64,000 nt of DNA from Allobosea sp. 117 (GTDB lineage: Bacteria; Pseudomonadota; Alphaproteobacteria; Rhizobiales; Xanthobacteraceae). Of the stretch, positions 1 through 64,000 are shown piece after piece. A program made the position numbers and the translations under genes. Below the pieces are notes generated by a model. The model was not told the DNA's origin and searched no databases. It saw nothing but the letters and a program-made list of their open reading frames with translations. Location of the stretch: the NCBI RefSeq assembly GCF_000702305.1, contig NZ_JNLC01000013.1:310001-374000 (forward strand), written 5' to 3'. Position 1 is the stretch's first letter; every line of letters begins with the position of its first letter.

Positions 1-1137
1 GGCGAACCGGTCGGGGCGCTCGGCGAATGGCTCGCCGCCGTGCTCAACCAGAATGTCGGGGCCTGGCGGTCGGCGCCCGCCGCGACCGCCATCGAGCAGA
101 CCGCCGTGGGCTGGCTGGCCGAGGCGGTCGGCTGCGCCGGCTTCACCGGCAGCCTGTGCGGCGGCGGCTCGGCGGCCAACCTGATGGCGCTCGCCATGGC
201 GCGCGAGGCGAAGCTGCCCGCCAATGAGGACGGCGCCCGGCCGGGCATCGTCTACGCCTCCGAGCAGGTGCACATGTCGATCCCGAAGGCGGTCGCGCTG
301 CTCGGCCTCGGGCGCAAGAACCTGCGGCTGATCCCGGTCGACGACGGTTTTCGCATGCGGGTCGACGCGCTGGAAGCGGCGATCGCGCAGGATCGGGCCT
401 CGGGCGCGACGCCGATCGCGATCGTCGCGACGGCCGGCGCGGTGGCAACTGGCGCCATCGACCCGCTTGAAGAGATCGCCGCAATCGCCCGCCGCGAATG
501 GCTGTGGATGCATGTCGACGGCGCCTATGGCGGGCTCGCCGCGCTGGCGATGCCGGAACAGTTCCGCGGGCTGTCGGAGGTCGATTCGCTCTCCCTCGAC
601 GCGCATAAATGGCTCTACCAGCCGGTCGATTGCGGCTGTCTCGTCTATCGCGACGCAGCGGTCGCGCGCCTCGCCTTCTCGCACAGCGGCGACTATGTGC
701 GGGCGCTGAACGAGAATCCGCAGGAGGCGTTCGCCTTCTTCGAGGAATCGGTGGAGCTCACCCGCCGTTTCCGCGCCCTGAAGCTCTGGATGTCGCTGCA
801 ATATCACGGGCGTGCCGCTTTCCGCGCGGCGATCGCGCGCGATCTCGGCCATGCGCAGATGCTGGCCGAGGCGGTCGCGGCCCGTCCCGAGCTCGAACTG
901 CTCGCGCCGGTACCGCTCAGCGCGGTGTGCTTCCGGCATCGCGCGCGGGACAATGCCGCGGTGCTGCGGCGGGTGCTGGCGCGCGGGCGGGTGTATCTGT
1001 CGAACGCGACGATTAACGGGCAGTTCGCGCTCCGGGCCTGCTTCGTCAATCACCGCACCCGGCCGGAGGACGTCGCGATGATCGTCGAGGAGGTCCTCGC
1101 CGCCGCGGACGATCTCAATGACCGCCCCGCCGCCTGA
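1..1137 (+). CDS. Group II PLP-dependent decarboxylase (partial, 5' end outside window)
   Basis: The reading frame is already open at base 1 and runs to TGA at 1135-1137, so the N-terminus is missing. The protein has the aromatic-L-amino-acid/glutamate decarboxylase fold. It shows a substrate-loop region near the start ([15 protein letters not shown]), a PLP-stacking His in EQVHMS, the MHVDGAYGG motif whose Asp binds the pyridine nitrogen, and the Schiff-base lysine in [10 protein letters not shown]. These enzymes decarboxylate aromatic or acidic amino acids to amines or carbon dioxide-released products; the substrate cannot be read from sequence. Only 35 bases separate its stop from the ATG of the next PLP enzyme in the same direction, which suggests one transcript. 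Confidence 0.9.
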
Positions 1138-1172
1138 CGCCGCGCGGGTTGAGCACGGCCCGGCAAGCCGCA

Positions 1173-2291
1173 ATGGGGGACACGCCCTTGGAGAGTGACG
1201 ACATCGCACTTCCCGCCTGCCGGGACCGCGCATGGACACGCCGCGCCATCGAGCTGCTGCAGGGCGACCGCCGGCGCTCGGCGGACACGCACCTTCTCAA
1301 GCCGTTCTTCGCTGGGCTCGGCGGCCTGTCCATCTATCTCAAGGATGAATCCACCCATCCGACCGGCAGCCTCAAGCACCGGCTCGCCCATTCGCTGCTG
1401 CTCTACGGCATCTGCAACGGGCGGATCGACGAGGGCACGACGCTGGTCGAGGCGTCCTCCGGCTCGACGGCGGTGAGCGAGGCCTATTTCGCCCGGCTGC
1501 TCGGCCTGCCCTTCATCGCGGTGATGCCGCGCTCGACCAGCCGCGCCAAGGTCGAGGCGATCGAGAGCTTCGGCGGCCGCTGCCATTTCGTCGACACGCC
1601 CGGCGAGGTCTACGGCGTCGCCGCCGAGCTCGCGCGGGCGACCGGAGGCCACTATCTCGACCAGTTCACCAATGCCGAGCGGGCGACCGACTGGCGCGGC
1701 AACAACAACATCGCCGAGAGCATCTTCAACCAGATGCAGGCCGAGCCGGCCCCGGTGCCCGACTGGATCGTGATGAGCGCGGGGACCGGCGGCACCTCGG
1801 CGACGATCGGGCGCTATATCCGCTACCGCAACCTGCCGACGCGACTCTGCGTCGCGGATGTCGAGCATTCGGCGTTCTACGACGCCTATGTCACCGGGGA
1901 CATGTCCGTCACCTGCTCCACCCCCTCGCGGATCGAGGGGGTCGGCAGGCCGCGCGTCGAGCCGTCCTTCACCCCCGGCGCCATCGACCACATGATGCGG
2001 GTTCCCGACGCAGCCTCCATCGCCGCCGCGCATGTGCTCTCGGACCGGCTGTTCCGCCGGGTCGGCGGCTCGACCGGCACGAATTTCTACGCGCTGTGCC
2101 GCCTTGCCGCGGCGATGCTGCGCGAGAAGCGCGGGGGCGCGCTGGTGACGCTGATCTGTGACAGCGGCGAGCGCTACGCCTCGACCTATTTCGACGCCGA
2201 CTGGCTGAAGGCGAACGGCATCGACATCGCTCCCCACCGCACCACGATCGAGCGCTTCCTCGACACCGGCGCGTTCCTGCCGGAGCGCTGA
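1173..2291 (+). CDS. PLP-dependent cysteine synthase/desulfhydrase family enzyme
   Basis: A fold-type II PLP enzyme of about 372 residues. The Schiff-base lysine lies in PTGSLKHR, a phosphate/substrate loop in EASSGSTA, and a glycine-rich phosphate cup in [12 protein letters not shown]. The order and spacing match O-acetylserine sulfhydrylase/cystathionine beta-synthase relatives, and the [11 protein letters not shown] opening resembles the mycobacterial Cds1 cysteine desulfhydrase group. That group breaks cysteine to sulfide, pyruvate and ammonia; assignment to it here is inference. The classical OASS loop SGNTG is SGSTA here, which argues against a plain cysteine synthase. ATG at 1173 was chosen; a TTG at 1149 in frame would add eight residues. 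It sits right behind a decarboxylase. Confidence 0.85.
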
Positions 2292-2468
2292 GCCGCCGGC
2301 GGATCGCCCCATCGTGAAACCGCCGGGCCGGCCGCGCCGTTGGGGAAGGACCCGCCGGGGTTTGCCTTTGGCGGCGGCTGCCGGTATCTGTCCGCACCGC
2401 CGTCATCAGTATGTGCCAGTTTCGCTTTGCCCCTCGCTTTTCCGATCAATCCGGATCTCCCATCGCCG

Positions 2469-3422
2469 ATGCGCAGCTACCTCGATTTTGAAAAGCCCGT
2501 TGCCGAGCTCGAGGCGAAGCTCGAGGAATTGCGCGCGCTCTCGGCGGAAGGCGGCGCGGTCGCGATCAGCGACGATATCGGCCGGCTGGAGGCCAAGGCC
2601 GGCGAGGCGCTGGTCCAGCTCTACGCGAACCTGACGCCCTGGCAGAAGACGCAGGTGGCCCGCCACCCGATGCGCCCGCACTTCTCCGACTATACGGCGC
2701 GCGTGTTCGAGGACTTCACGCCGCTCGCCGGCGACCGCAAGTTCGGCGAGGACGCGGCGATCCTCGGCGGCTTCGCGCGCTTCCGCGGGCAGGCGGTGTG
2801 CCTCATCGGGCAGGAGAAGGGGTCGTCCACCGAGACCCGCATCAAGCACAATTTCGGCATGGCGCGGCCGGAGGGTTACCGCAAGGCGGCGCGGCTGATG
2901 GAGCTCGCCGACCGCTTTTCGCTACCGGTCATCTCGCTGGTCGACACCGCCGGCGCCTATCCCGGCATCGGCGCGGAGGAGCGCGGCCAGGCCGAGGCGA
3001 TCGCCCGCTCGACCGATGCGTGCCTCTCGCTCGGCGTGCCGAACGTCGCCCTCATCATCGGCGAGGGCGGCTCGGGCGGGGCGATCGCGCTCGCCACCGC
3101 AAACCGGGTGCTGATGCTGGAGCACTCGATCTACAGCGTCATCTCGCCGGAAGGCGCGGCCTCGATCCTGTGGCGCGACACTGCCAAGGCGCAGGAGGCG
3201 GCGACCAATATGCGCATCACTGCGCAGGACCTCGCGAGACTCGGCATCATCGACACCATCGTGCCGGAGCCGACTGGGGGCGCGCATCGCGATCCCGACG
3301 CGACGATGGACGCGGCGGGCAACGCGATCGAGGCGGCGCTGGAGAGCCTGCAGGGGCTCGATGCTTCCGCCCTGCGCAAGGCGCGGCGCGAGAAGTTCCT
3401 GGCGATCGGTCGCAATCTCTGA
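2469..3422 (+). CDS. accA: Acetyl-CoA carboxylase carboxyltransferase subunit alpha
   Basis: AccA pairs with AccD to transfer the carboxyl group from carboxybiotin to acetyl-CoA, giving malonyl-CoA for fatty acid synthesis in the cytosol. The 317-residue protein starts [15 protein letters not shown], which fits the usual start and length of the family; the frame is open further upstream but without family similarity. Diagnostic stretches include [18 protein letters not shown], the [16 protein letters not shown] segment and the oxyanion-type loop [10 protein letters not shown], followed by [13 protein letters not shown]. It stands alone, with accD not in the window. There is little doubt about identity. 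Confidence 0.97.
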
Positions 3423-3591
3423 AGGTGCCATGATGCCGTGACTGACGACCGGTATCGGGGGCCGGGCTTGCGGGAACGGCCTGTCGAGGATAACGCTTAC
3501 CCATGTTGCTGTTCGTCGGGGCGTTCAGGGGAGTCGCGCGTTGATCGCTGGGGTTCCTTCGCAGCCGTCGCGGGGGCGTCGGCCTGTCACC

Positions 3592-5256
3592 ATGCGCAGC
3601 GGCCTTGCCGCGCGCTGGCGCGGGGCGCTGCTGGCCGGCGTCGCGGCGCTGGCGCTCGCCGCCTGCAACGGTGGCAGCGGACCGGGACCGGGCGCCAAGG
3701 CGATGAAGCCGCTCTCGCCCGAGATGGTCTCGCTCATCGAGAGCAAGGGCATGACGAAGGACAGCCCCATCGTCGTGCGCATCTTCAAGGAAGAGTCGGA
3801 GCTGGAGGTCTGGAAGGAGACGCGCAACGGCGAGTATGCGCTGCTCAAGACCTATCCGATCTGCCGCTGGTCGGGCGAGCTCGGTCCGAAGGTGAAGGAA
3901 GGCGACCGGCAGGCGCCGGAAGGCTTCTACACCATCACGCCGGGCCAGATGAACCCGAATTCGAACTACTACCTCGCCTTCAACATGGGCTTCCCCAACG
4001 CCTATGACAAAGCGTGGGGCCGCACCGGCGCCAATCTGATGGTGCATGGCGACTGCTCGTCCTCGGGCTGCTACGCCATGACCGACGAGCAGGTGCAGGA
4101 GATCTTCGCGCTCGGGCGCGACAGCTTCCTCGGCGGGCAGCGCTCCTTCCAGGTGCAGGCCTATCCGTTCCACATGACCGCCTCGAACATGGCGCGTCAC
4201 CGGAACAATCCGAGCATGCCGTTCTGGCGGATGATCAAGGAAGGCCACGACGCCTTCGAGATCGCCAAGGCGCCGCCCAAGGTCGACGTGTGCGAGAAGC
4301 GCTACGTCTTCAACGCGACGCCGACCGACCCGACGCAGAAGTTCAATCCGAGCGGCCCCTGCCCCGAATTCACGCAGCCGGAGGACATCCAACAGCAGGT
4401 CGCGGCGCGCAAGGCGGCCGACACGGCGCGCATCGCCGCGCTGTCGCCGATGACGCCGGTCGCGCCGGTGCGCACCGGCAAGGACGGCGGGATGAACCAG
4501 GTGTTCCTCGCCAAGCTGCAGAACCCGAAGCTGAAGGCGCCGGGCTCGCTGCCGCCGGTGGTGAAGCCGCCGGGGCTCGACTATGGCGTCGCGACCAACG
4601 AGCCGGCGCCGGCCGAACTGCTCGCGCCCGACAGTGCGACGCCGAGCGCCACCGAGAGCGTCGCGCTCGCCTCGGCGAACGTGCCGATGCCGATGCCCCG
4701 CCCGGCCGGCGCGCCGCGCGCCCAGCCCGAGACGGTGCTGTTCGCGAACAACAGCGCGCCCGCCGCGCCGGCAACCCGCGTCGCCTCGATCGACAGCGGC
4801 GGCTTCCTGAGCGGCGTGACGAAGTTCTTCGGCGGTGGCGACGAACCGGCGGCCGCTCCCGCGCCGTCGGCGACCGCGCCGTCTTCCGCTCCTGTGGCGT
4901 CGTCCGCCGCGCCGGCGCCGTCCGCCTCGCCCTCGCTGTCGTCGCGTCTCGGCCTTTCCTCGCTCGGCAAGTGGTTCGGGCAAGGCGAGCCCGAGCCGGC
5001 CGCGCCGGTGGCTATGGCCACGCCCGCCGCCGTTCCGGTGCCGCCGACCCGCCCGGCGGCGCCCAAGCCGCAGGCGACCGCGCCCGCCGCCACGCCGCGC
5101 GCGGCGGCGGCCCAGCCGGCTTCCCAGCCCGCCGCATCCCAATCCGTCGCGCCGGCGCCGCAGGCGGCGGCCGCCCAGGCCTCGGACGCCCAGTGGATCG
5201 AAACGCCGAGCCTGCCGGGCGCGACAATCGTCACTCCAGGGACGTTCGGCCAGTAG
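3592..5256 (+). CDS. YafK-type L,D-transpeptidase lipoprotein with long Pro/Ala-rich tail
   Basis: This is a putative cell-wall cross-linking or anchoring enzyme. The start at ATG 3592 gives a lipoprotein signal peptide with lipobox LAAC and the lipidated Cys near residue 25. The YkuD/YafK catalytic segment is at about residues 150-165 (VHGDCSSSGCYAMTD), with His152 and the likely nucleophile Cys160. The domain ends near residue 270. The remaining 280 or so residues are Pro/Ala/Ser-rich and low in predicted order, with two short conserved-looking patches (FLSGVTKFFGGG and LSSLGKWFGQG). The tail is much longer than in E. coli YafK (about 246 residues in total). It lies alone downstream of accA and is convergent with the EamA gene. 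Confidence 0.85.
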   Translation: MRSGLAARWRGALLAGVAALALAACNGGSGPGPGAKAMKPLSPEMVSLIESKGMTKDSPIVVRIFKEESELEVWKETRNGEYALLKTYPICRWSGELGPKVKEGDRQAPEGFYTITPGQMNPNSNYYLAFNMGFPNAYDKAWGRTGANLMVHGDCSSSGCYAMTDEQVQEIFALGRDSFLGGQRSFQVQAYPFHMTASNMARHRNNPSMPFWRMIKEGHDAFEIAKAPPKVDVCEKRYVFNATPTDPTQKFNPSGPCPEFTQPEDIQQQVAARKAADTARIAALSPMTPVAPVRTGKDGGMNQVFLAKLQNPKLKAPGSLPPVVKPPGLDYGVATNEPAPAELLAPDSATPSATESVALASANVPMPMPRPAGAPRAQPETVLFANNSAPAAPATRVASIDSGGFLSGVTKFFGGGDEPAAAPAPSATAPSSAPVASSAAPAPSASPSLSSRLGLSSLGKWFGQGEPEPAAPVAMATPAAVPVPPTRPAAPKPQATAPAATPRAAAAQPASQPAASQSVAPAPQAAAAQASDAQWIETPSLPGATIVTPGTFGQ

Positions 5257-5268
5257 GCGCGTGCGGTT

Positions 5269-6135
5269 TCACGCGAGCAACAGCACGCCAGCAATGAGCA
5301 CGGCGCAGCCGGCGAGCCGCCACGGTCCGACCGGCTCCTTCAGGATGAGCAGTCCGAGCAGCGCGCCGACCATCATCGACATTTCGCGCATGGGGGCGAC
5401 GGCGCTGACCGGGGCGCCGATGTCGAGCGCTGCCAGCACCAGTATGTAGGACAACGGCGAGAGCAGGCCGACGCCGAGGGCGAGATGCCAACGGCCCCGC
5501 ATGGCCGCGCGGAAGCCCACAGGGTTCGCGAACATCACCGGCGTCAGAAGGGTGGCGCGCACGAGGTTCGAGAACCAGTCGAGCAGTACCGGCGCGATGG
5601 CGAGTGCTTTCACCCCATAGGCGTCGATGACGGTATAGGTGGCGATCAGCCCGCCCGTCGCGAGGCCCCAGCACACGCCGAGATGGCCTTCCCTTTTTCG
5701 AAAGGCGGCGAAGCTGCCCTGCGTCGCGATGAGCCCGATGCCGGCGACGACCGCGAGCAGCCCGAGCACACCGGGCAGGGTGACGGGTTCTCCGAAGAGA
5801 AGAAAGGCCGTAGTGGCGGAGAGAAGCGGCCCGCTGCCCCGGGCGACCGGGTAGACTACGGAAAGGTCTGCGACCTGATAGCCGCGCTGCAGGCAGAGGC
5901 TGTAGGCGAGATGGACGAGGCCGCTGGCAAGGATGCAGGCACCGACCGGCCAGCTCCAGTCCACCGCGCGCTCGGCAAGCAGCCAGCCGACCCAGGGCGC
6001 GTAGGCGAGGCAGGCGATGAGGTTATAGGCGACGACGAAGGGCGGGCCGGCATCGGCGGCGCGCTTCGACATGAGATTCCAGCTTGCATGGATGAGCGCC
6101 GCCGCCACGACGAGCGCCAAGGCGAGAAAGGTCAC
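5269..6135 (-). CDS. EamA/DMT-superfamily transporter under a ykkC-type riboswitch
   Basis: An integral inner-membrane permease of 288 residues with about ten hydrophobic segments in two EamA repeats. The first repeat opens with LIHASWNLMSKRAA and contains the family motif SVVYPVARGSGPLL and FGEPVTLPGVLG. It is roughly twice the size of the small SMR exporters usually linked to guanidine. The start is GTG at 6135, supported by a perfect AAGGAGG four bases upstream (6140-6146). The leader carries a ykkC/guanidine-I type aptamer (separate entry), so the likely role is export of guanidine or a related compound. That is inference from the RNA; the protein alone says only metabolite exporter. It is convergent with the L,D-transpeptidase gene. 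Confidence 0.88.
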   Translation of the reverse strand: MTFLALALVVAAALIHASWNLMSKRAADAGPPFVVAYNLIACLAYAPWVGWLLAERAVDWSWPVGACILASGLVHLAYSLCLQRGYQVADLSVVYPVARGSGPLLSATTAFLLFGEPVTLPGVLGLLAVVAGIGLIATQGSFAAFRKREGHLGVCWGLATGGLIATYTVIDAYGVKALAIAPVLLDWFSNLVRATLLTPVMFANPVGFRAAMRGRWHLALGVGLLSPLSYILVLAALDIGAPVSAVAPMREMSMMVGALLGLLILKEPVGPWRLAGCAVLIAGVLLLA

Positions 6136-6169
6136 GAGACCTCCTTATGCCCGGAAGGGCATCTGGTGT

Positions 6170-6285
6170 CTCGACGTCTCCGCCTCTGGGGTTTTATCCC
6201 TCGGGTGCAGCCATGGCGACGCGCCATGGTTTTCGCAACGCTCGGTCCAGCGGCGCCTTCGCGCCCGGAACCCTAGTTGCCACTC
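6170..6285 (-). promoter_or_regulatory. ykkC/guanidine-I type riboswitch
   Basis: Read on the minus strand, the leader of the EamA gene contains the conserved blocks of the ykkC aptamer in order. CTAGGGTTCCG is at 6276-6266, followed by a GGCGC-GAAG-GCGCC hairpin (6265-6252). Next comes CTGGACCGAG (about 6251-6242) and an 8-bp hairpin CCATGGCG/CGCCATGG (6229-6211). It ends with GAGGGATAAAACCCC and a GGCGGAGA block close to 6177. Between aptamer and start codon are a small ATGCCC/GGGCAT hairpin (6162-6147) and a CGAGAC that can pair with GTCTCG just past the ribosome site, so translation control is plausible. The guanidine subtype is favoured because a transporter follows; other ykkC subtypes bind ppGpp or PRPP. 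Confidence 0.85.
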
Positions 6286-6360
6286 GGTCGATCGCCCTCA
6301 TCTACACCCCGGAGACCGGCCGCCGCAACTGCGATACGACGGCACAGCCGCCCGGCCACC

Positions 6361-9159
<2,799 letters not shown>

Positions 9160-9518
9160 CGCGTCTTCCAATCCGTGTCCCGCCAGGGCAGAGATCAGGC
9201 CAGGCGGTGACGGGCCGCCGGGCCCTTTGGCGATGCTGCGCCCGCCTCATCCGATCGAGACGCCCTTTGCGGCCGAAATGGGTCGGTCGGCGGGTTTCGA
9301 CGGGCTGCGGCACGTACCGCCGGGTCACATAAAGGCGAGCGCCGGGGAGGCGCCGCGCGGCGTGCCACACTTATGAACGGGTTTGGGGGTTGTCAATCAC
9401 AGTGCAGCTTCCGGTCGACACAAGGGGGCCGCAGCCCCGCCGCTTGCAACCCGTGCCGAACTCGGCCAGCTTTCGCCGCCGAACAGCGGACAACCGCAAA
9501 CACCCAAGGAATGGTTCC
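9160..9518. other. Divergent intergenic region between secA and ppiC-like gene
   Basis: No coding region with family similarity was seen here. The stretch must hold promoters for secA (leftwards) and the foldase gene (rightwards). A locally AT-richer segment occurs around 9365-9400. A strong ribosome site AAGGA lies at 9506-9510, eight bases before the ATG at 9519. I could not pick a convincing pair of -35/-10 boxes by eye. Confidence 0.5.
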
Positions 9519-10511
9519 ATGATGTCTCATCGTCCGCGTCCCGTGCGCGCCCATCGCGCCGGCCGGCTTCTCGCCGGCGCCGCCGCGCTTCTCATCGGTG
9601 CCGCCGGCGTCGTTCCGGTCGCCCATGTCGCTTTCGCACAGACCGCGCCGGCCGCCGCCACGGCTTCGACGGATGATCCGGTGCTCGCCACGGTGAACGG
9701 CGTCGAGCTGCGCCGCAGCGACCTCAAGATCGTCGAGGATGAGCTTGGCGCCAACCTGCCTCCGCAGCTCGTCGGCCCGGCGCGCGAGGAATACATGCTC
9801 GGCTTCCTGATCGACCTGACCGCGCTCGCCCAGGCCGGCGAGGCGCAGAAGCTCGACCAGACCCCGGAATTCGCCCAGCAGATCGCCTTCGCCAAGAAGC
9901 GCCTTCTGATGCAGGCCGCGCTGACGCAGGCGACTAAGGCCGCGGTTTCCGACGAGGCTCTGAAGAAGACCTATGAGGAAGCGGTGAAGCAGCAGAAGCC
10001 GGAAGAGGAGGTGCATGCGCGCCACATCCTGTTCCGCGCAGACCCGAAGGACGAGAAGGCCTCCGCCGAGGCCGAGGCGAAAGCCAAGGACGTCGCGGCC
10101 AAGGTCAAGAAGGGCGAGGATTTCGCCACCCTCGCCAAGCAGCTCACCGAGGACCCCTCCGGCAAGGAGAACGGCGGCGATCTCGGCTTCTTCGCCGAGG
10201 ACCAGATGGTGCCGGAATTCGCCACCGTCGCCTTCAAGCTGAAGCCGGGCGAGGTGTCCGATCCGGTGAAGACGCAGTTCGGCTGGCACGTGATCAAGGT
10301 CGAGGAGAAGCGCGAGAAGCCGGTGCCGACCTTCGAGCAGGTCAAGCCGCAGATCGAGCAGTTCCTCGCCCAGAAGGCGCAGGCCGATGTGGTGCAGAAG
10401 ACCCGCGACGCGGCCAAGGTGGTGAAGACCGACGCGGCGCCGAAGCCGAGCGACCTTGTTCCCGGCGGTCAGCAGCCCGCCGCGCCGGCCGACGCCCCGA
10501 AGACGCCGTGA
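9519..10511 (+). CDS. Periplasmic PpiC-type peptidyl-prolyl isomerase/foldase
   Basis: A parvulin-type foldase that helps exported proteins fold in the periplasm. The 330-residue product starts [15 protein letters not shown] with a signal peptide ending near AQTAPAA (residue 42). An N-terminal SurA/PrsA-like helical chaperone region follows. The parvulin domain spans about residues 165-265, with [27 protein letters not shown] and [12 protein letters not shown] as signature strings. A Pro/Ala-rich tail ends the protein. The ATG at 9519 is fixed by AAGGA eight bases upstream. Its divergence from secA fits an export-related role. A rho-independent terminator follows at 10550. Confidence 0.93.
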
Positions 10512-10549
10512 GGCGATAGCTAGGGCGATCCATATTGCCGTAGTGATGA

Positions 10550-10583
10550 CGATGGCCGGGTCTTCCCGGCCGTCGCTGTTTTT
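10550..10583 (+). terminator. Rho-independent terminator after the ppiC-like gene
   Basis: An 11-bp stem (CGATGGCCGGG with CCCGGCCGTCG, one G-U pair) closes a four-base loop TCTT and is followed by TGTTTTT. It separates the foldase gene from argJ. Confidence 0.85.
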
Positions 10584-10659
10584 GCCGTCTTGCGTGCGTC
10601 ATCCGCATCGGGCACACCGCTTCGCGCCCGTCTCGTCCGCCGCATCCTCCGAGAGCCAC

Positions 10660-11913
10660 ATGTCCGCTGCCAAAGCCCCTGCCGTCTCGCCGCTCGCGCC
10701 CAAGACCACGCCGGAGGTCGGTCCGGTCGAGGGGGTGCGCTTCGCCACCGCCGAGGCCGGCATCCGCTACAAGGGGCGCACCGACGTGCTGCTGCTGGCG
10801 CTCGACGCGGGCACGAGCGTCGCCGGCGTGTTCACGCGCTCCAAATGCCCTTCGGCGCCGGTCGAGTGGTGCCGCGAGCAGCTCTCCGGCGGCGTGGCGC
10901 GCGGGCTGGTGGTCAATTCTGGCAATGCCAACGCCTTCACCGGGGCGAAGGGTCGCGAAGCGACCAAGCTGACCGCCGAACTCGCCGCCAAGGCGCTCGG
11001 CTGCAAGGAAAGCGAAATCTTCCTCGCCTCCACCGGGGTGATCGGCGAACCGCTCGACGCCAACAAATATCGCGGCGTGCTGGACGAGACGGCGAAGCGC
11101 CTCGCGCCGCTGCCGTGGATCGACCCGGCCCGCGCGATCATGACCACCGACACCTTCCCCAAGCTCGCCACCGCGACCGCCACGATCGATGGTGTGAGCG
11201 TCACCATCGCCGGCATCGCCAAGGGCGCCGGCATGATCGCCCCCGACATGGCGACCATGCTCTCCTTCGTCTTCACCGATGCGGCGATCGAGGCGCCGGC
11301 GCTGCAGGCGCTGCTGTCGAAGGGCGTCACCGACAGCTTCAACGCGGTGACCATCGACGGCGACACCTCGACCTCCGACACGCTGATGCTGTTCGCCACC
11401 GGCGCGGCGGCGAAGCGCGGCGCCCCGCGCATCGCCGATGCCGCCGACCGCCGCCTTGCCGGTTTCCGCAAGGCGCTGCAGCGCGTGCTGGCCGACCTCG
11501 CCGAGCAGGTGGCGCGGGACGGGGAGGGTGCCCGCAAGCTGGTGCGCATCGCCGTCACCGGCGCAGTCTCCAAGCGCTCGGCGCGTCGCGTCGCCATGTC
11601 GATCGCCAATTCGCCGCTGGTGAAGACGGCGGTCGCCGGCGAGGACGCCAATTGGGGGCGTGTCGTCATGGCGGTCGGCAAGGCCGGCGAGCCGGCCGAC
11701 CGCGATTTGATCACCATCTCCTTCGGCGGCATCCGGGTGGCGACCGAGGGCGCGCGCGATCCCGGCTATGACGAGGCCGAGGTGTCGGCCTACATGAAGG
11801 GGCAGGTGATCGACATCGGCGTCGACCTCGGGCTCGGTCGCGGGAGCGACCGGGTGATGACCTGCGACCTGACCAAGGAATATGTCGCCATCAACGGCGA
11901 CTACCGCTCGTGA
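10660..11913 (+). CDS. argJ: Bifunctional ornithine acetyltransferase/N-acetylglutamate synthase
   Basis: ArgJ moves the acetyl group from N-acetylornithine to glutamate, closing the arginine acetyl cycle. The 417-residue proenzyme starts [12 protein letters not shown]. It has the self-cleavage site in [16 protein letters not shown], where Thr199 becomes the N-terminal nucleophile of the beta chain. [18 protein letters not shown] and the C-terminal [10 protein letters not shown] are also diagnostic. The C-terminus is typical of the family. The start was placed after the terminator at 10550-10583; earlier in-frame starts lie inside the terminator region. mutT follows 82 bases downstream in the same direction. 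Confidence 0.97.
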
Positions 11914-11995
11914 AAAAGCGCTGGAAACAGCGGTTTTTCGGCGATCGCGTCAGCGCCGCGTTAAGAGGTTCCCCGCTACGGTCAGGGAGTTGTTC

Positions 11996-12400
11996 GTGAA
12001 GCTCGTGCTTGTCGCCGCCTGTGCGCTGGTCGATGCCGATGGCCGTGTCCTCATCTCGGAGCGGCCGGCCGGCAAGGCACTCGCCGGACTCTGGGAATTC
12101 CCGGGCGGCAAGGTCGAGCCTGGCGAACGGCCGGAGGAGACGCTGATCCGCGAGCTGGCCGAGGAGCTGGGTATCCAGGTCAAGGAAGCCTGCCTCGCTC
12201 CGCTCACCTTCGCCAGCCACACCTATCCGGACTTCCAGCTATTGATGCCGCTGTGGATCTGCCGGAGATGGGAAGGGCTGGCGCAGGGTCGCGAGGGCCA
12301 GCGTCTGGCGTGGGTGCGTCCGCAGAAGCTGCGCGACTATCCGATGCCGCCGGCCGACGAGCCGCTCATTCCGATGCTCGTCGACATCATCGGTTCATAG
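11996..12400 (+). CDS. mutT: 8-oxo-dGTP diphosphatase MutT (Nudix)
   Basis: MutT hydrolyses oxidised dGTP to keep 8-oxoguanine out of DNA. The 134-residue product has the full Nudix box, GGKVEPGERPEETLIRELAE followed by ELGI, at about residues 39-62. The FASHTYPDFQLLMPLW region beyond it is typical of MutT rather than other Nudix enzymes. The start is GTG at 11996, selected by AGGGAG at 11984-11989 six bases away; the frame stays open upstream into the end of argJ but without similarity. The argJ-mutT order is common in Rhizobiales. Confidence 0.93.
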   Translation: MKLVLVAACALVDADGRVLISERPAGKALAGLWEFPGGKVEPGERPEETLIRELAEELGIQVKEACLAPLTFASHTYPDFQLLMPLWICRRWEGLAQGREGQRLAWVRPQKLRDYPMPPADEPLIPMLVDIIGS

Positions 12401-12433
12401 GCGCCGGGGCGTCCCGGCGCAGCGGGGCGCGTG

Positions 12434-12649
12434 ATGACCGGGTACAGGCGGATACGAAGGCACGACGCCGCGGCGGTGCTGGGCGGCTTCTGGCGCGATC
12501 AGGGCGCGGCGACCGCCATCGAATATGCGCTGGTCGCGAGCAGCATCGGCGCCGCCATCGCCGCCACCGTCTACACACTGGGCGACGAGGTTCTCACCAC
12601 CTATTACACGCGGATCAGCGAGGCGGTGGCCTCGGCCAGCCCGAACTGA
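12434..12649 (+). CDS. Flp-family type IVb pilin, orphan
   Basis: A 71-residue prepilin-like protein. A short basic leader (about residues 1-24) is followed by the Flp core GAATAIEYALVASSIGAAIA, the hydrophobic helix that packs into Flp/Tad fibres. The hallmark Glu-Tyr pair is present. There is one extra Ala between the expected Gly cleavage residue and the core, so cleavage may fall after GA rather than G. No tad/cpa assembly genes are nearby, so it must use machinery encoded elsewhere or be a minor pilin. It begins at ATG 12434, 34 bases after mutT, and may be co-transcribed with it. Confidence 0.8.
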   Translation: MTGYRRIRRHDAAAVLGGFWRDQGAATAIEYALVASSIGAAIAATVYTLGDEVLTTYYTRISEAVASASPN

Positions 12650-12655
12650 CGGAAT

Positions 12656-13570
12656 CTACTCGTCGCGCTCCGCCCGGTCGCTTAGCGGCAAAGGCAGCTC
12701 CTTGGTGCCGAGGGCATCGGCGAGGCGCTTTCGCGCGGATCCCGGCCGCAACGGCGTCTGCTGGCTCTCATGCGGCGCCCAGCCGGATATGAAGACGACC
12801 TCGAAGGTGGCGCGCAGCCGCCCGTCCGGGTCCGCGAAGCGTTCCCCATAGACCTCGACGAGGCGCGCCAGCGTCCCCCGCCGCAGCGGCTCGCGCCGGC
12901 GGGCGGCGAGCGGGTTGGTCGCGCCCATGCGGCGCAGATCGGCGAACAGCGCGAAGATGTCGCCATAGCGCACGGTGACGCGGTCGACGTCGGTGACCGG
13001 CAGAGCGAGGCCGGCGCGCTGCAGCAGCCCGCCGAGGTCGCGCAGGTCCGCGAAGGGCGCGACGCGGGGCGAGATGCCGCCGAGCGTGTCGCTCTCGGCG
13101 ATGGCGAAGGCCTCCCTCAGCTCGCCCAGCGTGCCGCTGCCGAACAGGGCGGCGAGCAGCAGCCCGTCCGGGCGGAGCGTGCGGCGAAGCTGCGCGAGCA
13201 GGCCGGGCAGGTCGTTCACCGTCTGGAAGGCGAGCGCCGACACGACGAGGTCGAGCGAGGCCGGCGCGATGGGCAGCGCTTCCGGATCGGTGACGACGTC
13301 GACATCGGCGCGCTCGGCGGGACCGAAGACGTCCAGCCGGCCGACCATCGGGCTGCCGGCGAGCGCGCGGCGCAGCGCGTCGGCGGGCGTGCCGAGGTCG
13401 GCGGCGCGGGCGAATTCCCGCTTCACCGCCGTCAGCCGGTCGGCGAGGTCTTCCGCCACGCGATCGAGCAGGAAGGTCTCCGGGCCGAGCCGCAGCGCGC
13501 GGCGGCGGGCGGCGGCGAGGGCGCGGGCATCGAAGATCTCGAACGGGCCGGAACCGTCTGGCGCGGACAA
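12656..13570 (-). CDS. SAM-dependent methyltransferase-like protein (BioC/NDUFAF5 type)
   Basis: A 304-residue class I methyltransferase fold. It opens with FDARALAAARRRAL, as in alphaproteobacterial relatives of the mitochondrial complex I assembly factor NDUFAF5. A degenerate SAM-binding stretch precedes DVVTDPEALPIAPASLDLVVSA, where the acidic loop and post-I motif are visible. LRPDGLLLAALFG is the strand-5 region. Homologues are NDUFAF5-like or malonyl-ACP methyltransferase-like; which reaction occurs here cannot be settled from sequence. The C-terminal tail is Arg-rich. It is divergent from comF across about 100 bases, a common arrangement in the order. Confidence 0.82.
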   Translation of the reverse strand: MSAPDGSGPFEIFDARALAAARRRALRLGPETFLLDRVAEDLADRLTAVKREFARAADLGTPADALRRALAGSPMVGRLDVFGPAERADVDVVTDPEALPIAPASLDLVVSALAFQTVNDLPGLLAQLRRTLRPDGLLLAALFGSGTLGELREAFAIAESDTLGGISPRVAPFADLRDLGGLLQRAGLALPVTDVDRVTVRYGDIFALFADLRRMGATNPLAARRREPLRRGTLARLVEVYGERFADPDGRLRATFEVVFISGWAPHESQQTPLRPGSARKRLADALGTKELPLPLSDRAERDE

Positions 13571-13670
13571 GCGGCAGTCTCCCTGGACGACGCGGGCGCG
13601 TGGCGCTCGCGCGAGCCATAGGCCGCATCGGGGCGCGGGTCAAAGCGGGTCGGCCGTGATAGGATCGCTC

Positions 13671-14492
13671 ATGCTCGACGATGTCGTCACGCCGTCCTCT
13701 TCGCCGTCCCTCGCCGCGCGCGTCGGACGAGGCGTGCCGGCTGCGCTGCGCGGTCTCGGCCGGGCGGCGGTCGATCTGGTGCTGCCGCCGGTCTGCGCCG
13801 GCTGCCGGACGGCGGTGGCGGAGCCCGGCTGCCTGTGCGGGGCGTGTTGGAGCGGCCTCGACTTCATCGAGCGACCCTATTGCGAGCGGCTCGGCATCCC
13901 CTTTGCGTTCGATCCCGGCGGGGCGAGGCTCTCGGCCGAGGCGCTTGCCGATCCGCCCGCCTATGACCGGGCGCGGGCGGCGGTTCTCTATGGCGGCATC
14001 GGCCGCGATCTGGTGCACGGACTGAAATACAACGACCGCACCGAGACCGCCCGGCTGCTCGCCCGCATGATGTCGCGCGCCGGCGCCGAGCTGCTCGCCG
14101 GCGCGGACGCGCTGGTGCCGGTGCCGCTGCATCGGCTGCGGCTGTGGCGGCGGCGCTTCAACCAGTCGGCGGCGCTGGCGCTCGGCATCGCCCGCGAGAG
14201 CAGCGTCGCCTTCCGGCCCGAATGGCTGGAGCGCCGGCGCCCTACGGCTCCACAGTTCGGCCTCGACCGGTCGGCGCGCGCGAATAACGTCGCCGGCGCC
14301 TTCGCCGTGCCGGAGGCGATGCGCGCCGAGCTGGCCGGACGCCGCATCGTCCTCGTCGACGACGTGCTCACCACCGGCGCCACCATGGACGCCTGCTGCA
14401 AGGCGCTGCTGCGCGCCGGCGCCGCTGGCGTCGACGTCCTGGTGTTCGCACGGGTTGTTGATGGGCGGTCGGCGCCCATATCATTGAGCTAG
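13671..14492 (+). CDS. ComF family phosphoribosyltransferase-like protein
   Basis: A 273-residue ComF/GntX family member. A four-Cys-type zinc ribbon lies near residues 42-59 (CAGC then CLCGAC), and a type I PRTase domain follows with the PRPP loop IVLVDDVLTTGATMD at about 226-240. The RRRFNQSAALA stretch is typical of the family. Family members are linked to DNA uptake in some bacteria, but the biochemical role is unresolved. The ATG at 13671 has AGGA six bases upstream; a GTG at 13656 is an alternative. It leads a same-strand run with grxC, nit and the DUF1178 gene. Confidence 0.92.
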   Translation: MLDDVVTPSSSPSLAARVGRGVPAALRGLGRAAVDLVLPPVCAGCRTAVAEPGCLCGACWSGLDFIERPYCERLGIPFAFDPGGARLSAEALADPPAYDRARAAVLYGGIGRDLVHGLKYNDRTETARLLARMMSRAGAELLAGADALVPVPLHRLRLWRRRFNQSAALALGIARESSVAFRPEWLERRRPTAPQFGLDRSARANNVAGAFAVPEAMRAELAGRRIVLVDDVLTTGATMDACCKALLRAGAAGVDVLVFARVVDGRSAPISLS

Positions 14493-14514
14493 CGCCATCC
14501 GGAGGCAGACGAAT

Positions 14515-14817
14515 ATGCCCCAAGTGAACCCGTCCCAAGCGAATGTGTCTGACGTGAGCTCGTCCGACGTCGTGATCTACACGACCCGCTACTGCCCCTA
14601 TTGCCACGCGGCGAAGGACCTGCTGGACCGCAAGGACGTCAGCTTCCGGGAGGTCGACGTGACCGGCGATGCGGAGGGGCGGGCCGCCATGGCGCGGCGC
14701 GCCAACGGGCGCACCAGCGTCCCGCAGGTGTTCATCCGCGGCAACCATGTCGGTGGCTGCGACGATCTCTACGCGCTCGACGAGGCCGGCGAGCTCGACC
14801 CGTTGCTCGCCGGCTGA
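14515..14817 (+). CDS. grxC: Glutaredoxin 3
   Basis: A small cytosolic dithiol oxidoreductase that uses glutathione to reduce disulfides. The 100-residue product has the active site CPYC at residues 27-30 in TTRYCPYCHAAKDLL, the cis-Pro loop TSVPQVFI, and the glutathione-contacting GGCDDLYALDEAGEL. An N-terminal extension of about 17 residues precedes the first strand; a start further in is possible. It lies 22 bases after comF and 34 bases before the nitrilase-family gene, a conserved grxC-nit pairing in alphaproteobacteria. Confidence 0.96.
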   Translation: MPQVNPSQANVSDVSSSDVVIYTTRYCPYCHAAKDLLDRKDVSFREVDVTGDAEGRAAMARRANGRTSVPQVFIRGNHVGGCDDLYALDEAGELDPLLAG

Positions 14818-14851
14818 TATCGAGCGCCCCGCTGTTCGACGGAGACTATTG

Positions 14852-15772
14852 ATGACCGCATCCGACGCTCCCGCCCCGGCTCGCAAGGACCGCCTTGGCA
14901 AGCCGTTCCGCGCGGCGCTGGTGCAGATGTGCACGGCCAGAAGCGTCGAGGCGAATGTGGCGGCGGCCTCCGCGCTGATCCGCCAGGCGGCGGGCGAGGG
15001 CGCGACCTACATCCAGACGCCGGAGATGACCGGCACGATGGAGGAGAACCGGCAGGCGCTGTTCAAGCTGCTGCACGAGGAGGAGCACGACCCTGCGCTG
15101 GCCGCCTTCCGCGCGCTGGCGGCGGAGCTGAAGGTGCACCTGCATATCGGCTCGCTGGCGGTGAAGGCGAGCGAGCACCGGGCCGCCAACCGCTCCTATC
15201 TCATCGCGCCGGACGGCACGATCGCGGCGCGCTACGACAAGATCCACATGTTCGACGTCGACCTGCCGAATGGCGACGTCTATCGCGAATCCACTGCCTA
15301 CCGGCCCGGCGAGCTCGCGGTGCTGGCGGACCTGCCGGAGATCCGGCTCGGCTTCACCATCTGCTACGACCTGCGCTTTCCCGCGCTGTTCCGCGCATTG
15401 GCCGAGAGCGGCGCTGGCATGATCGCCGTGCCGGCCGCCTTCACCAAGTCCACCGGCGAGGCGCACTGGCACATATTGTTGCGGGCGCGGGCGATCGAGA
15501 CCGGCTCCTTCGTGCTCGCGGCGGCGCAGGGCGGGCGCCACGAGAACGGCCGCGAGACCTTCGGCCACAGCCTCATCATCGATCCCTGGGGCACCGTGCT
15601 CGCCGAAGGCGGCACCGAGCCCGGGGTCATCCATGCCGAGATCGATCCGCAGAAGGTGGCGGCGGTGCGCGCGCGCATTCCCGCGCTCGACCATGGCCGG
15701 CGCTTCGAGCTCTTGCCGCCGGGCGAGCACGGCCGGCTGCATCTGGCCGCCTCGCAAGGGGATGCGGCATGA
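14852..15772 (+). CDS. Nit1-type carbon-nitrogen hydrolase (deaminated glutathione amidase-like)
   Basis: A 306-residue nitrilase-superfamily amidase. The catalytic triad is visible as Glu58 (QTPEMTG), Lys130 (YDKIHMFD) and Cys171 (TICYDLRFP). These surroundings match the Nit1 branch, which removes the amide from deaminated glutathione formed by transaminase side reactions. The link with grxC immediately upstream supports a glutathione-repair role, though that is inference. The ATG at 14852 has GGAG seven bases upstream. Its stop overlaps the start of the next gene in an ATGA arrangement, so translation is probably coupled. Confidence 0.92.
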   Translation: MTASDAPAPARKDRLGKPFRAALVQMCTARSVEANVAAASALIRQAAGEGATYIQTPEMTGTMEENRQALFKLLHEEEHDPALAAFRALAAELKVHLHIGSLAVKASEHRAANRSYLIAPDGTIAARYDKIHMFDVDLPNGDVYRESTAYRPGELAVLADLPEIRLGFTICYDLRFPALFRALAESGAGMIAVPAAFTKSTGEAHWHILLRARAIETGSFVLAAAQGGRHENGRETFGHSLIIDPWGTVLAEGGTEPGVIHAEIDPQKVAAVRARIPALDHGRRFELLPPGEHGRLHLAASQGDAA

Positions 15773-16236
15773 TCCTTTATCAGCTCCGCTGCGCCGCCGA
15801 TCATGAGTTCGAGAGCTGGTTCCGCGACTCCTCGGCCTATGACGCGCAGCGCAAGCAGAAGCTGGTGACCTGCCCGCTCTGCGGCTCGCCGGAGGTGGAG
15901 AAGGCGATCATGGCGCCGGCCCTCGGGCGCGGCACCCGCAAGGCGGAGGAGCCGGCGCCGGCCGCTCCCGCCGAGGAGGCCGCTCCCGCCAAGGTGGCGC
16001 TGATGTCCGAGAAGGAGCAGGCGCTGCGCGAGATGCTCAAGGCGGTGCGCCAGCATGTGGAGGCGAATGCCGACTATGTCGGCGACGAGTTCGCCAGCCT
16101 CGCCCGCCAGATGCACGAGGGCGATGTGGAGAAGCGCTCGATCTATGGCGAGGCGAGCCCCGACGAGGTGCGCGCGCTGGTCGAGGACGAGATCGAGGTG
16201 CATCCCCTGCCGTCGCTGCCGGACGAGCGGAACTGA
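15769..16236 (+). CDS. DUF1178 family protein
   Basis: A 155-residue protein of the conserved alphaproteobacterial/betaproteobacterial DUF1178 family, of unknown function. It starts MILYQLRCAADHEFESWFRDS and carries a second Cys pair in VTCPLCGSPEVEKAIMAP, which looks like a small zinc ribbon together with Cys8. An Ala/Pro/Glu-rich linker separates this from a helical C-terminal half containing MLKAVRQHVEANADYVGDEFA. The ATG overlaps the stop of the nit gene. Persistent linkage with grxC and nit suggests a role in thiol or glutathione metabolism, but no function is established. Confidence 0.92.
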   Translation: MILYQLRCAADHEFESWFRDSSAYDAQRKQKLVTCPLCGSPEVEKAIMAPALGRGTRKAEEPAPAAPAEEAAPAKVALMSEKEQALREMLKAVRQHVEANADYVGDEFASLARQMHEGDVEKRSIYGEASPDEVRALVEDEIEVHPLPSLPDERN

Positions 16237-16256
16237 GGCGTCGCGGTGGGAAGGGT

Positions 16257-16679
16257 ATGATGGCCCGCCCTGACCTGTGTGCCGGTGTCGTCGCTCTCGC
16301 TCTTTTCGCGCTGGCGGTGCCTGCCCGCGCTCAGGATCCCTCGCCCGCTCATGACAAGCCGCTGCTCTACGAGCTGGTCGCCCGCGAGCCCTACCGCACC
16401 ACCTGGCACAAGCTCGTCGCGCCGGTACTGAAGAACGAGCGCTGGCTGAGGAGCGCGCGCGGCGTCTGGGAGCCGACCCGGACGGTCACCGTCGACGGGG
16501 CACGGTTCGATGTCTATTTCCTGTGCAAGCCGACCGCCTGCGCCACCAACGAGATCACCGTGATCTTCGAGTCGGGCGGCCATCACGCCGCGGCCGCCTT
16601 CCGCAGCCCGGCAGGCACGCAACTGCTCGGCGCGCCGGGGGACCGCATGCGGCGGGCCCTGCTCTCGGCGTTGCACTAG
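16257..16679 (+). CDS. Ivy-like c-type lysozyme inhibitor, periplasmic
   Basis: A 140-residue secreted protein. A signal peptide ends at about VPARAQ (residue 27). The mature part has a Cys-bounded loop in YFLCKPTAC, closely resembling the CKPHDC loop with which E. coli Ivy plugs the lysozyme active site. The strands before it (WEPTRTVTVDGARFDVYFL) and after it (NEITVIFESGG) also fit Ivy. The central His-Asp of the E. coli loop is replaced by Thr-Ala, so inhibitory strength is uncertain. Start codons ATG 16257 and 16260 are tandem. It ends 25 bases from the convergent ccmG. Confidence 0.75.
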   Translation: MMARPDLCAGVVALALFALAVPARAQDPSPAHDKPLLYELVAREPYRTTWHKLVAPVLKNERWLRSARGVWEPTRTVTVDGARFDVYFLCKPTACATNEITVIFESGGHHAAAAFRSPAGTQLLGAPGDRMRRALLSALH

Positions 16680-16699
16680 GCGGCGCGCGGCGCGCCGCC
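16679..16699. terminator. GC hairpin between convergent ivy-like gene and ccmG
   Basis: A perfect 9-bp stem GGCGGCGCG/CGCGCCGCC with a 3-base loop fills the gap between two convergent genes. There is no T-run, so it may act as a processing or stability hairpin rather than an intrinsic terminator. Confidence 0.4.
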
Positions 16700-16704
16700 C
16701 CGCC

Positions 16705-17328
16705 TCAAGAGGACGGCGTCGTGGGCGAGGGTGCGGCCTTGGCCTTCTCGATCTCCGGCAGCAGGCGCGTCTTCAGCCCCTCGGCATCGATCGGGCCGAC
16801 ATATTTGTAGGCGATGCGCCCGTCCCGGCCGACGACGAAGGTCTCCGGCACGCCATAGACACCCCATTCGATCGCCGCGCGGCCGCCCGCGTCGACGCCG
16901 ACCGCGGCATAGGGATTGCCGAAGCGGCCGAGGAAGCGGCGGGCGTTCTCGGCGTCGTCCTTGTAGTTGAGGCCGACGAGGCGGAAGCCCCCCATCTTCG
17001 ACAGCTCGACGAGATAGGGGTGCTCGTCGCGGCACGGCACGCACCAGGAGGCGAAGACGTTCAGCACCGTCACCTCGCCCTTCAGGGCGGCCGAGCTCAG
17101 CCCCGGCACGGCGGCGCCATCGCGCGTCAGCCCTTCGAGCGGCGGAAGGTCCAGCGCCGGCGCCGGCCGGCCGATCAGCGCCGAGGGCAGGCGCGAGGGA
17201 TCGCCCGAGAACAGCCGGCCATAGAACAGGCCCGCCAGTGCCAGGAAGGCGACGAGCGGCAGCAGGACGAGGATGCGCCGGCGCCGGACCGGCGTTTCGG
17301 AGGGCGTGCTGGTGCCGGTCCCGGTCAC
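16705..17328 (-). CDS. ccmG: Thiol:disulfide interchange protein CcmG/DsbE
   Basis: CcmG is a membrane-anchored periplasmic thioredoxin that keeps the apocytochrome c CXXCH motif reduced for haem attachment. The product of about 207 residues has one N-terminal membrane anchor (residues 19-36) and the active site WCVPC at residues 95-99. The acidic loop YKDDAENARRFL and the cis-Pro YGVPETFVVG, both typical of the family, follow. The GTG start at 17328 overlaps the stop of ccmD (GTGA), which is why it was preferred to an ATG at 17424. It is the last gene of a ccmC-ccmD-ccmG operon. Confidence 0.94.
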   Translation of the reverse strand: MTGTGTSTPSETPVRRRRILVLLPLVAFLALAGLFYGRLFSGDPSRLPSALIGRPAPALDLPPLEGLTRDGAAVPGLSSAALKGEVTVLNVFASWCVPCRDEHPYLVELSKMGGFRLVGLNYKDDAENARRFLGRFGNPYAAVGVDAGGRAAIEWGVYGVPETFVVGRDGRIAYKYVGPIDAEGLKTRLLPEIEKAKAAPSPTTPSS

Positions 17329-17495
17329 GGCGCCGTCCCGTCGCCGGCCGAGCGGCGGCGCACGCCGCGCGCCTCCATTTCGGCGAGGCCGGCCCGCACG
17401 GCGCGTCCATCGAGCGCGATCCACAGCGCGAGGGCGCCGAGCACCGCTGCCGAGACGGCGTAGGCGGCGATGATGAAGGAGGCGTGCTCACCCAT
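17325..17495 (-). CDS. ccmD: Haem exporter protein CcmD
   Basis: A 56-residue single-pass membrane protein starting MGEHASFIIAAYAVSAAVLG. It has one transmembrane helix at about residues 8-27 and a basic cytoplasmic tail. CcmD binds CcmABC and is needed to release holo-CcmE. Its size, the aromatic/Tyr-containing helix, and its place eight bases after ccmC and overlapping ccmG make the call secure despite low sequence complexity. Confidence 0.9.
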   Translation of the reverse strand: MGEHASFIIAAYAVSAAVLGALALWIALDGRAVRAGLAEMEARGVRRRSAGDGTAP

Positions 17496-17503
17496 GGCGA
17501 CCC

Positions 17504-18238
17504 TCACGCATAGGCCGCTTCGGCGGCGGCGCGGGCTTCGAGGTTGCGCAGGCGACGGCGCAGGATCTCGTTGCGCATGGCGGCGAGATGCAGCGTCAGC
17601 ATCAGGCCGGTAAAACCCGCGGCGGTGAGCAGCAGCGGCCAGAGCAGGCTCGGATGGATGGTCGGGCCATCCATGCGGAACACCGAGGCGGGCTGGTGCA
17701 GCGTGTTCCACCAGTCGACCGAGAACTTCACGATCGGCACGTTCACGAAGCCGACCAGCGTCAGCACGGCGGCGGCGCGACCGGCCTGGTTCGGGTCCTC
17801 GATCGCCGAGCGCAGGGCGATGAGCCCGAGATAGAGCAGCAGCAGCACCAGCATCGAGGTCAGGCGCGCGTCCCACACCCAGTAGGTGCCCCACATCGGC
17901 CGGCCCCACAGCGAGCCGGTGACGAGGCAGAGGAAGGCGAACACGGCGCCTATGGGCGCGAGTGCCTTGTGCGAGACATCCGCCAGCGGATGGCGCCAGA
18001 CCAGAATGCCGAGCGCCGAGAGGGCGAGCAGGCTGTAGCCGAGCATGGCGAGCCAGGCGAAGGGCACATGGATGTACATGATGCGCACCGTCTCGCCCTG
18101 CTGGTAGTCGGCCGGCGCCTGGAAGGCGAGCCAGAAGCCGATCGCGAGCAGGACGGCGCTCGCCAGCGCAAGCCACGGCAGCACCCGCCCGGCGAGGGCG
18201 AGGAAGCGGGTGGGGTTGGCAAGGTCCATCAGCGCCAT
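17504..18238 (-). CDS. ccmC: Haem transporter/CcmE haem-loading protein CcmC
   Basis: CcmC is a six-helix inner-membrane protein that loads haem onto CcmE. The 244-residue product contains the tryptophan-rich WWD domain WGRPMWGTYWVWDARLTS at about residues 111-128. Flanking haem-ligand histidines are visible in IMYIHVPFAW and in DWWNTLHQPASV. The ATG at 18238 is the first in-frame start after a 277-base gap. The usual ccmA and ccmB are not upstream; the neighbouring gene is a divergent GNAT acetyltransferase. Confidence 0.97.
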   Translation of the reverse strand: MALMDLANPTRFLALAGRVLPWLALASAVLLAIGFWLAFQAPADYQQGETVRIMYIHVPFAWLAMLGYSLLALSALGILVWRHPLADVSHKALAPIGAVFAFLCLVTGSLWGRPMWGTYWVWDARLTSMLVLLLLYLGLIALRSAIEDPNQAGRAAAVLTLVGFVNVPIVKFSVDWWNTLHQPASVFRMDGPTIHPSLLWPLLLTAAGFTGLMLTLHLAAMRNEILRRRLRNLEARAAAEAAYA

Positions 18239-18515
18239 GGCGCGGTTCTAATCGTCCGGCCCGATACGGGCAACAGAGGGGTCGTACGGCACAACGCGGA
18301 TGTGATGGCGGGGAGCTGCGACATGAGCGCCAGCACGGAGGCGTGAAGGACCGACGTGAGGCTGCCGGATGAACGCCCGGTGAATGCCACGTTCAGGCGG
18401 GATTTGTGGGGCGTTGCCTAGCGTGCCACCACGATTCGCGCTTCCTCGACGAGGCGTGCTGCCCGAAACCAGAGGGTGCCCCGCGCGGGGAGCCTCCGCA
18501 CGACGGAGACCGACC

Positions 18516-19118
18516 ATGATCCACGCTCACGCCCAGAGCCCGACTCTCGCCCTCGCCGGCCTGCGTATCCGGCGCGCCAACGCCCCCGATCTCAAGGACA
18601 TCGCGCGGCTGCAGGCGGCGGCGCTACGCGGCTTCGCCCGGCGGGCGCATGGCGCGGAGGTGATCGACGCGCTCATTCCCCATATCGGCGCCTTCGATGC
18701 CGAGCTGGTGGCGGACGGCACTTTCTTCATTGCCGAGATCGAGGGCGAGGCGGTGGCCTGCGGCGGCTGGTCCCTGCGGCGCCCGAGCTTCATGGTGGGC
18801 GGCACGCGTTCGCGCGAGATCAACCTGCCGGAAATCGACGACGATCCCGACGTGCCGCATCTGCACGGCGTCTTCGTGCACCCGCTGTTCATCCGCCATG
18901 GCATCGGCTCGGCGATCCTCGAGCGGATCGACGCTGATCTGCGGCAGCAGGGCTTCGCCCGCGCCCGGCTCGCGGCGACGCTCAGCGGCGAGGGCTTCTT
19001 CGCCGAGCGCGGCTGGCGCCGCCATGGCGCCGTGTTCGGCGCGCTGGAGGGGGGCCTCGTCTTCGTCGGCATGGGCATGGAGAAGCGCTTCGCCTCGGAG
19101 CTCAAGCTGGCGGCGTGA
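18516..19118 (+). CDS. GNAT family N-acetyltransferase
   Basis: A 200-residue acyl-CoA-dependent acetyltransferase. The N-terminal strand [18 protein letters not shown] is the GNAT beta1-alpha1 region. [22 protein letters not shown] at about residues 113-134 is motif A with a variant R-x-x-G-x-G/A loop for CoA pyrophosphate. [11 protein letters not shown] is motif B. The substrate is unknown. The ATG at 18516 follows GGAG at 18504. The ArsR-family gene begins only ten bases after the stop, so these two may form an operon with the SDR gene behind. Confidence 0.88.
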
Positions 19119-19128
19119 AGCTTGCCAC

Positions 19129-19494
19129 ATGACGGATGAAGGCCAGCGTCATATTGCCAGGACGCCGGTCTCGACCAATATGACGGACATGTCCGTCGCC
19201 GATCCCGCCCCCGACACGCCCACCCTGACCGACCGCCAGTTCGCGCTGATCGCCCGCGCGCTCGCCGAGCCGCGCCGCTACGAGATCCTCAAGCAGATCG
19301 GCGAGCGTTCCGGGGCCATGCCGTGCGGCTGCCTGCACGAGACGCATGGCGTGTCGGCGGCCACCATCTCCCATCACGTCAAGGAACTGGAGAACGCGGG
19401 GCTCATCGAGATCCTGCGCGAGGGCAAGTTCGCGCGCCTCGTGCTCAGGCGCGACGTGCTCTCCGCCTATCTCGACCGCCTGTCGAGAATCTGA
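19129..19494 (+). CDS. ArsR-family winged-helix regulator
   Basis: A DNA-binding repressor of up to 121 residues. The winged-helix core runs from about residue 33: [22 protein letters not shown], then the recognition helix [19 protein letters not shown] and the wing [19 protein letters not shown] cysteine pair sits just before the recognition helix and could sense metal or redox state. ATG at 19129 gives the longest form; ATG at 19180 or 19189 is also possible and would place the palindrome 19182-19197 over the translation start. It lies directly upstream of a palindromic operator and an SDR gene, its likely target. Confidence 0.88.
19182..19197. promoter_or_regulatory. Perfect 16-bp palindrome near the ArsR start
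   Basis: GACGGACATGTCCGTC is a perfect palindrome lying at or just after two of the possible start codons of the regulator. It may be an autoregulatory operator, or simply coding sequence; nothing else supports a choice. Confidence 0.4.
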
Positions 19495-19538
19495 GCGCCC
19501 GTTTCGGGTCGCCAATTTCGTGCGATGCGCCTCTTGTA

Positions 19539-19600
19539 TCGTTTCGATGAGCGTCTAACTATCGCTCATCGATTAGATGATCATCTAATCATCGAAACGA
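19539..19600. promoter_or_regulatory. Nested palindromic operator upstream of the SDR gene
   Basis: A perfect 20-bp palindrome GATTAGATGATCATCTAATC (19571-19590) is enclosed by an outer inverted repeat TCGTTTCGAT (19539-19548) and ATCGAAACGA (19591-19600). A third pair GATGAGCG/CGCTCATC (19546-19553 and 19563-19570) shares bases with the outer arm. The block is AT-rich against its surroundings and lies between the ArsR gene and the SDR start. It probably binds the ArsR protein and covers the SDR promoter. Confidence 0.75.
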
Positions 19601-19615
19601 GGCAGGAGAATTCGC

Positions 19616-20365
19616 ATGACAAAGCTCGCGGGCAAGGTAGCGGTGGTGACCGGCGCCTCCAAGGGTATCGGCGCCGGCATCGCCAAGGCACTGGCGGAGG
19701 CCGGCGCGGCGGTGGTGGTGAACTATTCCTCCGCGCGCGACGGTGCGGAGAAGATCGTGAAGGAGATCGAGGCGGCCGGCGGCAAGGCGATCGCGGTGCA
19801 GGCGAACGTGGCCAAGGAGGCCGAGGTGGAGCGGCTGTTCGCGGAGGCGAAGGCGGCCTTCGGCTCGGTTGACGTGCTCGTCAACAATGCCGGCGTCTAC
19901 CGCTTCGCGCCGATCGAGCAGTTCTCCGAGGAGGACTTTCGCTGGCACTTCGACGTCAATGTGCTCGGCCTTCTCTTCGCCACCCGCGAGGCGGTGAAGC
20001 ATTTCGGCGAGAAGGGCGGCAGCATCATCAACATCGGCTCGGTCGCCACCGAGGTGGCGTGGCCGCAGACCAGCGTCTACACCGCGACCAAGGCGGCCGT
20101 GGCCTCGATCACCAAGACGCTCGCCAACGAACTCGGGCCGAAGAAGATCCGGGTGAACAACATCGCGCCCGGCGGCGTCGAGACCGAAGGCACCCACACG
20201 ATCGGGGTGGTCGGCAGCGATCTCGAAAAGGAGATGGTGGCGCAGACGCCGCTCGGCCGCATGGGCCAGCCGCAGGACATCGCGCCGGTCGCCGTCTTCC
20301 TCGCCTCGTCGGAAGCGGGCTGGGTCACCGGCCAGACCATCTTCGTTTCCGGCGGACTGCAGTGA
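19616..20365 (+). CDS. SDR family oxidoreductase
   Basis: A 249-residue classical short-chain dehydrogenase/reductase that uses NAD(P)H. The cofactor loop is TGASKGIGAG (residues 13-22), with NNAG at about 91-94 and the catalytic Ser in NIGSVAT. The Tyr-Lys pair lies in SVYTATKAA, with Tyr followed three residues later by Thr-Lys. The closest families are 3-oxoacyl-ACP reductase-like and glucose dehydrogenase-like SDRs, so the substrate is not known. The ATG at 19616 has AGGAG eight bases upstream. The palindromic block in front and the adjacent ArsR gene point to ligand-induced expression. Confidence 0.92.
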   Translation: MTKLAGKVAVVTGASKGIGAGIAKALAEAGAAVVVNYSSARDGAEKIVKEIEAAGGKAIAVQANVAKEAEVERLFAEAKAAFGSVDVLVNNAGVYRFAPIEQFSEEDFRWHFDVNVLGLLFATREAVKHFGEKGGSIINIGSVATEVAWPQTSVYTATKAAVASITKTLANELGPKKIRVNNIAPGGVETEGTHTIGVVGSDLEKEMVAQTPLGRMGQPQDIAPVAVFLASSEAGWVTGQTIFVSGGLQ

Positions 20366-20372
20366 GCTGGGG

Positions 20373-20395
20373 GACGGCGGCGTCGTGCCGCCGTC
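20373..20395. terminator. Hairpin between convergent SDR and pyruvate-kinase-like genes
   Basis: An 8-bp perfect stem GACGGCGG/CCGCCGTC with a seven-base loop lies between two convergent stops. It has no T-tract, so terminator function is uncertain. Confidence 0.4.
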
Positions 20396-20410
20396 CGTCG
20401 CCGCGCGCCG

Positions 20411-21895
20411 TTACCAGGACTTGAGCGCACGCAGCGTCGGCGTCTTCTTGGTCATGTGACCGGCCATGCGCCCGAGCAGGTGGTCGAGCAGCTCGACCGC
20501 CTGGCCGACCGCCGGTCCCTTGTTCAGCATCACGCATTCGGCGCGCGCCGACATGGCGGCGTCAGTCATCTCGCCGCGCGAGGGGACGCCGTCCTTCACG
20601 AGGTCCTCGAGAACCTGCGTCGCCCAGATCGCCGGCACCGCCGCGGCCTCGCAGAGCCACAGCAACTCCTCCTGCATCTCCGCCATCCGCTCGAAGCCGA
20701 TCTCGGCGGCGAGGTCGCCGCGCGCGATCATGACGCTGAACGGCCAGCGGCCATGCGCCCGCGCGATGAGGCCCGGCAGGTTCTTCACCGCGTCGGGCCG
20801 CTCGATCTTGGCGACGAGGCCGATGGGGCGGATGCGGTCGCCGAAACGGGCGAGCGCCGCATCGAGCAGATCGAGGTCCTCCGGCCGGCTGACAAAGGAA
20901 TAGCCGAGCATGTCGGCATGGCTGAACACGGTCGCGAGGTCGGCCTCGTCCTTGGTGGTGAGCGGGGAGAGGCCGAGCGCGGTGTCCGGCAGGTTCACGC
21001 CCTTTTCCGACTTCAGCCGGGTGCCGCCGGACTTGGTGAGGGTCACGCGGATCACCGCCTCGCCCTCGGCGACGCTCTCGACCACGGCCTCCAGCTTGCC
21101 GTCGTCGTAGCGCACGCGGTCGCCGACCGCGAGGCGAGTGACCATCTCCGGCAGCGAGACGGCGGCGGAGAAGGTGGCCGTCTCGTCGATGCGGGGCTCG
21201 CCATTGGCGACGAGGCGGATCGCATCGCCCGCCTGCACGCGGCCGTGCTTGGCCGGCTTCACCGCCTCGGTGCGGATCTTCGGGCCGGCAATGTCCATCA
21301 GCACGGGAATGCGCCGGCCGACCGCGGCTCCCGCCTCGCGCACATGCGCGGCCATCGCGGTCCAGGCGGCCGCGTCGTCATGCGCGCAGTTGATGCGCGC
21401 GACGTCCATGCCGCGCCGGGCGAGGTCGTGGACGAAGGCGGCGTCCTGCGCGGCCTCGGAGGGCAGCGTGACCATGATGCGGCACGGACGGTTCGCCGGC
21501 GCCGGGCCGAACAGCTCCTCCGCGGCGTGGGCGAGCGCCTGCTCGCCGGCGAAGAAGGCCGTCTCGTCCGGCACCGGGAAGGGCGAGGGGCGGCCGGTGA
21601 GTGCCGCGAGCGCCGCGATGGTGGCGTCCAGCGTCGGCATCACCCGGCTCTCCAGCCGGCCGAGCGAGGAAAGCCCGCGTTGCATCAACCGGCGCTGCAG
21701 CGGGCGCAGGTCGTGGTGGCGCAGGGCGAGGTAATGCGCGAGGTTGACCAGCATGGGATCGCTCGTCGCCGCCGCGTTCTCATAGGCGTGGATGAGCGGC
21801 TCGGCAGCTTCGGCGACCGCGATCCGCAGCGCCACCAATTCGTCCATCAGCGCGTCGGCGCCCTCGAAAGCGAGGGCCTGCTGCGGGCTGTTCAT
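20411..21895 (-). CDS. Atypical pyruvate kinase-like protein lacking the C-terminal domain
   Basis: A 494-residue protein. About 130 N-terminal residues form a helical extension with no pyruvate kinase similarity. The TIM barrel then begins at CRIMVTLPSEAAQD, with the potassium/ATP site MDVARINCAHDD, a substrate strand MDIAGPKIRTEA, the catalytic lysine in AKIERPDAVKNL, and the metal site MIARGDLAAEIG. A B-domain insertion is present. The usual MLSGE(T/S)A motif is MLNKGPA, and the protein stops right after the barrel, so the allosteric C domain is missing. Activity as a classical glycolytic enzyme is doubtful; the reaction is unproven. Start ATG 21895. Confidence 0.8.
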   Translation of the reverse strand: MNSPQQALAFEGADALMDELVALRIAVAEAAEPLIHAYENAAATSDPMLVNLAHYLALRHHDLRPLQRRLMQRGLSSLGRLESRVMPTLDATIAALAALTGRPSPFPVPDETAFFAGEQALAHAAEELFGPAPANRPCRIMVTLPSEAAQDAAFVHDLARRGMDVARINCAHDDAAAWTAMAAHVREAGAAVGRRIPVLMDIAGPKIRTEAVKPAKHGRVQAGDAIRLVANGEPRIDETATFSAAVSLPEMVTRLAVGDRVRYDDGKLEAVVESVAEGEAVIRVTLTKSGGTRLKSEKGVNLPDTALGLSPLTTKDEADLATVFSHADMLGYSFVSRPEDLDLLDAALARFGDRIRPIGLVAKIERPDAVKNLPGLIARAHGRWPFSVMIARGDLAAEIGFERMAEMQEELLWLCEAAAVPAIWATQVLEDLVKDGVPSRGEMTDAAMSARAECVMLNKGPAVGQAVELLDHLLGRMAGHMTKKTPTLRALKSW

Positions 21896-22214
21896 GCTAT
21901 CCTCCGGTCGCAAGGAGCGCCCCGGCTGGTTCACCGCCCGGGTCCGGCGCACGGTAAGACGGGACCGTAACGCCGCTGTGACCATGAACGGTCGGCGCTG
22001 GCATGTCCTTGAGGGAGGTCAGGAGCCGCGTTTCCGGCGGCTTTCCTTGACTTCGCCACATCGGCCCGATAGGAACCCGCGATCCTCGCACGTTCCGCGA
22101 GCCGTCCCGCCGCCCGGTCCCGGAGACCGGAGGTCCACGCCCGACAGCGCGATGCGCCCTCGGGCGCTTTCGGCTTTGCGCGAATGATCGTGGCAACGGA
22201 ACCAGGCGAACGGC
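21896..22214. other. Divergent intergenic region between pyruvate-kinase-like gene and ffh
   Basis: No gene with family similarity was seen. A GCGCCC-TC-GGGCGC hairpin followed by TTTCGGCTTT lies near 22150-22180 in the ffh leader and could be an attenuator or a terminator of a short upstream transcript. Promoters for both flanking genes must be here, but I cannot place them. Confidence 0.4.
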
Positions 22215-23765
22215 ATGTTCGATTCATTGAGCGACCGCCTTGGCGGCATACTCGACCGGCTGAAGAAGCGCGGCGCCCTCTCCGAGGCCGACGTGAACGA
22301 GGCCATGCGCGAGGTGCGCCGGGCGCTGATCGAGGCGGACGTCGCGCTCGACGTGGTGCGCTCCTTCATCGACCGGGTGCGTGCTCGCGCGGTCGGCGCC
22401 GAGGTGATCAAGTCGGTCACGCCCGGCCAGATGGTGGTGAAGATCGTCCATGACGAACTCATCGCCATGCTCGGCTCGGACGCCAAGCCGATCGATCTGG
22501 AGGCCGCCCCGCCGGTGCCGGTGCTGATGGTCGGTCTGCAGGGCTCGGGCAAGACCACCTCCACCGCGAAGATCGCCAAGCGCCTCACCGAGCGGGGCAA
22601 CCGCAAGGTGCTGATGGCCTCGCTCGACACCCGCCGCCCGGCGGCGATGGAGCAGCTCGCCACCCTCGGCAAGCAGGTCGGCGTCGAGACGCTGCCGATC
22701 GTCGCCGGCCAGAGCGCAGTGCAGATCGCCCGCCGCGCCATGGAGGCGGCCCGGCTGGGCGGCTTCGACGTGGTGATGCTCGACACCGCCGGCCGCGTCA
22801 CCCTCGACGAGGCGCTGATGGCCGAGGTCGCCGAGGTGAAGCAGGTGGCGCGTCCGCACGAGGTGATCCTCGTCGCCGACAGCCTCACCGGCCAGGATGC
22901 GGTGAACACGGCCAAGGCCTTCGACGAGCGCGTCGGCCTCACCGGCATCGTGCTGACCCGCGCCGACGGCGACGGGCGCGGCGGCGCCGCGCTGTCCATG
23001 CGCGCCATCACCGGCAAGCCGATCAAGCTGCTCGGCACCGGCGAGAAGATGGACGCGCTGGAGGATTTCGACCCCCGCCGCGTGGCGGGACGCATCCTCG
23101 GCATGGGCGACGTGGTCGCCCTCGTCGAGAAGGCGGCCGAGAGCATCGACGCCGAGAAGGCGATGGCCGCCGCCGAGCGGATGCGCAAGGGCAATTTCGA
23201 TCTCGACGACCTGCGCATGCAGCTCGACCAGATGGAGAAGCTCGGCGGCCTCGGCGGGCTGATGGGCATGCTGCCCGGCGTCGGCAAGATGAAGAACCAG
23301 ATGGCCAATGCCGGCGTCGACGACCGGATGATCAAGCGCCAGAAGGCGGTCATCGATTCGATGACGAAGAAGGAGCGGCGCAATCCCAAGCTGCTCGACG
23401 CCTCGCGGAGGAAGCGCATCGCCGCCGGCTCCGGCACCAAGGTCGAGGACGTCAACCGGCTGATGAAGATGCATCGCCAGATGGCGGACATGATGAAGCT
23501 GATGGGCGGCCCGGCCGGCAAGCGCGGCCCGATGGCCGGTCTCGCCAACATGTTCGGCCTCGGCTCTGCCGGCATGCCCAAGCCCGAGGACATCGCCAAG
23601 CTGGCCGAGAAGATGCCGGGCGGCGGGCTTCCGGGCGGCATGCCCGGCGGGCTGCCCCCAAAGTTCCCCGGCAATCTGCCCGGTCTGCCGGGCGGGCTTC
23701 CGGGCCTCGGCTCCAAGCCGGGCGGGTTTCCGGGCCTGCCGGGCTTCCCGCCGAAGAAGAAGTGA
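22215..23765 (+). CDS. ffh: Signal recognition particle protein Ffh (SRP54)
   Basis: Ffh is the GTPase subunit of SRP, which binds 4.5S RNA and signal sequences of inner-membrane proteins. The 516-residue product has the N domain, the G domain P-loop GLQGSGKTTST at residues 107-117, and the GTPase strings DTAGR and TRADGDGRGGAALS. The Met-rich M domain spans about residues 330-470 (RMRKG, LMGMLPGVGKMKNQM, SRRKRIAAGSGT). The last 45 or so residues are a Gly/Pro/Leu-rich tail longer than in E. coli Ffh. It leads the ffh-rpsP-rimM-trmD-rplS cluster. Confidence 0.97.
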   Translation: MFDSLSDRLGGILDRLKKRGALSEADVNEAMREVRRALIEADVALDVVRSFIDRVRARAVGAEVIKSVTPGQMVVKIVHDELIAMLGSDAKPIDLEAAPPVPVLMVGLQGSGKTTSTAKIAKRLTERGNRKVLMASLDTRRPAAMEQLATLGKQVGVETLPIVAGQSAVQIARRAMEAARLGGFDVVMLDTAGRVTLDEALMAEVAEVKQVARPHEVILVADSLTGQDAVNTAKAFDERVGLTGIVLTRADGDGRGGAALSMRAITGKPIKLLGTGEKMDALEDFDPRRVAGRILGMGDVVALVEKAAESIDAEKAMAAAERMRKGNFDLDDLRMQLDQMEKLGGLGGLMGMLPGVGKMKNQMANAGVDDRMIKRQKAVIDSMTKKERRNPKLLDASRRKRIAAGSGTKVEDVNRLMKMHRQMADMMKLMGGPAGKRGPMAGLANMFGLGSAGMPKPEDIAKLAEKMPGGGLPGGMPGGLPPKFPGNLPGLPGGLPGLGSKPGGFPGLPGFPPKKK

Positions 23766-23795
23766 AGACAGACGTGCCGACCCCAAGCCTTTAAC

Positions 23796-23903
23796 CGTCA
23801 TCCCGGACGGCGCCGCAGGCGGCGATCCGGGATCGTTCCCCGCTCTCGGGCGGCCAGCGATCCCGGATCTCCGTTCGCTCCGCTCTCTGCGTCCGGGATG
23901 ACG
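23796..23903. repeat. Palindromic intergenic repeat between ffh and rpsP
   Basis: The ends CGTCATCCCGGACG and CGTCCGGGATGACG form an inverted repeat enclosing a second pair around GATCCGGGATCG and GCGATCCCGGATC. This composition is typical of the short palindromic repeats scattered between genes in Rhizobiales. The copy could fold into a long hairpin in the ffh-rpsP transcript. Confidence 0.7.
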
Positions 23904-23948
23904 CTTTAGAAACCGACGAACGAACTGAACGACTGAAAGGAAAGACCA

Positions 23949-24308
23949 ATGTCCCTGAAGATCCGTCTCGCCCGCGGCGGCGCCAAGAAGCGTCCCTATT
24001 ACCGCATCGTCGTCGCCGACTCGCGCTCGCCGCGCGATGGCCGCTTCATCGAGAAGATCGGCACCTTCGATCCGCTGAAGCCGAAGGACGCCGCCGACCG
24101 CTTCGTGCTCGACGTCGAGAAGGCCAAGGCCTGGCTCGCCAAGGGTGCCCAGCCGACCGACCGCGTCGCCCGCTTCCTCGACAGCCTCGACGTCGCCAAG
24201 CGCGCCCCGCGCAACAACCCCGAGAAGGCCGTGCCCGGCAAGAAGGCGCAGGAGCGCGCCGCCGCTGCCGCCAAGGCCGCCGAAGCCGCCGCCGCTCCGA
24301 CCGAGTGA
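23949..24308 (+). CDS. rpsP: 30S ribosomal protein S16
   Basis: S16 stabilises the 16S rRNA 5' and central domains during 30S assembly. The 119-residue protein starts [20 protein letters not shown]. It has [15 protein letters not shown], and an Ala/Lys-rich C-terminal extension of about 35 residues common in alphaproteobacteria. GAAAGGAAAGACC precedes the ATG. It is separated from ffh and rimM by palindromic repeats on both sides. Confidence 0.98.
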
Positions 24309-24389
24309 GAGCTGGGCGCATCCCGCTGAACTCTCGACCTCTCCCTTACCAAGGGAGGGGCGAGTTGGACGGGCTGCCTGACGTACCCG

Positions 24390-24488
24390 CATCCTTCGAG
24401 GCTCGCTTCGCTCGCACCTCAGGAGGACGTGGCTCTGGGAGGAACGTCATCCTGAGGCGCTCGGGCATAGCCCGAGCCTCGAAGGATG
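24390..24488. repeat. Palindromic intergenic repeat between rpsP and rimM
   Basis: CATCCTTCGAGGCTC at 24390-24404 is the exact reverse complement of GAGCCTCGAAGGATG at 24474-24488. The interior carries CTCAGGA and TCCTGAG, a second nested inverted pair. This sequence differs from the repeat at 23796 and represents another common Rhizobiales intergenic family. It falls just upstream of the rimM start region. Confidence 0.75.
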
Positions 24489-24524
24489 GGCCTCGATAAC
24501 GTTCGCCCACATCCGGAGCGACGC

Positions 24525-25067
24525 ATGCCGACCGACCGCATCCTCATCGCCCGCATCGGCGCGCCGCATGGTGTGCGGGGCGAGGTGCGGCTGTTCGTGT
24601 TCGCCGGTGATCCGTCAGCTCTCGTCGCGTACGGGCCGCTGACCGACGAGACCGGCAAGCGCCGCTTCGAGCTGACCGCGCTGCGGCCGGCCAAGGAGCA
24701 TTTCGTCGCCCGGCTCAAGGGCGTCGACACGCGCGAGGCGGCCGAGGCACTGACCAATGTCGGCCTCCACGTCGCGCGCGACCTGCTGCCGCCACCGGAG
24801 GACGAGGACGAGTTCTACCAGGCCGACCTGATCGGCCTCGCCGCGCAGACGGCCGAAGGCGAGGCCTTCGGCACGGTCGTCGCGGTGCATGATTTCGGCG
24901 CCGGCGACATCCTCGAGATCGCGCCGGCGGGCGGCGGCAAGACATTGATGCTGCCCTTCACCAAGGCGGTGGTGCCGGTGGTGGACATGAAGGGCGGGCG
25001 CCTCGTCGTCGATCCCGGCGAATGGGCGCGCGATGAGACGGCGCCGCCCGAGGCGGACAAGGGCTGA
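24525..25067 (+). CDS. rimM: Ribosome maturation factor RimM
   Basis: RimM binds S19 and assists maturation of the 30S head. The 180-residue product starts [21 protein letters not shown], the RimM N-terminal barrel. The PRC-barrel half includes [22 protein letters not shown] and ends with [21 protein letters not shown]. The ATG at 24525 has CGGAG seven bases away, whereas an ATG at 24486 lies inside the palindromic repeat. trmD starts six bases after its stop. Confidence 0.96.
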
Positions 25068-25072
25068 CCGCC

Positions 25073-25792
25073 ATGTGGCGCGCTTCCGTCGTCACCATCT
25101 TCCCCGAGATGTTTCCCGGCCCGCTCGGCGTGTCGCTCGCCGGGCGCGCGCTCGGCGCCGGCCAATGGGGCATCGAGACGGTCGATCCGCGCGATCACGC
25201 CACCGACCGCCACCGTTCGGTCGACGACACGCCGGCCGGCGGCGGGCCGGGCATGGTGATGCGGGTCGACGTGCTGGCCCGTGCCGTGGACGCGGCGGCG
25301 CCCCCTGGCGATTCCCGCCCGCGCCTCCTCATGACGCCGCGCGGGCGCCCGCTGACCCAGGCCCTGGTGCGCGAGCTCGCGGCCGGCGAGGGGGTGGTGG
25401 TGGTGTGCGGGCGCTTCGAGGGCGTCGACGAGCGTCTCGTTGCAGCGCGCGGCCTCACGGAAGTCTCGGTCGCCGATGTCGTGCTCTCGGGCGGGGAGAT
25501 CGGCGCGCTGGTGCTGATCGACGCCTGCGTGCGGCTGCTGCCCGGCGTGATGGGGCATCCCGAATCCGGCACCGAGGAGAGCTTCTCGGCCGGGCTTCTG
25601 GAATATCCGCAATATACGCGCCCGCAGCATTTCGAAGGGCTCGGCATACCCGACGTGCTGACCTCCGGCGACCACGCCAGGGTCGCCGCGTGGCGGCATG
25701 CGCAGGCGGAAGTCGCAACGCGCGAGCGCCGGCCGGACCTCTGGGCGGCCTATCGCGCCGCGCATGACAGTTCCGCGACGGAAAAGGAATGA
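25073..25792 (+). CDS. trmD: tRNA (guanine-N1)-methyltransferase
   Basis: TrmD methylates G37 of tRNAs with a G36, preventing frameshifting. The 239-residue SPOUT enzyme has [18 protein letters not shown] at the start and [14 protein letters not shown]. The deep-knot SAM site is covered by [12 protein letters not shown] and [15 protein letters not shown], and [13 protein letters not shown] follows. The C-terminal domain includes [21 protein letters not shown]. It is one cistron with rimM and rplS. Confidence 0.98.
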
Positions 25793-25894
25793 CAAGCGGG
25801 GCGAGTTGGCGTATAGGGCGCGCCATCACTGTTCCAACTGAAAACAGCAAGATGCGGACGGCCGCATGCGGTGGCGTTCGCCAGAGGTGATCAC

Positions 25895-26290
25895 ATGGTC
25901 GATATCATTGCGCAGCTCGACTCCGAGCAGATCGAGAAACTCTCCGCCGCCAAGGCGATCCCGGATTTCCAGCCGGGCGACACCGTCATCGTCAATGTGA
26001 AGGTGAAGGAAGGCGAGCGCACCCGCGTTCAGGCCTATGAAGGCGTCGTGATCGCCCGCTCCGGCGGCGGTATCAACGAGAACTTCACCGTCCGCAAGAT
26101 CTCCTACGGCGAGGGCGTCGAGCGCGTGTTCCCGCTCTACTCGCCGAACATCGACAGCCTGAAGGTCGTGCGCCGCGGCAAGGTGCGCCGCGCTAAGCTC
26201 TATTACCTGCGCGACCGTCGCGGTAAGTCGGCCCGTATCGCCGAGCGCCAGGAAAAGACCACCCCGAAGGCGCCCGTCGCCGCCGAGTGA
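25895..26290 (+). CDS. rplS: 50S ribosomal protein L19
   Basis: L19 sits at the 30S-50S interface. The 131-residue protein has the L19 core [46 protein letters not shown] and [27 protein letters not shown], with a short basic tail. AGAGGTGA at 25883-25890 precedes the ATG at 25895; an ATG 24 bases earlier is in frame but lies upstream of this site. Two tandem terminators follow. Confidence 0.98.
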
Positions 26291-26331
26291 GGCGTCGCCG
26301 ACAGGCAGCACCGCCGCAGGGCGAAACATAT

Positions 26332-26363
26332 GGCCGGGGTCTTTCCCGGCCATTTTCGTTTTC
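26332..26363 (+). terminator. First rho-independent terminator after rplS
   Basis: GGCCGGG/CCCGGCC stem with a short GTCTTT-type loop, followed by ATTTTCGTTTTC. It ends the ffh-rplS cluster. It is the first of two nearly identical copies. Confidence 0.85.
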
Positions 26364-26371
26364 GAGAGGTT

Positions 26372-26402
26372 GGCCGGGGCTCTCCCCGGCCATTTCCTTT
26401 TC
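26372..26402 (+). terminator. Second, duplicated terminator after rplS
   Basis: GGCCGGGG/CCCCGGCC stem with a CTCT loop and ATTTCCTTTTC tail. It begins 40 bases after the first copy and keeps the same flanking bases, so the pair is a tandem duplication of a complete terminator unit (26331-26370 and 26371-26409). Confidence 0.8.
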
Positions 26403-26408
26403 GAGGGG

Positions 26409-26657
26409 TCAGCAGTCCTTGATGTGCCGCACCCTGGTGCGGGTCTGCTGCTCGACCAGCAGCGTGCCGTCGCCGACGAAGGCGGCCTGCATCACGGTGG
26501 CGAATTCCGGCTTGCGCAGCGGGCAGGTGATCAGCGTCGATGTTTCGGTCTCGACGGCCGGCTCCGCGTGAATGTCGACGCGGTTGCGCTCCTCGATCGC
26601 CATGACCAGCGCCCCGGCGGCGGCGATGATGAGAGCAAGATCGGCTAGGCGCATCAT
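26409..26657 (-). CDS. Hypothetical small membrane-anchored protein
   Basis: An 82-residue product (start ATG 26657, or 26654) with one N-terminal hydrophobic segment, LADLALIIAAAGALVMAI, and an extracytoplasmic-looking remainder. GGAG lies five bases before the first ATG. The tail contains CPLRKPEF and ends RVRHIKDC, giving two cysteines that could bond in the periplasm. I recognise no family. Its stop abuts the duplicated terminators of rplS, which would serve it from the opposite side. Confidence 0.55.
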   Translation of the reverse strand: MMRLADLALIIAAAGALVMAIEERNRVDIHAEPAVETETSTLITCPLRKPEFATVMQAAFVGDGTLLVEQQTRTRVRHIKDC

Positions 26658-27136
26658 GGCTTCTCCGGCTGGATGCCGGATCAACTCTAGCGAAGCGGTT
26701 TGTGCTTCGCCATATGTTATTTCTGCTACGTTATTCCGGGTGTGATATGCTGGAATACTTTATTACAACTGCGTCGTCCGCCGGTTCGCGCGGGCCGATG
26801 CTCGCAGCACCCGCCGCTCCGGCGCGCGGCGCGGTGCGGCAGATTGTTTCGCCGGCCGGGACTTGCTAGAAGCATTCCATGATCAGGCACTCCACACGGC
26901 ATATTCCGTTCAGCGGAAGCCCGGGCGTGACGGCGCGGCCGGAAGCGCGCCGTCGCCTGCCGACGACCATCGGCTTTGCCGCCGTGCCGGACCATGTGCG
27001 CCTGCCGGCGCGGTTCTTCGGCCGTTTCACCGCCTGCGCGGTCGCGGGCCTTAGCTGAGCGCCGCCCGGGGCCGTTCGCCTCCCGGCTGCGCTACTGCTT
27101 CACCTTTTCCGCATTTTTCCTGGTGAGACGCCTGAC
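26658..27136. other. Intergenic region upstream of leuC
   Basis: About 480 bases without a convincing gene. Bases 26695-26775 are markedly AT-rich for this genome and contain a CGAAGC/GCTTCG hairpin at about 26691-26710, so a promoter is likely there. A 59-codon frame at 26879-27058 was examined and not accepted. No leucine-codon-rich leader peptide was seen. Confidence 0.45.
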
Positions 27137-28558
27137 ATGAGCACGTCCGCTCCCCGCACCCTGTACGACAAGATTTTCGACGACCACGTCGTCGAGCGCC
27201 AGCCCGACGGCACCTGCCTGCTCTATATCGACCGCCACCTCGTCCATGAGGTTACCTCGCCGCAGGCCTTCGAGGGGCTGCGCGTCGCCGGCCGCAAGGT
27301 GCATGCGCCGACCAAGACGCTGGCCGTGGTCGATCACAACGTGCCGACCTCCGACCGGCGCTTCGGCATCGACGATCCCGAGAGCCGCACCCAGGTCGAG
27401 ACGCTGGCCGAGAACGCCCGCGACTTCGGCATCGAATATTTCAACGAGCTCGACAAGCGTCAGGGCATCGTCCACGTGATCGGCCCGGAGCAGGGCTTCA
27501 CCCTGCCGGGTACCACCATCGTGTGCGGCGACAGCCACACCTCGACGCATGGCGCCTTCGGCGCGCTCGCCCATGGCATCGGCACCTCGGAGGTCGAGCA
27601 TGTGCTCGCCACCCAGACGCTGATCCAGAAGAAGAGCAAGAACATGCGCGTCACTGTCGACGGGAAGCTGCCCGAAGGCGTGACCGCGAAGGACGTGACA
27701 CTCGCCATCATCGGCACCACCGGCACCGCCGGCGGCACCGGCTACGTCATCGAATATGCCGGCGAGGTGTTCCGCAACCTGACGATGGAAGGCCGCATGA
27801 CGGTCTGCAACATGTCCATCGAGGGCGGCGCGCGCGCCGGCATGGTCGCGCCCGACGCGACCACCTACGCCTATGTGAAGGACCGTCCGCGCGCGCCGAA
27901 AGGCGCCGCCTGGGATGCGGCGCTGCGCTACTGGGACACGCTGCACACCGACGAGGGCGCCTTCTTCGACAAGGAAATCCGGCTCGATGGCGCCTCCCTG
28001 CCGCCGATCGTCTCCTGGGGCACCAGCCCGGAGGACGTCATCTCCGTCGAGGGGATGGTGCCCGATCCGGAGCTGATCGCGGACGAGGCCAAGCGCGAGG
28101 CGAAGAAGCGCGCGCTCGCCTATATGGGCCTGACCGCCGGCACGAAGATCACCGACATCGCCATCGACAAGGTGTTCATCGGCTCCTGCACCAATGCCCG
28201 CATCGAGGATCTGCGGGCGGCGGCGAAGATCATTGCCGGCCACAAGGTGCGCGAGGGCGTCTCCGGCATGGTCGTGCCGGGCTCGGGGCTGGTGAAGCTT
28301 CAGGCGGAAGCTGAGGGGCTGGACGCGATCTTCAAGGCCGCCGGCTTCGACTGGCGCGAGCCGGGCTGTTCCATGTGCCTCGCCATGAATGCCGATAAGC
28401 TCGGCCCGGAGGAGCGCTGCGCCTCCACCTCGAACCGCAATTTCGAGGGCCGGCAGGGCTATAAGGGCCGCACCCACCTCGTCTCGCCGGCGATGGCGGC
28501 GGCTGCGGCGATTGCCGGCCGCTTCGTCGACATCCGCCAGTGGCCGCGCGCGAGCTGA
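27137..28558 (+). CDS. leuC: 3-isopropylmalate dehydratase large subunit
   Basis: LeuC with LeuD isomerises 2- to 3-isopropylmalate through a [4Fe-4S] cluster. The 473-residue aconitase-family protein has [32 protein letters not shown] and [14 protein letters not shown]. The cluster cysteines lie in [11 protein letters not shown] and in [11 protein letters not shown] near the C-terminus. The Rhizobiales form starts [14 protein letters not shown], as here. leuD lies about 2.5 kb downstream rather than adjacent. A strong terminator follows. Confidence 0.98.
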
Positions 28559-28581
28559 GCCGAGGCAACCCGACAACGAAC

Positions 28582-28613
28582 AAGGCCGGCATCGCGAGGA
28601 TGCCGGCCTTTTT
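28582..28613 (+). terminator. Rho-independent terminator after leuC
   Basis: A perfect 12-bp stem AAGGCCGGCATC/GATGCCGGCCTT around the loop GCGAG, followed by TTTC. It can also serve the opposite strand, ending the small secreted-protein gene whose stop is at 28623. Confidence 0.92.
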
Positions 28614-28622
28614 CAATGCCTG

Positions 28623-28868
28623 TCACGAACACACGCTGCGCGTGACGTAGTGATAATGGCCGGGCGTTCCCTCACGAACCACCTGCTGCGTGCAGGAGGT
28701 GGGGTAGGGGTTGTCGAAGCCGCCATGACCGCCGGAGCGGCCTCCGCCGCTGCCGCCGCTCGGGCCCGCCGAGGCGGCGCCGACCGAGGCGGCGACAAGG
28801 GCAAGAGCCAGGGTTCCGGCCTTCAGGGGCGTGGCCAGGCGGGAAAAGCTGCCGTTCGGGATGAGCAT
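28623..28868 (-). CDS. Hypothetical secreted Gly/Ser-rich small protein
   Basis: An 81-residue product with a signal peptide (ALALVAASVGAASA, cleavage near residue 34). A Gly/Ser-rich linker follows, then a short conserved-looking end with two cysteines, SCTQQVVREGTPGHYHYVTRSVCS. AGGAGG lies five bases upstream of the ATG at 28868. I recognise no named family. It lies downstream of two copies of a CATACGGATGTATG element, which may control it. The Cys pair suggests a periplasmic disulfide. Confidence 0.65.
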   Translation of the reverse strand: MLIPNGSFSRLATPLKAGTLALALVAASVGAASAGPSGGSGGGRSGGHGGFDNPYPTSCTQQVVREGTPGHYHYVTRSVCS

Positions 28869-28933
28869 GTCTGCCTCCTAGCATCTGGACATTCCGATGC
28901 ATCGGAGGTGGTGCCGGCCGGCGGGCGCGGCAT

Positions 28934-29017
28934 TCATACGGATGTATGGCTGCCGTTGAGACGCCTCGCGCGATCCGCTGCCGGGGAGCGGGCGCTCTAA
29001 TCATACGGATGTATGGC
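28934..29017. repeat. Two identical 17-bp elements with CATAC-N4-GTATG symmetry
   Basis: TCATACGGATGTATGGC occurs at 28934-28950 and again at 29001-29017, 67 bases apart, in the gap upstream of the small secreted-protein gene. The core CATAC-GGAT-GTATG is an inverted repeat of the kind bound by TetR-like regulators. Two exact copies in a 219-base non-coding gap are unlikely by chance. Confidence 0.7.
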
Positions 29018-29087
29018 GGCCTGCCACGACGTGGGGCGAAGCGTCCGGCGCGGGGCCGGGCGCTTCGCCCGTTCGCCTGCCGGCAGA

Positions 29088-29507
29088 TCACCAGCAGCGA
29101 TAGCGCTGCACCCAGACGCGATGGCCGTTCACCCAGCGCCGGACCGACACATAGCCGCAATTGCCGGCGTAGTAGGGGCCGGGCGCGTAGTAATAGGGCC
29201 TGGCAGCGAGAGCGCCGACGGTCGCGCCGGCCACGAACCCGGCGCCGGCCCATCCCGGACCGTACCAGCCGCGATAGCGCGGGCCCCAGTAGCCGTAGCG
29301 ATAGCGCGGGCCCCAATAGCCGCCGCGATAGCCGTAGTAGCCCCAGCGTCCGCGCCAATAGACGTTGTCGACCTGACTACCGCCTGCGGCTGCGACCGCG
29401 GGCTGCATCATCATAGGGCCTGCGGGGGCGGCCTGCGCCGTCACCGGGACCACCGCGCTCACCGCCAGCAGGGCGGCGGCCGCACCAAGGCTGAGAAGAG
29501 ACTTCAT
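29088..29507 (-). CDS. Secreted Tyr/Gly/Trp-rich protein
   Basis: A 139-residue product. MKSLLSLGAAAALLAVSAVV is a signal peptide with cleavage near AQAA. The middle is built of short repeats such as YWGPRYR and GYWGPRY, rich in Tyr, Gly, Arg and Trp. A Gly/Ala helix AGAGFVAGATVGALAARPYYY looks membrane-inserting, as in small Gly-zipper surface proteins. The end NCGYVSVRRWVNGHRVWVQRYRCW has two cysteines and resembles ends seen in other Rhizobiales secreted proteins. Function unknown. AGGAG precedes the ATG at 29507. Confidence 0.7.
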   Translation of the reverse strand: MKSLLSLGAAAALLAVSAVVPVTAQAAPAGPMMMQPAVAAAGGSQVDNVYWRGRWGYYGYRGGYWGPRYRYGYWGPRYRGWYGPGWAGAGFVAGATVGALAARPYYYAPGPYYAGNCGYVSVRRWVNGHRVWVQRYRCW

Positions 29508-29765
29508 GGTCACGCACTCCTGAACGAGCCGCCCCCCGGCAGTTTCACCGAAGCAAGGCACGCAGCCGGAACAACGTCGTTGATCCATGTCGTGTTCCGG
29601 ATCGGCGCGGCTGCCCGATCCCGCAACGGCGTCGGAGCTGACGCCGGCAAAAAGGCAGACGCCGAGTAATGTTAGGCCGTTTCGGCTGAACGCGGCTTGA
29701 CGCCGCCGTTCACCCGGCGTTCACAGCGCGGGCTAGGGCCGCTAGAGTGCCCGCGAGGACGCACT

Positions 29766-29900
29766 ATGCCGCTGGCGCCGAACGAGTTTCCACCTGACGA
29801 CGACCCGATCGAGGTCTGGGGCCGGCGCATCGGCCGCGCGCTTGCCGTGGTTGCCTGCCTCGTGCTCGCCTACCATCTGTTCACCACCTATCTGCGTTGA
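29766..29900 (+). CDS. Hypothetical 44-residue membrane protein
   Basis: An acidic N-terminus (PNEFPPDDDPIEVWGRRIGR) is followed by one transmembrane helix, ALAVVACLVLAYHLFTTYL. The stop lies about 18 bases before the start of the metallopeptidase gene, so they are probably co-transcribed. The composition, with a charged head and a single clean helix, supports a real small protein; no family is recognised. Confidence 0.5.
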   Translation: MPLAPNEFPPDDDPIEVWGRRIGRALAVVACLVLAYHLFTTYLR

Positions 29901-29917
29901 GGCGGAGCGCGAGCGAC

Positions 29918-30352
29918 GTGGCTTCCGATGGTCCGATCGGCGACGACATCCGCGCGCTGCGGCGGCTGAAGGCGCCATCGCTCGCCGCCTTCGAGGTGAT
30001 GGCGGAGATCGCCTATGCGCGTCTCCCGCAGCGCTTCCGCGCGCTGTGCGGCAATCTCGTCATCCGCGTCGAGGACTTCCCGACCGACGAGGTGATGGAC
30101 GAGATGGAGGCGGAGACGGCGTTCGACCTTCTCGGCCTGTTCCAGGGCGTCGGGCTGGCACAGCATTATGAGAGCGCGCCCTTCGCCATGCCCAACATGA
30201 TCCACCTCTACCGGCGTCCGATCCTCGACTACTGGGCCGAGCACGACGAGACGCTGGGACGCATCGTCACCCATGTGCTGATCCACGAGATCGGGCACCA
30301 TTTCGGGCTTTCCGACGACGACATGGAACGGCTGGAGGCGGAGGCCGGGTAG
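29918..30352 (+). CDS. Small zinc metallopeptidase (HExxH) family protein
   Basis: A 144-residue zincin-like protein. The zinc motif HEIGHHFGLSDDDM is near the C-terminus, with His123, Glu124 and His127. This size and motif placement match the minimal metallopeptidase family of unknown substrate that is widespread in Proteobacteria and Actinobacteria. LIRVEDFPTDEVMDEM-like sequence in the middle fits as well. GTG at 29918 was chosen; TTG at 29897, overlapping the stop of the upstream small gene, is an alternative. No signal peptide is seen, so it should be cytosolic. Confidence 0.85.
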   Translation: MASDGPIGDDIRALRRLKAPSLAAFEVMAEIAYARLPQRFRALCGNLVIRVEDFPTDEVMDEMEAETAFDLLGLFQGVGLAQHYESAPFAMPNMIHLYRRPILDYWAEHDETLGRIVTHVLIHEIGHHFGLSDDDMERLEAEAG

Positions 30353-30417
30353 GTATCCGCCCCGATAGGCGGTATTGGCGCGCAAACATTAGACTTCTTC
30401 CAAAATGGAGGTTTGCG

Positions 30418-30954
30418 ATGCCGTCGATCCGCTACAGTGCCACGCAGAAGTTCCTGCACTGGTTCATCTTTCTGCTCGTCGTGCTGGTGTATGGGCTGAC
30501 CTATGCCGAGGGTCTTTTCGAGCGCGGGGATCCGGGACGCGACACGGTCTGGTGGCTGCATATGTCGTTCGGGCTGCTGCTCCTCGCCCTGGTCTTCGTC
30601 CGCGTCGCGGTGCGCGTCGGATCGGGGGCGCCCGAGGATGTCGCGGGAACCTCGTCCCTCGGGCACTGGGCCGCGCACGCCACCCACTTCGCGCTCTATG
30701 TCCTGCTCATCGCCATTCCGCTGAGCGGGATCGCACTCGCCGCGCTGCGCGACATGCCGCTCAGCTTCTTCGGCCTGTTCACCCTGCCGGCACCGCTCGC
30801 GCCCAATCGCGCGGCGGTGCCGTCGGTGCAGGAGGTGCATGAGCTTCTGGCCAACCTCATCCTCGTGGTCGCCGGCCTACATGCGCTGGCCGCGCTGTGG
30901 CACCATTATGTGCGTCACGACGAGGTGTTGCGGCGTATGATGCCGGAGCGTTGA
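30418..30954 (+). CDS. Cytochrome b561 family protein
   Basis: A 178-residue four-helix inner-membrane di-haem cytochrome b. Haem-ligand histidines are visible in [10 protein letters not shown] (helix 1), [12 protein letters not shown] (helix 2), and in [26 protein letters not shown] (helices 3-4). Members transfer electrons from the quinone pool or superoxide to other carriers. GGAGG six bases before ATG 30418 fixes the start. It lies between the metallopeptidase gene and leuD and is not obviously linked to either. Confidence 0.92.
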
Positions 30955-31094
30955 ACGGCGGCGCGTGTTTGCCTACATCGCAGGCGGGCCTGGTCTGCGC
31001 GGCGGTCTTTATGCGCCGCCCGCTTCCGGCTAAAAGGCATCCGAGACCGGGCCGGCGGGGAACCTCGGCCGCCGCCGCTGCGAAGGAGATCATG

Positions 31095-31700
31095 ATGGAC
31101 AAGTTCACGACCTTGACCGGCGTCGCCGCGCCGCTGCATCTCGTCAATGTCGATACCGACATGATCATCCCGAAGCAGTATCTCAAGACGATCAAGCGCA
31201 CCGGGCTCGGCAAGGGCCTGTTCTCGGAGCTGCGCTACCGCGAGGACGGCTCGGACAATCCGGATTTCGTCCTCAACAAGCCGTCCTACAAAGGCGCCAA
31301 CATCCTCGTCGCCGGCGACAATTTCGGCTGCGGGTCGAGCCGGGAGCATGCGCCCTGGGCGCTGCTCGACTTCGGCATACGCTGCGTGATCTCCACGTCC
31401 TTCGCCGACATTTTCTACAATAACTGCTTCAAGAACGGCATCCTGCCGATCAAGGTGACGCCCGAGCAGCTCGCCGCGCTGTTCGACGACGCCGAGCGCG
31501 GCGCCAATGCGCGCCTCACGGTGGACCTCGAAAGCCAGACCATCACCGGCCCGGACGGCGGCTCGATCACCTTCGAGATCGATCCGTTCCGCAAGCACTG
31601 CCTGCTGAACGGGCTCGACGACATCGGCCTCACCCAGGTGAAGGCGGAGAAGATCGACGCCTTCGAGGACATGCTCGCCGCCGAGCGGCCCTGGGCCTGA
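31095..31700 (+). CDS. leuD: 3-isopropylmalate dehydratase small subunit
   Basis: LeuD completes the isopropylmalate isomerase active site with LeuC. The 201-residue product has [22 protein letters not shown], the substrate loop [17 protein letters not shown] and [17 protein letters not shown]. Of two tandem ATGs, 31095 is six bases from GGAG (31085-31088) and was chosen over 31092. RidA follows 14 bases later in the same direction. Confidence 0.98.
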
Positions 31701-31714
31701 GAGGTTCGCCCGAC

Positions 31715-32104
31715 ATGTCCGGTGCACGGCGGCTCATTTCCTCCGGCTCGCCCTTCGAGACGGTGGCCGGCTATTCGCGCGCGGTGGTGGACGGGGACTT
31801 CATCTTTGTCTCCGGCACCACCGGCTATGACTATGCCGCCATGACGATGCCTTCGAGCGTCGAGGAGCAGGCGCATGGCTGCTTCCGCAACATCTCGGCG
31901 GTGCTCGCCGAGGCGGGCGCCTCGCTCGCCGACGTGGTGCGGGTGAACTACATCATCACCGATGCCGAGTACGCCGACGCCGTGTTCCCGATTTTCGGCT
32001 CCTATTTCCATGCGGTGCGGCCGGCGGCGACGCTGATCGTCGCCGGGCTGCTCAAGCCGGAGATGAAGATCGAGATCGAGGTGACCGCGCGCCGGCGCCT
32101 GTGA
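31715..32104 (+). CDS. RidA/YjgF family protein
   Basis: A 129-residue trimeric RidA-fold protein. The core VDGDFIFVSGTTGYDYAAMTMP and the LADVVRVNYIITDAEY region are clear. RidA proper hydrolyses reactive enamine/imine intermediates from PLP enzymes. The catalytic Arg of the canonical archetype lies in the C-terminal strand; here VRPAATLIVAGLL has Arg at the expected place. It follows leuD closely, consistent with protecting amino-acid synthesis from enamines. Subfamily (Rid1-7) is not settled. Confidence 0.9.
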   Translation: MSGARRLISSGSPFETVAGYSRAVVDGDFIFVSGTTGYDYAAMTMPSSVEEQAHGCFRNISAVLAEAGASLADVVRVNYIITDAEYADAVFPIFGSYFHAVRPAATLIVAGLLKPEMKIEIEVTARRRL

Positions 32105-32185
32105 TCTCTTTTTCCGGCTTTACATGTGGCGTCCGCCGGAGTGGAATCGTTCGAAATAATAATTCGGACGTTCCGGGAGACGCCC

Positions 32186-32521
32186 ATGTGCCACATCTTT
32201 GCGGGTCAAGCACCCGAGACCTATGAAAGCCAGACGCGCTCCGTGCGCATCGGCGGCCATTCCACCTCGATTCGGCTGGAGGCGGCGTTCTGGACCATCC
32301 TCGAGGAGGTCGCGGCGCATCAGGGCATGAGTCTCGGCAAGTTCATCACCAAGCTGCATGACGAGGTGCTGGACCTGCATGGCGAGGTCGGCAATTTCGC
32401 CTCGCTGCTGCGCTGCTCCTGCCTGATCTATCTCGGCGAGGTGCGCGGGAAGACCGAGCCGCGGATCGCCGCGCGCCGGGCCTGCGCGGAGCATGTGCTG
32501 CACATGCAGGCGGCCGAATAG
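32186..32521 (+). CDS. Ribbon-helix-helix domain protein
   Basis: A 111-residue protein of the Rhizobiales ribbon-helix-helix group. The beta strand RSVRIGGHSTSIRLEAAFWTIL is followed by two helices (EEVAAHQGMSLGKFITKLHDEV). It likely binds DNA as a dimer, but the target is unknown. A C-terminal Cys-containing part (LLRCSCLIYL) is common in the family. GGGAG lies eight bases before ATG 32186; an earlier in-frame start at 32126 has no such site. Confidence 0.82.
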   Translation: MCHIFAGQAPETYESQTRSVRIGGHSTSIRLEAAFWTILEEVAAHQGMSLGKFITKLHDEVLDLHGEVGNFASLLRCSCLIYLGEVRGKTEPRIAARRACAEHVLHMQAAE

Positions 32522-32640
32522 GGCGAGGCTTCGTCCGGGCGGCATCCGGCTTCCATGTGCTAGCGGTCTACCACCAACCGGCCCCGCATCGGCCTAGCAT
32601 CCTCGCATGACGGCGAAGGGTTCGCCGAAGGAGGTGCCGG

Positions 32641-33036
32641 TTGGCCAAGGCCATTCATTCCATGATCCGCGTGCTCGACGAGGCGCGGTCCGTCGAGTTC
32701 TACGACAAGGCGTTCGGGCTGAAGATCGCCGACCGCTTCGGATTCGACGGTTTCACACTGGTCTATCTGCGCAACGACGAGGCCGATTTCGAGGTCGAGC
32801 TGACCATCAATCACGGCCGCACGGAGCCTTATGCGCTCGGCGACGGCTACGGCCACATCGCCTTCGCCGTGGATGATCTCGATGCCGAGCATGCGCGCTT
32901 CACGTCACTTGGCCTCAATCCCAACCCCGTGAAGGAGTTCTTCCGCGAAGGTGCGCTACTCGCGAAGTTCTTCTTCGTCACCGATCCCGACGGATACAAG
33001 ATCGAGGTGCTGCAGAAGCACGGCCGCTACAAGTAA
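32641..33036 (+). CDS. gloA: Lactoylglutathione lyase (glyoxalase I, VOC family)
   Basis: GloA converts the methylglyoxal-glutathione adduct to S-lactoylglutathione. The 131-residue VOC protein has metal ligands in HSMIRVLD (His6), DFEVELTIN (Glu), YGHIAFAVDD (His) and GYKIEVLQ (Glu). This is the nickel-type short form with a missing insertion. The start is TTG at 32641, chosen because a complete GAAGGAGGT Shine-Dalgarno at 32626-32635 sits five bases before it. Together with gloB (45983) it forms the full glyoxalase pathway. Confidence 0.92.
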   Translation: MAKAIHSMIRVLDEARSVEFYDKAFGLKIADRFGFDGFTLVYLRNDEADFEVELTINHGRTEPYALGDGYGHIAFAVDDLDAEHARFTSLGLNPNPVKEFFREGALLAKFFFVTDPDGYKIEVLQKHGRYK

Positions 33037-33074
33037 TCACCTAAACAATACATAATAATACCTAGGAGGAAACG

Positions 33075-33611
33075 ATGACCACCCTGATCGACGCGCGCGG
33101 CCCGTCCCGCCGCGCGCTGCTCGCCGGCATAGGCTCGGCCGGAGCGCTGATGATCGCCGGCGCGGCGGTTCTGAACCCGCGCGAGGCCTGGGGCCTCGAA
33201 GCCACCAATCTCAGCCCCGAGACCATGCGCACGCTGATCGTGCTGGCACGCGACATCTATCCGCACGACCGCATCCCCGATCGCAACTACGCCATCGCGA
33301 TGAAGGTCTACGAGGTCGGCGCCGGCAAGGATCCCGCGATCAAGGCGCTGGTCACCGACGGCGTCGCCACCCTCGATACCATGGCCAAGGGCAAATACGG
33401 CGTCGCCTATGCCGATGTCGGCTGGGAGGAGCAGCGCGTCGCCCTGCTGCGCCAGATCGAGGACAGCGCCTTCTTCCAGAAGGTGCGCGGCGGGCTGGTG
33501 GTGAGCCTCTACAACCAGGAGGAGGTGTGGCCGATCTTCGGCTATGAGGGCGCCTCCGCCGACAAGGGCGGCTACATCGACCGCGGCTTCAACGACATCA
33601 GTTGGCTCTGA
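33075..33611 (+). CDS. Tat-exported small subunit, gluconate 2-dehydrogenase subunit 3 family
   Basis: A 178-residue protein with a twin-arginine signal peptide SRRALLAGIGSAGALMIAGA. The mature part, NLSPETMRTLIVLARDIYPHDRIPD and EEVWPIFGYEGASADKGGYIDRG, matches subunit 3 of FAD-dependent gluconate/fructose/sorbitol-type dehydrogenases. It chaperones export of the GMC flavoprotein, which has no signal peptide of its own and follows 14 bases later. AGGAGG precedes ATG 33075. Confidence 0.9.
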   Translation: MTTLIDARGPSRRALLAGIGSAGALMIAGAAVLNPREAWGLEATNLSPETMRTLIVLARDIYPHDRIPDRNYAIAMKVYEVGAGKDPAIKALVTDGVATLDTMAKGKYGVAYADVGWEEQRVALLRQIEDSAFFQKVRGGLVVSLYNQEEVWPIFGYEGASADKGGYIDRGFNDISWL

Positions 33612-33625
33612 GGGAGGACGCGGAC

Positions 33626-35197
33626 ATGGCTGCACCCTTCGATCTGAACGACGATTCGCTGGTGGTCATCATCGGCTCGGGCGCCGGCGGCGGCACGCTC
33701 GGCACCGAGCTCGCGCTCAAGGGCGTCAAGGTGGTCATCCTCGAGGCCGGCAAGCGCCACAACATGGAGGACTTCGTCAACAACGAGTGGGACAGCTTCG
33801 CCCAGCTCGCCTGGACGGACATGCGCACCACCTCCGGTTCCTGGCGCGTGCATAAGAATTTCCCGAACCTGCCGGCCTGGATCGTCAAATCGGTCGGCGG
33901 ATCGAGCGTGCACTGGGCGGGCGCCTCGCTGCGCTTCCAGGAGCACGAGTTCAAGATCAAGTCGGCCTATGGCGATATCCCCGGCGCCAACCTGCTCGAC
34001 TGGCCGATCAGCCTCGCGGAGATGGAGCCCTGGTACGCAAAGGCCGAGGACCGCATGGGCGTGACCCGCACCAACGGCATTCCCGGCCTGCCGGGCAACA
34101 ACAACTTCAAGGTGTTCGAGGCCGGTGCGAAGAAGGTCGGCTACAAGGAGGTCTCGACCGGCCGCATGGCGATCAACAGCGAGCCGCGCCACGATCGCGG
34201 CTCCTGCCAGCAGATCGGCTTCTGCTTCCAGGGCTGCAAGTCGGGCGCCAAATGGTCGACGCTGATCGCCGAGATCCCGCGCGGCGAGGCGACCGGCAAT
34301 CTGGAAGTGCGCCCCGAATGCATGGTGGTGCGCATCGAGCACGACGCCGCGGGCAAGGTGAACGGCGTCGTCTATGTCGACAAGGACGGCAAGACGCAGC
34401 GCCAGAAGGCGCGCATCGTGGCGGTGGCCGGCAACTCGATCGAGAGCCCGCGCCTGTTGCTGAACTCGGCGTCGAGCATGTTCCCGGACGGCCTCGCCAA
34501 CTCCTCCGGCCAGGTCGGGCGCAACTACATGCGCCACATGACGGGATCGGTGTACGGCATCTTCGAGAAGCCGGTGCACATGTATCGCGGCACCACCATG
34601 GCCGGCATCGTGCGCGACGAGGCGATCAACGATCCCAAGCGCGGCTTCGTCGGAGGCTACGAGTTCGAGACGCTCTCGCTGGGCATCCCCTTCATGGCCG
34701 CCTTCCTCGATCCCGGCGGCTGGGGGCGTTCCTTCACCTCCGCCATGGACGGCTATGTGAACACCGCCGGCATGTGGATCGTCGGCGAGGACATGCCGCA
34801 GGAGACCAACCGCGTCACGCTGAACAGCGACGTGAAGGACAAGTTCGGCCTGCCGGTCGCCAACGTGCATTTCGACGACCATCCGAACGACATCGCGATG
34901 CGCAACCATGCCTACAAGCAGGGCGCGGCGATCTACGACGCGGTGGGCGCGACGCGCACCCTACCGACGCCGCCCTATCCCTCGACGCATAATCTCGGCA
35001 CCAACCGGATGAGCGAGAAGCCGCGGGACGGCGTGGTGAACAAGCACGGGCAGACGCACGACATCCCGAACCTGTTCATCGCCGACGGCAGCCAGTTCAC
35101 CACCGGCGGCGCCGAGAACCCGACCCTGACCATCGTCGCCCTGGCGCTGCGTCAGGCCGACTACATCGCCGGCGAGATGTCGCGCAAGACGATCTGA
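33626..35197 (+). CDS. GMC family oxidoreductase (flavoprotein subunit)
   Basis: A 523-residue FAD enzyme. The dinucleotide fold is VVIIGSGAGGGTLGTELA near residues 13-30 with VVILEAGKRHNMED. VGGSSVHWAGASLRF is the FAD-covering loop, and the C-terminal catalytic part shows STHNLGTNRMSEKP, IPNLFIADGSQFTTGGAENPTLT and ALRQADYIAGEM. Probably a periplasmic sugar/polyol dehydrogenase carried out by its Tat partner. The usual cytochrome c subunit is not encoded here, so the electron acceptor is unknown. AGGGAGGA precedes ATG 33626. Confidence 0.93.
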   Translation: MAAPFDLNDDSLVVIIGSGAGGGTLGTELALKGVKVVILEAGKRHNMEDFVNNEWDSFAQLAWTDMRTTSGSWRVHKNFPNLPAWIVKSVGGSSVHWAGASLRFQEHEFKIKSAYGDIPGANLLDWPISLAEMEPWYAKAEDRMGVTRTNGIPGLPGNNNFKVFEAGAKKVGYKEVSTGRMAINSEPRHDRGSCQQIGFCFQGCKSGAKWSTLIAEIPRGEATGNLEVRPECMVVRIEHDAAGKVNGVVYVDKDGKTQRQKARIVAVAGNSIESPRLLLNSASSMFPDGLANSSGQVGRNYMRHMTGSVYGIFEKPVHMYRGTTMAGIVRDEAINDPKRGFVGGYEFETLSLGIPFMAAFLDPGGWGRSFTSAMDGYVNTAGMWIVGEDMPQETNRVTLNSDVKDKFGLPVANVHFDDHPNDIAMRNHAYKQGAAIYDAVGATRTLPTPPYPSTHNLGTNRMSEKPRDGVVNKHGQTHDIPNLFIADGSQFTTGGAENPTLTIVALALRQADYIAGEMSRKTI

Positions 35198-35255
35198 CGA
35201 CGCAAAGCGATCCCGGCGCAGCCGGGATCGCGGCCGATCTCCAGCCTCCCTCCCG

Positions 35256-35289
35256 CCGCCGGCCCGATCCGGGCCGGCGGTCTTTCTTT
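35256..35289 (+). terminator. Rho-independent terminator after the GMC gene
   Basis: Perfect 10-bp stem CCGCCGGCCC/GGGCCGGCGG, loop GATCC, followed by TCTTTCTTT. It is the intact first copy of a tandem duplication. A separate 11-bp hairpin GCGATCCCGGC/GCCGGGATCGC lies just upstream at 35207-35231 without a T-run. Confidence 0.88.
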
Positions 35290-35350
35290 GCGGCAGCGCG
35301 GCTTCGGCCCGATCCGAGCCGGCGGCCTTTCTTTGCGGCGGCGCGGCTTC
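35261..35350. repeat. Tandem duplication of a 45-bp terminator-containing unit
   Basis: Bases 35261-35305 and 35306-35350 are two head-to-tail 45-base copies differing at only three positions. The second copy carries a G-to-A change in the stem (GAGCC for GGGCC) and lacks the outer CCGCC arm, so its hairpin is weaker. Confidence 0.85.
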
Positions 35351-35452
35351 ATTGCGATCCGCTATCGAGCGCCCCGCTTGCCAGCCGCGACGCCAGCGAT
35401 TAGCACTCGCGCGCCCAATAATTCAGCCGACAGGCGTATCAGCGAGGTTCCC

Positions 35453-36562
35453 ATGGCCGTCCACAAGCTCCTGCTTCTTCCCGGTGACGGCATCGGCGTC
35501 GAGGTCATGGCGCAGGTCAAGCGCGTGGTGAAATGGCTCGACACGCAGGGGCTCGCCTCCTTCGCCATTGAGGAGGACCTCGTCGGCGGCGCGGCCTACG
35601 ACGATTGCGGCGCGCCGATCTCCGAGGAGGCGATGACGCGCGCCGCCGAGGCGGACGCGATCCTGCTCGGCGCGGTGGGTGGTCCGAAGTGGGACGGCGT
35701 TCCCTATGCGCTGCGCCCGGAGGCCGGGCTGCTGCGGCTGCGCAAGGACCTGCACCTCTTCGCCAATCTGCGCCCGGCCATCTGCTATCCGGCGCTGGCC
35801 GACGCTTCCAGCCTCAAGCGCGAGCTGGTCGAGGGCCTCGACGTGCTGATCGTGCGCGAGCTGACCGGCGGCGTCTATTTCGGCGAGCCCAAGACGATCA
35901 CCAATCTCAGCGACGGGCAGAAGCGGGCGGTCGACACGCAGGTCTACGAATCCTACGAGATCGAGCGCATCGCCCGGGTCGCCTTCGATCTCGCCCGCAC
36001 CCGCCGCAACTCGGTAGTCTCCTCCGAGAAGCACAATGTGATGATGTCGGGGGTGCTTTGGAAGGAAGTGGTGAGCTCGGTGCACGGCGCCGACTATCCG
36101 GACGTGCAACTGCGCCACCAACTCGCCGATTCCTGCGCCATGCAACTGGTGCGCGCGCCCAAGCAGTTCGACGTCATCGTCACCGACAACCTGTTCGGCG
36201 ACATCCTCTCCGACGTCGCCGCGATGCTGACCGGTTCGCTCGGCATGCTGCCCTCCGCTTCGCTCGGCCCGATGGAGGAGGTGAGCGGCAAGCGCAGCGC
36301 GCTCTACGAGCCGGTGCACGGCGCCGCGCCGGACATCGCCGGCAAGGAGCTCGCCAACCCGATCGCCATGATCGGCTCGCTCGGCATGGCGCTGCGCTAT
36401 TCCTTCGGCCTCGGCGAGATCGCCGACCGCATCGACGCGGCGGTGGCCGGCGCGCTGGCCAAGGGCTACCGCACCGGCGACATCAATGCCGAGGGCATGA
36501 CGCTGGTCGGCACGCAGGGAATGGGCGACGCTATCCTGGCGGAGCTCGAGCGGGTCAACTGA
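35453..36562 (+). CDS. leuB: 3-isopropylmalate dehydrogenase
   Basis: LeuB oxidises and decarboxylates 3-isopropylmalate with NAD+. The 369-residue product starts [19 protein letters not shown]. Substrate arginines lie in [20 protein letters not shown] and [13 protein letters not shown]. The catalytic Lys is in [11 protein letters not shown], and the metal aspartates in [22 protein letters not shown]-type NAD loop is [15 protein letters not shown]. The Rhizobiales form has EKHNV where E. coli has DKANV. The start is at ATG 35453; longer in-frame extensions run into the terminator repeats. Confidence 0.97.
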
Positions 36563-36590
36563 CCGCCGCTCCATCCGCACCGATAAAAGA

Positions 36591-36626
36591 AAACCCCGCT
36601 CGCCGGACGGCGCAGCGGGGTTTCTC
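36591..36626 (+). terminator. Rho-independent terminator after leuB
   Basis: AAACCCCGCT/AGCGGGGTTT 10-bp stem with an inner CGCCG/CGGCG hairpin and a TTTCTC tail. It can also serve the convergent small secreted-protein gene at 36671. Confidence 0.85.
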
Positions 36627-36670
36627 ATATCCGGCGGGCCGCCATCGGAGCGGCCACGGCTTCGGGCGGG

Positions 36671-36943
36671 TCAGCGGCCCGGCAGGTAATACTGGTCGGG
36701 CAGCGGATAGCGCCCGCCATTGGCGATGTTGCTGGCCGGGCCGTAGCTTGGATAGTTCATCTGCGCGGCGCCGACATAATTGGTGTAGCGCCCGGTGCCC
36801 GGCTTCATGACCGTGCCGGGATCGAGATAGGACTTCGGCGCCGGCTTCTGGATGATGATGCGGGCCGGCGAGTCCTGCGCCTGGGCGGGGACGATTGCGG
36901 CCGACGCGATGAACGCGGCGAGGGCGAGCGGAACGTGACGCAT
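36671..36943 (-). CDS. Hypothetical secreted small protein
   Basis: A 90-residue product. MRHVPLALAAFIASAAIVPA is a signal peptide with cleavage near AQA (residue 23). The mature part is rich in Pro, Gly and Tyr, with RIIIQKPAPKSYLDPGTVMKPG and NIANGGRYPLPDQYYLPGR. It has no cysteine and no recognised domain. Conserved-looking small proteins of this kind occur in Rhizobiales. GAGGT-type ribosome site lies shortly upstream of the ATG at 36943. Confidence 0.65.
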   Translation of the reverse strand: MRHVPLALAAFIASAAIVPAQAQDSPARIIIQKPAPKSYLDPGTVMKPGTGRYTNYVGAAQMNYPSYGPASNIANGGRYPLPDQYYLPGR

Positions 36944-37035
36944 GATGACCTCCAGCGACGCTACCGCCGCACCGCGACGCTTACGTCACCTCCAAGATGG
37001 AGACAAGTCATCGTCGCGTCGAGAGGGGAACATCA

Positions 37036-37959
37036 CTAATTCCGGCGTTCGGCGATGAAACGCGCCGCTTCGGCGAGGAGTGTTGCACGCGTGCCGAAGG
37101 GCCGAAGCGCCGATTCGGCCGCCCCGATCAGGCGGGCGAGCTCGGCGCGGGCGCCGGCGATGCCGAGGAGGCCGACGAAGGTGGCCTTGCCGGCGGCCGC
37201 GTCCTTGCCGACCGCCTTGCCGACCGCTTCCGCCTCGCCTTCGACGTCGAGCAGGTCGTCGGCGATCTGGAAGGCGCGGCCGATCGCCGAAGCATAGGCG
37301 TCGAGCGCCGCGCGTTCGGCGGCGCTTGCACCACCGAGCCGGGCGCCGCCCTCGCAGGCGAAGCGCAGCAGCGCGCCGGTCTTCAGCGCCTGCAGCTCGG
37401 CGATGGCGGCGGCGTCCCGCTCCGTCCGCCCCTCGGCGTCGAAGCGGCCCTCGGCGGCGAGGTCGAGCATCTGTCCGCCGACCATGCCGGATGCGCCGGA
37501 AGCGCGGGCGAGGCCGGCGACGAGCGCCACCCGGACCGCCGGGTCGGGATGCGCCTCGGGGCGGGCGAGGAGATCGAAGGCGAGGGTGAGCAGCGCGTCG
37601 CCGGCGAGGATGGCGGTCGCCTCGTCGAAGGCGCGATGCACCGTCGGCTGGCCACGGCGCAGATCGTCGTCGTCCATCGCCGGCAGGTCGTCATGCACCA
37701 GCGAATAGCAGTGCACGCATTCGAGCGCCGCCGCCGCCGGCAGCGCCTCCTCCATCGCGACGCCGAACAGCGCCGCGCTCTCCACCAGCAGGAAGGGGCG
37801 CAGCCTTTTGCCGCCTCCGAGCGTGGCATGGCGCATCGCCGCCGCGAGCCGGGCGCTGGGCAGCCGGCTCTCCTCGATCGCCCGGTCCATATAGGCGGCG
37901 ACCGCATCGGCGGTGCGCGCCAGCGCGGCGAGGAGGGCGGTTTCGGAACTCTGCTGCAT
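37036..37959 (-). CDS. ispA: Polyprenyl (farnesyl/geranylgeranyl) diphosphate synthase
   Basis: Condenses isopentenyl diphosphate with allylic diphosphates to give C15-C20 isoprenoid precursors. The 307-residue all-helical enzyme has the first Asp-rich motif DDLPAMDDDDLRR at about residues 90-102, preceded by CVHCYSLVH. GGGKRLRP is the substrate loop, with GGQMLDL and the second Asp-rich motif IADDLLD further on. Length and motif match IspA-type synthases; whether C15 or C20 is made cannot be told. It is divergent from mtgA. Confidence 0.93.
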   Translation of the reverse strand: MQQSSETALLAALARTADAVAAYMDRAIEESRLPSARLAAAMRHATLGGGKRLRPFLLVESAALFGVAMEEALPAAAALECVHCYSLVHDDLPAMDDDDLRRGQPTVHRAFDEATAILAGDALLTLAFDLLARPEAHPDPAVRVALVAGLARASGASGMVGGQMLDLAAEGRFDAEGRTERDAAAIAELQALKTGALLRFACEGGARLGGASAAERAALDAYASAIGRAFQIADDLLDVEGEAEAVGKAVGKDAAAGKATFVGLLGIAGARAELARLIGAAESALRPFGTRATLLAEAARFIAERRN

Positions 37960-38091
37960 GATCGGCCCGTGAAAGCCGGTTCCGTGCCCGAGCCGGGGCG
38001 CGCGGTCAAGCGGATGTGAGCGCCGGTGCTTGGCCGCGAGGGCGTTCTGCCGTTAGGTAGGGGCCGGTCGGCAACGGGGCGAGGGGACAGG

Positions 38092-38763
38092 GTGATACGG
38101 CGCATCGCGACGGCGCTTCTTATCCTCGCGCTGCTGCCGCTGGTGCTGGGCGTCATCTACAATTTCGTCCCACCGGTCTCGACGCTGATGCTGGCGCGCT
38201 GGGCCACGCTGCGGCCGGTCGAGCGCGACTGGGTGCCGCTCGATCGCATATCGCCGGCGCTGGTGCGCAGCGTGCTCGCTTCCGAGGATGCGCGCTTCTG
38301 CCAGCATTTCGGCGTCGATCTCGTCGAGCTGAACAACGTGATCGACGATTCCGACGGGCTCGACGCGCCGCGCGGGGCGTCGACCATCACCATGCAGCTC
38401 GCCAAGAACCTGTTCCTGTGGAACGGGCGCAGCATCATCCGCAAGGGCCTCGAATTCCCGCTGGCGCTCTATCTCGACCGCGTGCTCACCAAGAGGCGGC
38501 AGATCGAGATCTATCTCAACATCGCGGAATGGGGCCCGGGCGGGCAGTTCGGCGCCGAGGCGGCCGCGCGCCGCGCCTTCGGCAAGAGCGCGGCCGCGCT
38601 CGGGCCCCGCGAGGCGGCGCTGCTGGCGGTGATGCTGCCCAACCCGTATCGCCGGGACGCGGCACGCCCCGGAGCGGGGATGTCACGCCTCGCCGCGAGG
38701 CTGCTCGCGCGCCTGCCGAGGGAGGGGGGCGAGCTCACCGCCTGCCTCGGTCCGCTCGGCTGA
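38092..38763 (+). CDS. mtgA: Monofunctional peptidoglycan transglycosylase
   Basis: MtgA polymerises lipid II into glycan strands. The 223-residue product has one N-terminal membrane anchor (residues 5-23) and a GT51 domain. The catalytic Glu is Glu65 in VLASEDARFCQHFGVD. Other GT51 motifs are RGASTITMQLAKNLFL, RKGLEFPLALYLDRVLTKRRQIEIYLNIAEWGPG and AARRAFGKSA. The start GTG at 38092 has GAGGGGA upstream; an ATG further up at 38026 would give an odd basic leader. Confidence 0.94.
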   Translation: MIRRIATALLILALLPLVLGVIYNFVPPVSTLMLARWATLRPVERDWVPLDRISPALVRSVLASEDARFCQHFGVDLVELNNVIDDSDGLDAPRGASTITMQLAKNLFLWNGRSIIRKGLEFPLALYLDRVLTKRRQIEIYLNIAEWGPGGQFGAEAAARRAFGKSAAALGPREAALLAVMLPNPYRRDAARPGAGMSRLAARLLARLPREGGELTACLGPLG

Positions 38764-38912
38764 GCCGCCGGGGCAAAACGGCGTGCAAAAGCTTGCGCCG
38801 CGCCTCTTTCGTTCCGTGACGCGAGCCTGTATAAGCCCGCATTCCGAACATTGGGATATCCGGCAGCGGTCCGCCTTTCGGGCGGTGAACCCGGCCGGCA
38901 GGAGTTGATACC

Positions 38913-39098
38913 ATGGCCGTTCCGAAGAAGAAGACCAGCCCGTCGCGCCGCGGCATGCGCCGTTCCGCCGACGCCCTGAAGCAGCCGACCTATATCGAGG
39001 ACAAGGATTCGGGCGAGCTGCGCCGTCCGCACCACCTCGACCTCAAGACCGGCATGTATCGCGGCCGTCAGGTCCTGAAGGTGAAGGCCGAGGCCTGA
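38913..39098 (+). CDS. rpmF: 50S ribosomal protein L32
   Basis: A 61-residue protein starting [22 protein letters not shown], the alphaproteobacterial L32 form without the zinc-binding cysteines. [19 protein letters not shown] closes it. GGAG lies nine bases before the ATG. A GC hairpin CCGCC/GGCGG is present in its leader (about 38869-38885). It is not next to plsX here. Confidence 0.97.
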
Positions 39099-39196
39099 TC
39101 CCGTCCAGCGAAGACCATCCCGGGTGAGGCGATGCGCCCATCCGGGAGACCAGTTGCGGACCTTTCCTCGTTGCCGGACAGCCTTTCGGGGGACCG

Positions 39197-39601
39197 ATGA
39201 TCGCGACCGTTCCGCTGCTGATCATTCCGCTGGTCATCTACAACATGCTCGCCTTCCTCACACCCGGACTCGGGTGGGAGGCGGTGCTGATCAGCATACC
39301 GATGGTCTCCAGCGCGCGGCTGGACGTGACCATTGGCGACGTCTTCGTGCTGATGTCGCTGGTCTTCCTGTTCCTCGAGATCGTCAAGGCGACGAGCGCG
39401 TCCACGCGCTCGATCATCGATCACATGCTCTCCACGCTGGTGTTCGTGGCGGCGCTGGTCGAGTTCATCCTGGTGGACGTCGCCGCCACCTCGACCTTCC
39501 TCATCCTGATCGCGCTGATGCTGCTCGACATCGTCGCCGGCTATTCCGTGTCGATCCGGGTGGCGCGGCGGGACTTCGCCATCGAGCCCCGCGCCGACTG
39601 A
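39197..39601 (+). CDS. Conserved hypothetical multi-pass membrane protein
   Basis: A 134-residue protein with four hydrophobic segments (about residues 3-20, 28-40 with 48-64, 76-92, 100-118) and short charged ends. Strings such as STRSIIDHMLSTLVFVAALVEFILVD look like those of a small Rhizobiales membrane family of unknown role. It begins 98 bases after rpmF. No motif suggests an activity. Confidence 0.75.
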   Translation: MIATVPLLIIPLVIYNMLAFLTPGLGWEAVLISIPMVSSARLDVTIGDVFVLMSLVFLFLEIVKATSASTRSIIDHMLSTLVFVAALVEFILVDVAATSTFLILIALMLLDIVAGYSVSIRVARRDFAIEPRAD

Positions 39602-39659
39602 ACCTGCCGGGCGGGCTCGGACGCATGGCTGCCGAGGCATCGACACGCTTGTGCAGAAC

Positions 39660-39674
39660 TTAACAACAAATTAA
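39660..39674. promoter_or_regulatory. CtrA full-site box
   Basis: TTAACAACAAATTAA is an exact TTAA-N7-TTAA match to the alphaproteobacterial CtrA full-site consensus, located about 105 bases before the ATG of the GGDEF-EAL gene in an AT-rich island. This predicts cell-cycle control of that gene. Confidence 0.7.
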
Positions 39675-39779
39675 TCTCATTTTATTACCAATTCAGTGCC
39701 GCCGCCGGACTGCGTTGCGCAGGTGGCGGCGTTTTTCGATTCTCTCTCTCTCCTTTTCATTCTCGCTCGCGGTATCCGC

Positions 39780-41522
39780 ATGACCGTCACGCGCCTTCCC
39801 GATTCGACTCCAGCCGAGGGTGCGCAGCTTTCCGCCGCCAGGCTGGCGCGCATCGTCGCCGGCATTGGCGGCACCGCCTATGAGTGGACGATCGAGGATG
39901 ACGGCCTCGTCTGGGACGCTGAAGCGGGAGCCGTGCTCGGCCTGTCCGACGTGAGCGGCATCGCCACCGGCAAGGGCTATGCGGCGCTGGTCGACGGCGC
40001 CTCGGGAAAATCGCGCTACGACGCCATCATGGATGGCGGGCGGCAGGAGGACGAGCGGCAGGACGACGGGCGGGGCGTGATCTTCGAGACCGTCTACCGG
40101 CTGCGCCGCGACGAGGATCCCTCCACCGCGATCTGGATCGAGGACCGGGGCGTGTGGTTCGCCGACGAGACCGGCAAGCCCAGCCGTGCCTGCGGCATCG
40201 TCCGCGTGCTGAGCGAGCAGGAGGCCATGCGCCGGGAGGCCGAGCGCACGGGCAAGGTCGATCCGCTGATGCGCCCGATCAACCGCCAGCATCTCGCCCA
40301 GGCGATCGAGGAGCGGCTCGCCGACGCGGTGCGCTACCGCAGCCAGTTCGGCTTCCTGCTCATCAACATCGATCATCTCGGCCGGCTGAACGACGCCTAT
40401 GGGTTCGAGGTCACCGACGAGGTGATCGAGATGGTGCTTCAGCGGCTGCGGGCGCGCATGCGCGGGCATGACGAGATCGGCCGCTTCTCCGGCAACAAGT
40501 TCGGCATCGTGCTGCGTGACTGCTCGCCCGACGACATGGCGGTGGCGGCGCAGCGCTTCATCAGCGCCATCGAGGGCGACGCGCTGCAGACGCGCGGCGG
40601 CTCGCTCGCTGTCGCGGTCACGGCCGGCGGCGTCATCGCGCCGCGCCATGCCCGCACCGTGCCGGAGATTTTCGCGCGGGCGCAGGACGCGCTGGAGCGC
40701 GCCAAGGTGCATGCCCGGGGCGGCTATCTGCCCTACCAGCCGAGCCCGGAGCGCGAGATTTCCCGGCGCAACAATCTGCGGCTCACCGACGAGATCGTCT
40801 CGGCGCTGTCGGAGCAGCGGGTCACACTGGCGTTCCAGCCGATCGCCGATGCGGCGACGCGCAAGGTGCGTCTGTACGAGTGCCTCGTGCGCATCTACGC
40901 CACCGACGGCACCGTCATGGACGGCGGCGCGATCGTGCCGATCGCCGAGAAGTTCGGCCTGATGCGCCTGCTCGACTGCCGCGTACTGGAACTCGCGCTC
41001 GATGCCCTGGAGGCGGATCCCGATATCCGGCTGTCGGTCAACGTATCCCCGAGCACGGTGAACGACCGTTCCTGGCTGGCGGCGCTGGAGCGGCGCGGAC
41101 GTCGCGGGCTCGCCTCGCGCCTGCTGGTGGAGATCACCGAGACGGCGGCGATCAACGACGTCGAGGTCACGCGCCGCTTCGTGCACCGGCTGCACGACGT
41201 CGGCTGCAAGGTGGCGATGGACGATTTCGGCGCCGGCTACACGTCGTTCCGCAACCTGCGCCGGCTCGGCGTCGACATGCTGAAGCTCGACGGCAGCTTC
41301 ATCAGCCCGCTGATGGAATCGGAGGACGATCGCTTCTTCGTGCGCACGCTATTGTCGCTCGCCCGCTTCATGGGCCTTGCGACCGTGGCCGAATGGGTGC
41401 CGGACGAGAAGACCGCGGCGTTGCTGGTGGAGTGGGGCTGCGACTATCTGCAGGGCGAGGCGATCGGCCTCGCGCGCGATACGCCCACCGTCGCCAGGAT
41501 GCCATCCTCCGAGAAGGTCTGA
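39780..41522 (+). CDS. GGDEF-EAL protein with degenerate GGDEF, probable c-di-GMP phosphodiesterase
   Basis: A 580-residue cytosolic protein. An N-terminal PAS-like part (about residues 15-150) precedes a GGDEF-like domain in which the signature is SGNKF, so cyclase activity is unlikely. The EAL domain begins near residue 335 with ECLVRI in place of EAL-R. The remaining metal and catalytic residues are present: LSVNVSP, LLVEITETA, AMDDFGAGYTSF, LKLDGSFI, AEWVP and DYLQGEAIG. It is therefore a likely phosphodiesterase. Start ATG 39780. A CtrA box lies upstream. Confidence 0.9.
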   Translation: MTVTRLPDSTPAEGAQLSAARLARIVAGIGGTAYEWTIEDDGLVWDAEAGAVLGLSDVSGIATGKGYAALVDGASGKSRYDAIMDGGRQEDERQDDGRGVIFETVYRLRRDEDPSTAIWIEDRGVWFADETGKPSRACGIVRVLSEQEAMRREAERTGKVDPLMRPINRQHLAQAIEERLADAVRYRSQFGFLLINIDHLGRLNDAYGFEVTDEVIEMVLQRLRARMRGHDEIGRFSGNKFGIVLRDCSPDDMAVAAQRFISAIEGDALQTRGGSLAVAVTAGGVIAPRHARTVPEIFARAQDALERAKVHARGGYLPYQPSPEREISRRNNLRLTDEIVSALSEQRVTLAFQPIADAATRKVRLYECLVRIYATDGTVMDGGAIVPIAEKFGLMRLLDCRVLELALDALEADPDIRLSVNVSPSTVNDRSWLAALERRGRRGLASRLLVEITETAAINDVEVTRRFVHRLHDVGCKVAMDDFGAGYTSFRNLRRLGVDMLKLDGSFISPLMESEDDRFFVRTLLSLARFMGLATVAEWVPDEKTAALLVEWGCDYLQGEAIGLARDTPTVARMPSSEKV

Positions 41523-41610
41523 CCGGCGCCGCTGCGCCTGCGCGCGGCGGCCATGCCAAGGCGGCAGGGACGGCGCCGATCGCTCGCGCCGCCCGCATCC
41601 GCGCGGAAGA

Positions 41611-42195
41611 TCAGCTCTTCTTCTCGTCCTTCTCGCCGAGGCGGTCGAGCCGCTTCTGCATCTCGGCGACCTGACGCTTGAGATCGTCGAGATCGTCGGG
41701 CCGCTCCGGCACGGTGGGCGGCGCGTCGGCGCGCCCGTTCGGCAGGAACATTTTGAAGGTGCGGTCGAAAATCTCCATGTTCCGCCGCACCTGCTCCTCC
41801 ATCGCGCCGAAGCCGCCGACGCCGAAACCGCCGACCCCGAAGGTCTTGGCGATCTGGTCGCGGAACTTCTCCTGATCGCGGGAGAAGTTCTCGATGGAGA
41901 TATCGAGGTAACGAGGAACCAGCATTTGCATGCTGTCCCCGTAGAAGCGGATGATCTGGCGCAGGAAGTTGATCGGCAGGAGACTCTGCCCTTTTCCTTC
42001 CTGCTCGAAGATGATCTGCGTCAATACGGAATGGGTGATGTCTTCACCGCTCTTTGCGTCGTAGACGACAAAGTCTTCGCCGCTTTTCACCATCAATGCG
42101 AGGTCTTCGAGCGTTACATAAGTGCTCGTGCCGGTGTTGTAGAGCCGCCGGTTCGCATATTTCTTGATGGTGACGGGTTCCGTGGATTTTGCCAT
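41611..42195 (-). CDS. phaR: Polyhydroxyalkanoate synthesis regulator PhaR
   Basis: PhaR binds both PHB granules and phasin/PHB promoters, releasing DNA when granules form. The 194-residue product has the PHB/PHA accumulation DNA-binding domain IKKYANRRLYNTGTSTYVTLEDL at residues 10-33 and the FEQEGKGQSLLPINFLRQIIRFYG region. A short Gly/Phe repeat (FGVGGFGVGGFGAM) and a coiled C-terminal end follow. It is divergent from phaA, the usual arrangement. Confidence 0.95.
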   Translation of the reverse strand: MAKSTEPVTIKKYANRRLYNTGTSTYVTLEDLALMVKSGEDFVVYDAKSGEDITHSVLTQIIFEQEGKGQSLLPINFLRQIIRFYGDSMQMLVPRYLDISIENFSRDQEKFRDQIAKTFGVGGFGVGGFGAMEEQVRRNMEIFDRTFKMFLPNGRADAPPTVPERPDDLDDLKRQVAEMQKRLDRLGEKDEKKS

Positions 42196-42215
42196 GTGAT
42201 CCGGTCGCCTTGGTC

Positions 42216-42245
42216 GTTTCCCCTTGGAAACTGTAGAGCGTTTCC
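42216..42245. promoter_or_regulatory. Alternating GTTTCC/GGAAAC/GTTTCC element in the phaR leader
   Basis: GTTTCC (42216-42221), GGAAAC (42226-42231) and GTTTCC (42240-42245) allow the middle arm to pair with either neighbour but not both. This is a possible alternative-hairpin switch in the phaR 5' region or an operator with two half-site spacings. Confidence 0.4.
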
Positions 42246-42338
42246 AGCCCGCCTGCTACTGGATTGTGCATTGCGGCGCCCAGGATTGCTGCACCCCTTT
42301 TGCGCGAAAGAAATGCCGACCCTAAACGTCGGTCGCAT

Positions 42339-42350
42339 TGACATGTGTCA
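42339..42350. promoter_or_regulatory. Palindrome TGACATGTGTCA upstream of phaA
   Basis: A perfect 12-bp palindrome overlaps a TTGACA that could be a -35 box (42338-42343), about 90 bases before the phaA start. It may be an operator on the phaA promoter. No clear -10 box was found. Confidence 0.4.
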
Positions 42351-42439
42351 CTTGCGCCCAACACCATTGCGGCACAATTACAAGCCGGACGGCGCGCTGC
42401 AGTGCGCCAGCACGGTTCGGAACCGGGAGGATGAGACCT

Positions 42440-43618
42440 ATGAAAGACGGCATCGTTATCGTCAGCGCCGTGCGCACGCCCGTCGGCGCCTTCAACGGGG
42501 CGCTCTCGTCCCTGCCGGCGCACGAGCTCGGCAAGGCGGCGATCAAGGCGGCGCTTGAGCGCGCGGGCGTGGCGCCCGACGAGGTGTCCGAGACCATCAT
42601 GGGCCAGGTCCTCACCGCCGGCGCCGGGCAGAATCCGGCGCGGCAGGCCTCGGTGGCGGCCGGCATTCCGGTGGAGAGCCCCGCCTGGGTCGTGAACCAG
42701 CTCTGCGGCTCCGGCCTGCGCGCGGTGGCGCTCGGCTATCAGGCGATCCTCAACGGCGACAGCGACATTGTGGTCGCCGGCGGCCAGGAATCGATGAGCC
42801 AGGCGCCGCACTGCGCGCATCTGCGCAACGGCACCAAGATGGGCAGCCTCGAGATGGTCGACACCATGATCAAGGACGGCCTCTGGGACGCCTTCAATGG
42901 CTACCACATGGGCACCACCGCCGAGAACGTCGCCCGCCAGTGGCAGATCACCCGCGAGCAGCAGGACGAGTTCGCCGTCGGCTCGCAGAACAAGGCCGAG
43001 GCGGCGCAGAAGGCCGGCCGCTTCAAGGAGGAGATCGTCCCCATCACCATCACGACCCGCAAGGGGGACGTGGTGGTCGCCGACGACGAGTATCCGCGCC
43101 ACGGCGCCACGCTCGACTCCATGGCCAAGCTGCGCCCGGCCTTCTCCAAGGACGGCACGGTGACGGCGGGCAACGCCTCGGGTATCAATGACGGCGCCGC
43201 CGCCGTGGTGCTGATGAGCGCGTCCAAGGCCGCGAGCGCCGGCAAGACGCCGATCGCGCGCATCGTCTCCTGGGCGCAGGCGGGCGTCGATCCGGCGATC
43301 ATGGGCTCCGGCCCCATCCCGGCCTCGCGCCGCGCGCTGGAGAAGGCTGGCTGGACGGTCGCCGATCTCGACCTCGTCGAAGCCAACGAGGCCTTCGCCG
43401 CCCAGGCCTGCGCGGTGAACAAGGATCTCGGCTGGGATCCCGCCAAGGTGAACGTGAACGGCGGCGCCATCGCCCTCGGTCACCCGATCGGCGCGTCCGG
43501 CGCGCGCGTGCTCACCACGCTGCTCTACGAGATGCAGAAGCGGGACGCCAAGAAGGCCCTCGCCACGCTCTGCATCGGCGGCGGCATGGGCATCGCCATG
43601 TGCGTCGAGCGCGACTGA
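42440..43618 (+). CDS. phaA: Acetyl-CoA acetyltransferase (beta-ketothiolase)
   Basis: PhaA condenses two acetyl-CoA to acetoacetyl-CoA, the first step of PHB synthesis. The 392-residue thiolase has Cys89 in [10 protein letters not shown], His348 in [15 protein letters not shown] and Cys378 in [10 protein letters not shown]. The ATG at 42440 lies nine bases after GGGAGG (42425-42430); the ATG at 42431 abuts it and was not preferred. phaB is 140 bases downstream. Confidence 0.97.
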
Positions 43619-43673
43619 TCTCATCGCCTATTTGCTGACTTCCACAGCTTGACCTAACGCAACATACGACCGG

Positions 43674-43693
43674 CGAGACGTCGCTACGTCTCG
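43674..43693 (+). other. Intercistronic hairpin between phaA and phaB
   Basis: CGAGACGT/ACGTCTCG forms an 8-bp stem with tetraloop CGCT and no T-tract. A second weaker hairpin (GGCTGGCA/TGCCGGC) follows around 43712. They may stabilise or process the phaAB message. Confidence 0.45.
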
Positions 43694-43758
43694 TCGTTCG
43701 TGTCGGCGTAACAAAGGCTGGCATTTTGCCGGCGATAAACGTTCAGGAGGGAATGGAA

Positions 43759-44484
43759 ATGCCCCGCGTCGCATTGGTCACGGGCGGCACCCGTGGAATA
43801 GGTGCCGCCGTCTGCAAGGCGCTCAAGCAGGCCGGCTATTCGGTCGCCGCCAATTATGCCGGCAATGCCGAGGCTGCGGCCAAGTTCACCGAGGAGACCG
43901 GCATCCCGGCCTTCAAGTGGGACGTCTCGGACTTCGCCGCCTGCAAGGCGGGCGTCGCCGAGGTCGAGGCGGCGCTGGGGCCGGTCGACGTGCTGGTGAA
44001 CAATGCCGGCATCACCCGCGACGGCATGCTACACAAGATGACGCCCGAGCAGTGGTACGCGGTCATCAACACCAACCTGAACTCGGTGTTCAACATGTGC
44101 CGGCAGGTGATCGAGGGCATGCGCGATCGCAATTTCGGGCGCATCGTCACCATCTCCTCGATCAACGGCCAGAAGGGCCAGATGGGGCAGACTAACTATT
44201 CCGCGGCCAAGGCCGGCGAGATCGGCTTCACCAAGGCGCTGGCGCAGGAGAACGCGCGCAAGGGCATCACCGTGAACGCCATCTGCCCGGGCTATATCGG
44301 CACCGAGATGGTCCGCGCCGTGCCTCAGGAAGTGCTGGACAAGCAGATCCTTCCGAACATCCCGGTCGGCCGCCTCGGCGAGCCGGAGGAGATCGCGCGT
44401 TGCGTCGCCTTCCTGGTGGCGGACGACGCTGGCTTCATCACCGGCGCCACGCTCACCGCCAATGGCGGCCAGTACATGGCGTAA
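43759..44484 (+). CDS. phaB: Acetoacetyl-CoA reductase
   Basis: PhaB reduces acetoacetyl-CoA to (R)-3-hydroxybutyryl-CoA with NADPH. The 241-residue SDR has TGGTRGIGAAV, NNAGITRDGMLHKM and the catalytic SSINGQKGQMGQTNYSAAKAG, where the Gln-rich loop and the Tyr-Lys pair are diagnostic for PhaB. The ATG at 43759 is eight bases from AGGAGG (43745-43750). phaC is not in this window. Confidence 0.97.
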   Translation: MPRVALVTGGTRGIGAAVCKALKQAGYSVAANYAGNAEAAAKFTEETGIPAFKWDVSDFAACKAGVAEVEAALGPVDVLVNNAGITRDGMLHKMTPEQWYAVINTNLNSVFNMCRQVIEGMRDRNFGRIVTISSINGQKGQMGQTNYSAAKAGEIGFTKALAQENARKGITVNAICPGYIGTEMVRAVPQEVLDKQILPNIPVGRLGEPEEIARCVAFLVADDAGFITGATLTANGGQYMA

Positions 44485-44525
44485 GCCGCCGGCGGCCAAT
44501 ATCGGCGCGCATCGGATTCGGCATG

Positions 44526-44562
44526 AGCGCGGCGGGGAAAATCTCCGCCGCGCTTGGCTTTT
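44526..44562 (+). terminator. Terminator after phaB
   Basis: AGCGCGGCGG/CCGCCGCGCT 10-bp stem with a nine-base loop, then TGGCTTTT. The T-run is short and offset, so strength is moderate. Confidence 0.7.
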
Positions 44563-44614
44563 GGGCCGTGCCGGGGCGATAAGGGCGCAGCTTCCTTCAA
44601 CCCCTGCTCGGTTC

Positions 44615-45526
44615 ATGTCGCGCATCACCGCTACCCTCGTCGGCTGCACGGCGATTCTCCTGTGGTCGACGCTCGCCCTCGCCACCTCGGCGACGGGGGC
44701 TGTGCCGCCGTTCCTGCTCACCGCGCTGACCTTCTCGATCGGCGGCGCCGTGGGCCTTGCCGCCGCGGTGCTGCGCGGCGTGCCGCTCGGTGTGCTGCGC
44801 CAGCCCTGGCCGGTCTGGCTGCACGGGGTCGGCGGGCTGTTCGGCTACCACTTCTTCTATTTCTCCGCGCTCAAGCTGGCGCCGCCGGCCGAGGCGGGGC
44901 TGATCGCCTATCTCTGGCCGCTGCTCATCGTGCTGATGTCGTCGCTGCTGCCCGGCGAAAAGCTGAAATCCGTCCATGTGATCGGCGCGCTGATGGGCCT
45001 TGCCGGAACGGTGGTGCTGCTCGGCGGGCGCGCCGGCGGGCTCGGCTTCTCGCCGGCCTATCTGCCCGGCTATGGCGCGGCTCTGCTCTGCGCCTTCATC
45101 TGGTCGGGCTATTCGGTGCTGTCGCGCCGTTTCCAGTCGGTGCCGACCGACGTGGTGGCCGGCTTCTGCCTCGCCACCGCGGCGCTTTCGGCGCTGTGCC
45201 ACCTCGCCTTCGAGCCGCATATATGGCCGTCGGGCACCGGCGAGTGGCTGGCGGTGGCGGCGCTCGGCGCCGGACCGGTCGGGCTCGCCTTCTACACCTG
45301 GGACATCGGCATGAAGCGCGGCGACATAAAGCTGCTCGGCATTGCCTCCTATGCCGCGCCGGTGCTCTCCACCCTGCTGCTGGTCGCGGCCGGCTATGCC
45401 GCGGCCTCGTGGAGCCTTGCCGTCGCCTGCGGGCTCATCGTCGGCGGAGCGCTGGTGGCGACGGTGCTGGCGCGGAAGCAGCCAGCGGAATCGCGCAGGT
45501 CTCTGTCGCAAAGCTCTTCAACTTAG
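44615..45526 (+). CDS. EamA/DMT-superfamily transporter (YddG-like)
   Basis: A 303-residue inner-membrane protein with about ten helices in two EamA repeats. SRITATLVGCTAILLWSTLALATSAT, GYHFFYFSALKLAPPAEAGLIAYLWPLLIVLMS, and in the second repeat AGPVGLAFYTWDIGMKRGDIKLLGIASYAAPVLSTLLL, match the aromatic amino-acid/purine exporter YddG branch. Substrate unproven. It follows the phaB terminator, so it probably has its own promoter. It is convergent with the cupin gene. Confidence 0.9.
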   Translation: MSRITATLVGCTAILLWSTLALATSATGAVPPFLLTALTFSIGGAVGLAAAVLRGVPLGVLRQPWPVWLHGVGGLFGYHFFYFSALKLAPPAEAGLIAYLWPLLIVLMSSLLPGEKLKSVHVIGALMGLAGTVVLLGGRAGGLGFSPAYLPGYGAALLCAFIWSGYSVLSRRFQSVPTDVVAGFCLATAALSALCHLAFEPHIWPSGTGEWLAVAALGAGPVGLAFYTWDIGMKRGDIKLLGIASYAAPVLSTLLLVAAGYAAASWSLAVACGLIVGGALVATVLARKQPAESRRSLSQSSST

Positions 45527-45539
45527 AACCTGCGCCGTT

Positions 45540-45977
45540 TTAGCCCGGCGACCAGCCGGGCGCGGCGAGCTCGAAGCCGGCGAACTCGAAGCCCGGCGCC
45601 ACCGTGCAGCCAACCAGCGTCCAGTCGCCGAGGCTCTCGGCAGATTGCCACCAGCCGCGCGGCACCGCGATCTGCGGCGCGGCGCCGGAATCGAAATCGG
45701 GACCGAGGACGCGGCGCTCGACCGGGCCGCGGTCGCCGGGCGCCAGCAGCAGGGCAAGCGGCGCCCCCGCGTGCCAGTGCCAAACCTCGGCGGCATCCAC
45801 GCGGTGCCAGTGCGAGCGCTCGCCGGCGGCCAGCAGGAAATAGATCGCGGTCGACGCCGCGCGCCCGTCCGATGTGCGGTGGGGATCGCGGAAGGTCTCG
45901 CGGAAGTGACCGCCCTCCGGATGCGGGGTCAGTCCCAGCCGGGCAATGACCTCAGCAGCGGTGAGCGCGGTCGCCAT
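45540..45977 (-). CDS. Cupin (DUF985) family protein
   Basis: A 145-residue small beta-barrel protein of the DUF985 cupin family. It starts with LTAAEVIARLGLTPHPEGGHFRETFRD and has a metal-site-like SHWHRVDAAEVWHWHAGAPL. Ending with GDWTLVGCTVAPGFEFAGFELA is also typical. The reaction is unknown. Five bases separate its start from the stop of gloB, so the two are likely co-transcribed. Confidence 0.88.
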   Translation of the reverse strand: MATALTAAEVIARLGLTPHPEGGHFRETFRDPHRTSDGRAASTAIYFLLAAGERSHWHRVDAAEVWHWHAGAPLALLLAPGDRGPVERRVLGPDFDSGAAPQIAVPRGWWQSAESLGDWTLVGCTVAPGFEFAGFELAAPGWSPG

Positions 45978-45982
45978 GCCGG

Positions 45983-46762
45983 TCAGCCCCGGAAGCTGTT
46001 CTTCAGCGACCTGAGCTCGGTGAAGACCGCCCCCGGCGTCGCGCCGCCAAGGCCGAGCCGCTCGGCGAGGGCAGGATCGTCCGCCCGCAGGAAGGGGTTG
46101 GTCTCCTTCTCGGCGCCGATGGTGGTCGGCAGCGTCGGGCGATTTGCGGCGCGCACCGCCTCCACCTCCGCCAGCCGAGCGACGAGCCCTTCATTGTCGG
46201 GGTCGACGCTGAGCGCGAAGCGCGCATTGGAGAGCGTATACTCGTGGCCGCAATAGACGAGGATGTCGTCGGGGAGGGCGCGCAGCCTGAGCAGCGATTC
46301 CCACAGCACCGGAGGATCGCATTCGAAGGGGCGCCCGCATCCCATTACGAACAGCGTGTCGCCGCTGAACAGAAGACGCTCGTCCTCGAACAGGAAGACG
46401 ATGTGCCCCTTGGTGTGGCCCGGCGTCTCCAGCACCCGGCCGACCAGCGAGCCGACCGCCACCGGATCGCCGTCCACCACGGCGAAGTCGAGGCCGGGTA
46501 TGGTCTCGCGCTCGGCCTTGGGGCCGATCACCGTGGCGCCGAAGCGCTCCTTCAGCGCCAGCACGCCGGCGATGTGGTCGGTGTGGTGGTGGGTGACGAG
46601 GATGTGGGTGAGATTCCACCCCTCCCGGTCCAGCGCCGCGAGAATGGGCGCCACCTCGGGAGCGTCGACCACCGCCGTCGCCTCGGTCGCCGGATCGTGC
46701 AGCAGCACCGCGTAATTATCGGCGAGGCAAGGTATCAGGCGGAGCTCGGCCGGCATCGGCAC
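45983..46762 (-). CDS. gloB: Hydroxyacylglutathione hydrolase (glyoxalase II)
   Basis: GloB hydrolyses S-lactoylglutathione to lactate and glutathione. The 259-residue metallo-beta-lactamase-fold enzyme has the binuclear metal motif THHHTDH at residues 57-63, with further ligands in ETPGHTKGHIVF, FSGDTLFVMGCGRPFE and YCGHEYTLSNARFA. The C-terminal part ends ELRSLKNSFRG as usual. It partners gloA at 32641. It is the first gene of a two-gene unit with the DUF985 gene. Confidence 0.95.
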   Translation of the reverse strand: MPMPAELRLIPCLADNYAVLLHDPATEATAVVDAPEVAPILAALDREGWNLTHILVTHHHTDHIAGVLALKERFGATVIGPKAERETIPGLDFAVVDGDPVAVGSLVGRVLETPGHTKGHIVFLFEDERLLFSGDTLFVMGCGRPFECDPPVLWESLLRLRALPDDILVYCGHEYTLSNARFALSVDPDNEGLVARLAEVEAVRAANRPTLPTTIGAEKETNPFLRADDPALAERLGLGGATPGAVFTELRSLKNSFRG

Positions 46763-46810
46763 CTCGTTTCAGGAGGGATTCGTCAGCGGCATCGTCCTCA
46801 GCGGCACGTC

Positions 46811-47329
46811 CTAGCGGCATTCCTGCGCGGCCCGGTCGATCGCGGAGGATACGCCGTTCAGCGAGTAGGTGTCGGTCGTGACGTTGCCACGGCGCGAGGT
46901 GCCCTTGACCACGACGTCCTTGCCCTTGCGCAGCGCGTCGACGAGGCGGGCCTCCTCCGCGACGTTGCGGACCCAGGCGCCGCTCTCGCGCGTGTAGAGC
47001 GCGAAATTGTTGGTACCGATGGTCAGCGTCGCGTCCGAGCCCTCCTTCAGCGGGAAGCCCATGATCACGCTGATCTCGTTCTTCACGTTCTCGGCCGTGC
47101 GGGTGCTGATGAAGAAATAGGCCGGATCGCGGTTCAGCCCCTCGGGCACCCGCGTCTTCGGCTGGGACAGGGCGTAACAAGTCTTGCCCGAGCCGCTCTG
47201 GTCCATATACACGCCCCAGTCGCCCGACTGGGCGACCAGCTTCGGCGCACCCTGCGCATGGCTTGCGGTTGCGCCGAGCACCATGATGGCGAGGCCGGCG
47301 AGTGCCGCATGCCCGAAGTGGCGTGCCAT
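46811..47329 (-). CDS. Invasion-associated locus B (IalB) family periplasmic protein
   Basis: A 172-residue secreted protein with signal peptide MARHFGHAALAGLAIMVLGATASHA. The IalB core is seen in GDWGVYMDQSGSGKTCYALSQPKT, AYFFISTRTAENVKNEISVIMGFPL and WVRNVAEEARLVDALRKGKDVVVKG. Two cysteines (TCYAL and QECR) could bond. The family is common in non-pathogenic Rhizobiales, so no virulence is implied. GGGGGAGA precedes ATG 47329; the frame is open further up without similarity. Confidence 0.88.
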   Translation of the reverse strand: MARHFGHAALAGLAIMVLGATASHAQGAPKLVAQSGDWGVYMDQSGSGKTCYALSQPKTRVPEGLNRDPAYFFISTRTAENVKNEISVIMGFPLKEGSDATLTIGTNNFALYTRESGAWVRNVAEEARLVDALRKGKDVVVKGTSRRGNVTTDTYSLNGVSSAIDRAAQECR

Positions 47330-47543
47330 TCTGGATCTCCCCCGAATACCCTCCGGCATGGCGCCGGTTCCCACGATTCTCATTAGCCCCAAAGGGATAA
47401 CCGGCAGCATCGTCGCTGTGAACCCTTGTGAAGATTTTGCCGTTCAAATGCCCCTGTTCTAGGGCTATTCAGCGAGCACGCCAAAAAAATGGCGTGGAAA
47501 AACAGCTTCGAACGGCCCGGGTGGCGCTGGAGGAAACAATCGC

Positions 47544-48539
47544 GTGAAAGCCGTGCTGAGCATGGAGAAAGGGCCGGCGGACAGCCTGGTCGTCGCCGAT
47601 CTGCCCGAACCGGTTGCCGGGCCTGGCGAGGTCGTGGTGGACGTCGCCGCCGTGGGCCTGAATTTCTTCGACACACTGATCATTGAGGACCGCTACCAGC
47701 ATAAGCCGCCGCGTCCGTTCTCGCCGGGCGGCGAGTTTGCCGGCGCCGTGCGCGCGCTCGGCGAGGGGGTATCGGATTTTTCGGTCGCAGACCGGGTCTG
47801 CGGCAATGTGCGCAGCGGCGCGGCGCGCGAGCGCCTCGTCGTCCCGGTCGGCCGGCTCGCCAGGGTGCCGGACGGCGTGCCGCTCACCAAGGCGGCGGCG
47901 GTGCTGATCAGCTACGGCACGACGCTGCATGCCCTGCGCGACCGCGGCGAGCTGAAGAGCGGCGAGACGCTCGTCGTGCTCGGCGCCTCCGGCGGGGTCG
48001 GGCTCGCGGCGGTGGAAATCGGCAAGGCGATGGGGGCGAGGGTGATCGCCTGCGCTTCCTCGGCCGAAAAGCTCGCGCTGGCGGCGCGGCACGGCGCGGA
48101 CGAGCTGGTCGACTACGCGACGGAGGATTTGCGCGGGCGATTGCGTCAGCTCACCGGCGGCAAGGGGGTCGACGTGGTCTATGATCCCGTCGGCGGCGAC
48201 TTCGCCGAGCCCGTCGTCCGCTCGCTGGCGTGGCTGGGGCGCTATCTGGTGATCGGCTTCGCCGCCGGGGACATCCCGCGCATTCCGCTCAACCTTCTGC
48301 TGCTGAAAGGCTGCGACCTGCGCGGCGTCACCCTCGGCGGCGCGCTCGAGCACGATCCCGGCCTGCTGCGGCGCCATGCCGACGAGATCCTCGCCCTCCT
48401 CGCGCAGGGTGCGATTGCCGCGCATGTCAGCGCCACCTATCCGCTCGAGGACTGCGCCAAGGCGATCGCCGACATCGCCGGCCGCAAGGCGCAGGGCAAG
48501 ATCGTGCTGCTCACCGAGGTGGGCGTCAGCGCCCGCTGA
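47544..48539 (+). CDS. NADPH:quinone oxidoreductase family protein (MDR)
   Basis: A 331-residue zinc-free medium-chain dehydrogenase. MKAVLSMEKGPADSLVVADLP at the start, VGLNFFDTLIIEDRY, FSPGGEFAGAV and the NADPH loop VLGASGGVGLAAVEIGKAMGA are diagnostic for quinone reductase/crotonyl-CoA reductase-like MDRs. The true acceptor is unknown. The start is GTG at 47544 with GGAGGAAA at 47529-47536. Its 3' end overlaps the convergent DUF1232 gene by 14 bases. Confidence 0.92.
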   Translation: MKAVLSMEKGPADSLVVADLPEPVAGPGEVVVDVAAVGLNFFDTLIIEDRYQHKPPRPFSPGGEFAGAVRALGEGVSDFSVADRVCGNVRSGAARERLVVPVGRLARVPDGVPLTKAAAVLISYGTTLHALRDRGELKSGETLVVLGASGGVGLAAVEIGKAMGARVIACASSAEKLALAARHGADELVDYATEDLRGRLRQLTGGKGVDVVYDPVGGDFAEPVVRSLAWLGRYLVIGFAAGDIPRIPLNLLLLKGCDLRGVTLGGALEHDPGLLRRHADEILALLAQGAIAAHVSATYPLEDCAKAIADIAGRKAQGKIVLLTEVGVSAR

Positions 48540-48897
48540 GCCGGTCAAGTGCCTCGCGCGCCGCGACCCGATGTTCGGGGCGCAGATGGCCAGCAAGCAG
48601 ATTGAGCGCCGCGGCGATCACCGCCGCGTCGTCGGTGAAACCGAGCACCGGCAGGAAATCCGGCACGCTGTCGGCCGGCAGGACGAAATAGGCGAGGGCG
48701 CCGAACAGCATGGCGCGCACCCGCACCGGCGTCGCGCTGTCGAGCGCGCAGTAATAGGCCGCCGTCACATCCTCCGCGAAGGGGATGCGCGCGAGGCTGC
48801 CGCGCAGCTTCTTCCAGAACTGGCTGCGAACCTTCTTCTCGTCATCCGCCGTCCCGAAGAACCGGCGCGAGAAAAACTGCTGCGAAGCGGCGAACAT
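48526..48897 (-). CDS. YkvA/DUF1232 family protein
   Basis: A 123-residue protein of the YkvA family. The DUF1232 signature LFGALAYFVLPADSVPDFLPVLGFTDDAAVI is at about residues 65-96 and looks membrane-associated. It is of unknown function. AGGAGG five bases before ATG 48897 fixes the start. Its last 14 bases overlap the end of the convergent quinone reductase gene, so both stops lie in shared DNA. Confidence 0.88.
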   Translation of the reverse strand: MFAASQQFFSRRFFGTADDEKKVRSQFWKKLRGSLARIPFAEDVTAAYYCALDSATPVRVRAMLFGALAYFVLPADSVPDFLPVLGFTDDAAVIAAALNLLAGHLRPEHRVAAREALDRLSGR

Positions 48898-48973
48898 GCT
48901 GTCCTCCTGACCGCCCATCGAAATGGCCCCGGGTTCCCGCTTTCGCAAGATATTCCGGGAGTGATTTCGGGCC

Positions 48974-49507
48974 TCACATCAGCGGATAGGAGGCCTCGAC
49001 CCGGTAGGGGCCGCCGCCGACGGAATCGCGCGAGGAGAACAGCACGAAGCGCGGCACCTCGAAGGTCGGCGAGCGGTAATAGCCGCGGATCGAAAGATAC
49101 TCGGCCACCTGCCGTGGCGGGGTGTCGCGCAGGCGGGCCAGGGTGACGTGCGGGCGGAAGTTCCGCCCCTCCGGCGGCAGGCCGACCCGCTTCATCAGGC
49201 GCTCCTGCTCGGCCTGCAGCTCGATCAGCTCGCGATTGGCCTTGACCGTCGCGAAGATCGCGCGCGGCTTGTTGTTGCCGAACTGGTCGACGCCATCGAG
49301 CGTCAGCTCGAAGCCGAAGCGCTCGACCTCGTCCAGCGCGGCGGCGACGTCACGGGCCACGGCATAGTCCACGTCACCGATGAAGCGCAGGGTCACGTGG
49401 TAGAATTCGGGGCTTATCCAGCGCGCGCCGGGAATGCCACCACGAAGCATGGCGAGCGTGCCGGCGATGTCGGCGGGGATTTCGAGGGCGGTGAACAGCC
49501 GCGGCAT
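48974..49507 (-). CDS. thpR: RNA 2',3'-cyclic phosphodiesterase
   Basis: ThpR is a 2H-phosphoesterase that opens 2',3'-cyclic phosphates on RNA. The 177-residue product has the two HxTL motifs as HVTL at residues 37-40 and 120-123. It starts MPRLFTALEIPADIAGTL as the family does. The ATG at 49507 was chosen; the upstream frame has no similarity. Its function is known mostly from in vitro work on tRNA halves. Confidence 0.93.
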   Translation of the reverse strand: MPRLFTALEIPADIAGTLAMLRGGIPGARWISPEFYHVTLRFIGDVDYAVARDVAAALDEVERFGFELTLDGVDQFGNNKPRAIFATVKANRELIELQAEQERLMKRVGLPPEGRNFRPHVTLARLRDTPPRQVAEYLSIRGYYRSPTFEVPRFVLFSSRDSVGGGPYRVEASYPLM

Positions 49508-49640
49508 GATCGGCCTCCGTCGATTCTCCCTAGCAGGAGAAGATGGCGCGAATTGATACGGATTCGCGGCGCCAAGGAAAGCCCGGATCAATGTCCGGGC
49601 GCGGCTGACGCGCTCCGGCGAAGCCTATATGGTCACCCGC

Positions 49641-50471
49641 ATGAGCGAATCGACCGACGACATCACCACCGAGGCGGCCGGCGAGGAGACATACCTCACC
49701 GAGGCCTTCGCCAGCATCGCCTCGATCTACCGCTACCCGGTGAAGGGGCTGACGCCCGAGCGGCTCGATCTCGTCGAGCTGGCGGCGGGCGCGTTCTTTC
49801 CCGGCGACAGGCTCTACGCCATCGAGAACGGAACCTCCGGCTTCGACCCGCTGGCGCCGGAATTCCAGCCGAAGATCAAGTTCCTGATGCTGATGCGCAA
49901 CGAGCGCCTCGCCGCGCTCGACGCGAAGTATGACGACGCGGCGACGACGCTGCGCATCCATCAGGACGGCGAGGAGGTCGTGAGCGGCGACCTGTCCACG
50001 GAAGCCGGGCGCGAGGCGATCGAGGGCTTCTTCCAGCGCTACATGCGCTACGAGCTGCGTGGCGCGCCGCGCGTGCTGACCGCCCCGGACGCCTTCCGCT
50101 TCGTCGATTCGCCGCGCGGATTCGTCTCGCTCATCAACCTCGCGAGCTGCCGGGCGCTGGGGGAGGAGCTGGGCGTGCCGGTCGATCCGCTGCGCTTCCG
50201 CGGCAATCTCATGCTCGACGGGCTGGAGCCGTGGGAGGAGTTCGACCTCGTTGGCCACACCATCGCGATCGGCAACACCGCCCGGCTGAAGGTCTCCTCA
50301 CGGATCTTCCGCTGCGCGGCGACCAATGTCGACCCGACCACGGCCAAGCGGAACCTCGACATTCCCGGCACGCTGATGCGCAGCTACGGCCACACCGACT
50401 GCGGCATCTATGCCGAGGTGGTGACCGGTGGGCTGATCGCCGAGGGCGACCAGGTGCGGCTGATGCGCTGA
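49641..50471 (+). CDS. MOSC domain protein
   Basis: A 276-residue protein with an N-terminal MOSC_N beta-barrel (ASIYRYPVKGLTPERLDLVEL) and a C-terminal MOSC domain (RFRGNLMLDGLEPWEEFDLVGHTIAIG then RCAATNVDPTTAKRN). The conserved Cys in FRCAATNVDP matches the sulfur/molybdenum ligand Cys of mARC/YcbX-like proteins, which reduce N-hydroxylated compounds. No ferredoxin domain is fused. ATG 49629 is an alternative start. A bidirectional terminator follows. Confidence 0.9.
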   Translation: MSESTDDITTEAAGEETYLTEAFASIASIYRYPVKGLTPERLDLVELAAGAFFPGDRLYAIENGTSGFDPLAPEFQPKIKFLMLMRNERLAALDAKYDDAATTLRIHQDGEEVVSGDLSTEAGREAIEGFFQRYMRYELRGAPRVLTAPDAFRFVDSPRGFVSLINLASCRALGEELGVPVDPLRFRGNLMLDGLEPWEEFDLVGHTIAIGNTARLKVSSRIFRCAATNVDPTTAKRNLDIPGTLMRSYGHTDCGIYAEVVTGGLIAEGDQVRLMR

Positions 50472-50497
50472 GGCGCATGCAATTGATCTGCAAACGA

Positions 50498-50532
50498 AAA
50501 CGGCCCGGTCGCGAGACCGGGCCGTTTCGTTT
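50498..50532. terminator. Bidirectional terminator between MOSC and DUF4167 genes
   Basis: CGGCCCGGTC/GACCGGGCCG perfect 10-bp stem with loop GCGA, flanked by AAAA on the left and TTTCGTTTT on the right. It can stop transcripts from both convergent genes. Confidence 0.88.
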
Positions 50533-50564
50533 TGCCACGTGTAAAGCGCTATTCGTGTGCGGCG

Positions 50565-51530
50565 CTATTCGCCAGCTTCAGCCGGCGCCGCGGAGCCGGC
50601 GCCGCTCTCCGCATCGCCGGCGGTCTCGCTGCGGCGATAGCGGCGGCGGCGCGGGCGCGGCGCGGGAGCCGCCTCCTCGGTGGCCGCCTCGACGGCGACC
50701 GGCTCGACGGCCGGTTCGGCAGCCGGCGGCGGCGCGAGGTTCAGCGACGGCTGCGCCGGCGCAGCGGCGGCGGGGGCGCCGCCCTGGGTGATGAAGGCGG
50801 GAAGGCCGATCTCAGCCTCGACGCCGGGGCCGAGGTCGGGCTGCGGCTGGCTGCCGGGATCGCGATAGGGCGCTTCAGCCGCTTCGCGCGGGGCCTCGCG
50901 GGGCTGCTGGTCGCGATACTCGCGCGGCCCACGCTCGCCGCGCGACTGCCAGCGGTTCTCGCGCTCGTTGCGGAACTCGCGCGGCTGGTTGTCGCCGCCC
51001 TCGCGTCCCTCGCGCGGGCCGCGATCGCGGTCACGGTCCCGATCGCGATTGTCGCGGCGATGCTGGTTGTTGCCGTCGCGGTAATTGTCGCGCGGCTGGA
51101 ATTCGCGCTGACCGCCCTCGCGCGGCTGGAAATCCCGCTGGCTGCTCTCGCGCTGACCGCCCTCGCGCTGGCCGCCCTGGAAGGGCTGGCCGCCCTCGAA
51201 GCTCTGCGCGTTCTCCTCGCCGTCGAAATCCTCGTCGTCGTCGTCCTGACGCTGGAAGGACTGGCCCTGAACGCCGAACTGCGCCTGGGCGGCGGCAATG
51301 ATGCGGTAATAGTGCTCGGCGTGCTGCAGGTAGTTCTCGGCGCTCACATAGTCGCCGGAAGCCTGCGCGTCGCGCGCGAGCTGCTGATATTTCTCGGCGA
51401 TGTGATGAGCGGTGCCGCGCACCTTCACGTCTGGGCCGTTCGATTCATAAACGCGCGTAAGTGGATTCTGGCTGCGACGGTTGTTGTTGCGGCCACGCAT
51501 ACGCTTCTGCTGCTGATTGTTATTTCGCAT
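50565..51530 (-). CDS. DUF4167 domain protein, disordered and repeat-rich
   Basis: A 321-residue protein. The N-terminal DUF4167 domain (about residues 8-85) starts MRNNNQQQKRMRGRNNNRRS and includes YESNGPDVKVRGTAHHIAEKYQQLARDAQASGDYV. The rest is low complexity: acidic DDDDEDFDGEE, then imperfect repeats of GGQRE and FQPR, then RDRDRDRD, and finally a Pro/Ala tail. The Arg/Gly/Gln-rich run looks like an RNA-binding or condensate-forming segment; function unknown. It lies downstream of prfA and prmC in the same direction, as in other Rhizobiales. Confidence 0.93.
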   Translation of the reverse strand: MRNNNQQQKRMRGRNNNRRSQNPLTRVYESNGPDVKVRGTAHHIAEKYQQLARDAQASGDYVSAENYLQHAEHYYRIIAAAQAQFGVQGQSFQRQDDDDEDFDGEENAQSFEGGQPFQGGQREGGQRESSQRDFQPREGGQREFQPRDNYRDGNNQHRRDNRDRDRDRDRGPREGREGGDNQPREFRNERENRWQSRGERGPREYRDQQPREAPREAAEAPYRDPGSQPQPDLGPGVEAEIGLPAFITQGGAPAAAAPAQPSLNLAPPPAAEPAVEPVAVEAATEEAAPAPRPRRRRYRRSETAGDAESGAGSAAPAEAGE

Positions 51531-52092
51531 CGAGCTGTCTCTGGGGCCGCTATCCGCCGGGTCGAACCCTGGCCCGGATCGGAATACGGCGCATCAATCC
51601 GCCTCTTGGTCCTCGTCCGCCCGCCATGCGCCGAAGCGACAGGAGGCGCGTGAGATGCCCTAACCGGCGGCAAAGTCGTCCTCGCGGCGCCCGAGAGAGC
51701 CGTCCGGAACGCCGGCTGCCGCCGACATCGGGCCTCTTGCCATGGGAGTGCATCGTCCGATGCATCGCGATCGGTGCCTTCGTGCGCGGCAAAGGCCGGT
51801 CGAAGTCGGGCCGATCGAAGATTCGGCCAGCGCGCAAAATCGCACGGCAGCCTAACCCCATGCTTCGTCGTGCAACCGTCACGTCGCACAGACAAACCGG
51901 TGAAGCATTCGTCCTGTTCAGACTCCCGGTGCACCTACGCCTTCGGTGCGGCTGCCACGCTTCAACCTTGACCACTCACTTCTGAGCCGTCACTGGTCAC
52001 ATCCAATATGGCAGATGGTGTCTCAGGTCGATTCCTAATCCGACACTAATCGGTTCGTTCCCTTGTTCCAAGCCTTTTTTTGCCGCAGGGCA
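51531..52092. other. Gene-free region between prmC and the DUF4167 gene
   Basis: About 560 bases with no frame that looks like a protein. Bases 51830-52090 are less GC-rich than the surroundings and include a T7 run at 52075-52083. A GCATCG-TC-CGATGC palindrome lies at 51750-51763. On the minus strand this would be a long 5' leader for the DUF4167 gene or hold its promoter. I recognise no RNA family. Confidence 0.45.
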
Positions 52093-52979
52093 TCATGGAA
52101 TGAAGGGGGCGGTCACAATCGCGCGGGCGATTCCGGCAAGGTCCCGGCGAGCGGGTCCGTCGGGTGGAATTCCGCACACCGACAGGATCTCCGCGACGTC
52201 CGTCTCCTGTCCGGCACCAAGCTCGAGGACGGCTCGTCCACCCGGAGCCAGAAGGCCGGCAAGCTGCCGTGCGATCGCGCGATAGGCATCAAGGCCATCC
52301 GCGCCGCCATCCAGTGCGAGATGGGGATCGTGGTCTCGAACGTCCAGAGGCAGGCCGCTCACATCGCCGCTGGCGATGTAGGGCGGGTTGGAGACCACGA
52401 GGTCGAAGCGGCCGGAAAGCGCGGCGCCCCAGCGGCCGACGAGAACGGCGCTGCGCGCGCCGAGGCCGAGCCGCACGAGGTTGTCGCGCGCGGTCCGGGC
52501 CGCATCCTCGGACAGATCGACGCCGACGCCGAAAGCCGCCGGGCGCTCGGAGAGGATCGCGGCGAGGATGGCGCCGGTGCCGGTGCCGAGATCGAGCACG
52601 TGCAGCGCCGCCCCGGCATCCGGGAAGGCGGCGAGCACAGCCTCGACCAGCGTCTCGGTCTCCGGGCGGGGCACCAGCGTTCCGGCCGAGAGGGTGAAGT
52701 CGAGGCTCCAGAACTCCCGGCGCCCGGCGAGGCGGGCGAGCGGCTCGCCCTGCGCGCGGCGGGCGGCGAGCGCGTCGAGACGTACCGTTTCCTCGGGCGT
52801 CAGCGGGATGTCCGCGCGGGTGACGAGATCGAGCTCCGACAGGCCGAGCGCGAGGCGCACCAGAAGCCGGGCCTCGCGCTCCGGCGCTTCGATGCCGGCG
52901 GTGGCGAGCCGTCCAGCCACGGCGCGCGACGCCTCGGCGCGGGTCGTGACGCGGCTGGCCTCGCCCGCGCCGCTCCGGC

Positions 52980-52983
<4 letters not shown>
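52093..52983 (-). CDS. prmC: Peptide chain release factor N5-glutamine methyltransferase
   Basis: PrmC methylates the Gln of the GGQ motif in release factors, raising termination efficiency. The 296-residue enzyme has the N-terminal helical domain, LGEREFWSL-type [26 protein letters not shown], the SAM loop [13 protein letters not shown] and the catalytic NPPY at residues 199-202. Its ATG overlaps the stop of prfA (ATGA), so the enzyme and its substrate are translationally coupled. Confidence 0.96.
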
Positions 52984-54071
<1,088 letters not shown>

Positions 54072-54075
54072 GGCT

Positions 54076-56343
54076 CTAAAGGGGCAGTCCGGCCGCCTCG
54101 GCGAAGGCGCCAAGGCGGGCGCGGATGGACGCGAGGCTGGCAGGCTCGGCGATCAGCGGGGCGACGAAGGCGCTGGCGGCCGCGAGGTCGAGCTCCAGCA
54201 GCATCGCCTTCACCGGCCCGAAGGAGGCCGGCGAGACGGAGAGCTTCCGGTAGCCGATCGCCGCGAGCGCCAGCGCCTCCAGCGGATGCGAGGCGAGTTC
54301 GCCGCACAGCGTCACCGGCTTGCCGAACCGCTCGGCGGCGTCGGCGACCGACTTCAGCGCGCGCAGCGCGGCGGGCGAGAGCGCGTCGAATCGGTCCGCC
54401 ACGCGCGGATTGCCGCGATCGGCGGCGAACAGGAACTGCACGAGGTCGTTCGAGCCGACCGAGGCGAAGTCGATGCGGCTGAACAGCTCGTCGAGCTGGA
54501 ACAGCAGCGCCGGCACCTCAAGCATCACGCCGACCAGCACGCGTTCGGGCAGATCGTGCCCGTGGCGGCGCAGATGGGTGAGCTCGCGCTCCAGTATGTT
54601 GCGGGCGCGGTCGAACTCCTCGACCGCCGAGACCATCGGGAAGATGAGCCGCAGCTCGCGCCCGGTGGCGGCGCGCAGCAGCGCGCGGATCTGGCTGCGC
54701 AGCAGACCCGGCCGGTCGAGGCCGAGGCGGATGGCGCGCCAGCCGAGCGCCGGGTTCTCCTCCTCGATCGCCCGCATATAGGGCAGCACCTTGTCGCCGC
54801 CGATGTCGAGCGTGCGGAAGACGACCGGCCGCTCGCCGGCGGCGTCGAGCACGGAGCGGTAGAGCTTTAGCTGCTCGTTGGTCCGCGGGAAGGCGGAGGC
54901 GATCATGAACTGCAGCTCGGTGCGGAACAGGCCGATGCCGGAGGCGCCGGTCTCGGCGATGTGCGGCAGGTCGACCAGCAGGCCGGCATTGAGATGCAGG
55001 TCGATGGCGACGCCGTCCCGGGTCACGGTCGGCCGGTCGCGCAAGGCGGCGTACCGCTCCAGCCGCTTGGCCCGGAAGCGCACCTTCTCGGCATAGGCGG
55101 CCTCGACATCGGCCGGCGGGCGCACATGCACCTCGCCGCTGATGCCGTCGACGATGATCGGGTCGCCCGGATCGACTATGCCGACCATGTTCTCCAGATG
55201 GCCGACGGCGGCGATGTTCAGCGCTCGGGCGACGATGGTGAGGTGGCTCGTCGCCGCGCCTTCCTCCAGCACGAGGCCGCGAATGCGGGAGCGGTCATAG
55301 TCGAGCAGCGCCGCCGGGCTCATGTTGCGGGCGACGATGATCGCATTGTCCGGGAGCTGGATCTGGTCCGGCCCGCCGGCCCGCCCGGTGAGCTGGCGCA
55401 GCAGCCGGTTGGCGAGGTCGTCGAGATCGTGCATCCGCTCGCGCAGGTACGGGTCGGTCATGCGCAGCATGCGGGCGCGGGTGTCCGACTGCACGCGCTC
55501 CACCGCGCCCTCGGCGGTGAGGCCGGTCATCACCGCCTCGCGCATGCGGGTGATCCAGCCGCGGTCATGCGCGAACATGCGGTAGGCCTCGAGGATCTCG
55601 CGGTGCTCGCCGACGCGGGCGACGCCCTCGTCCTCCAGCATCGTGTCGATCGAGGCGCGCAGCGTGTCGACCGCCTCGTCGAGGCGTCCCAGCTCGCGCG
55701 GCACGTCGTCGGCGATGACCTTGGTCACCTCGATGCGCGGCTCGTGCAGCACCACATGGCCGAGGCCGATGCCCTCCGCGAGCGCCAGCCCCTTGACGTG
55801 CAGTGGACGGTGCGCGGCTGGCTCGGCGCCGGGCTTGGCGAGCGCGGTGAGCTCGCCCGAGGCGATGATCTCGGCGAGCACCATCGCGGTGGTCTGCAGC
55901 GCTTCGACCTCCTCCTCGGTATAGGTGCGGTGGGCGCGGTTCTGCACCACCAGCACGCCGAGCGTGTTGCCGGCCCGCAGGATCGGCACGCCGAGGAAGG
56001 AATGGTAGATCTCCTCGCCCGTCTCCGGCCGGTAGGAGAAGGCGGGGTGGGCCTGCGCGTTGGACAGGCTGATGGCCTCCGCCTCGCGCGCGACAGTGCC
56101 GACGAGGCCCTCGTCGATCCGCATCACCGTGAGGTGGACGGCGGATCGGTTCAGACCTTCGGTCGCATAGAGCTCGAGCGTGCCGTCGACGCGCAACACG
56201 TAGACCGAGCACACCTCGGCCACCATGTTGGCGGCGATCAGCACCACGATCTTGTCGAGACGGTCCTGCGCGCTGACCGGCTCCGCCATGACCTCGCGGA
56301 GCCGCCTGAGAAGCACGCGCGGGCCGCCGAGCGCGCCTCGCAT
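54076..56343 (-). CDS. ptsP: Phosphoenolpyruvate-protein phosphotransferase PtsP (nitrogen PTS enzyme I)
   Basis: PtsP (EINtr) starts the nitrogen-related PTS by transferring phosphate from PEP to NPr. The 755-residue product begins with a GAF domain (about residues 20-165) with [20 protein letters not shown]. The PTS enzyme I core follows, with the phosphorylated His in [16 protein letters not shown] and the PEP-binding TIM barrel ([56 protein letters not shown]). The GAF domain may bind glutamine or alpha-ketoglutarate. The order lysC-ptsP-prfA-prmC is conserved in Rhizobiales. Start ATG 56343. Confidence 0.96.
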
Positions 56344-56428
56344 CGGCCGTCCTCGATTTCCGGGAGCCGCACACCCCGGATGGTGACGCTGTGGCGCGAT
56401 TCCCGCCTCGCGCCGGTTCAGGACGCCG

Positions 56429-57682
56429 TCAGGCGTCCAGCCCGTATACCGAATGCAGCGTTCGAACCGCAAGTTCGGTATATGCCGCATCGATGAGCAC
56501 CGAGATCTTGATCTCGGAGGTCGAAATCGCGCGGATGTTGATGCCGCGCTCCGACAGGGCCTTGAAGGCCTTGGCGGCGACGCCGGCGTGGGAGCGCATG
56601 CCGATGCCGATGATCGAGATCTTCACGACGTCGGTGGCGCCCTCGATGGTCTTGAAGCCGATGCTGTCCTGCGCGTCGGCGAGGGCCGCCTTGGCGCGCT
56701 CGAAGTCGGCGGTCGGCACGGTGAAGGTGATGTCGGTGAAGCCTTCCGCCGAGATGTTCTGGACGATCATGTCGACATTGATGTTCGCTTCGGCGAGCGG
56801 CACGAACACGCCGGCCGCGATGCCCGGCTTGTCCGGCACGTGGCGGATGCTGACCTGGGCCTCGTCCCGCGCGAAGGCGATGCCGGTGACGACTTCACTC
56901 TCCACGATTTCCTCCTCGTCGCAAATCAGGGTTCCCGGCGGATCGCCGTTGACGCGCAGCTCCGGCGCGTCCGGATCGGTGAAGCTGGAGCGCACGAAGG
57001 TGCGCACCTTGTGGACCATGGCGAGCTCGACCGAGCGAACCTGCAGCACCTTGGCGCCGAGCGAGGCCATTTCCAGCATTTCCTCGAAGGCGACCTTATC
57101 GAGCCGCCGCGCCTTGGGCACGATGCGCGGATCGGTCGTGTAGACGCCGTCGACGTCGGTGTAGATGTCACAGCGGTCCGCCTTGATGCCGGCGGCGACC
57201 GCCACCGCGCTGGTGTCCGAGCCGCCGCGCCCCAGCGTGGTGATGCGCCCGCTCGGCAGATTGATGCCCTGGAAGCCGGCGATCACCGCCACCTCGTTGC
57301 CGTTCTCGAAGCGGCGGACGATCTCCTCGCCGTTGACGTCGAGGATTCGCGCCGAGCCGTGGGCGTCGTCGGTGGAGATGGGCAATTGCCAGCCCTGCCA
57401 GGAACGGGCGGGGATGCCCATCTCCTGCAGCGCGATGGCGAGAAGGCCGGACGTCACCTGCTCGCCGGAGGCGACGATCGCGTCATATTCGCGGGCGTCG
57501 TGCAGCACGGCGGTCTCGCGGCACCAGGCGACCAGCTCGTTGGTCTTGCCGGACATGGCGGAGACCACAACGGCGACCTGGTGACCGGCCTCGATCTCGC
57601 GTTTGACGTGCCGCGCGACGTTGCGAATGCGCTCGACGTTCGCGACGGACGTGCCGCCGAACTTCATCACCAGACGTGCCAT
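56429..57682 (-). CDS. lysC: Aspartate kinase
   Basis: LysC phosphorylates aspartate, feeding lysine, methionine and threonine synthesis. The 417-residue product has the kinase start KFGGTSVANVERI, the central GRGGSDTSAVAVAAGIKADRC, and two ACT domains from about residue 265 (VSIRHVPDKPGIAAGVF and KISIIGIGMRSHAGVAAKAFKALSERGINI), the usual site of feedback inhibition. The start MARLVMKFGG is typical. It is divergent from ubiG. Confidence 0.97.
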   Translation of the reverse strand: MARLVMKFGGTSVANVERIRNVARHVKREIEAGHQVAVVVSAMSGKTNELVAWCRETAVLHDAREYDAIVASGEQVTSGLLAIALQEMGIPARSWQGWQLPISTDDAHGSARILDVNGEEIVRRFENGNEVAVIAGFQGINLPSGRITTLGRGGSDTSAVAVAAGIKADRCDIYTDVDGVYTTDPRIVPKARRLDKVAFEEMLEMASLGAKVLQVRSVELAMVHKVRTFVRSSFTDPDAPELRVNGDPPGTLICDEEEIVESEVVTGIAFARDEAQVSIRHVPDKPGIAAGVFVPLAEANINVDMIVQNISAEGFTDITFTVPTADFERAKAALADAQDSIGFKTIEGATDVVKISIIGIGMRSHAGVAAKAFKALSERGINIRAISTSEIKISVLIDAAYTELAVRTLHSVYGLDA

Positions 57683-57844
57683 GGGGAAACCGTACCGCGT
57701 GTTCTTTATCTTTAAGGACCGGCGGGGCAGGGAGGCCCCCGGTCAAAAAGGCGCGTATACATATCGACGTCGCGCCTCGCCCGCAACGGCGCCGCGCGAG
57801 CCTGGAAGCATTCGCGATTCTGAGCCGAACCGGAGCCTGCCCCC

Positions 57845-58609
57845 ATGCCGCAGACCGCCGAGACCACCGTCGATCCGCGCGAGGTCGCCCAATTCGCCGC
57901 GCTGGCCGCCGAATGGTGGAATCCGCGCGGAAAGATGAGCGTGCTGCATCGGTTCAACCCGGTGCGGCTCGCCTATCTGCGCGAGAAGCTCATCGCCCAT
58001 TTCGGGCGCGACGCGCGCGCCATCCGCCCGCTGGAGGGGCTGCGCCTCATCGACATCGGCTGCGGCGGTGGGCTGCTGAGCGAGCCGCTGGCGCGGATGG
58101 GAGCCGAGGTCGTCGGCATCGATCCGGCCGAGCGCAATGTCGGCGTTGCGCGCACCCATGCCGAGCAGTCGGGCGTCGAGATCGACTACCGCGCCACCAC
58201 TGCCGAGGCGATGGCGGATGCCGGCGAGCGCTTCGACGTGGTGCTCGCCATGGAGGTGGTCGAGCACGTCGCCGATGTCGGGCTGTTCATCCGCCGGGCG
58301 GCGGAGATGGTGAAGCCGGGCGGGCTGATGTGCGCGGCGACGCTGAACCGCACCGGGCGCTCCTTCGCGCTCGCCATCGTCGGCGCCGAATATGTGCTCG
58401 GCTGGCTGCCGCGCGGCACGCATGACTGGAACAAATTCGTCACCCCCGAGGAGCTTCAGGGCGCGCTGGAGGCCGGCGGCCTTAACATCGTCGACCGGGC
58501 CGGCGTCGTCTTCAATCCGCTCACCGGGGAGTGGCGGCAGGCGGAGGATCTCTCGGTCAACTATATGATGCTGGCCGGGCGGGCCGCGCTCCCGCCCCCG
58601 GCCTCGTGA
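57845..58609 (+). CDS. ubiG: Ubiquinone biosynthesis O-methyltransferase UbiG
   Basis: UbiG performs both O-methylations of ubiquinone. The 254-residue enzyme has the SAM-binding DIGCGGG at residues 70-76 in [22 protein letters not shown], the second loop [12 protein letters not shown] and the [13 protein letters not shown] strand. [17 protein letters not shown] is diagnostic for UbiG. It is preceded by CCGGAG. It is divergent from lysC. Confidence 0.97.
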
Positions 58610-58797
58610 CGATCGGGCGGCGCGCGGAAATTCGCCTGTTGATCCGCCTCAAGGCCCTTCCGTTGCCAATCCGCAACACTACATGAGGGCGAGCGGATCG
58701 CCTTGGAGGGGTCCGCCGCGGTGGCCGGGATACGGGCGCCGCCATCCCAGTTCCGTCCGTGCCTTTCAAGGGCGGACGGGGGGCAAGGAGGGAGACG

Positions 58798-61413
<2,616 letters not shown>

Positions 61414-61435
61414 GCCGACCCTACTTTCGCTATGC

Positions 61436-61466
61436 AAAGGCCGGGCTTCCAAGCCCGGCCTTTTTC
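61436..61466 (+). terminator. Rho-independent terminator after clpB
   Basis: AAAGGCCGGGCTT/AAGCCCGGCCTTT (13 bp) around a very small loop, followed by TT and C. The outermost pairs are A-T, so the folded loop is probably larger. Confidence 0.88.
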
Positions 61467-61566
61467 TTGGCCGGTGCTACGGCGGTGTCGCAACCTCACC
61501 GTGCGTAATTTTCATGCACCGTTCAAAGGCCGGGTGCACACTGGCAAATCTCTGGGAGATTCGCGC

Positions 61567-62535
61567 ATGCTGCCCTTCGGCCTTGATCTTTTCGCGATCG
61601 TCATCCTCGTCCTGGTCGTCGGCACCATCTTCGCCGGCGTGAAGACGGTGCCGCAGGGCTACCAGTACACGGTCGAGCGCTTCGGCCGCTACACGCGCAG
61701 CCTGTCGCCGGGCCTCAACATCATCGTTCCCTTCATCGACCGCGTCGGCAACAAGGTGAACATGATGGAGCAGGTGCTCGACGTGCCGACGCAGGAGGTG
61801 ATCACCAAGGACAACGCCACGGTGGCGGTCGACGGTGTCGCCTTCTTCCAGGTGTTCGATGCGCCGCGGGCCAGCTATGAGGTCGCCCGTCTCGACGCCG
61901 CGATCCTGGCGCTCACCACCACCAATATCCGCACGGTGATGGGCTCGATGGACCTCGACCAACTGCTCTCGCACCGCGACGAGATCAATGAGCGGCTGCT
62001 GCGCGTGGTCGACGCCGCGGCCTCGCCGTGGGGCGTGAAGATCACCCGCATCGAGATCAAGGACATCGTGCCGCCCGCCGATCTCGTCTCCGCCATGGCG
62101 CGGCAGATGAAGGCGGAGCGCGAGAAGCGCGCCGTGGTGCTCGAAGCCGAGGGCCAGCGCCAGTCCGAGATCCTGCGCGCCGAGGGCGAGAAGCAGAGCC
62201 AGATCCTCGAGGCCGAGGGTCGGCGTGAGGCCGCCTTTCGCGACGCCGAAGCACGCGAGCGCCTCGCCGAAGCCGACGCCAAGGCCACCCAGATGCTTTC
62301 GGCCGCGGTGGCGAGCGGCGAACCGGCGGCGCTCAACTACTACATCGCGGAAAAATACGTGAAGGCGCTGGAGGGCATCGTCACCTCGCCGAACCAGAAG
62401 CTGCTGATGCTGCCCTATGAGGCGACGGCGATCATCGGCTCGCTCGCCGGCATCGCCGAGATCGCCAAGGGCGCCTTCGGCCCGGATGCGCCGAAGGGCG
62501 GCGCGCGCCGGCCGACCGGGCCGGGCACGTTCTGA
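61567..62535 (+). CDS. SPFH/Band 7 (stomatin-type, QmcA-like) membrane protein
   Basis: A 322-residue protein with one N-terminal membrane segment (residues 8-27) and a Band 7/SPFH domain (VPQGYQYTVERFGRYTRSLSPGLNIIVPFIDRVG). A long coiled coil follows (about residues 180-260, KAEREKRAVVLEAEGQRQSEIL), in which AEG(Q/E/R)(R/K)(Q/E) units repeat. Such proteins form membrane rings and scaffold microdomains. The partner NfeD-like gene follows 11 bases downstream. GGGAGA precedes ATG 61567. Confidence 0.94.
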   Translation: MLPFGLDLFAIVILVLVVGTIFAGVKTVPQGYQYTVERFGRYTRSLSPGLNIIVPFIDRVGNKVNMMEQVLDVPTQEVITKDNATVAVDGVAFFQVFDAPRASYEVARLDAAILALTTTNIRTVMGSMDLDQLLSHRDEINERLLRVVDAAASPWGVKITRIEIKDIVPPADLVSAMARQMKAEREKRAVVLEAEGQRQSEILRAEGEKQSQILEAEGRREAAFRDAEARERLAEADAKATQMLSAAVASGEPAALNYYIAEKYVKALEGIVTSPNQKLLMLPYEATAIIGSLAGIAEIAKGAFGPDAPKGGARRPTGPGTF

Positions 62536-62546
62536 GGGCTGGACCC

Positions 62547-62987
62547 ATGTCGATCATCGAGACGCTCGGGCCGTGGAGCTGGTTCATCCTCGCCGGTCTT
62601 CTGATGATCGGGGAGCTCGCGGCGCCGGGCGCCTATCTGCTCTGGCTCGGCCTCGCGGCGGCGGCCTGCGGTGCCGTCGGCTTCCTTGTCGACCTGCCGT
62701 GGCAGGCCGAGATCCTGCTGTTCGCGGTGCTCGCGCTCGCCATGGTCGCGCTTGGACGATGGGTGACGCCGCGGCCGAGCGAAGGCAGCGACCGGCCCTT
62801 CCTGAACCGCCGCGCCGAGGGCTATGTCGGCCGCTCCTTCGTGCTCGACGAACCCATCGTCGGCGGTGTCGGGCGGGTGCGCATCGACGATACGGTCTGG
62901 CGCATCGTCGGCGCCGATCAGCCGGCCGGGAGCCGCGTGGTGGTGCAGCGCGTCGACGGCGCGACGCTGGTGGTCGCCGCCGCCTGA
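62547..62987 (+). CDS. NfeD family membrane protein
   Basis: A 146-residue protein with three membrane helices (about residues 10-28, 30-48, 52-70) and a C-terminal OB-fold soluble domain (RRAEGYVGRSFVLDEPIVGGVGRVRIDDTVWRIVG), the NfeD-short type. NfeD proteins pair with SPFH proteins to organise membranes. It is co-transcribed with the gene before it. Confidence 0.94.
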   Translation: MSIIETLGPWSWFILAGLLMIGELAAPGAYLLWLGLAAAACGAVGFLVDLPWQAEILLFAVLALAMVALGRWVTPRPSEGSDRPFLNRRAEGYVGRSFVLDEPIVGGVGRVRIDDTVWRIVGADQPAGSRVVVQRVDGATLVVAAA

Positions 62988-63085
62988 GATTTACCGCCAA
63001 AAGCCGCCTGGAAACGGTGCGTTAACCATAAACGCGCAGGTTCGGAACCGTATCGGGCCACAAGGCAATCGGCGGATTCGGGTTC

Positions 63086-64000
63086 TTGACGCGCATCGTC
63101 CTCGTACTGGGCGTCCTTGCGCTCGGCGTCACGCTCGGCGTGGCGGCGGGGCCGGCGCATGCGCAGAGCGACGAGGCCGCCGACAGCGGTCTGCGCGGCG
63201 CCATCACGCAGACGCCGAGCAGCAGCGCCCTGCGCGGCACGGTCGACGCCAATGCCGCGGTCGATACCGTCGCGCCCTCCCGCCCGGCCGATCTCCTGCC
63301 GACCCTGCGCCCCTCGGTGGGGGTGGAGGACGACAGCATCGCGCGGGAGGACGTGCTGCCCGATCCCGAGGCGGCGCTCGACACGCTCGCCTTGCCGGAC
63401 AATTCGCTCAACCTGCCGCCGCTGCGCACGCCGCGCCGCCGGACCAATCCGGAGGTCGATCCCTTCGAGCCGGTTGGCGTCAAGGTCGGCAGCTTCGTGG
63501 TGACGCCCTATGCCGAGCTGCGCGAGGGCTATGACAGCAACGCGCTGCGCGTGCGCAACGGGCCCGGTTCGGCCTTCACGGTGATCGGCGGCGGCTTCGC
63601 CTCGCGCTCGGACTGGTCGCGCCATGCGCTCGATGTCCAGTTGCGCGGCGGCTATACGAGCTACGACAACGTCACCGCCAACAACCGGCCGGAAGCCGAG
63701 GCGCTCGTGCGCGGCCGGCTCGACGTCAACTCGCAGACCCGGATCGACGCCATCGTGCGCGGCACCATCACCACCGACGCGGCCGGTTCGGTGGATGCCG
63801 TGCAGGGCGCGACGGAGCCGCCGCTCATCTACACGACCAGCCTTGATCTCGGCGTCACCCGGCGCTTCAACCGCCTCGAGCTCGGCGCTGCCGGGCTGAT
63901 CGTGCGCGAGGACCATGCCGCCGCCGCGCTGGTGGGCGGGGGCCATGAGAACCTCGCCGACCGCAACGTGACCGGCTACGGCGTGAGGCTGCGCGGCGGC
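63086..64000 (+). CDS. Outer-membrane beta-barrel protein (partial, 3' end outside window)
   Basis: The frame is open from 63029-63031 (TAA) to the window end, 305 codons from TTG 63086, and is still open at base 64000. TTG is the only in-frame start between the upstream stop and the signal peptide TRIVLVLGVLALGVTLGVAAGPAHA. The mature N-terminus is Asp/Pro/Leu-rich. The barrel then begins with VGSFVVTPYAELREGYDSNALRV, with alternating strands such as GGYTSYDNVTANNRPEAEALVRGRLDVNSQ. This matches the putative beta-barrel porin-2 (BBP2_2) family of Rhizobiales. The weak ribosome site leaves the start slightly uncertain. Confidence 0.82.
   Translation, partial: MTRIVLVLGVLALGVTLGVAAGPAHAQSDEAADSGLRGAITQTPSSSALRGTVDANAAVDTVAPSRPADLLPTLRPSVGVEDDSIAREDVLPDPEAALDTLALPDNSLNLPPLRTPRRRTNPEVDPFEPVGVKVGSFVVTPYAELREGYDSNALRVRNGPGSAFTVIGGGFASRSDWSRHALDVQLRGGYTSYDNVTANNRPEAEALVRGRLDVNSQTRIDAIVRGTITTDAAGSVDAVQGATEPPLIYTTSLDLGVTRRFNRLELGAAGLIVREDHAAAALVGGGHENLADRNVTGYGVRLRGG

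Follow-up and report, generated by a model that had tools for sequence, protein, structure and literature searches.

A candidate orphan ykkC-type riboswitch with an end helix and an altered pocket upstream of an EamA exporter gene in Allobosea sp. 117

The locus and its exporter gene

A ykkC-type RNA was located on the minus strand of the window (the whole stretch of 64,000 nucleotides that was analysed), between secA (6361-9171) and the gene of an EamA exporter. The features of the leader and the gene are given in Table 1. The motifs that the earlier note had named in the ykkC order were found on this strand, and the features of the ykkC superfamily, namely CUAGGGUUCCG, GGWCCRAG and the P1-P2-P3 architecture, were present in the correct order. 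A pattern composed of the two core motifs had a single match in the window and no match in 100 dinucleotide shuffles. At a relaxed threshold, cmscan matched the RNA to RF00442 (Guanidine-I) at 6182-6287 minus over the full model (1-107), with 46.1 bits and an E-value of 2.2e-7 for the stretch; the whole-genome search gave an E-value of 8.1e-7. The aptamer was slightly longer than the Rfam model when the end helix P0 was included. A complete ykkC-type aptamer lies directly 5' of the EamA exporter gene. In the Rfam scan of the window, no guanine or purine aptamer was above the threshold, and the sole match above a gathering score was the ffh sRNA (22123-22174 plus, 59.2 bits).

The 46.1 bits were below the Rfam gathering score of RF00442, which is 63 bits. 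The earlier note had held that a score below the threshold for every ykkC class would speak against its proposal. The ykkC identity is not refuted by the low score, since the guanidine subtype is what the Rfam model describes and the low-scoring RNAs form a consistent subgroup.

Table 1. Features of the leader RNA and its gene in window coordinates; the last row has the positions of locus L122.
Feature	Positions	Strand	Basis
Whole ykkC-type aptamer including P0	6168..6292	minus	match to model R2, 133.3 bits (score not independent, as the window sequence, L041, is among the six used to build R2)
P0 5' strand UCGAC	6287..6291	minus	flank pairing, alignment
P0 3' strand GUCGA	6171..6175	minus	flank pairing, alignment
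P1 5' strand GCAAC (partner GUUGC, 6235-6239)	6276..6280	minus	Rfam match, fold, alignment
Core CUAGGGUUCCG ... CUGGACCGAG	6241..6276	minus	core pattern search
C at the position of A46 (guanidine-I) or C49 (PRPP aptamer), subtype 2 marker	6240	minus	sequence; rule in the accessible text of PMC6031431
P2 hairpin CCAUGGC...GCCAUGG	6211..6229	minus	Rfam match, alignment
Pocket strand CACC followed by C (guanidine-I: CACGG)	6203..6207	minus	Rfam match, sequence comparison
P3 GGG AUAAAA CCC	6189..6200	minus	Rfam match, fold
A aligned with G89 (guanidine-I) or G96 (PRPP), going with G6202	6185	minus	own alignment
Anti-start strand CGAGAC, CGA common with P0	6168..6173	minus	pairing analysis
GUCUCG, complement of CGAGAC, spanning from the last Shine-Dalgarno base to the first start-codon base	6135..6140	minus	pairing analysis
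Shine-Dalgarno sequence AAGGAGG	6140..6146	minus	sequence, fold
EamA-family DMT exporter, 288 aa, GTG start	5269..6135	minus	Pfam, NCBIfam, structure prediction
ykkC RNA of L122	1652-1690	minus	pattern match

The downstream gene matched PF00892 (EamA) with 58 bits against a cut-off of 28.2. The best NCBIfam model was TIGR03340 phn_DUF6 (phosphonate utilization associated), with 128.5 bits, which was under its cut-off of 288. The AlphaFold model of the protein had a mean pLDDT of 93.0 and 14 DSSP helices, which were interpreted as ten membrane segments broken by kinks. The best chains in Foldseek were the triose-phosphate/phosphate translocator 5y78 (query TM-score 0.67), LicB 7paf (0.79) and 5i20 (0.75), the last of which is presumably YddG; SLC35B1 and CST (CMP-sialic acid transporter) were among the further chains. 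The exporter thus shares the DMT superfamily fold with the EamA/DMT transporters (PF00892), but its identity to the 38 structure matches at E 0.001 or better was only 11-19%. Among the substrates of its fold relatives are phosphate esters and nucleotides, and the predicted DMT fold does not fix the substrate. The conserved charged residues of the exporter were considered as a clue to the charge of the substrate and were rejected, since both signs were present.

Distribution and gene association of the variant RNAs

A second RF00442 match, with 97.2 bits, was found in the same genome (G000). This RNA precedes an operon, presumably a guanidine operon, that encodes a substrate-binding protein of the ABC_peri_uca type (561.5 bits, cut-off 333.9), a permease and, farther downstream, an arginase-family protein (255.9 bits in Pfam). 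Across 150 genomes of the order, 40 RF00442 matches were obtained in 33 genomes, and they fell into 30 matches at 70.2-97.2 bits and 10 at 31.2-47.2 bits, with the window RNA among the low ten. The filters were stricter in searches over more than 40 genomes, in which weak matches can be lost. Because a canonical 97-bit RNA was present in the same genome and two score groups existed in the order, the low score of the window RNA denotes a subtype and not noise. Under the same strict filters, a canonical RNA was also detected in 3 of the 10 genomes of the order (150 genomes) that carried a variant.

Among 297 genomes of the order, the protein search detected relatives of the exporter at E 1e-40 or better in 23, its own genome included. 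The variant RNA stood directly upstream in 22 of these 23 protein-selected relatives, 21 with GAGCG and 1 with AAGCG. At locus L044 (genome G146), the 5' half of the aptamer was replaced by a sequence that contains apparent long inverted repeats and the 3' half was kept, which is perhaps an insertion into the riboswitch. The group-2 RNA model gave 19 matches in 15 of 398 genomes of the phylum. By eye, 4 of them were variants (L064-L067) and 15 had GAGAG or AAGAG; the variant is thus thinly spread outside the order.

A pattern scan (CTAGGGWTCCN{8,38}GGWCCGAGCGYY) of 84,980 species genomes yielded at least 119 stretches and at least 80 loci. The 80 listed loci are a sample, and the search pattern itself demands GAGCG. 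They came from several phyla, including Alphaproteobacteria, Burkholderiales, Brenneria, Vibrio, Actinomycetota, Anaerolineae and others. An EamA-type ORF was found within 1.9 kb downstream at 77 of the 80 listed loci, with an EamA profile built from 14 of the 80 loci and the window. The loci were divided by sequence into three groups according to a rule of the present analysis, with group 1 as the window type, and EamA was downstream in 26/26, 28/28 and 23/26 listed loci of groups 1, 2 and 3, respectively. The exceptions in group 3 were L105, L138 and L122. At L105 (3960-5246 plus, Catellatospora sp. KI3), the variant RNA type precedes an MFS transporter (PF07690, 45.9 bits). At L138 (2246-2460 plus, Nakamurella lactea), a variant ykkC RNA with GAGCG and CACCU lies about 200 nt upstream of the GMP synthase gene guaA. 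L122, which is the same place as L218 in a Chloroflexi MAG, holds a tandem RNA of the guanine-PRPP type, in which a purine aptamer (RF00167, 63.4 bits) is just upstream of a 2b-like ykkC RNA.

The next genes were read by eye at 62 loci, where genes had been chosen by codon-position GC. No recurrent neighbour besides EamA was seen beyond close relatives, and gene context was rejected as a clue to the ligand for this reason. In a clustering of neighbours by the longest ORFs, wrong strands had been picked in GC-rich DNA. Neighbours were common to near relatives, e.g., L084/L141, L087/L124 and L119/L153. Moreover, four Hyphomicrobiales loci with a group-2 RNA (L101, L142, L152 and L158) had mutually related genes, labelled by eye as MscS-type-like, downstream of EamA.

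Structure, end helix and start-site pairing

The secondary structure was evaluated in two alignments, both of which were fitted to their model and hence favour it. On model R2, 98.8% of the cells were paired in 30 window-type RNAs (the window included), with two-sided change in 15 of 29 pairs, and none of 500 shuffles was as good on any of five measures. For 36 distinct group-2 RNAs, 97.2% of the pairs were standard and two-sided change occurred in 13 of 25 pairs; 0/500 shuffles were as good on four measures, and 80/500 on pair types.

The end helix P0 was nearly invariant in group 1, where the 30 rows of UCGAC/GUCGA held just one exchange, from G-C to A-U. In group 2, one pair of P0 was C-G in 24 rows and U-A in 12 rows, and two pairs of the helix changed on both sides, one in 12 and the other in 1 of the 36 rows. 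The own flanks paired better than swapped flanks in group 3 and in all 80 parsed RNAs (0/10,000 permutations in both), a set that had the window in, L085 out and L144 with a misplaced pocket strand. The same test was not significant in groups 1 and 2 alone (2412 and 3038 of 10,000), owing to the low variation of the strands. As a control, 38 canonical guanidine-I RNAs were examined, and they also paired their own flanks better than swapped ones (7/10,000). P0 was therefore rejected as a feature that discriminates between subtypes. In some alphaproteobacterial guanidine-I RNAs, e.g., L003 and L007, GUGCAG can pair with CUGCAC in a P0-like end helix, which was unexpected for guanidine-I.

The 3' strand of P0 can take part in a second pairing. 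The CGAGAC segment of the window (6173-6168) is complementary to GUCUCG at the start region (6140-6135), and pairing of the two excludes P0. Two mutually exclusive pairings near the ribosome site, as proposed in the earlier note, were thus recovered, and the alternative start-site pairings make translational control likely. The pairing energy of the leaders was compared by group, without L091, L109, L129, L144 and L160 (doubtful start codons) and without L085, L086, L105, L122 and L138. In group 1 (25 leaders), the mean value for the P0-strand region against its own start region was -18.3 kcal/mol, compared with -16.0 for permuted partners (0/10,000 as low) and -11.1 for shuffled sequences; the pocket strand contributed little (112/10,000, with an average no better than shuffled). 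In group 2 (26 leaders), it was the pocket strand, e.g., CACCUUAAAGACG, that paired with the Shine-Dalgarno region, e.g., CGUCUUUGAGGUG. The value was -14.9 for own partners versus -12.5 for permuted (0/10,000) and -6.4 for shuffled ones, and nothing was found for the P0 strand of group 2 against the start region (5882/10,000). The signals were weaker in group 3 (n=20), with 344/10,000 for the pocket strand and 81/10,000 for the 3' strand.

The guanidine, PRPP and ppGpp switches of the ykkC type are ON switches (PMC6031431, accessible text). The start-site designs are consistent with a single ON-switch logic, by which an anti-Shine-Dalgarno strand is taken away once the aptamer folds. In the ligand-free state, CGAGAC of the P0 3' strand would pair with GUCUCG at the ribosome site. 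With ligand present, the aptamer with P0 would form and free the start region of the EamA mRNA, and the exporter would be made. Ligand binding, translation upon binding and export of the ligand by the EamA protein are inferred steps of this scheme. In the thermodynamic fold of the window, the P0 state was 5.7 kcal/mol above the free minimum, and no release of the Shine-Dalgarno sequence by P0 was seen, with a mean unpaired value of 0.31 with P0 versus 0.58 in the free fold. The direction of switching is inferred, since enforcing P0 costs 5.7 kcal/mol and lowers the accessibility of the Shine-Dalgarno sequence.

Pocket, class assignment and ligand

According to the accessible text of PMC6031431, G48, C49, C77 and C78 of the PRPP aptamer hold the 5-phosphate and the metal M1, the pyrophosphate is held by A5, G6, A101 and G105, and the printed equivalences from guanidine-I to PRPP are A46/C49, A68/A74 and G89/G96. 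By these equivalences, the variant RNAs keep the counterparts of G48, C49, C77 and C78. No clear counterpart of A5, G6, A101 or G105 was seen by eye in groups 1 and 2. Of the 79 pattern RNAs parsed from the listed loci (L085 unparsed), 78 had C or U directly after CAYC or UACC in the pocket strand, and a recount after the misplacement of L144 and L160 gave the same number of pyrimidines. The sole A was that of L122. The genome of L122 holds two further RNAs, namely L219, near a sequence that is SerA-like by eye, with CACCA, and L203 with GAGAG and CACGG. Within groups 1 and 2, CGA after CACC went with A at the G96 position in 22/22 cases and CAA went with G in 12/13; the remaining starts were UUA/G (15), UGA/G (2), UGA/A (1) and CCA/A (1). 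L106, L138, L144 and L160 were unparsed in this count, and related sequences in it are not independent. The coupled purine exchange (CGA/A, CAA/G) may be read as a non-canonical pair. The rule was not followed in group 3, in which A was commonest at the G96 position whatever preceded it.

The comparison with the PRPP aptamer bears on whether a known subtype 2 switch (2a, 2b or 2c, for ppGpp, PRPP and nucleoside diphosphates) was recruited to the exporter gene. The window RNA has C49, CACC and the end helix P0 in common with the PRPP riboswitch (ykkC 2b), and the tandem guanine-PRPP-type RNA of L122 also matched the search pattern. However, recruitment of this kind is unlikely. The 2a/2b-like RNAs L218 and L219 have A after CACC, whereas the others have a pyrimidine, and the window RNA also differs from the PRPP riboswitch in A6185 at the G96 position by the present alignment. 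The UAGG 3' element of L218 is missing in the window-type RNAs. Furthermore, the EamA ORF that follows 77 of the 80 listed loci is not among the published genes of 2a-2c, and the window RNA precedes EamA instead of a purine gene. The target in the window is not one of the NUDIX or HAD hydrolases given for 2c (PMC7266159). The ppGpp switches (2a) act on genes of amino acid biosynthesis or transport; amino acid exporters do occur in the EamA families, but the genes given for 2a are branched-chain, glutamate synthase and natA genes (accessible text of PMC7266159 and PMC5912903).

A divergent but true guanidine-I riboswitch in control of an EamA-type guanidine exporter, which had been the first suggestion of the earlier note, is very improbable. 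The window RNA shares the core CUAGGGUUCCG/GGWCCGAG and the P1-P2-P3 architecture with guanidine-I (RF00442), and the accessible text of PMC5912903 (Sherlock et al., 2018) places the transporters of subtype 2d in the same superfamily as the guanidine transporters, describes 2d as most similar to guanidine-I and suggests a small, charged, toxic ligand. The marker residues differ. A46 is conserved in guanidine-I, whereas subtypes 2a and 2b have a pyrimidine there, and this single position suffices to sort guanidine from non-guanidine gene contexts (Knappenberger et al., PMC6031431, accessible text). C6240 is such a pyrimidine in the window RNA, although the marker rule is stated there for 2a and 2b. 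GGWCCGAGCG, i.e., C at the A46 position, was found in 10/10 low-scoring RNAs of the order, and C at this position was also found in 22/22 protein-selected leaders. By contrast, the 38 parsed canonical RNAs had A at position 46 and CACGG throughout, with GAGAG in 35 and AAGAG in 3. They comprise 26 of the 30 over-cut-off matches in the order and 12 from the phylum search; L076 and L080 repeat others, and L082, which also has GAGAG and CACGG, was left out. CACGG is replaced by CAYC/UACC and a pyrimidine in the 78 of 79 RNAs described above (CACCC in the window), the exporter belongs to another family than those of guanidine-I, and the canonical guanidine-I operon is separate in the same genome. 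In addition, an RF00442 match over the cut-off was absent in 14 of 15 group-3 genomes (that of L122 excepted), several of which are incomplete MAGs.

That the leader is a conserved structured element without a ligand, e.g., for protein binding or co-translational control, is hardly credible: no ligand is known for the group and no recurrent neighbour beyond EamA and close relatives points to a metabolite, but the scaffold forms a small-molecule pocket in the characterised relatives as published in the accessible text, and GAGCG with CACC was invariant in two sets that had not been selected for them (10/10 and 6/6).

The window RNA is therefore best described as a candidate of the EamA-type orphan ykkC class, published as subtype 2d, with a changed pocket, the end helix P0 and a proposed translational ON switch for the exporter, at a probability of roughly 0.8. 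Subtype 2d was reported with EamA (originally phn_DUF6) and TauE transporters and with the ligand undetermined (PMC7266159, Sherlock and Breaker, 2020, accessible text), and the combination of EamA/phn_DUF6 with a ykkC variant is thus not new. No later solution of the 2d ligand was found in the open-access papers searched. The ykkC scaffold, the non-guanidine marker and the downstream EamA (phn_DUF6) gene are common to the window RNA and 2d; the assignment rests on the gene type and the subtype marker, with 2d taken by its description. One point fits poorly, as end extensions are mentioned for 2a-2c only in the accessible text of PMC5912903 and PMC7266159, but the window RNA has P0. The ykkC architecture, the EamA target, the likely translational control and a variant for another ligand are supported from the initial interpretation, and the guanidine-I exporter switch is not supported.

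The ligand is probably not guanidine, because of the pocket changes and the separate guanidine switch in the same genome. It is probably anionic, maybe with a phosphate- or phosphonate-like group, as the variant retains the side of the PRPP pocket that binds the phosphate. A more specific proposal, which is put forward tentatively and judged somewhat less than even, is that the EamA-linked ykkC RNAs sense an anionic phosphate- or phosphonate-like metabolite and switch on the DMT exporter, with a second pocket half that differs from that of the PRPP aptamer. If true, one more ligand class would be added to those of the ykkC scaffold, and the guanidine-like ligand guessed in the literature would be turned into its opposite.

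The link to phosphonates is a weak hint. PhnJ co-occurred with the EamA relative in 16/23 genomes versus 146/274 others (Fisher p 0.19, kinship ignored). A PhnD-type gene was near the RNA in 2/25 group-3 genomes (L136, less than 1 kb; L139, about 5 kb), with about 0.11 expected within 6 kb (Poisson p 0.006, calculated after the fact). No PhnD, PhnE, PhnJ or PhnM match was obtained at the 54 pattern loci of groups 1 and 2 (up to 8 kb each), and L107, L108 and L125 matched only the ABC ATPases PhnK/PhnL, as any ABC transporter would. At L220 (genome G216, 2928-14553), the EamA gene and a variant RNA are convergent at the end of an operon of the phnD-E-E-G-H-I-J-K-L-M-N type, whose gene names were assigned by eye except for PhnJ.

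As a riboswitch candidate, the window RNA is well conserved and in keeping with an orphan class already published. Rfam 15 registers it solely as a sub-threshold guanidine-I match, so automated annotation misses the RNA or may mislabel it. P0 in this class, the comparison of the pocket, the anti-Shine-Dalgarno designs and the distribution go beyond the accessible literature on 2d, in which they were not found. The results allow a sharper test, as the construct can be made with P0, the pocket residues are suggestive of an anion and the start-site pairing can be read. Knowledge of the ligand would identify a metabolite whose export seems necessary to bacteria from several phyla.
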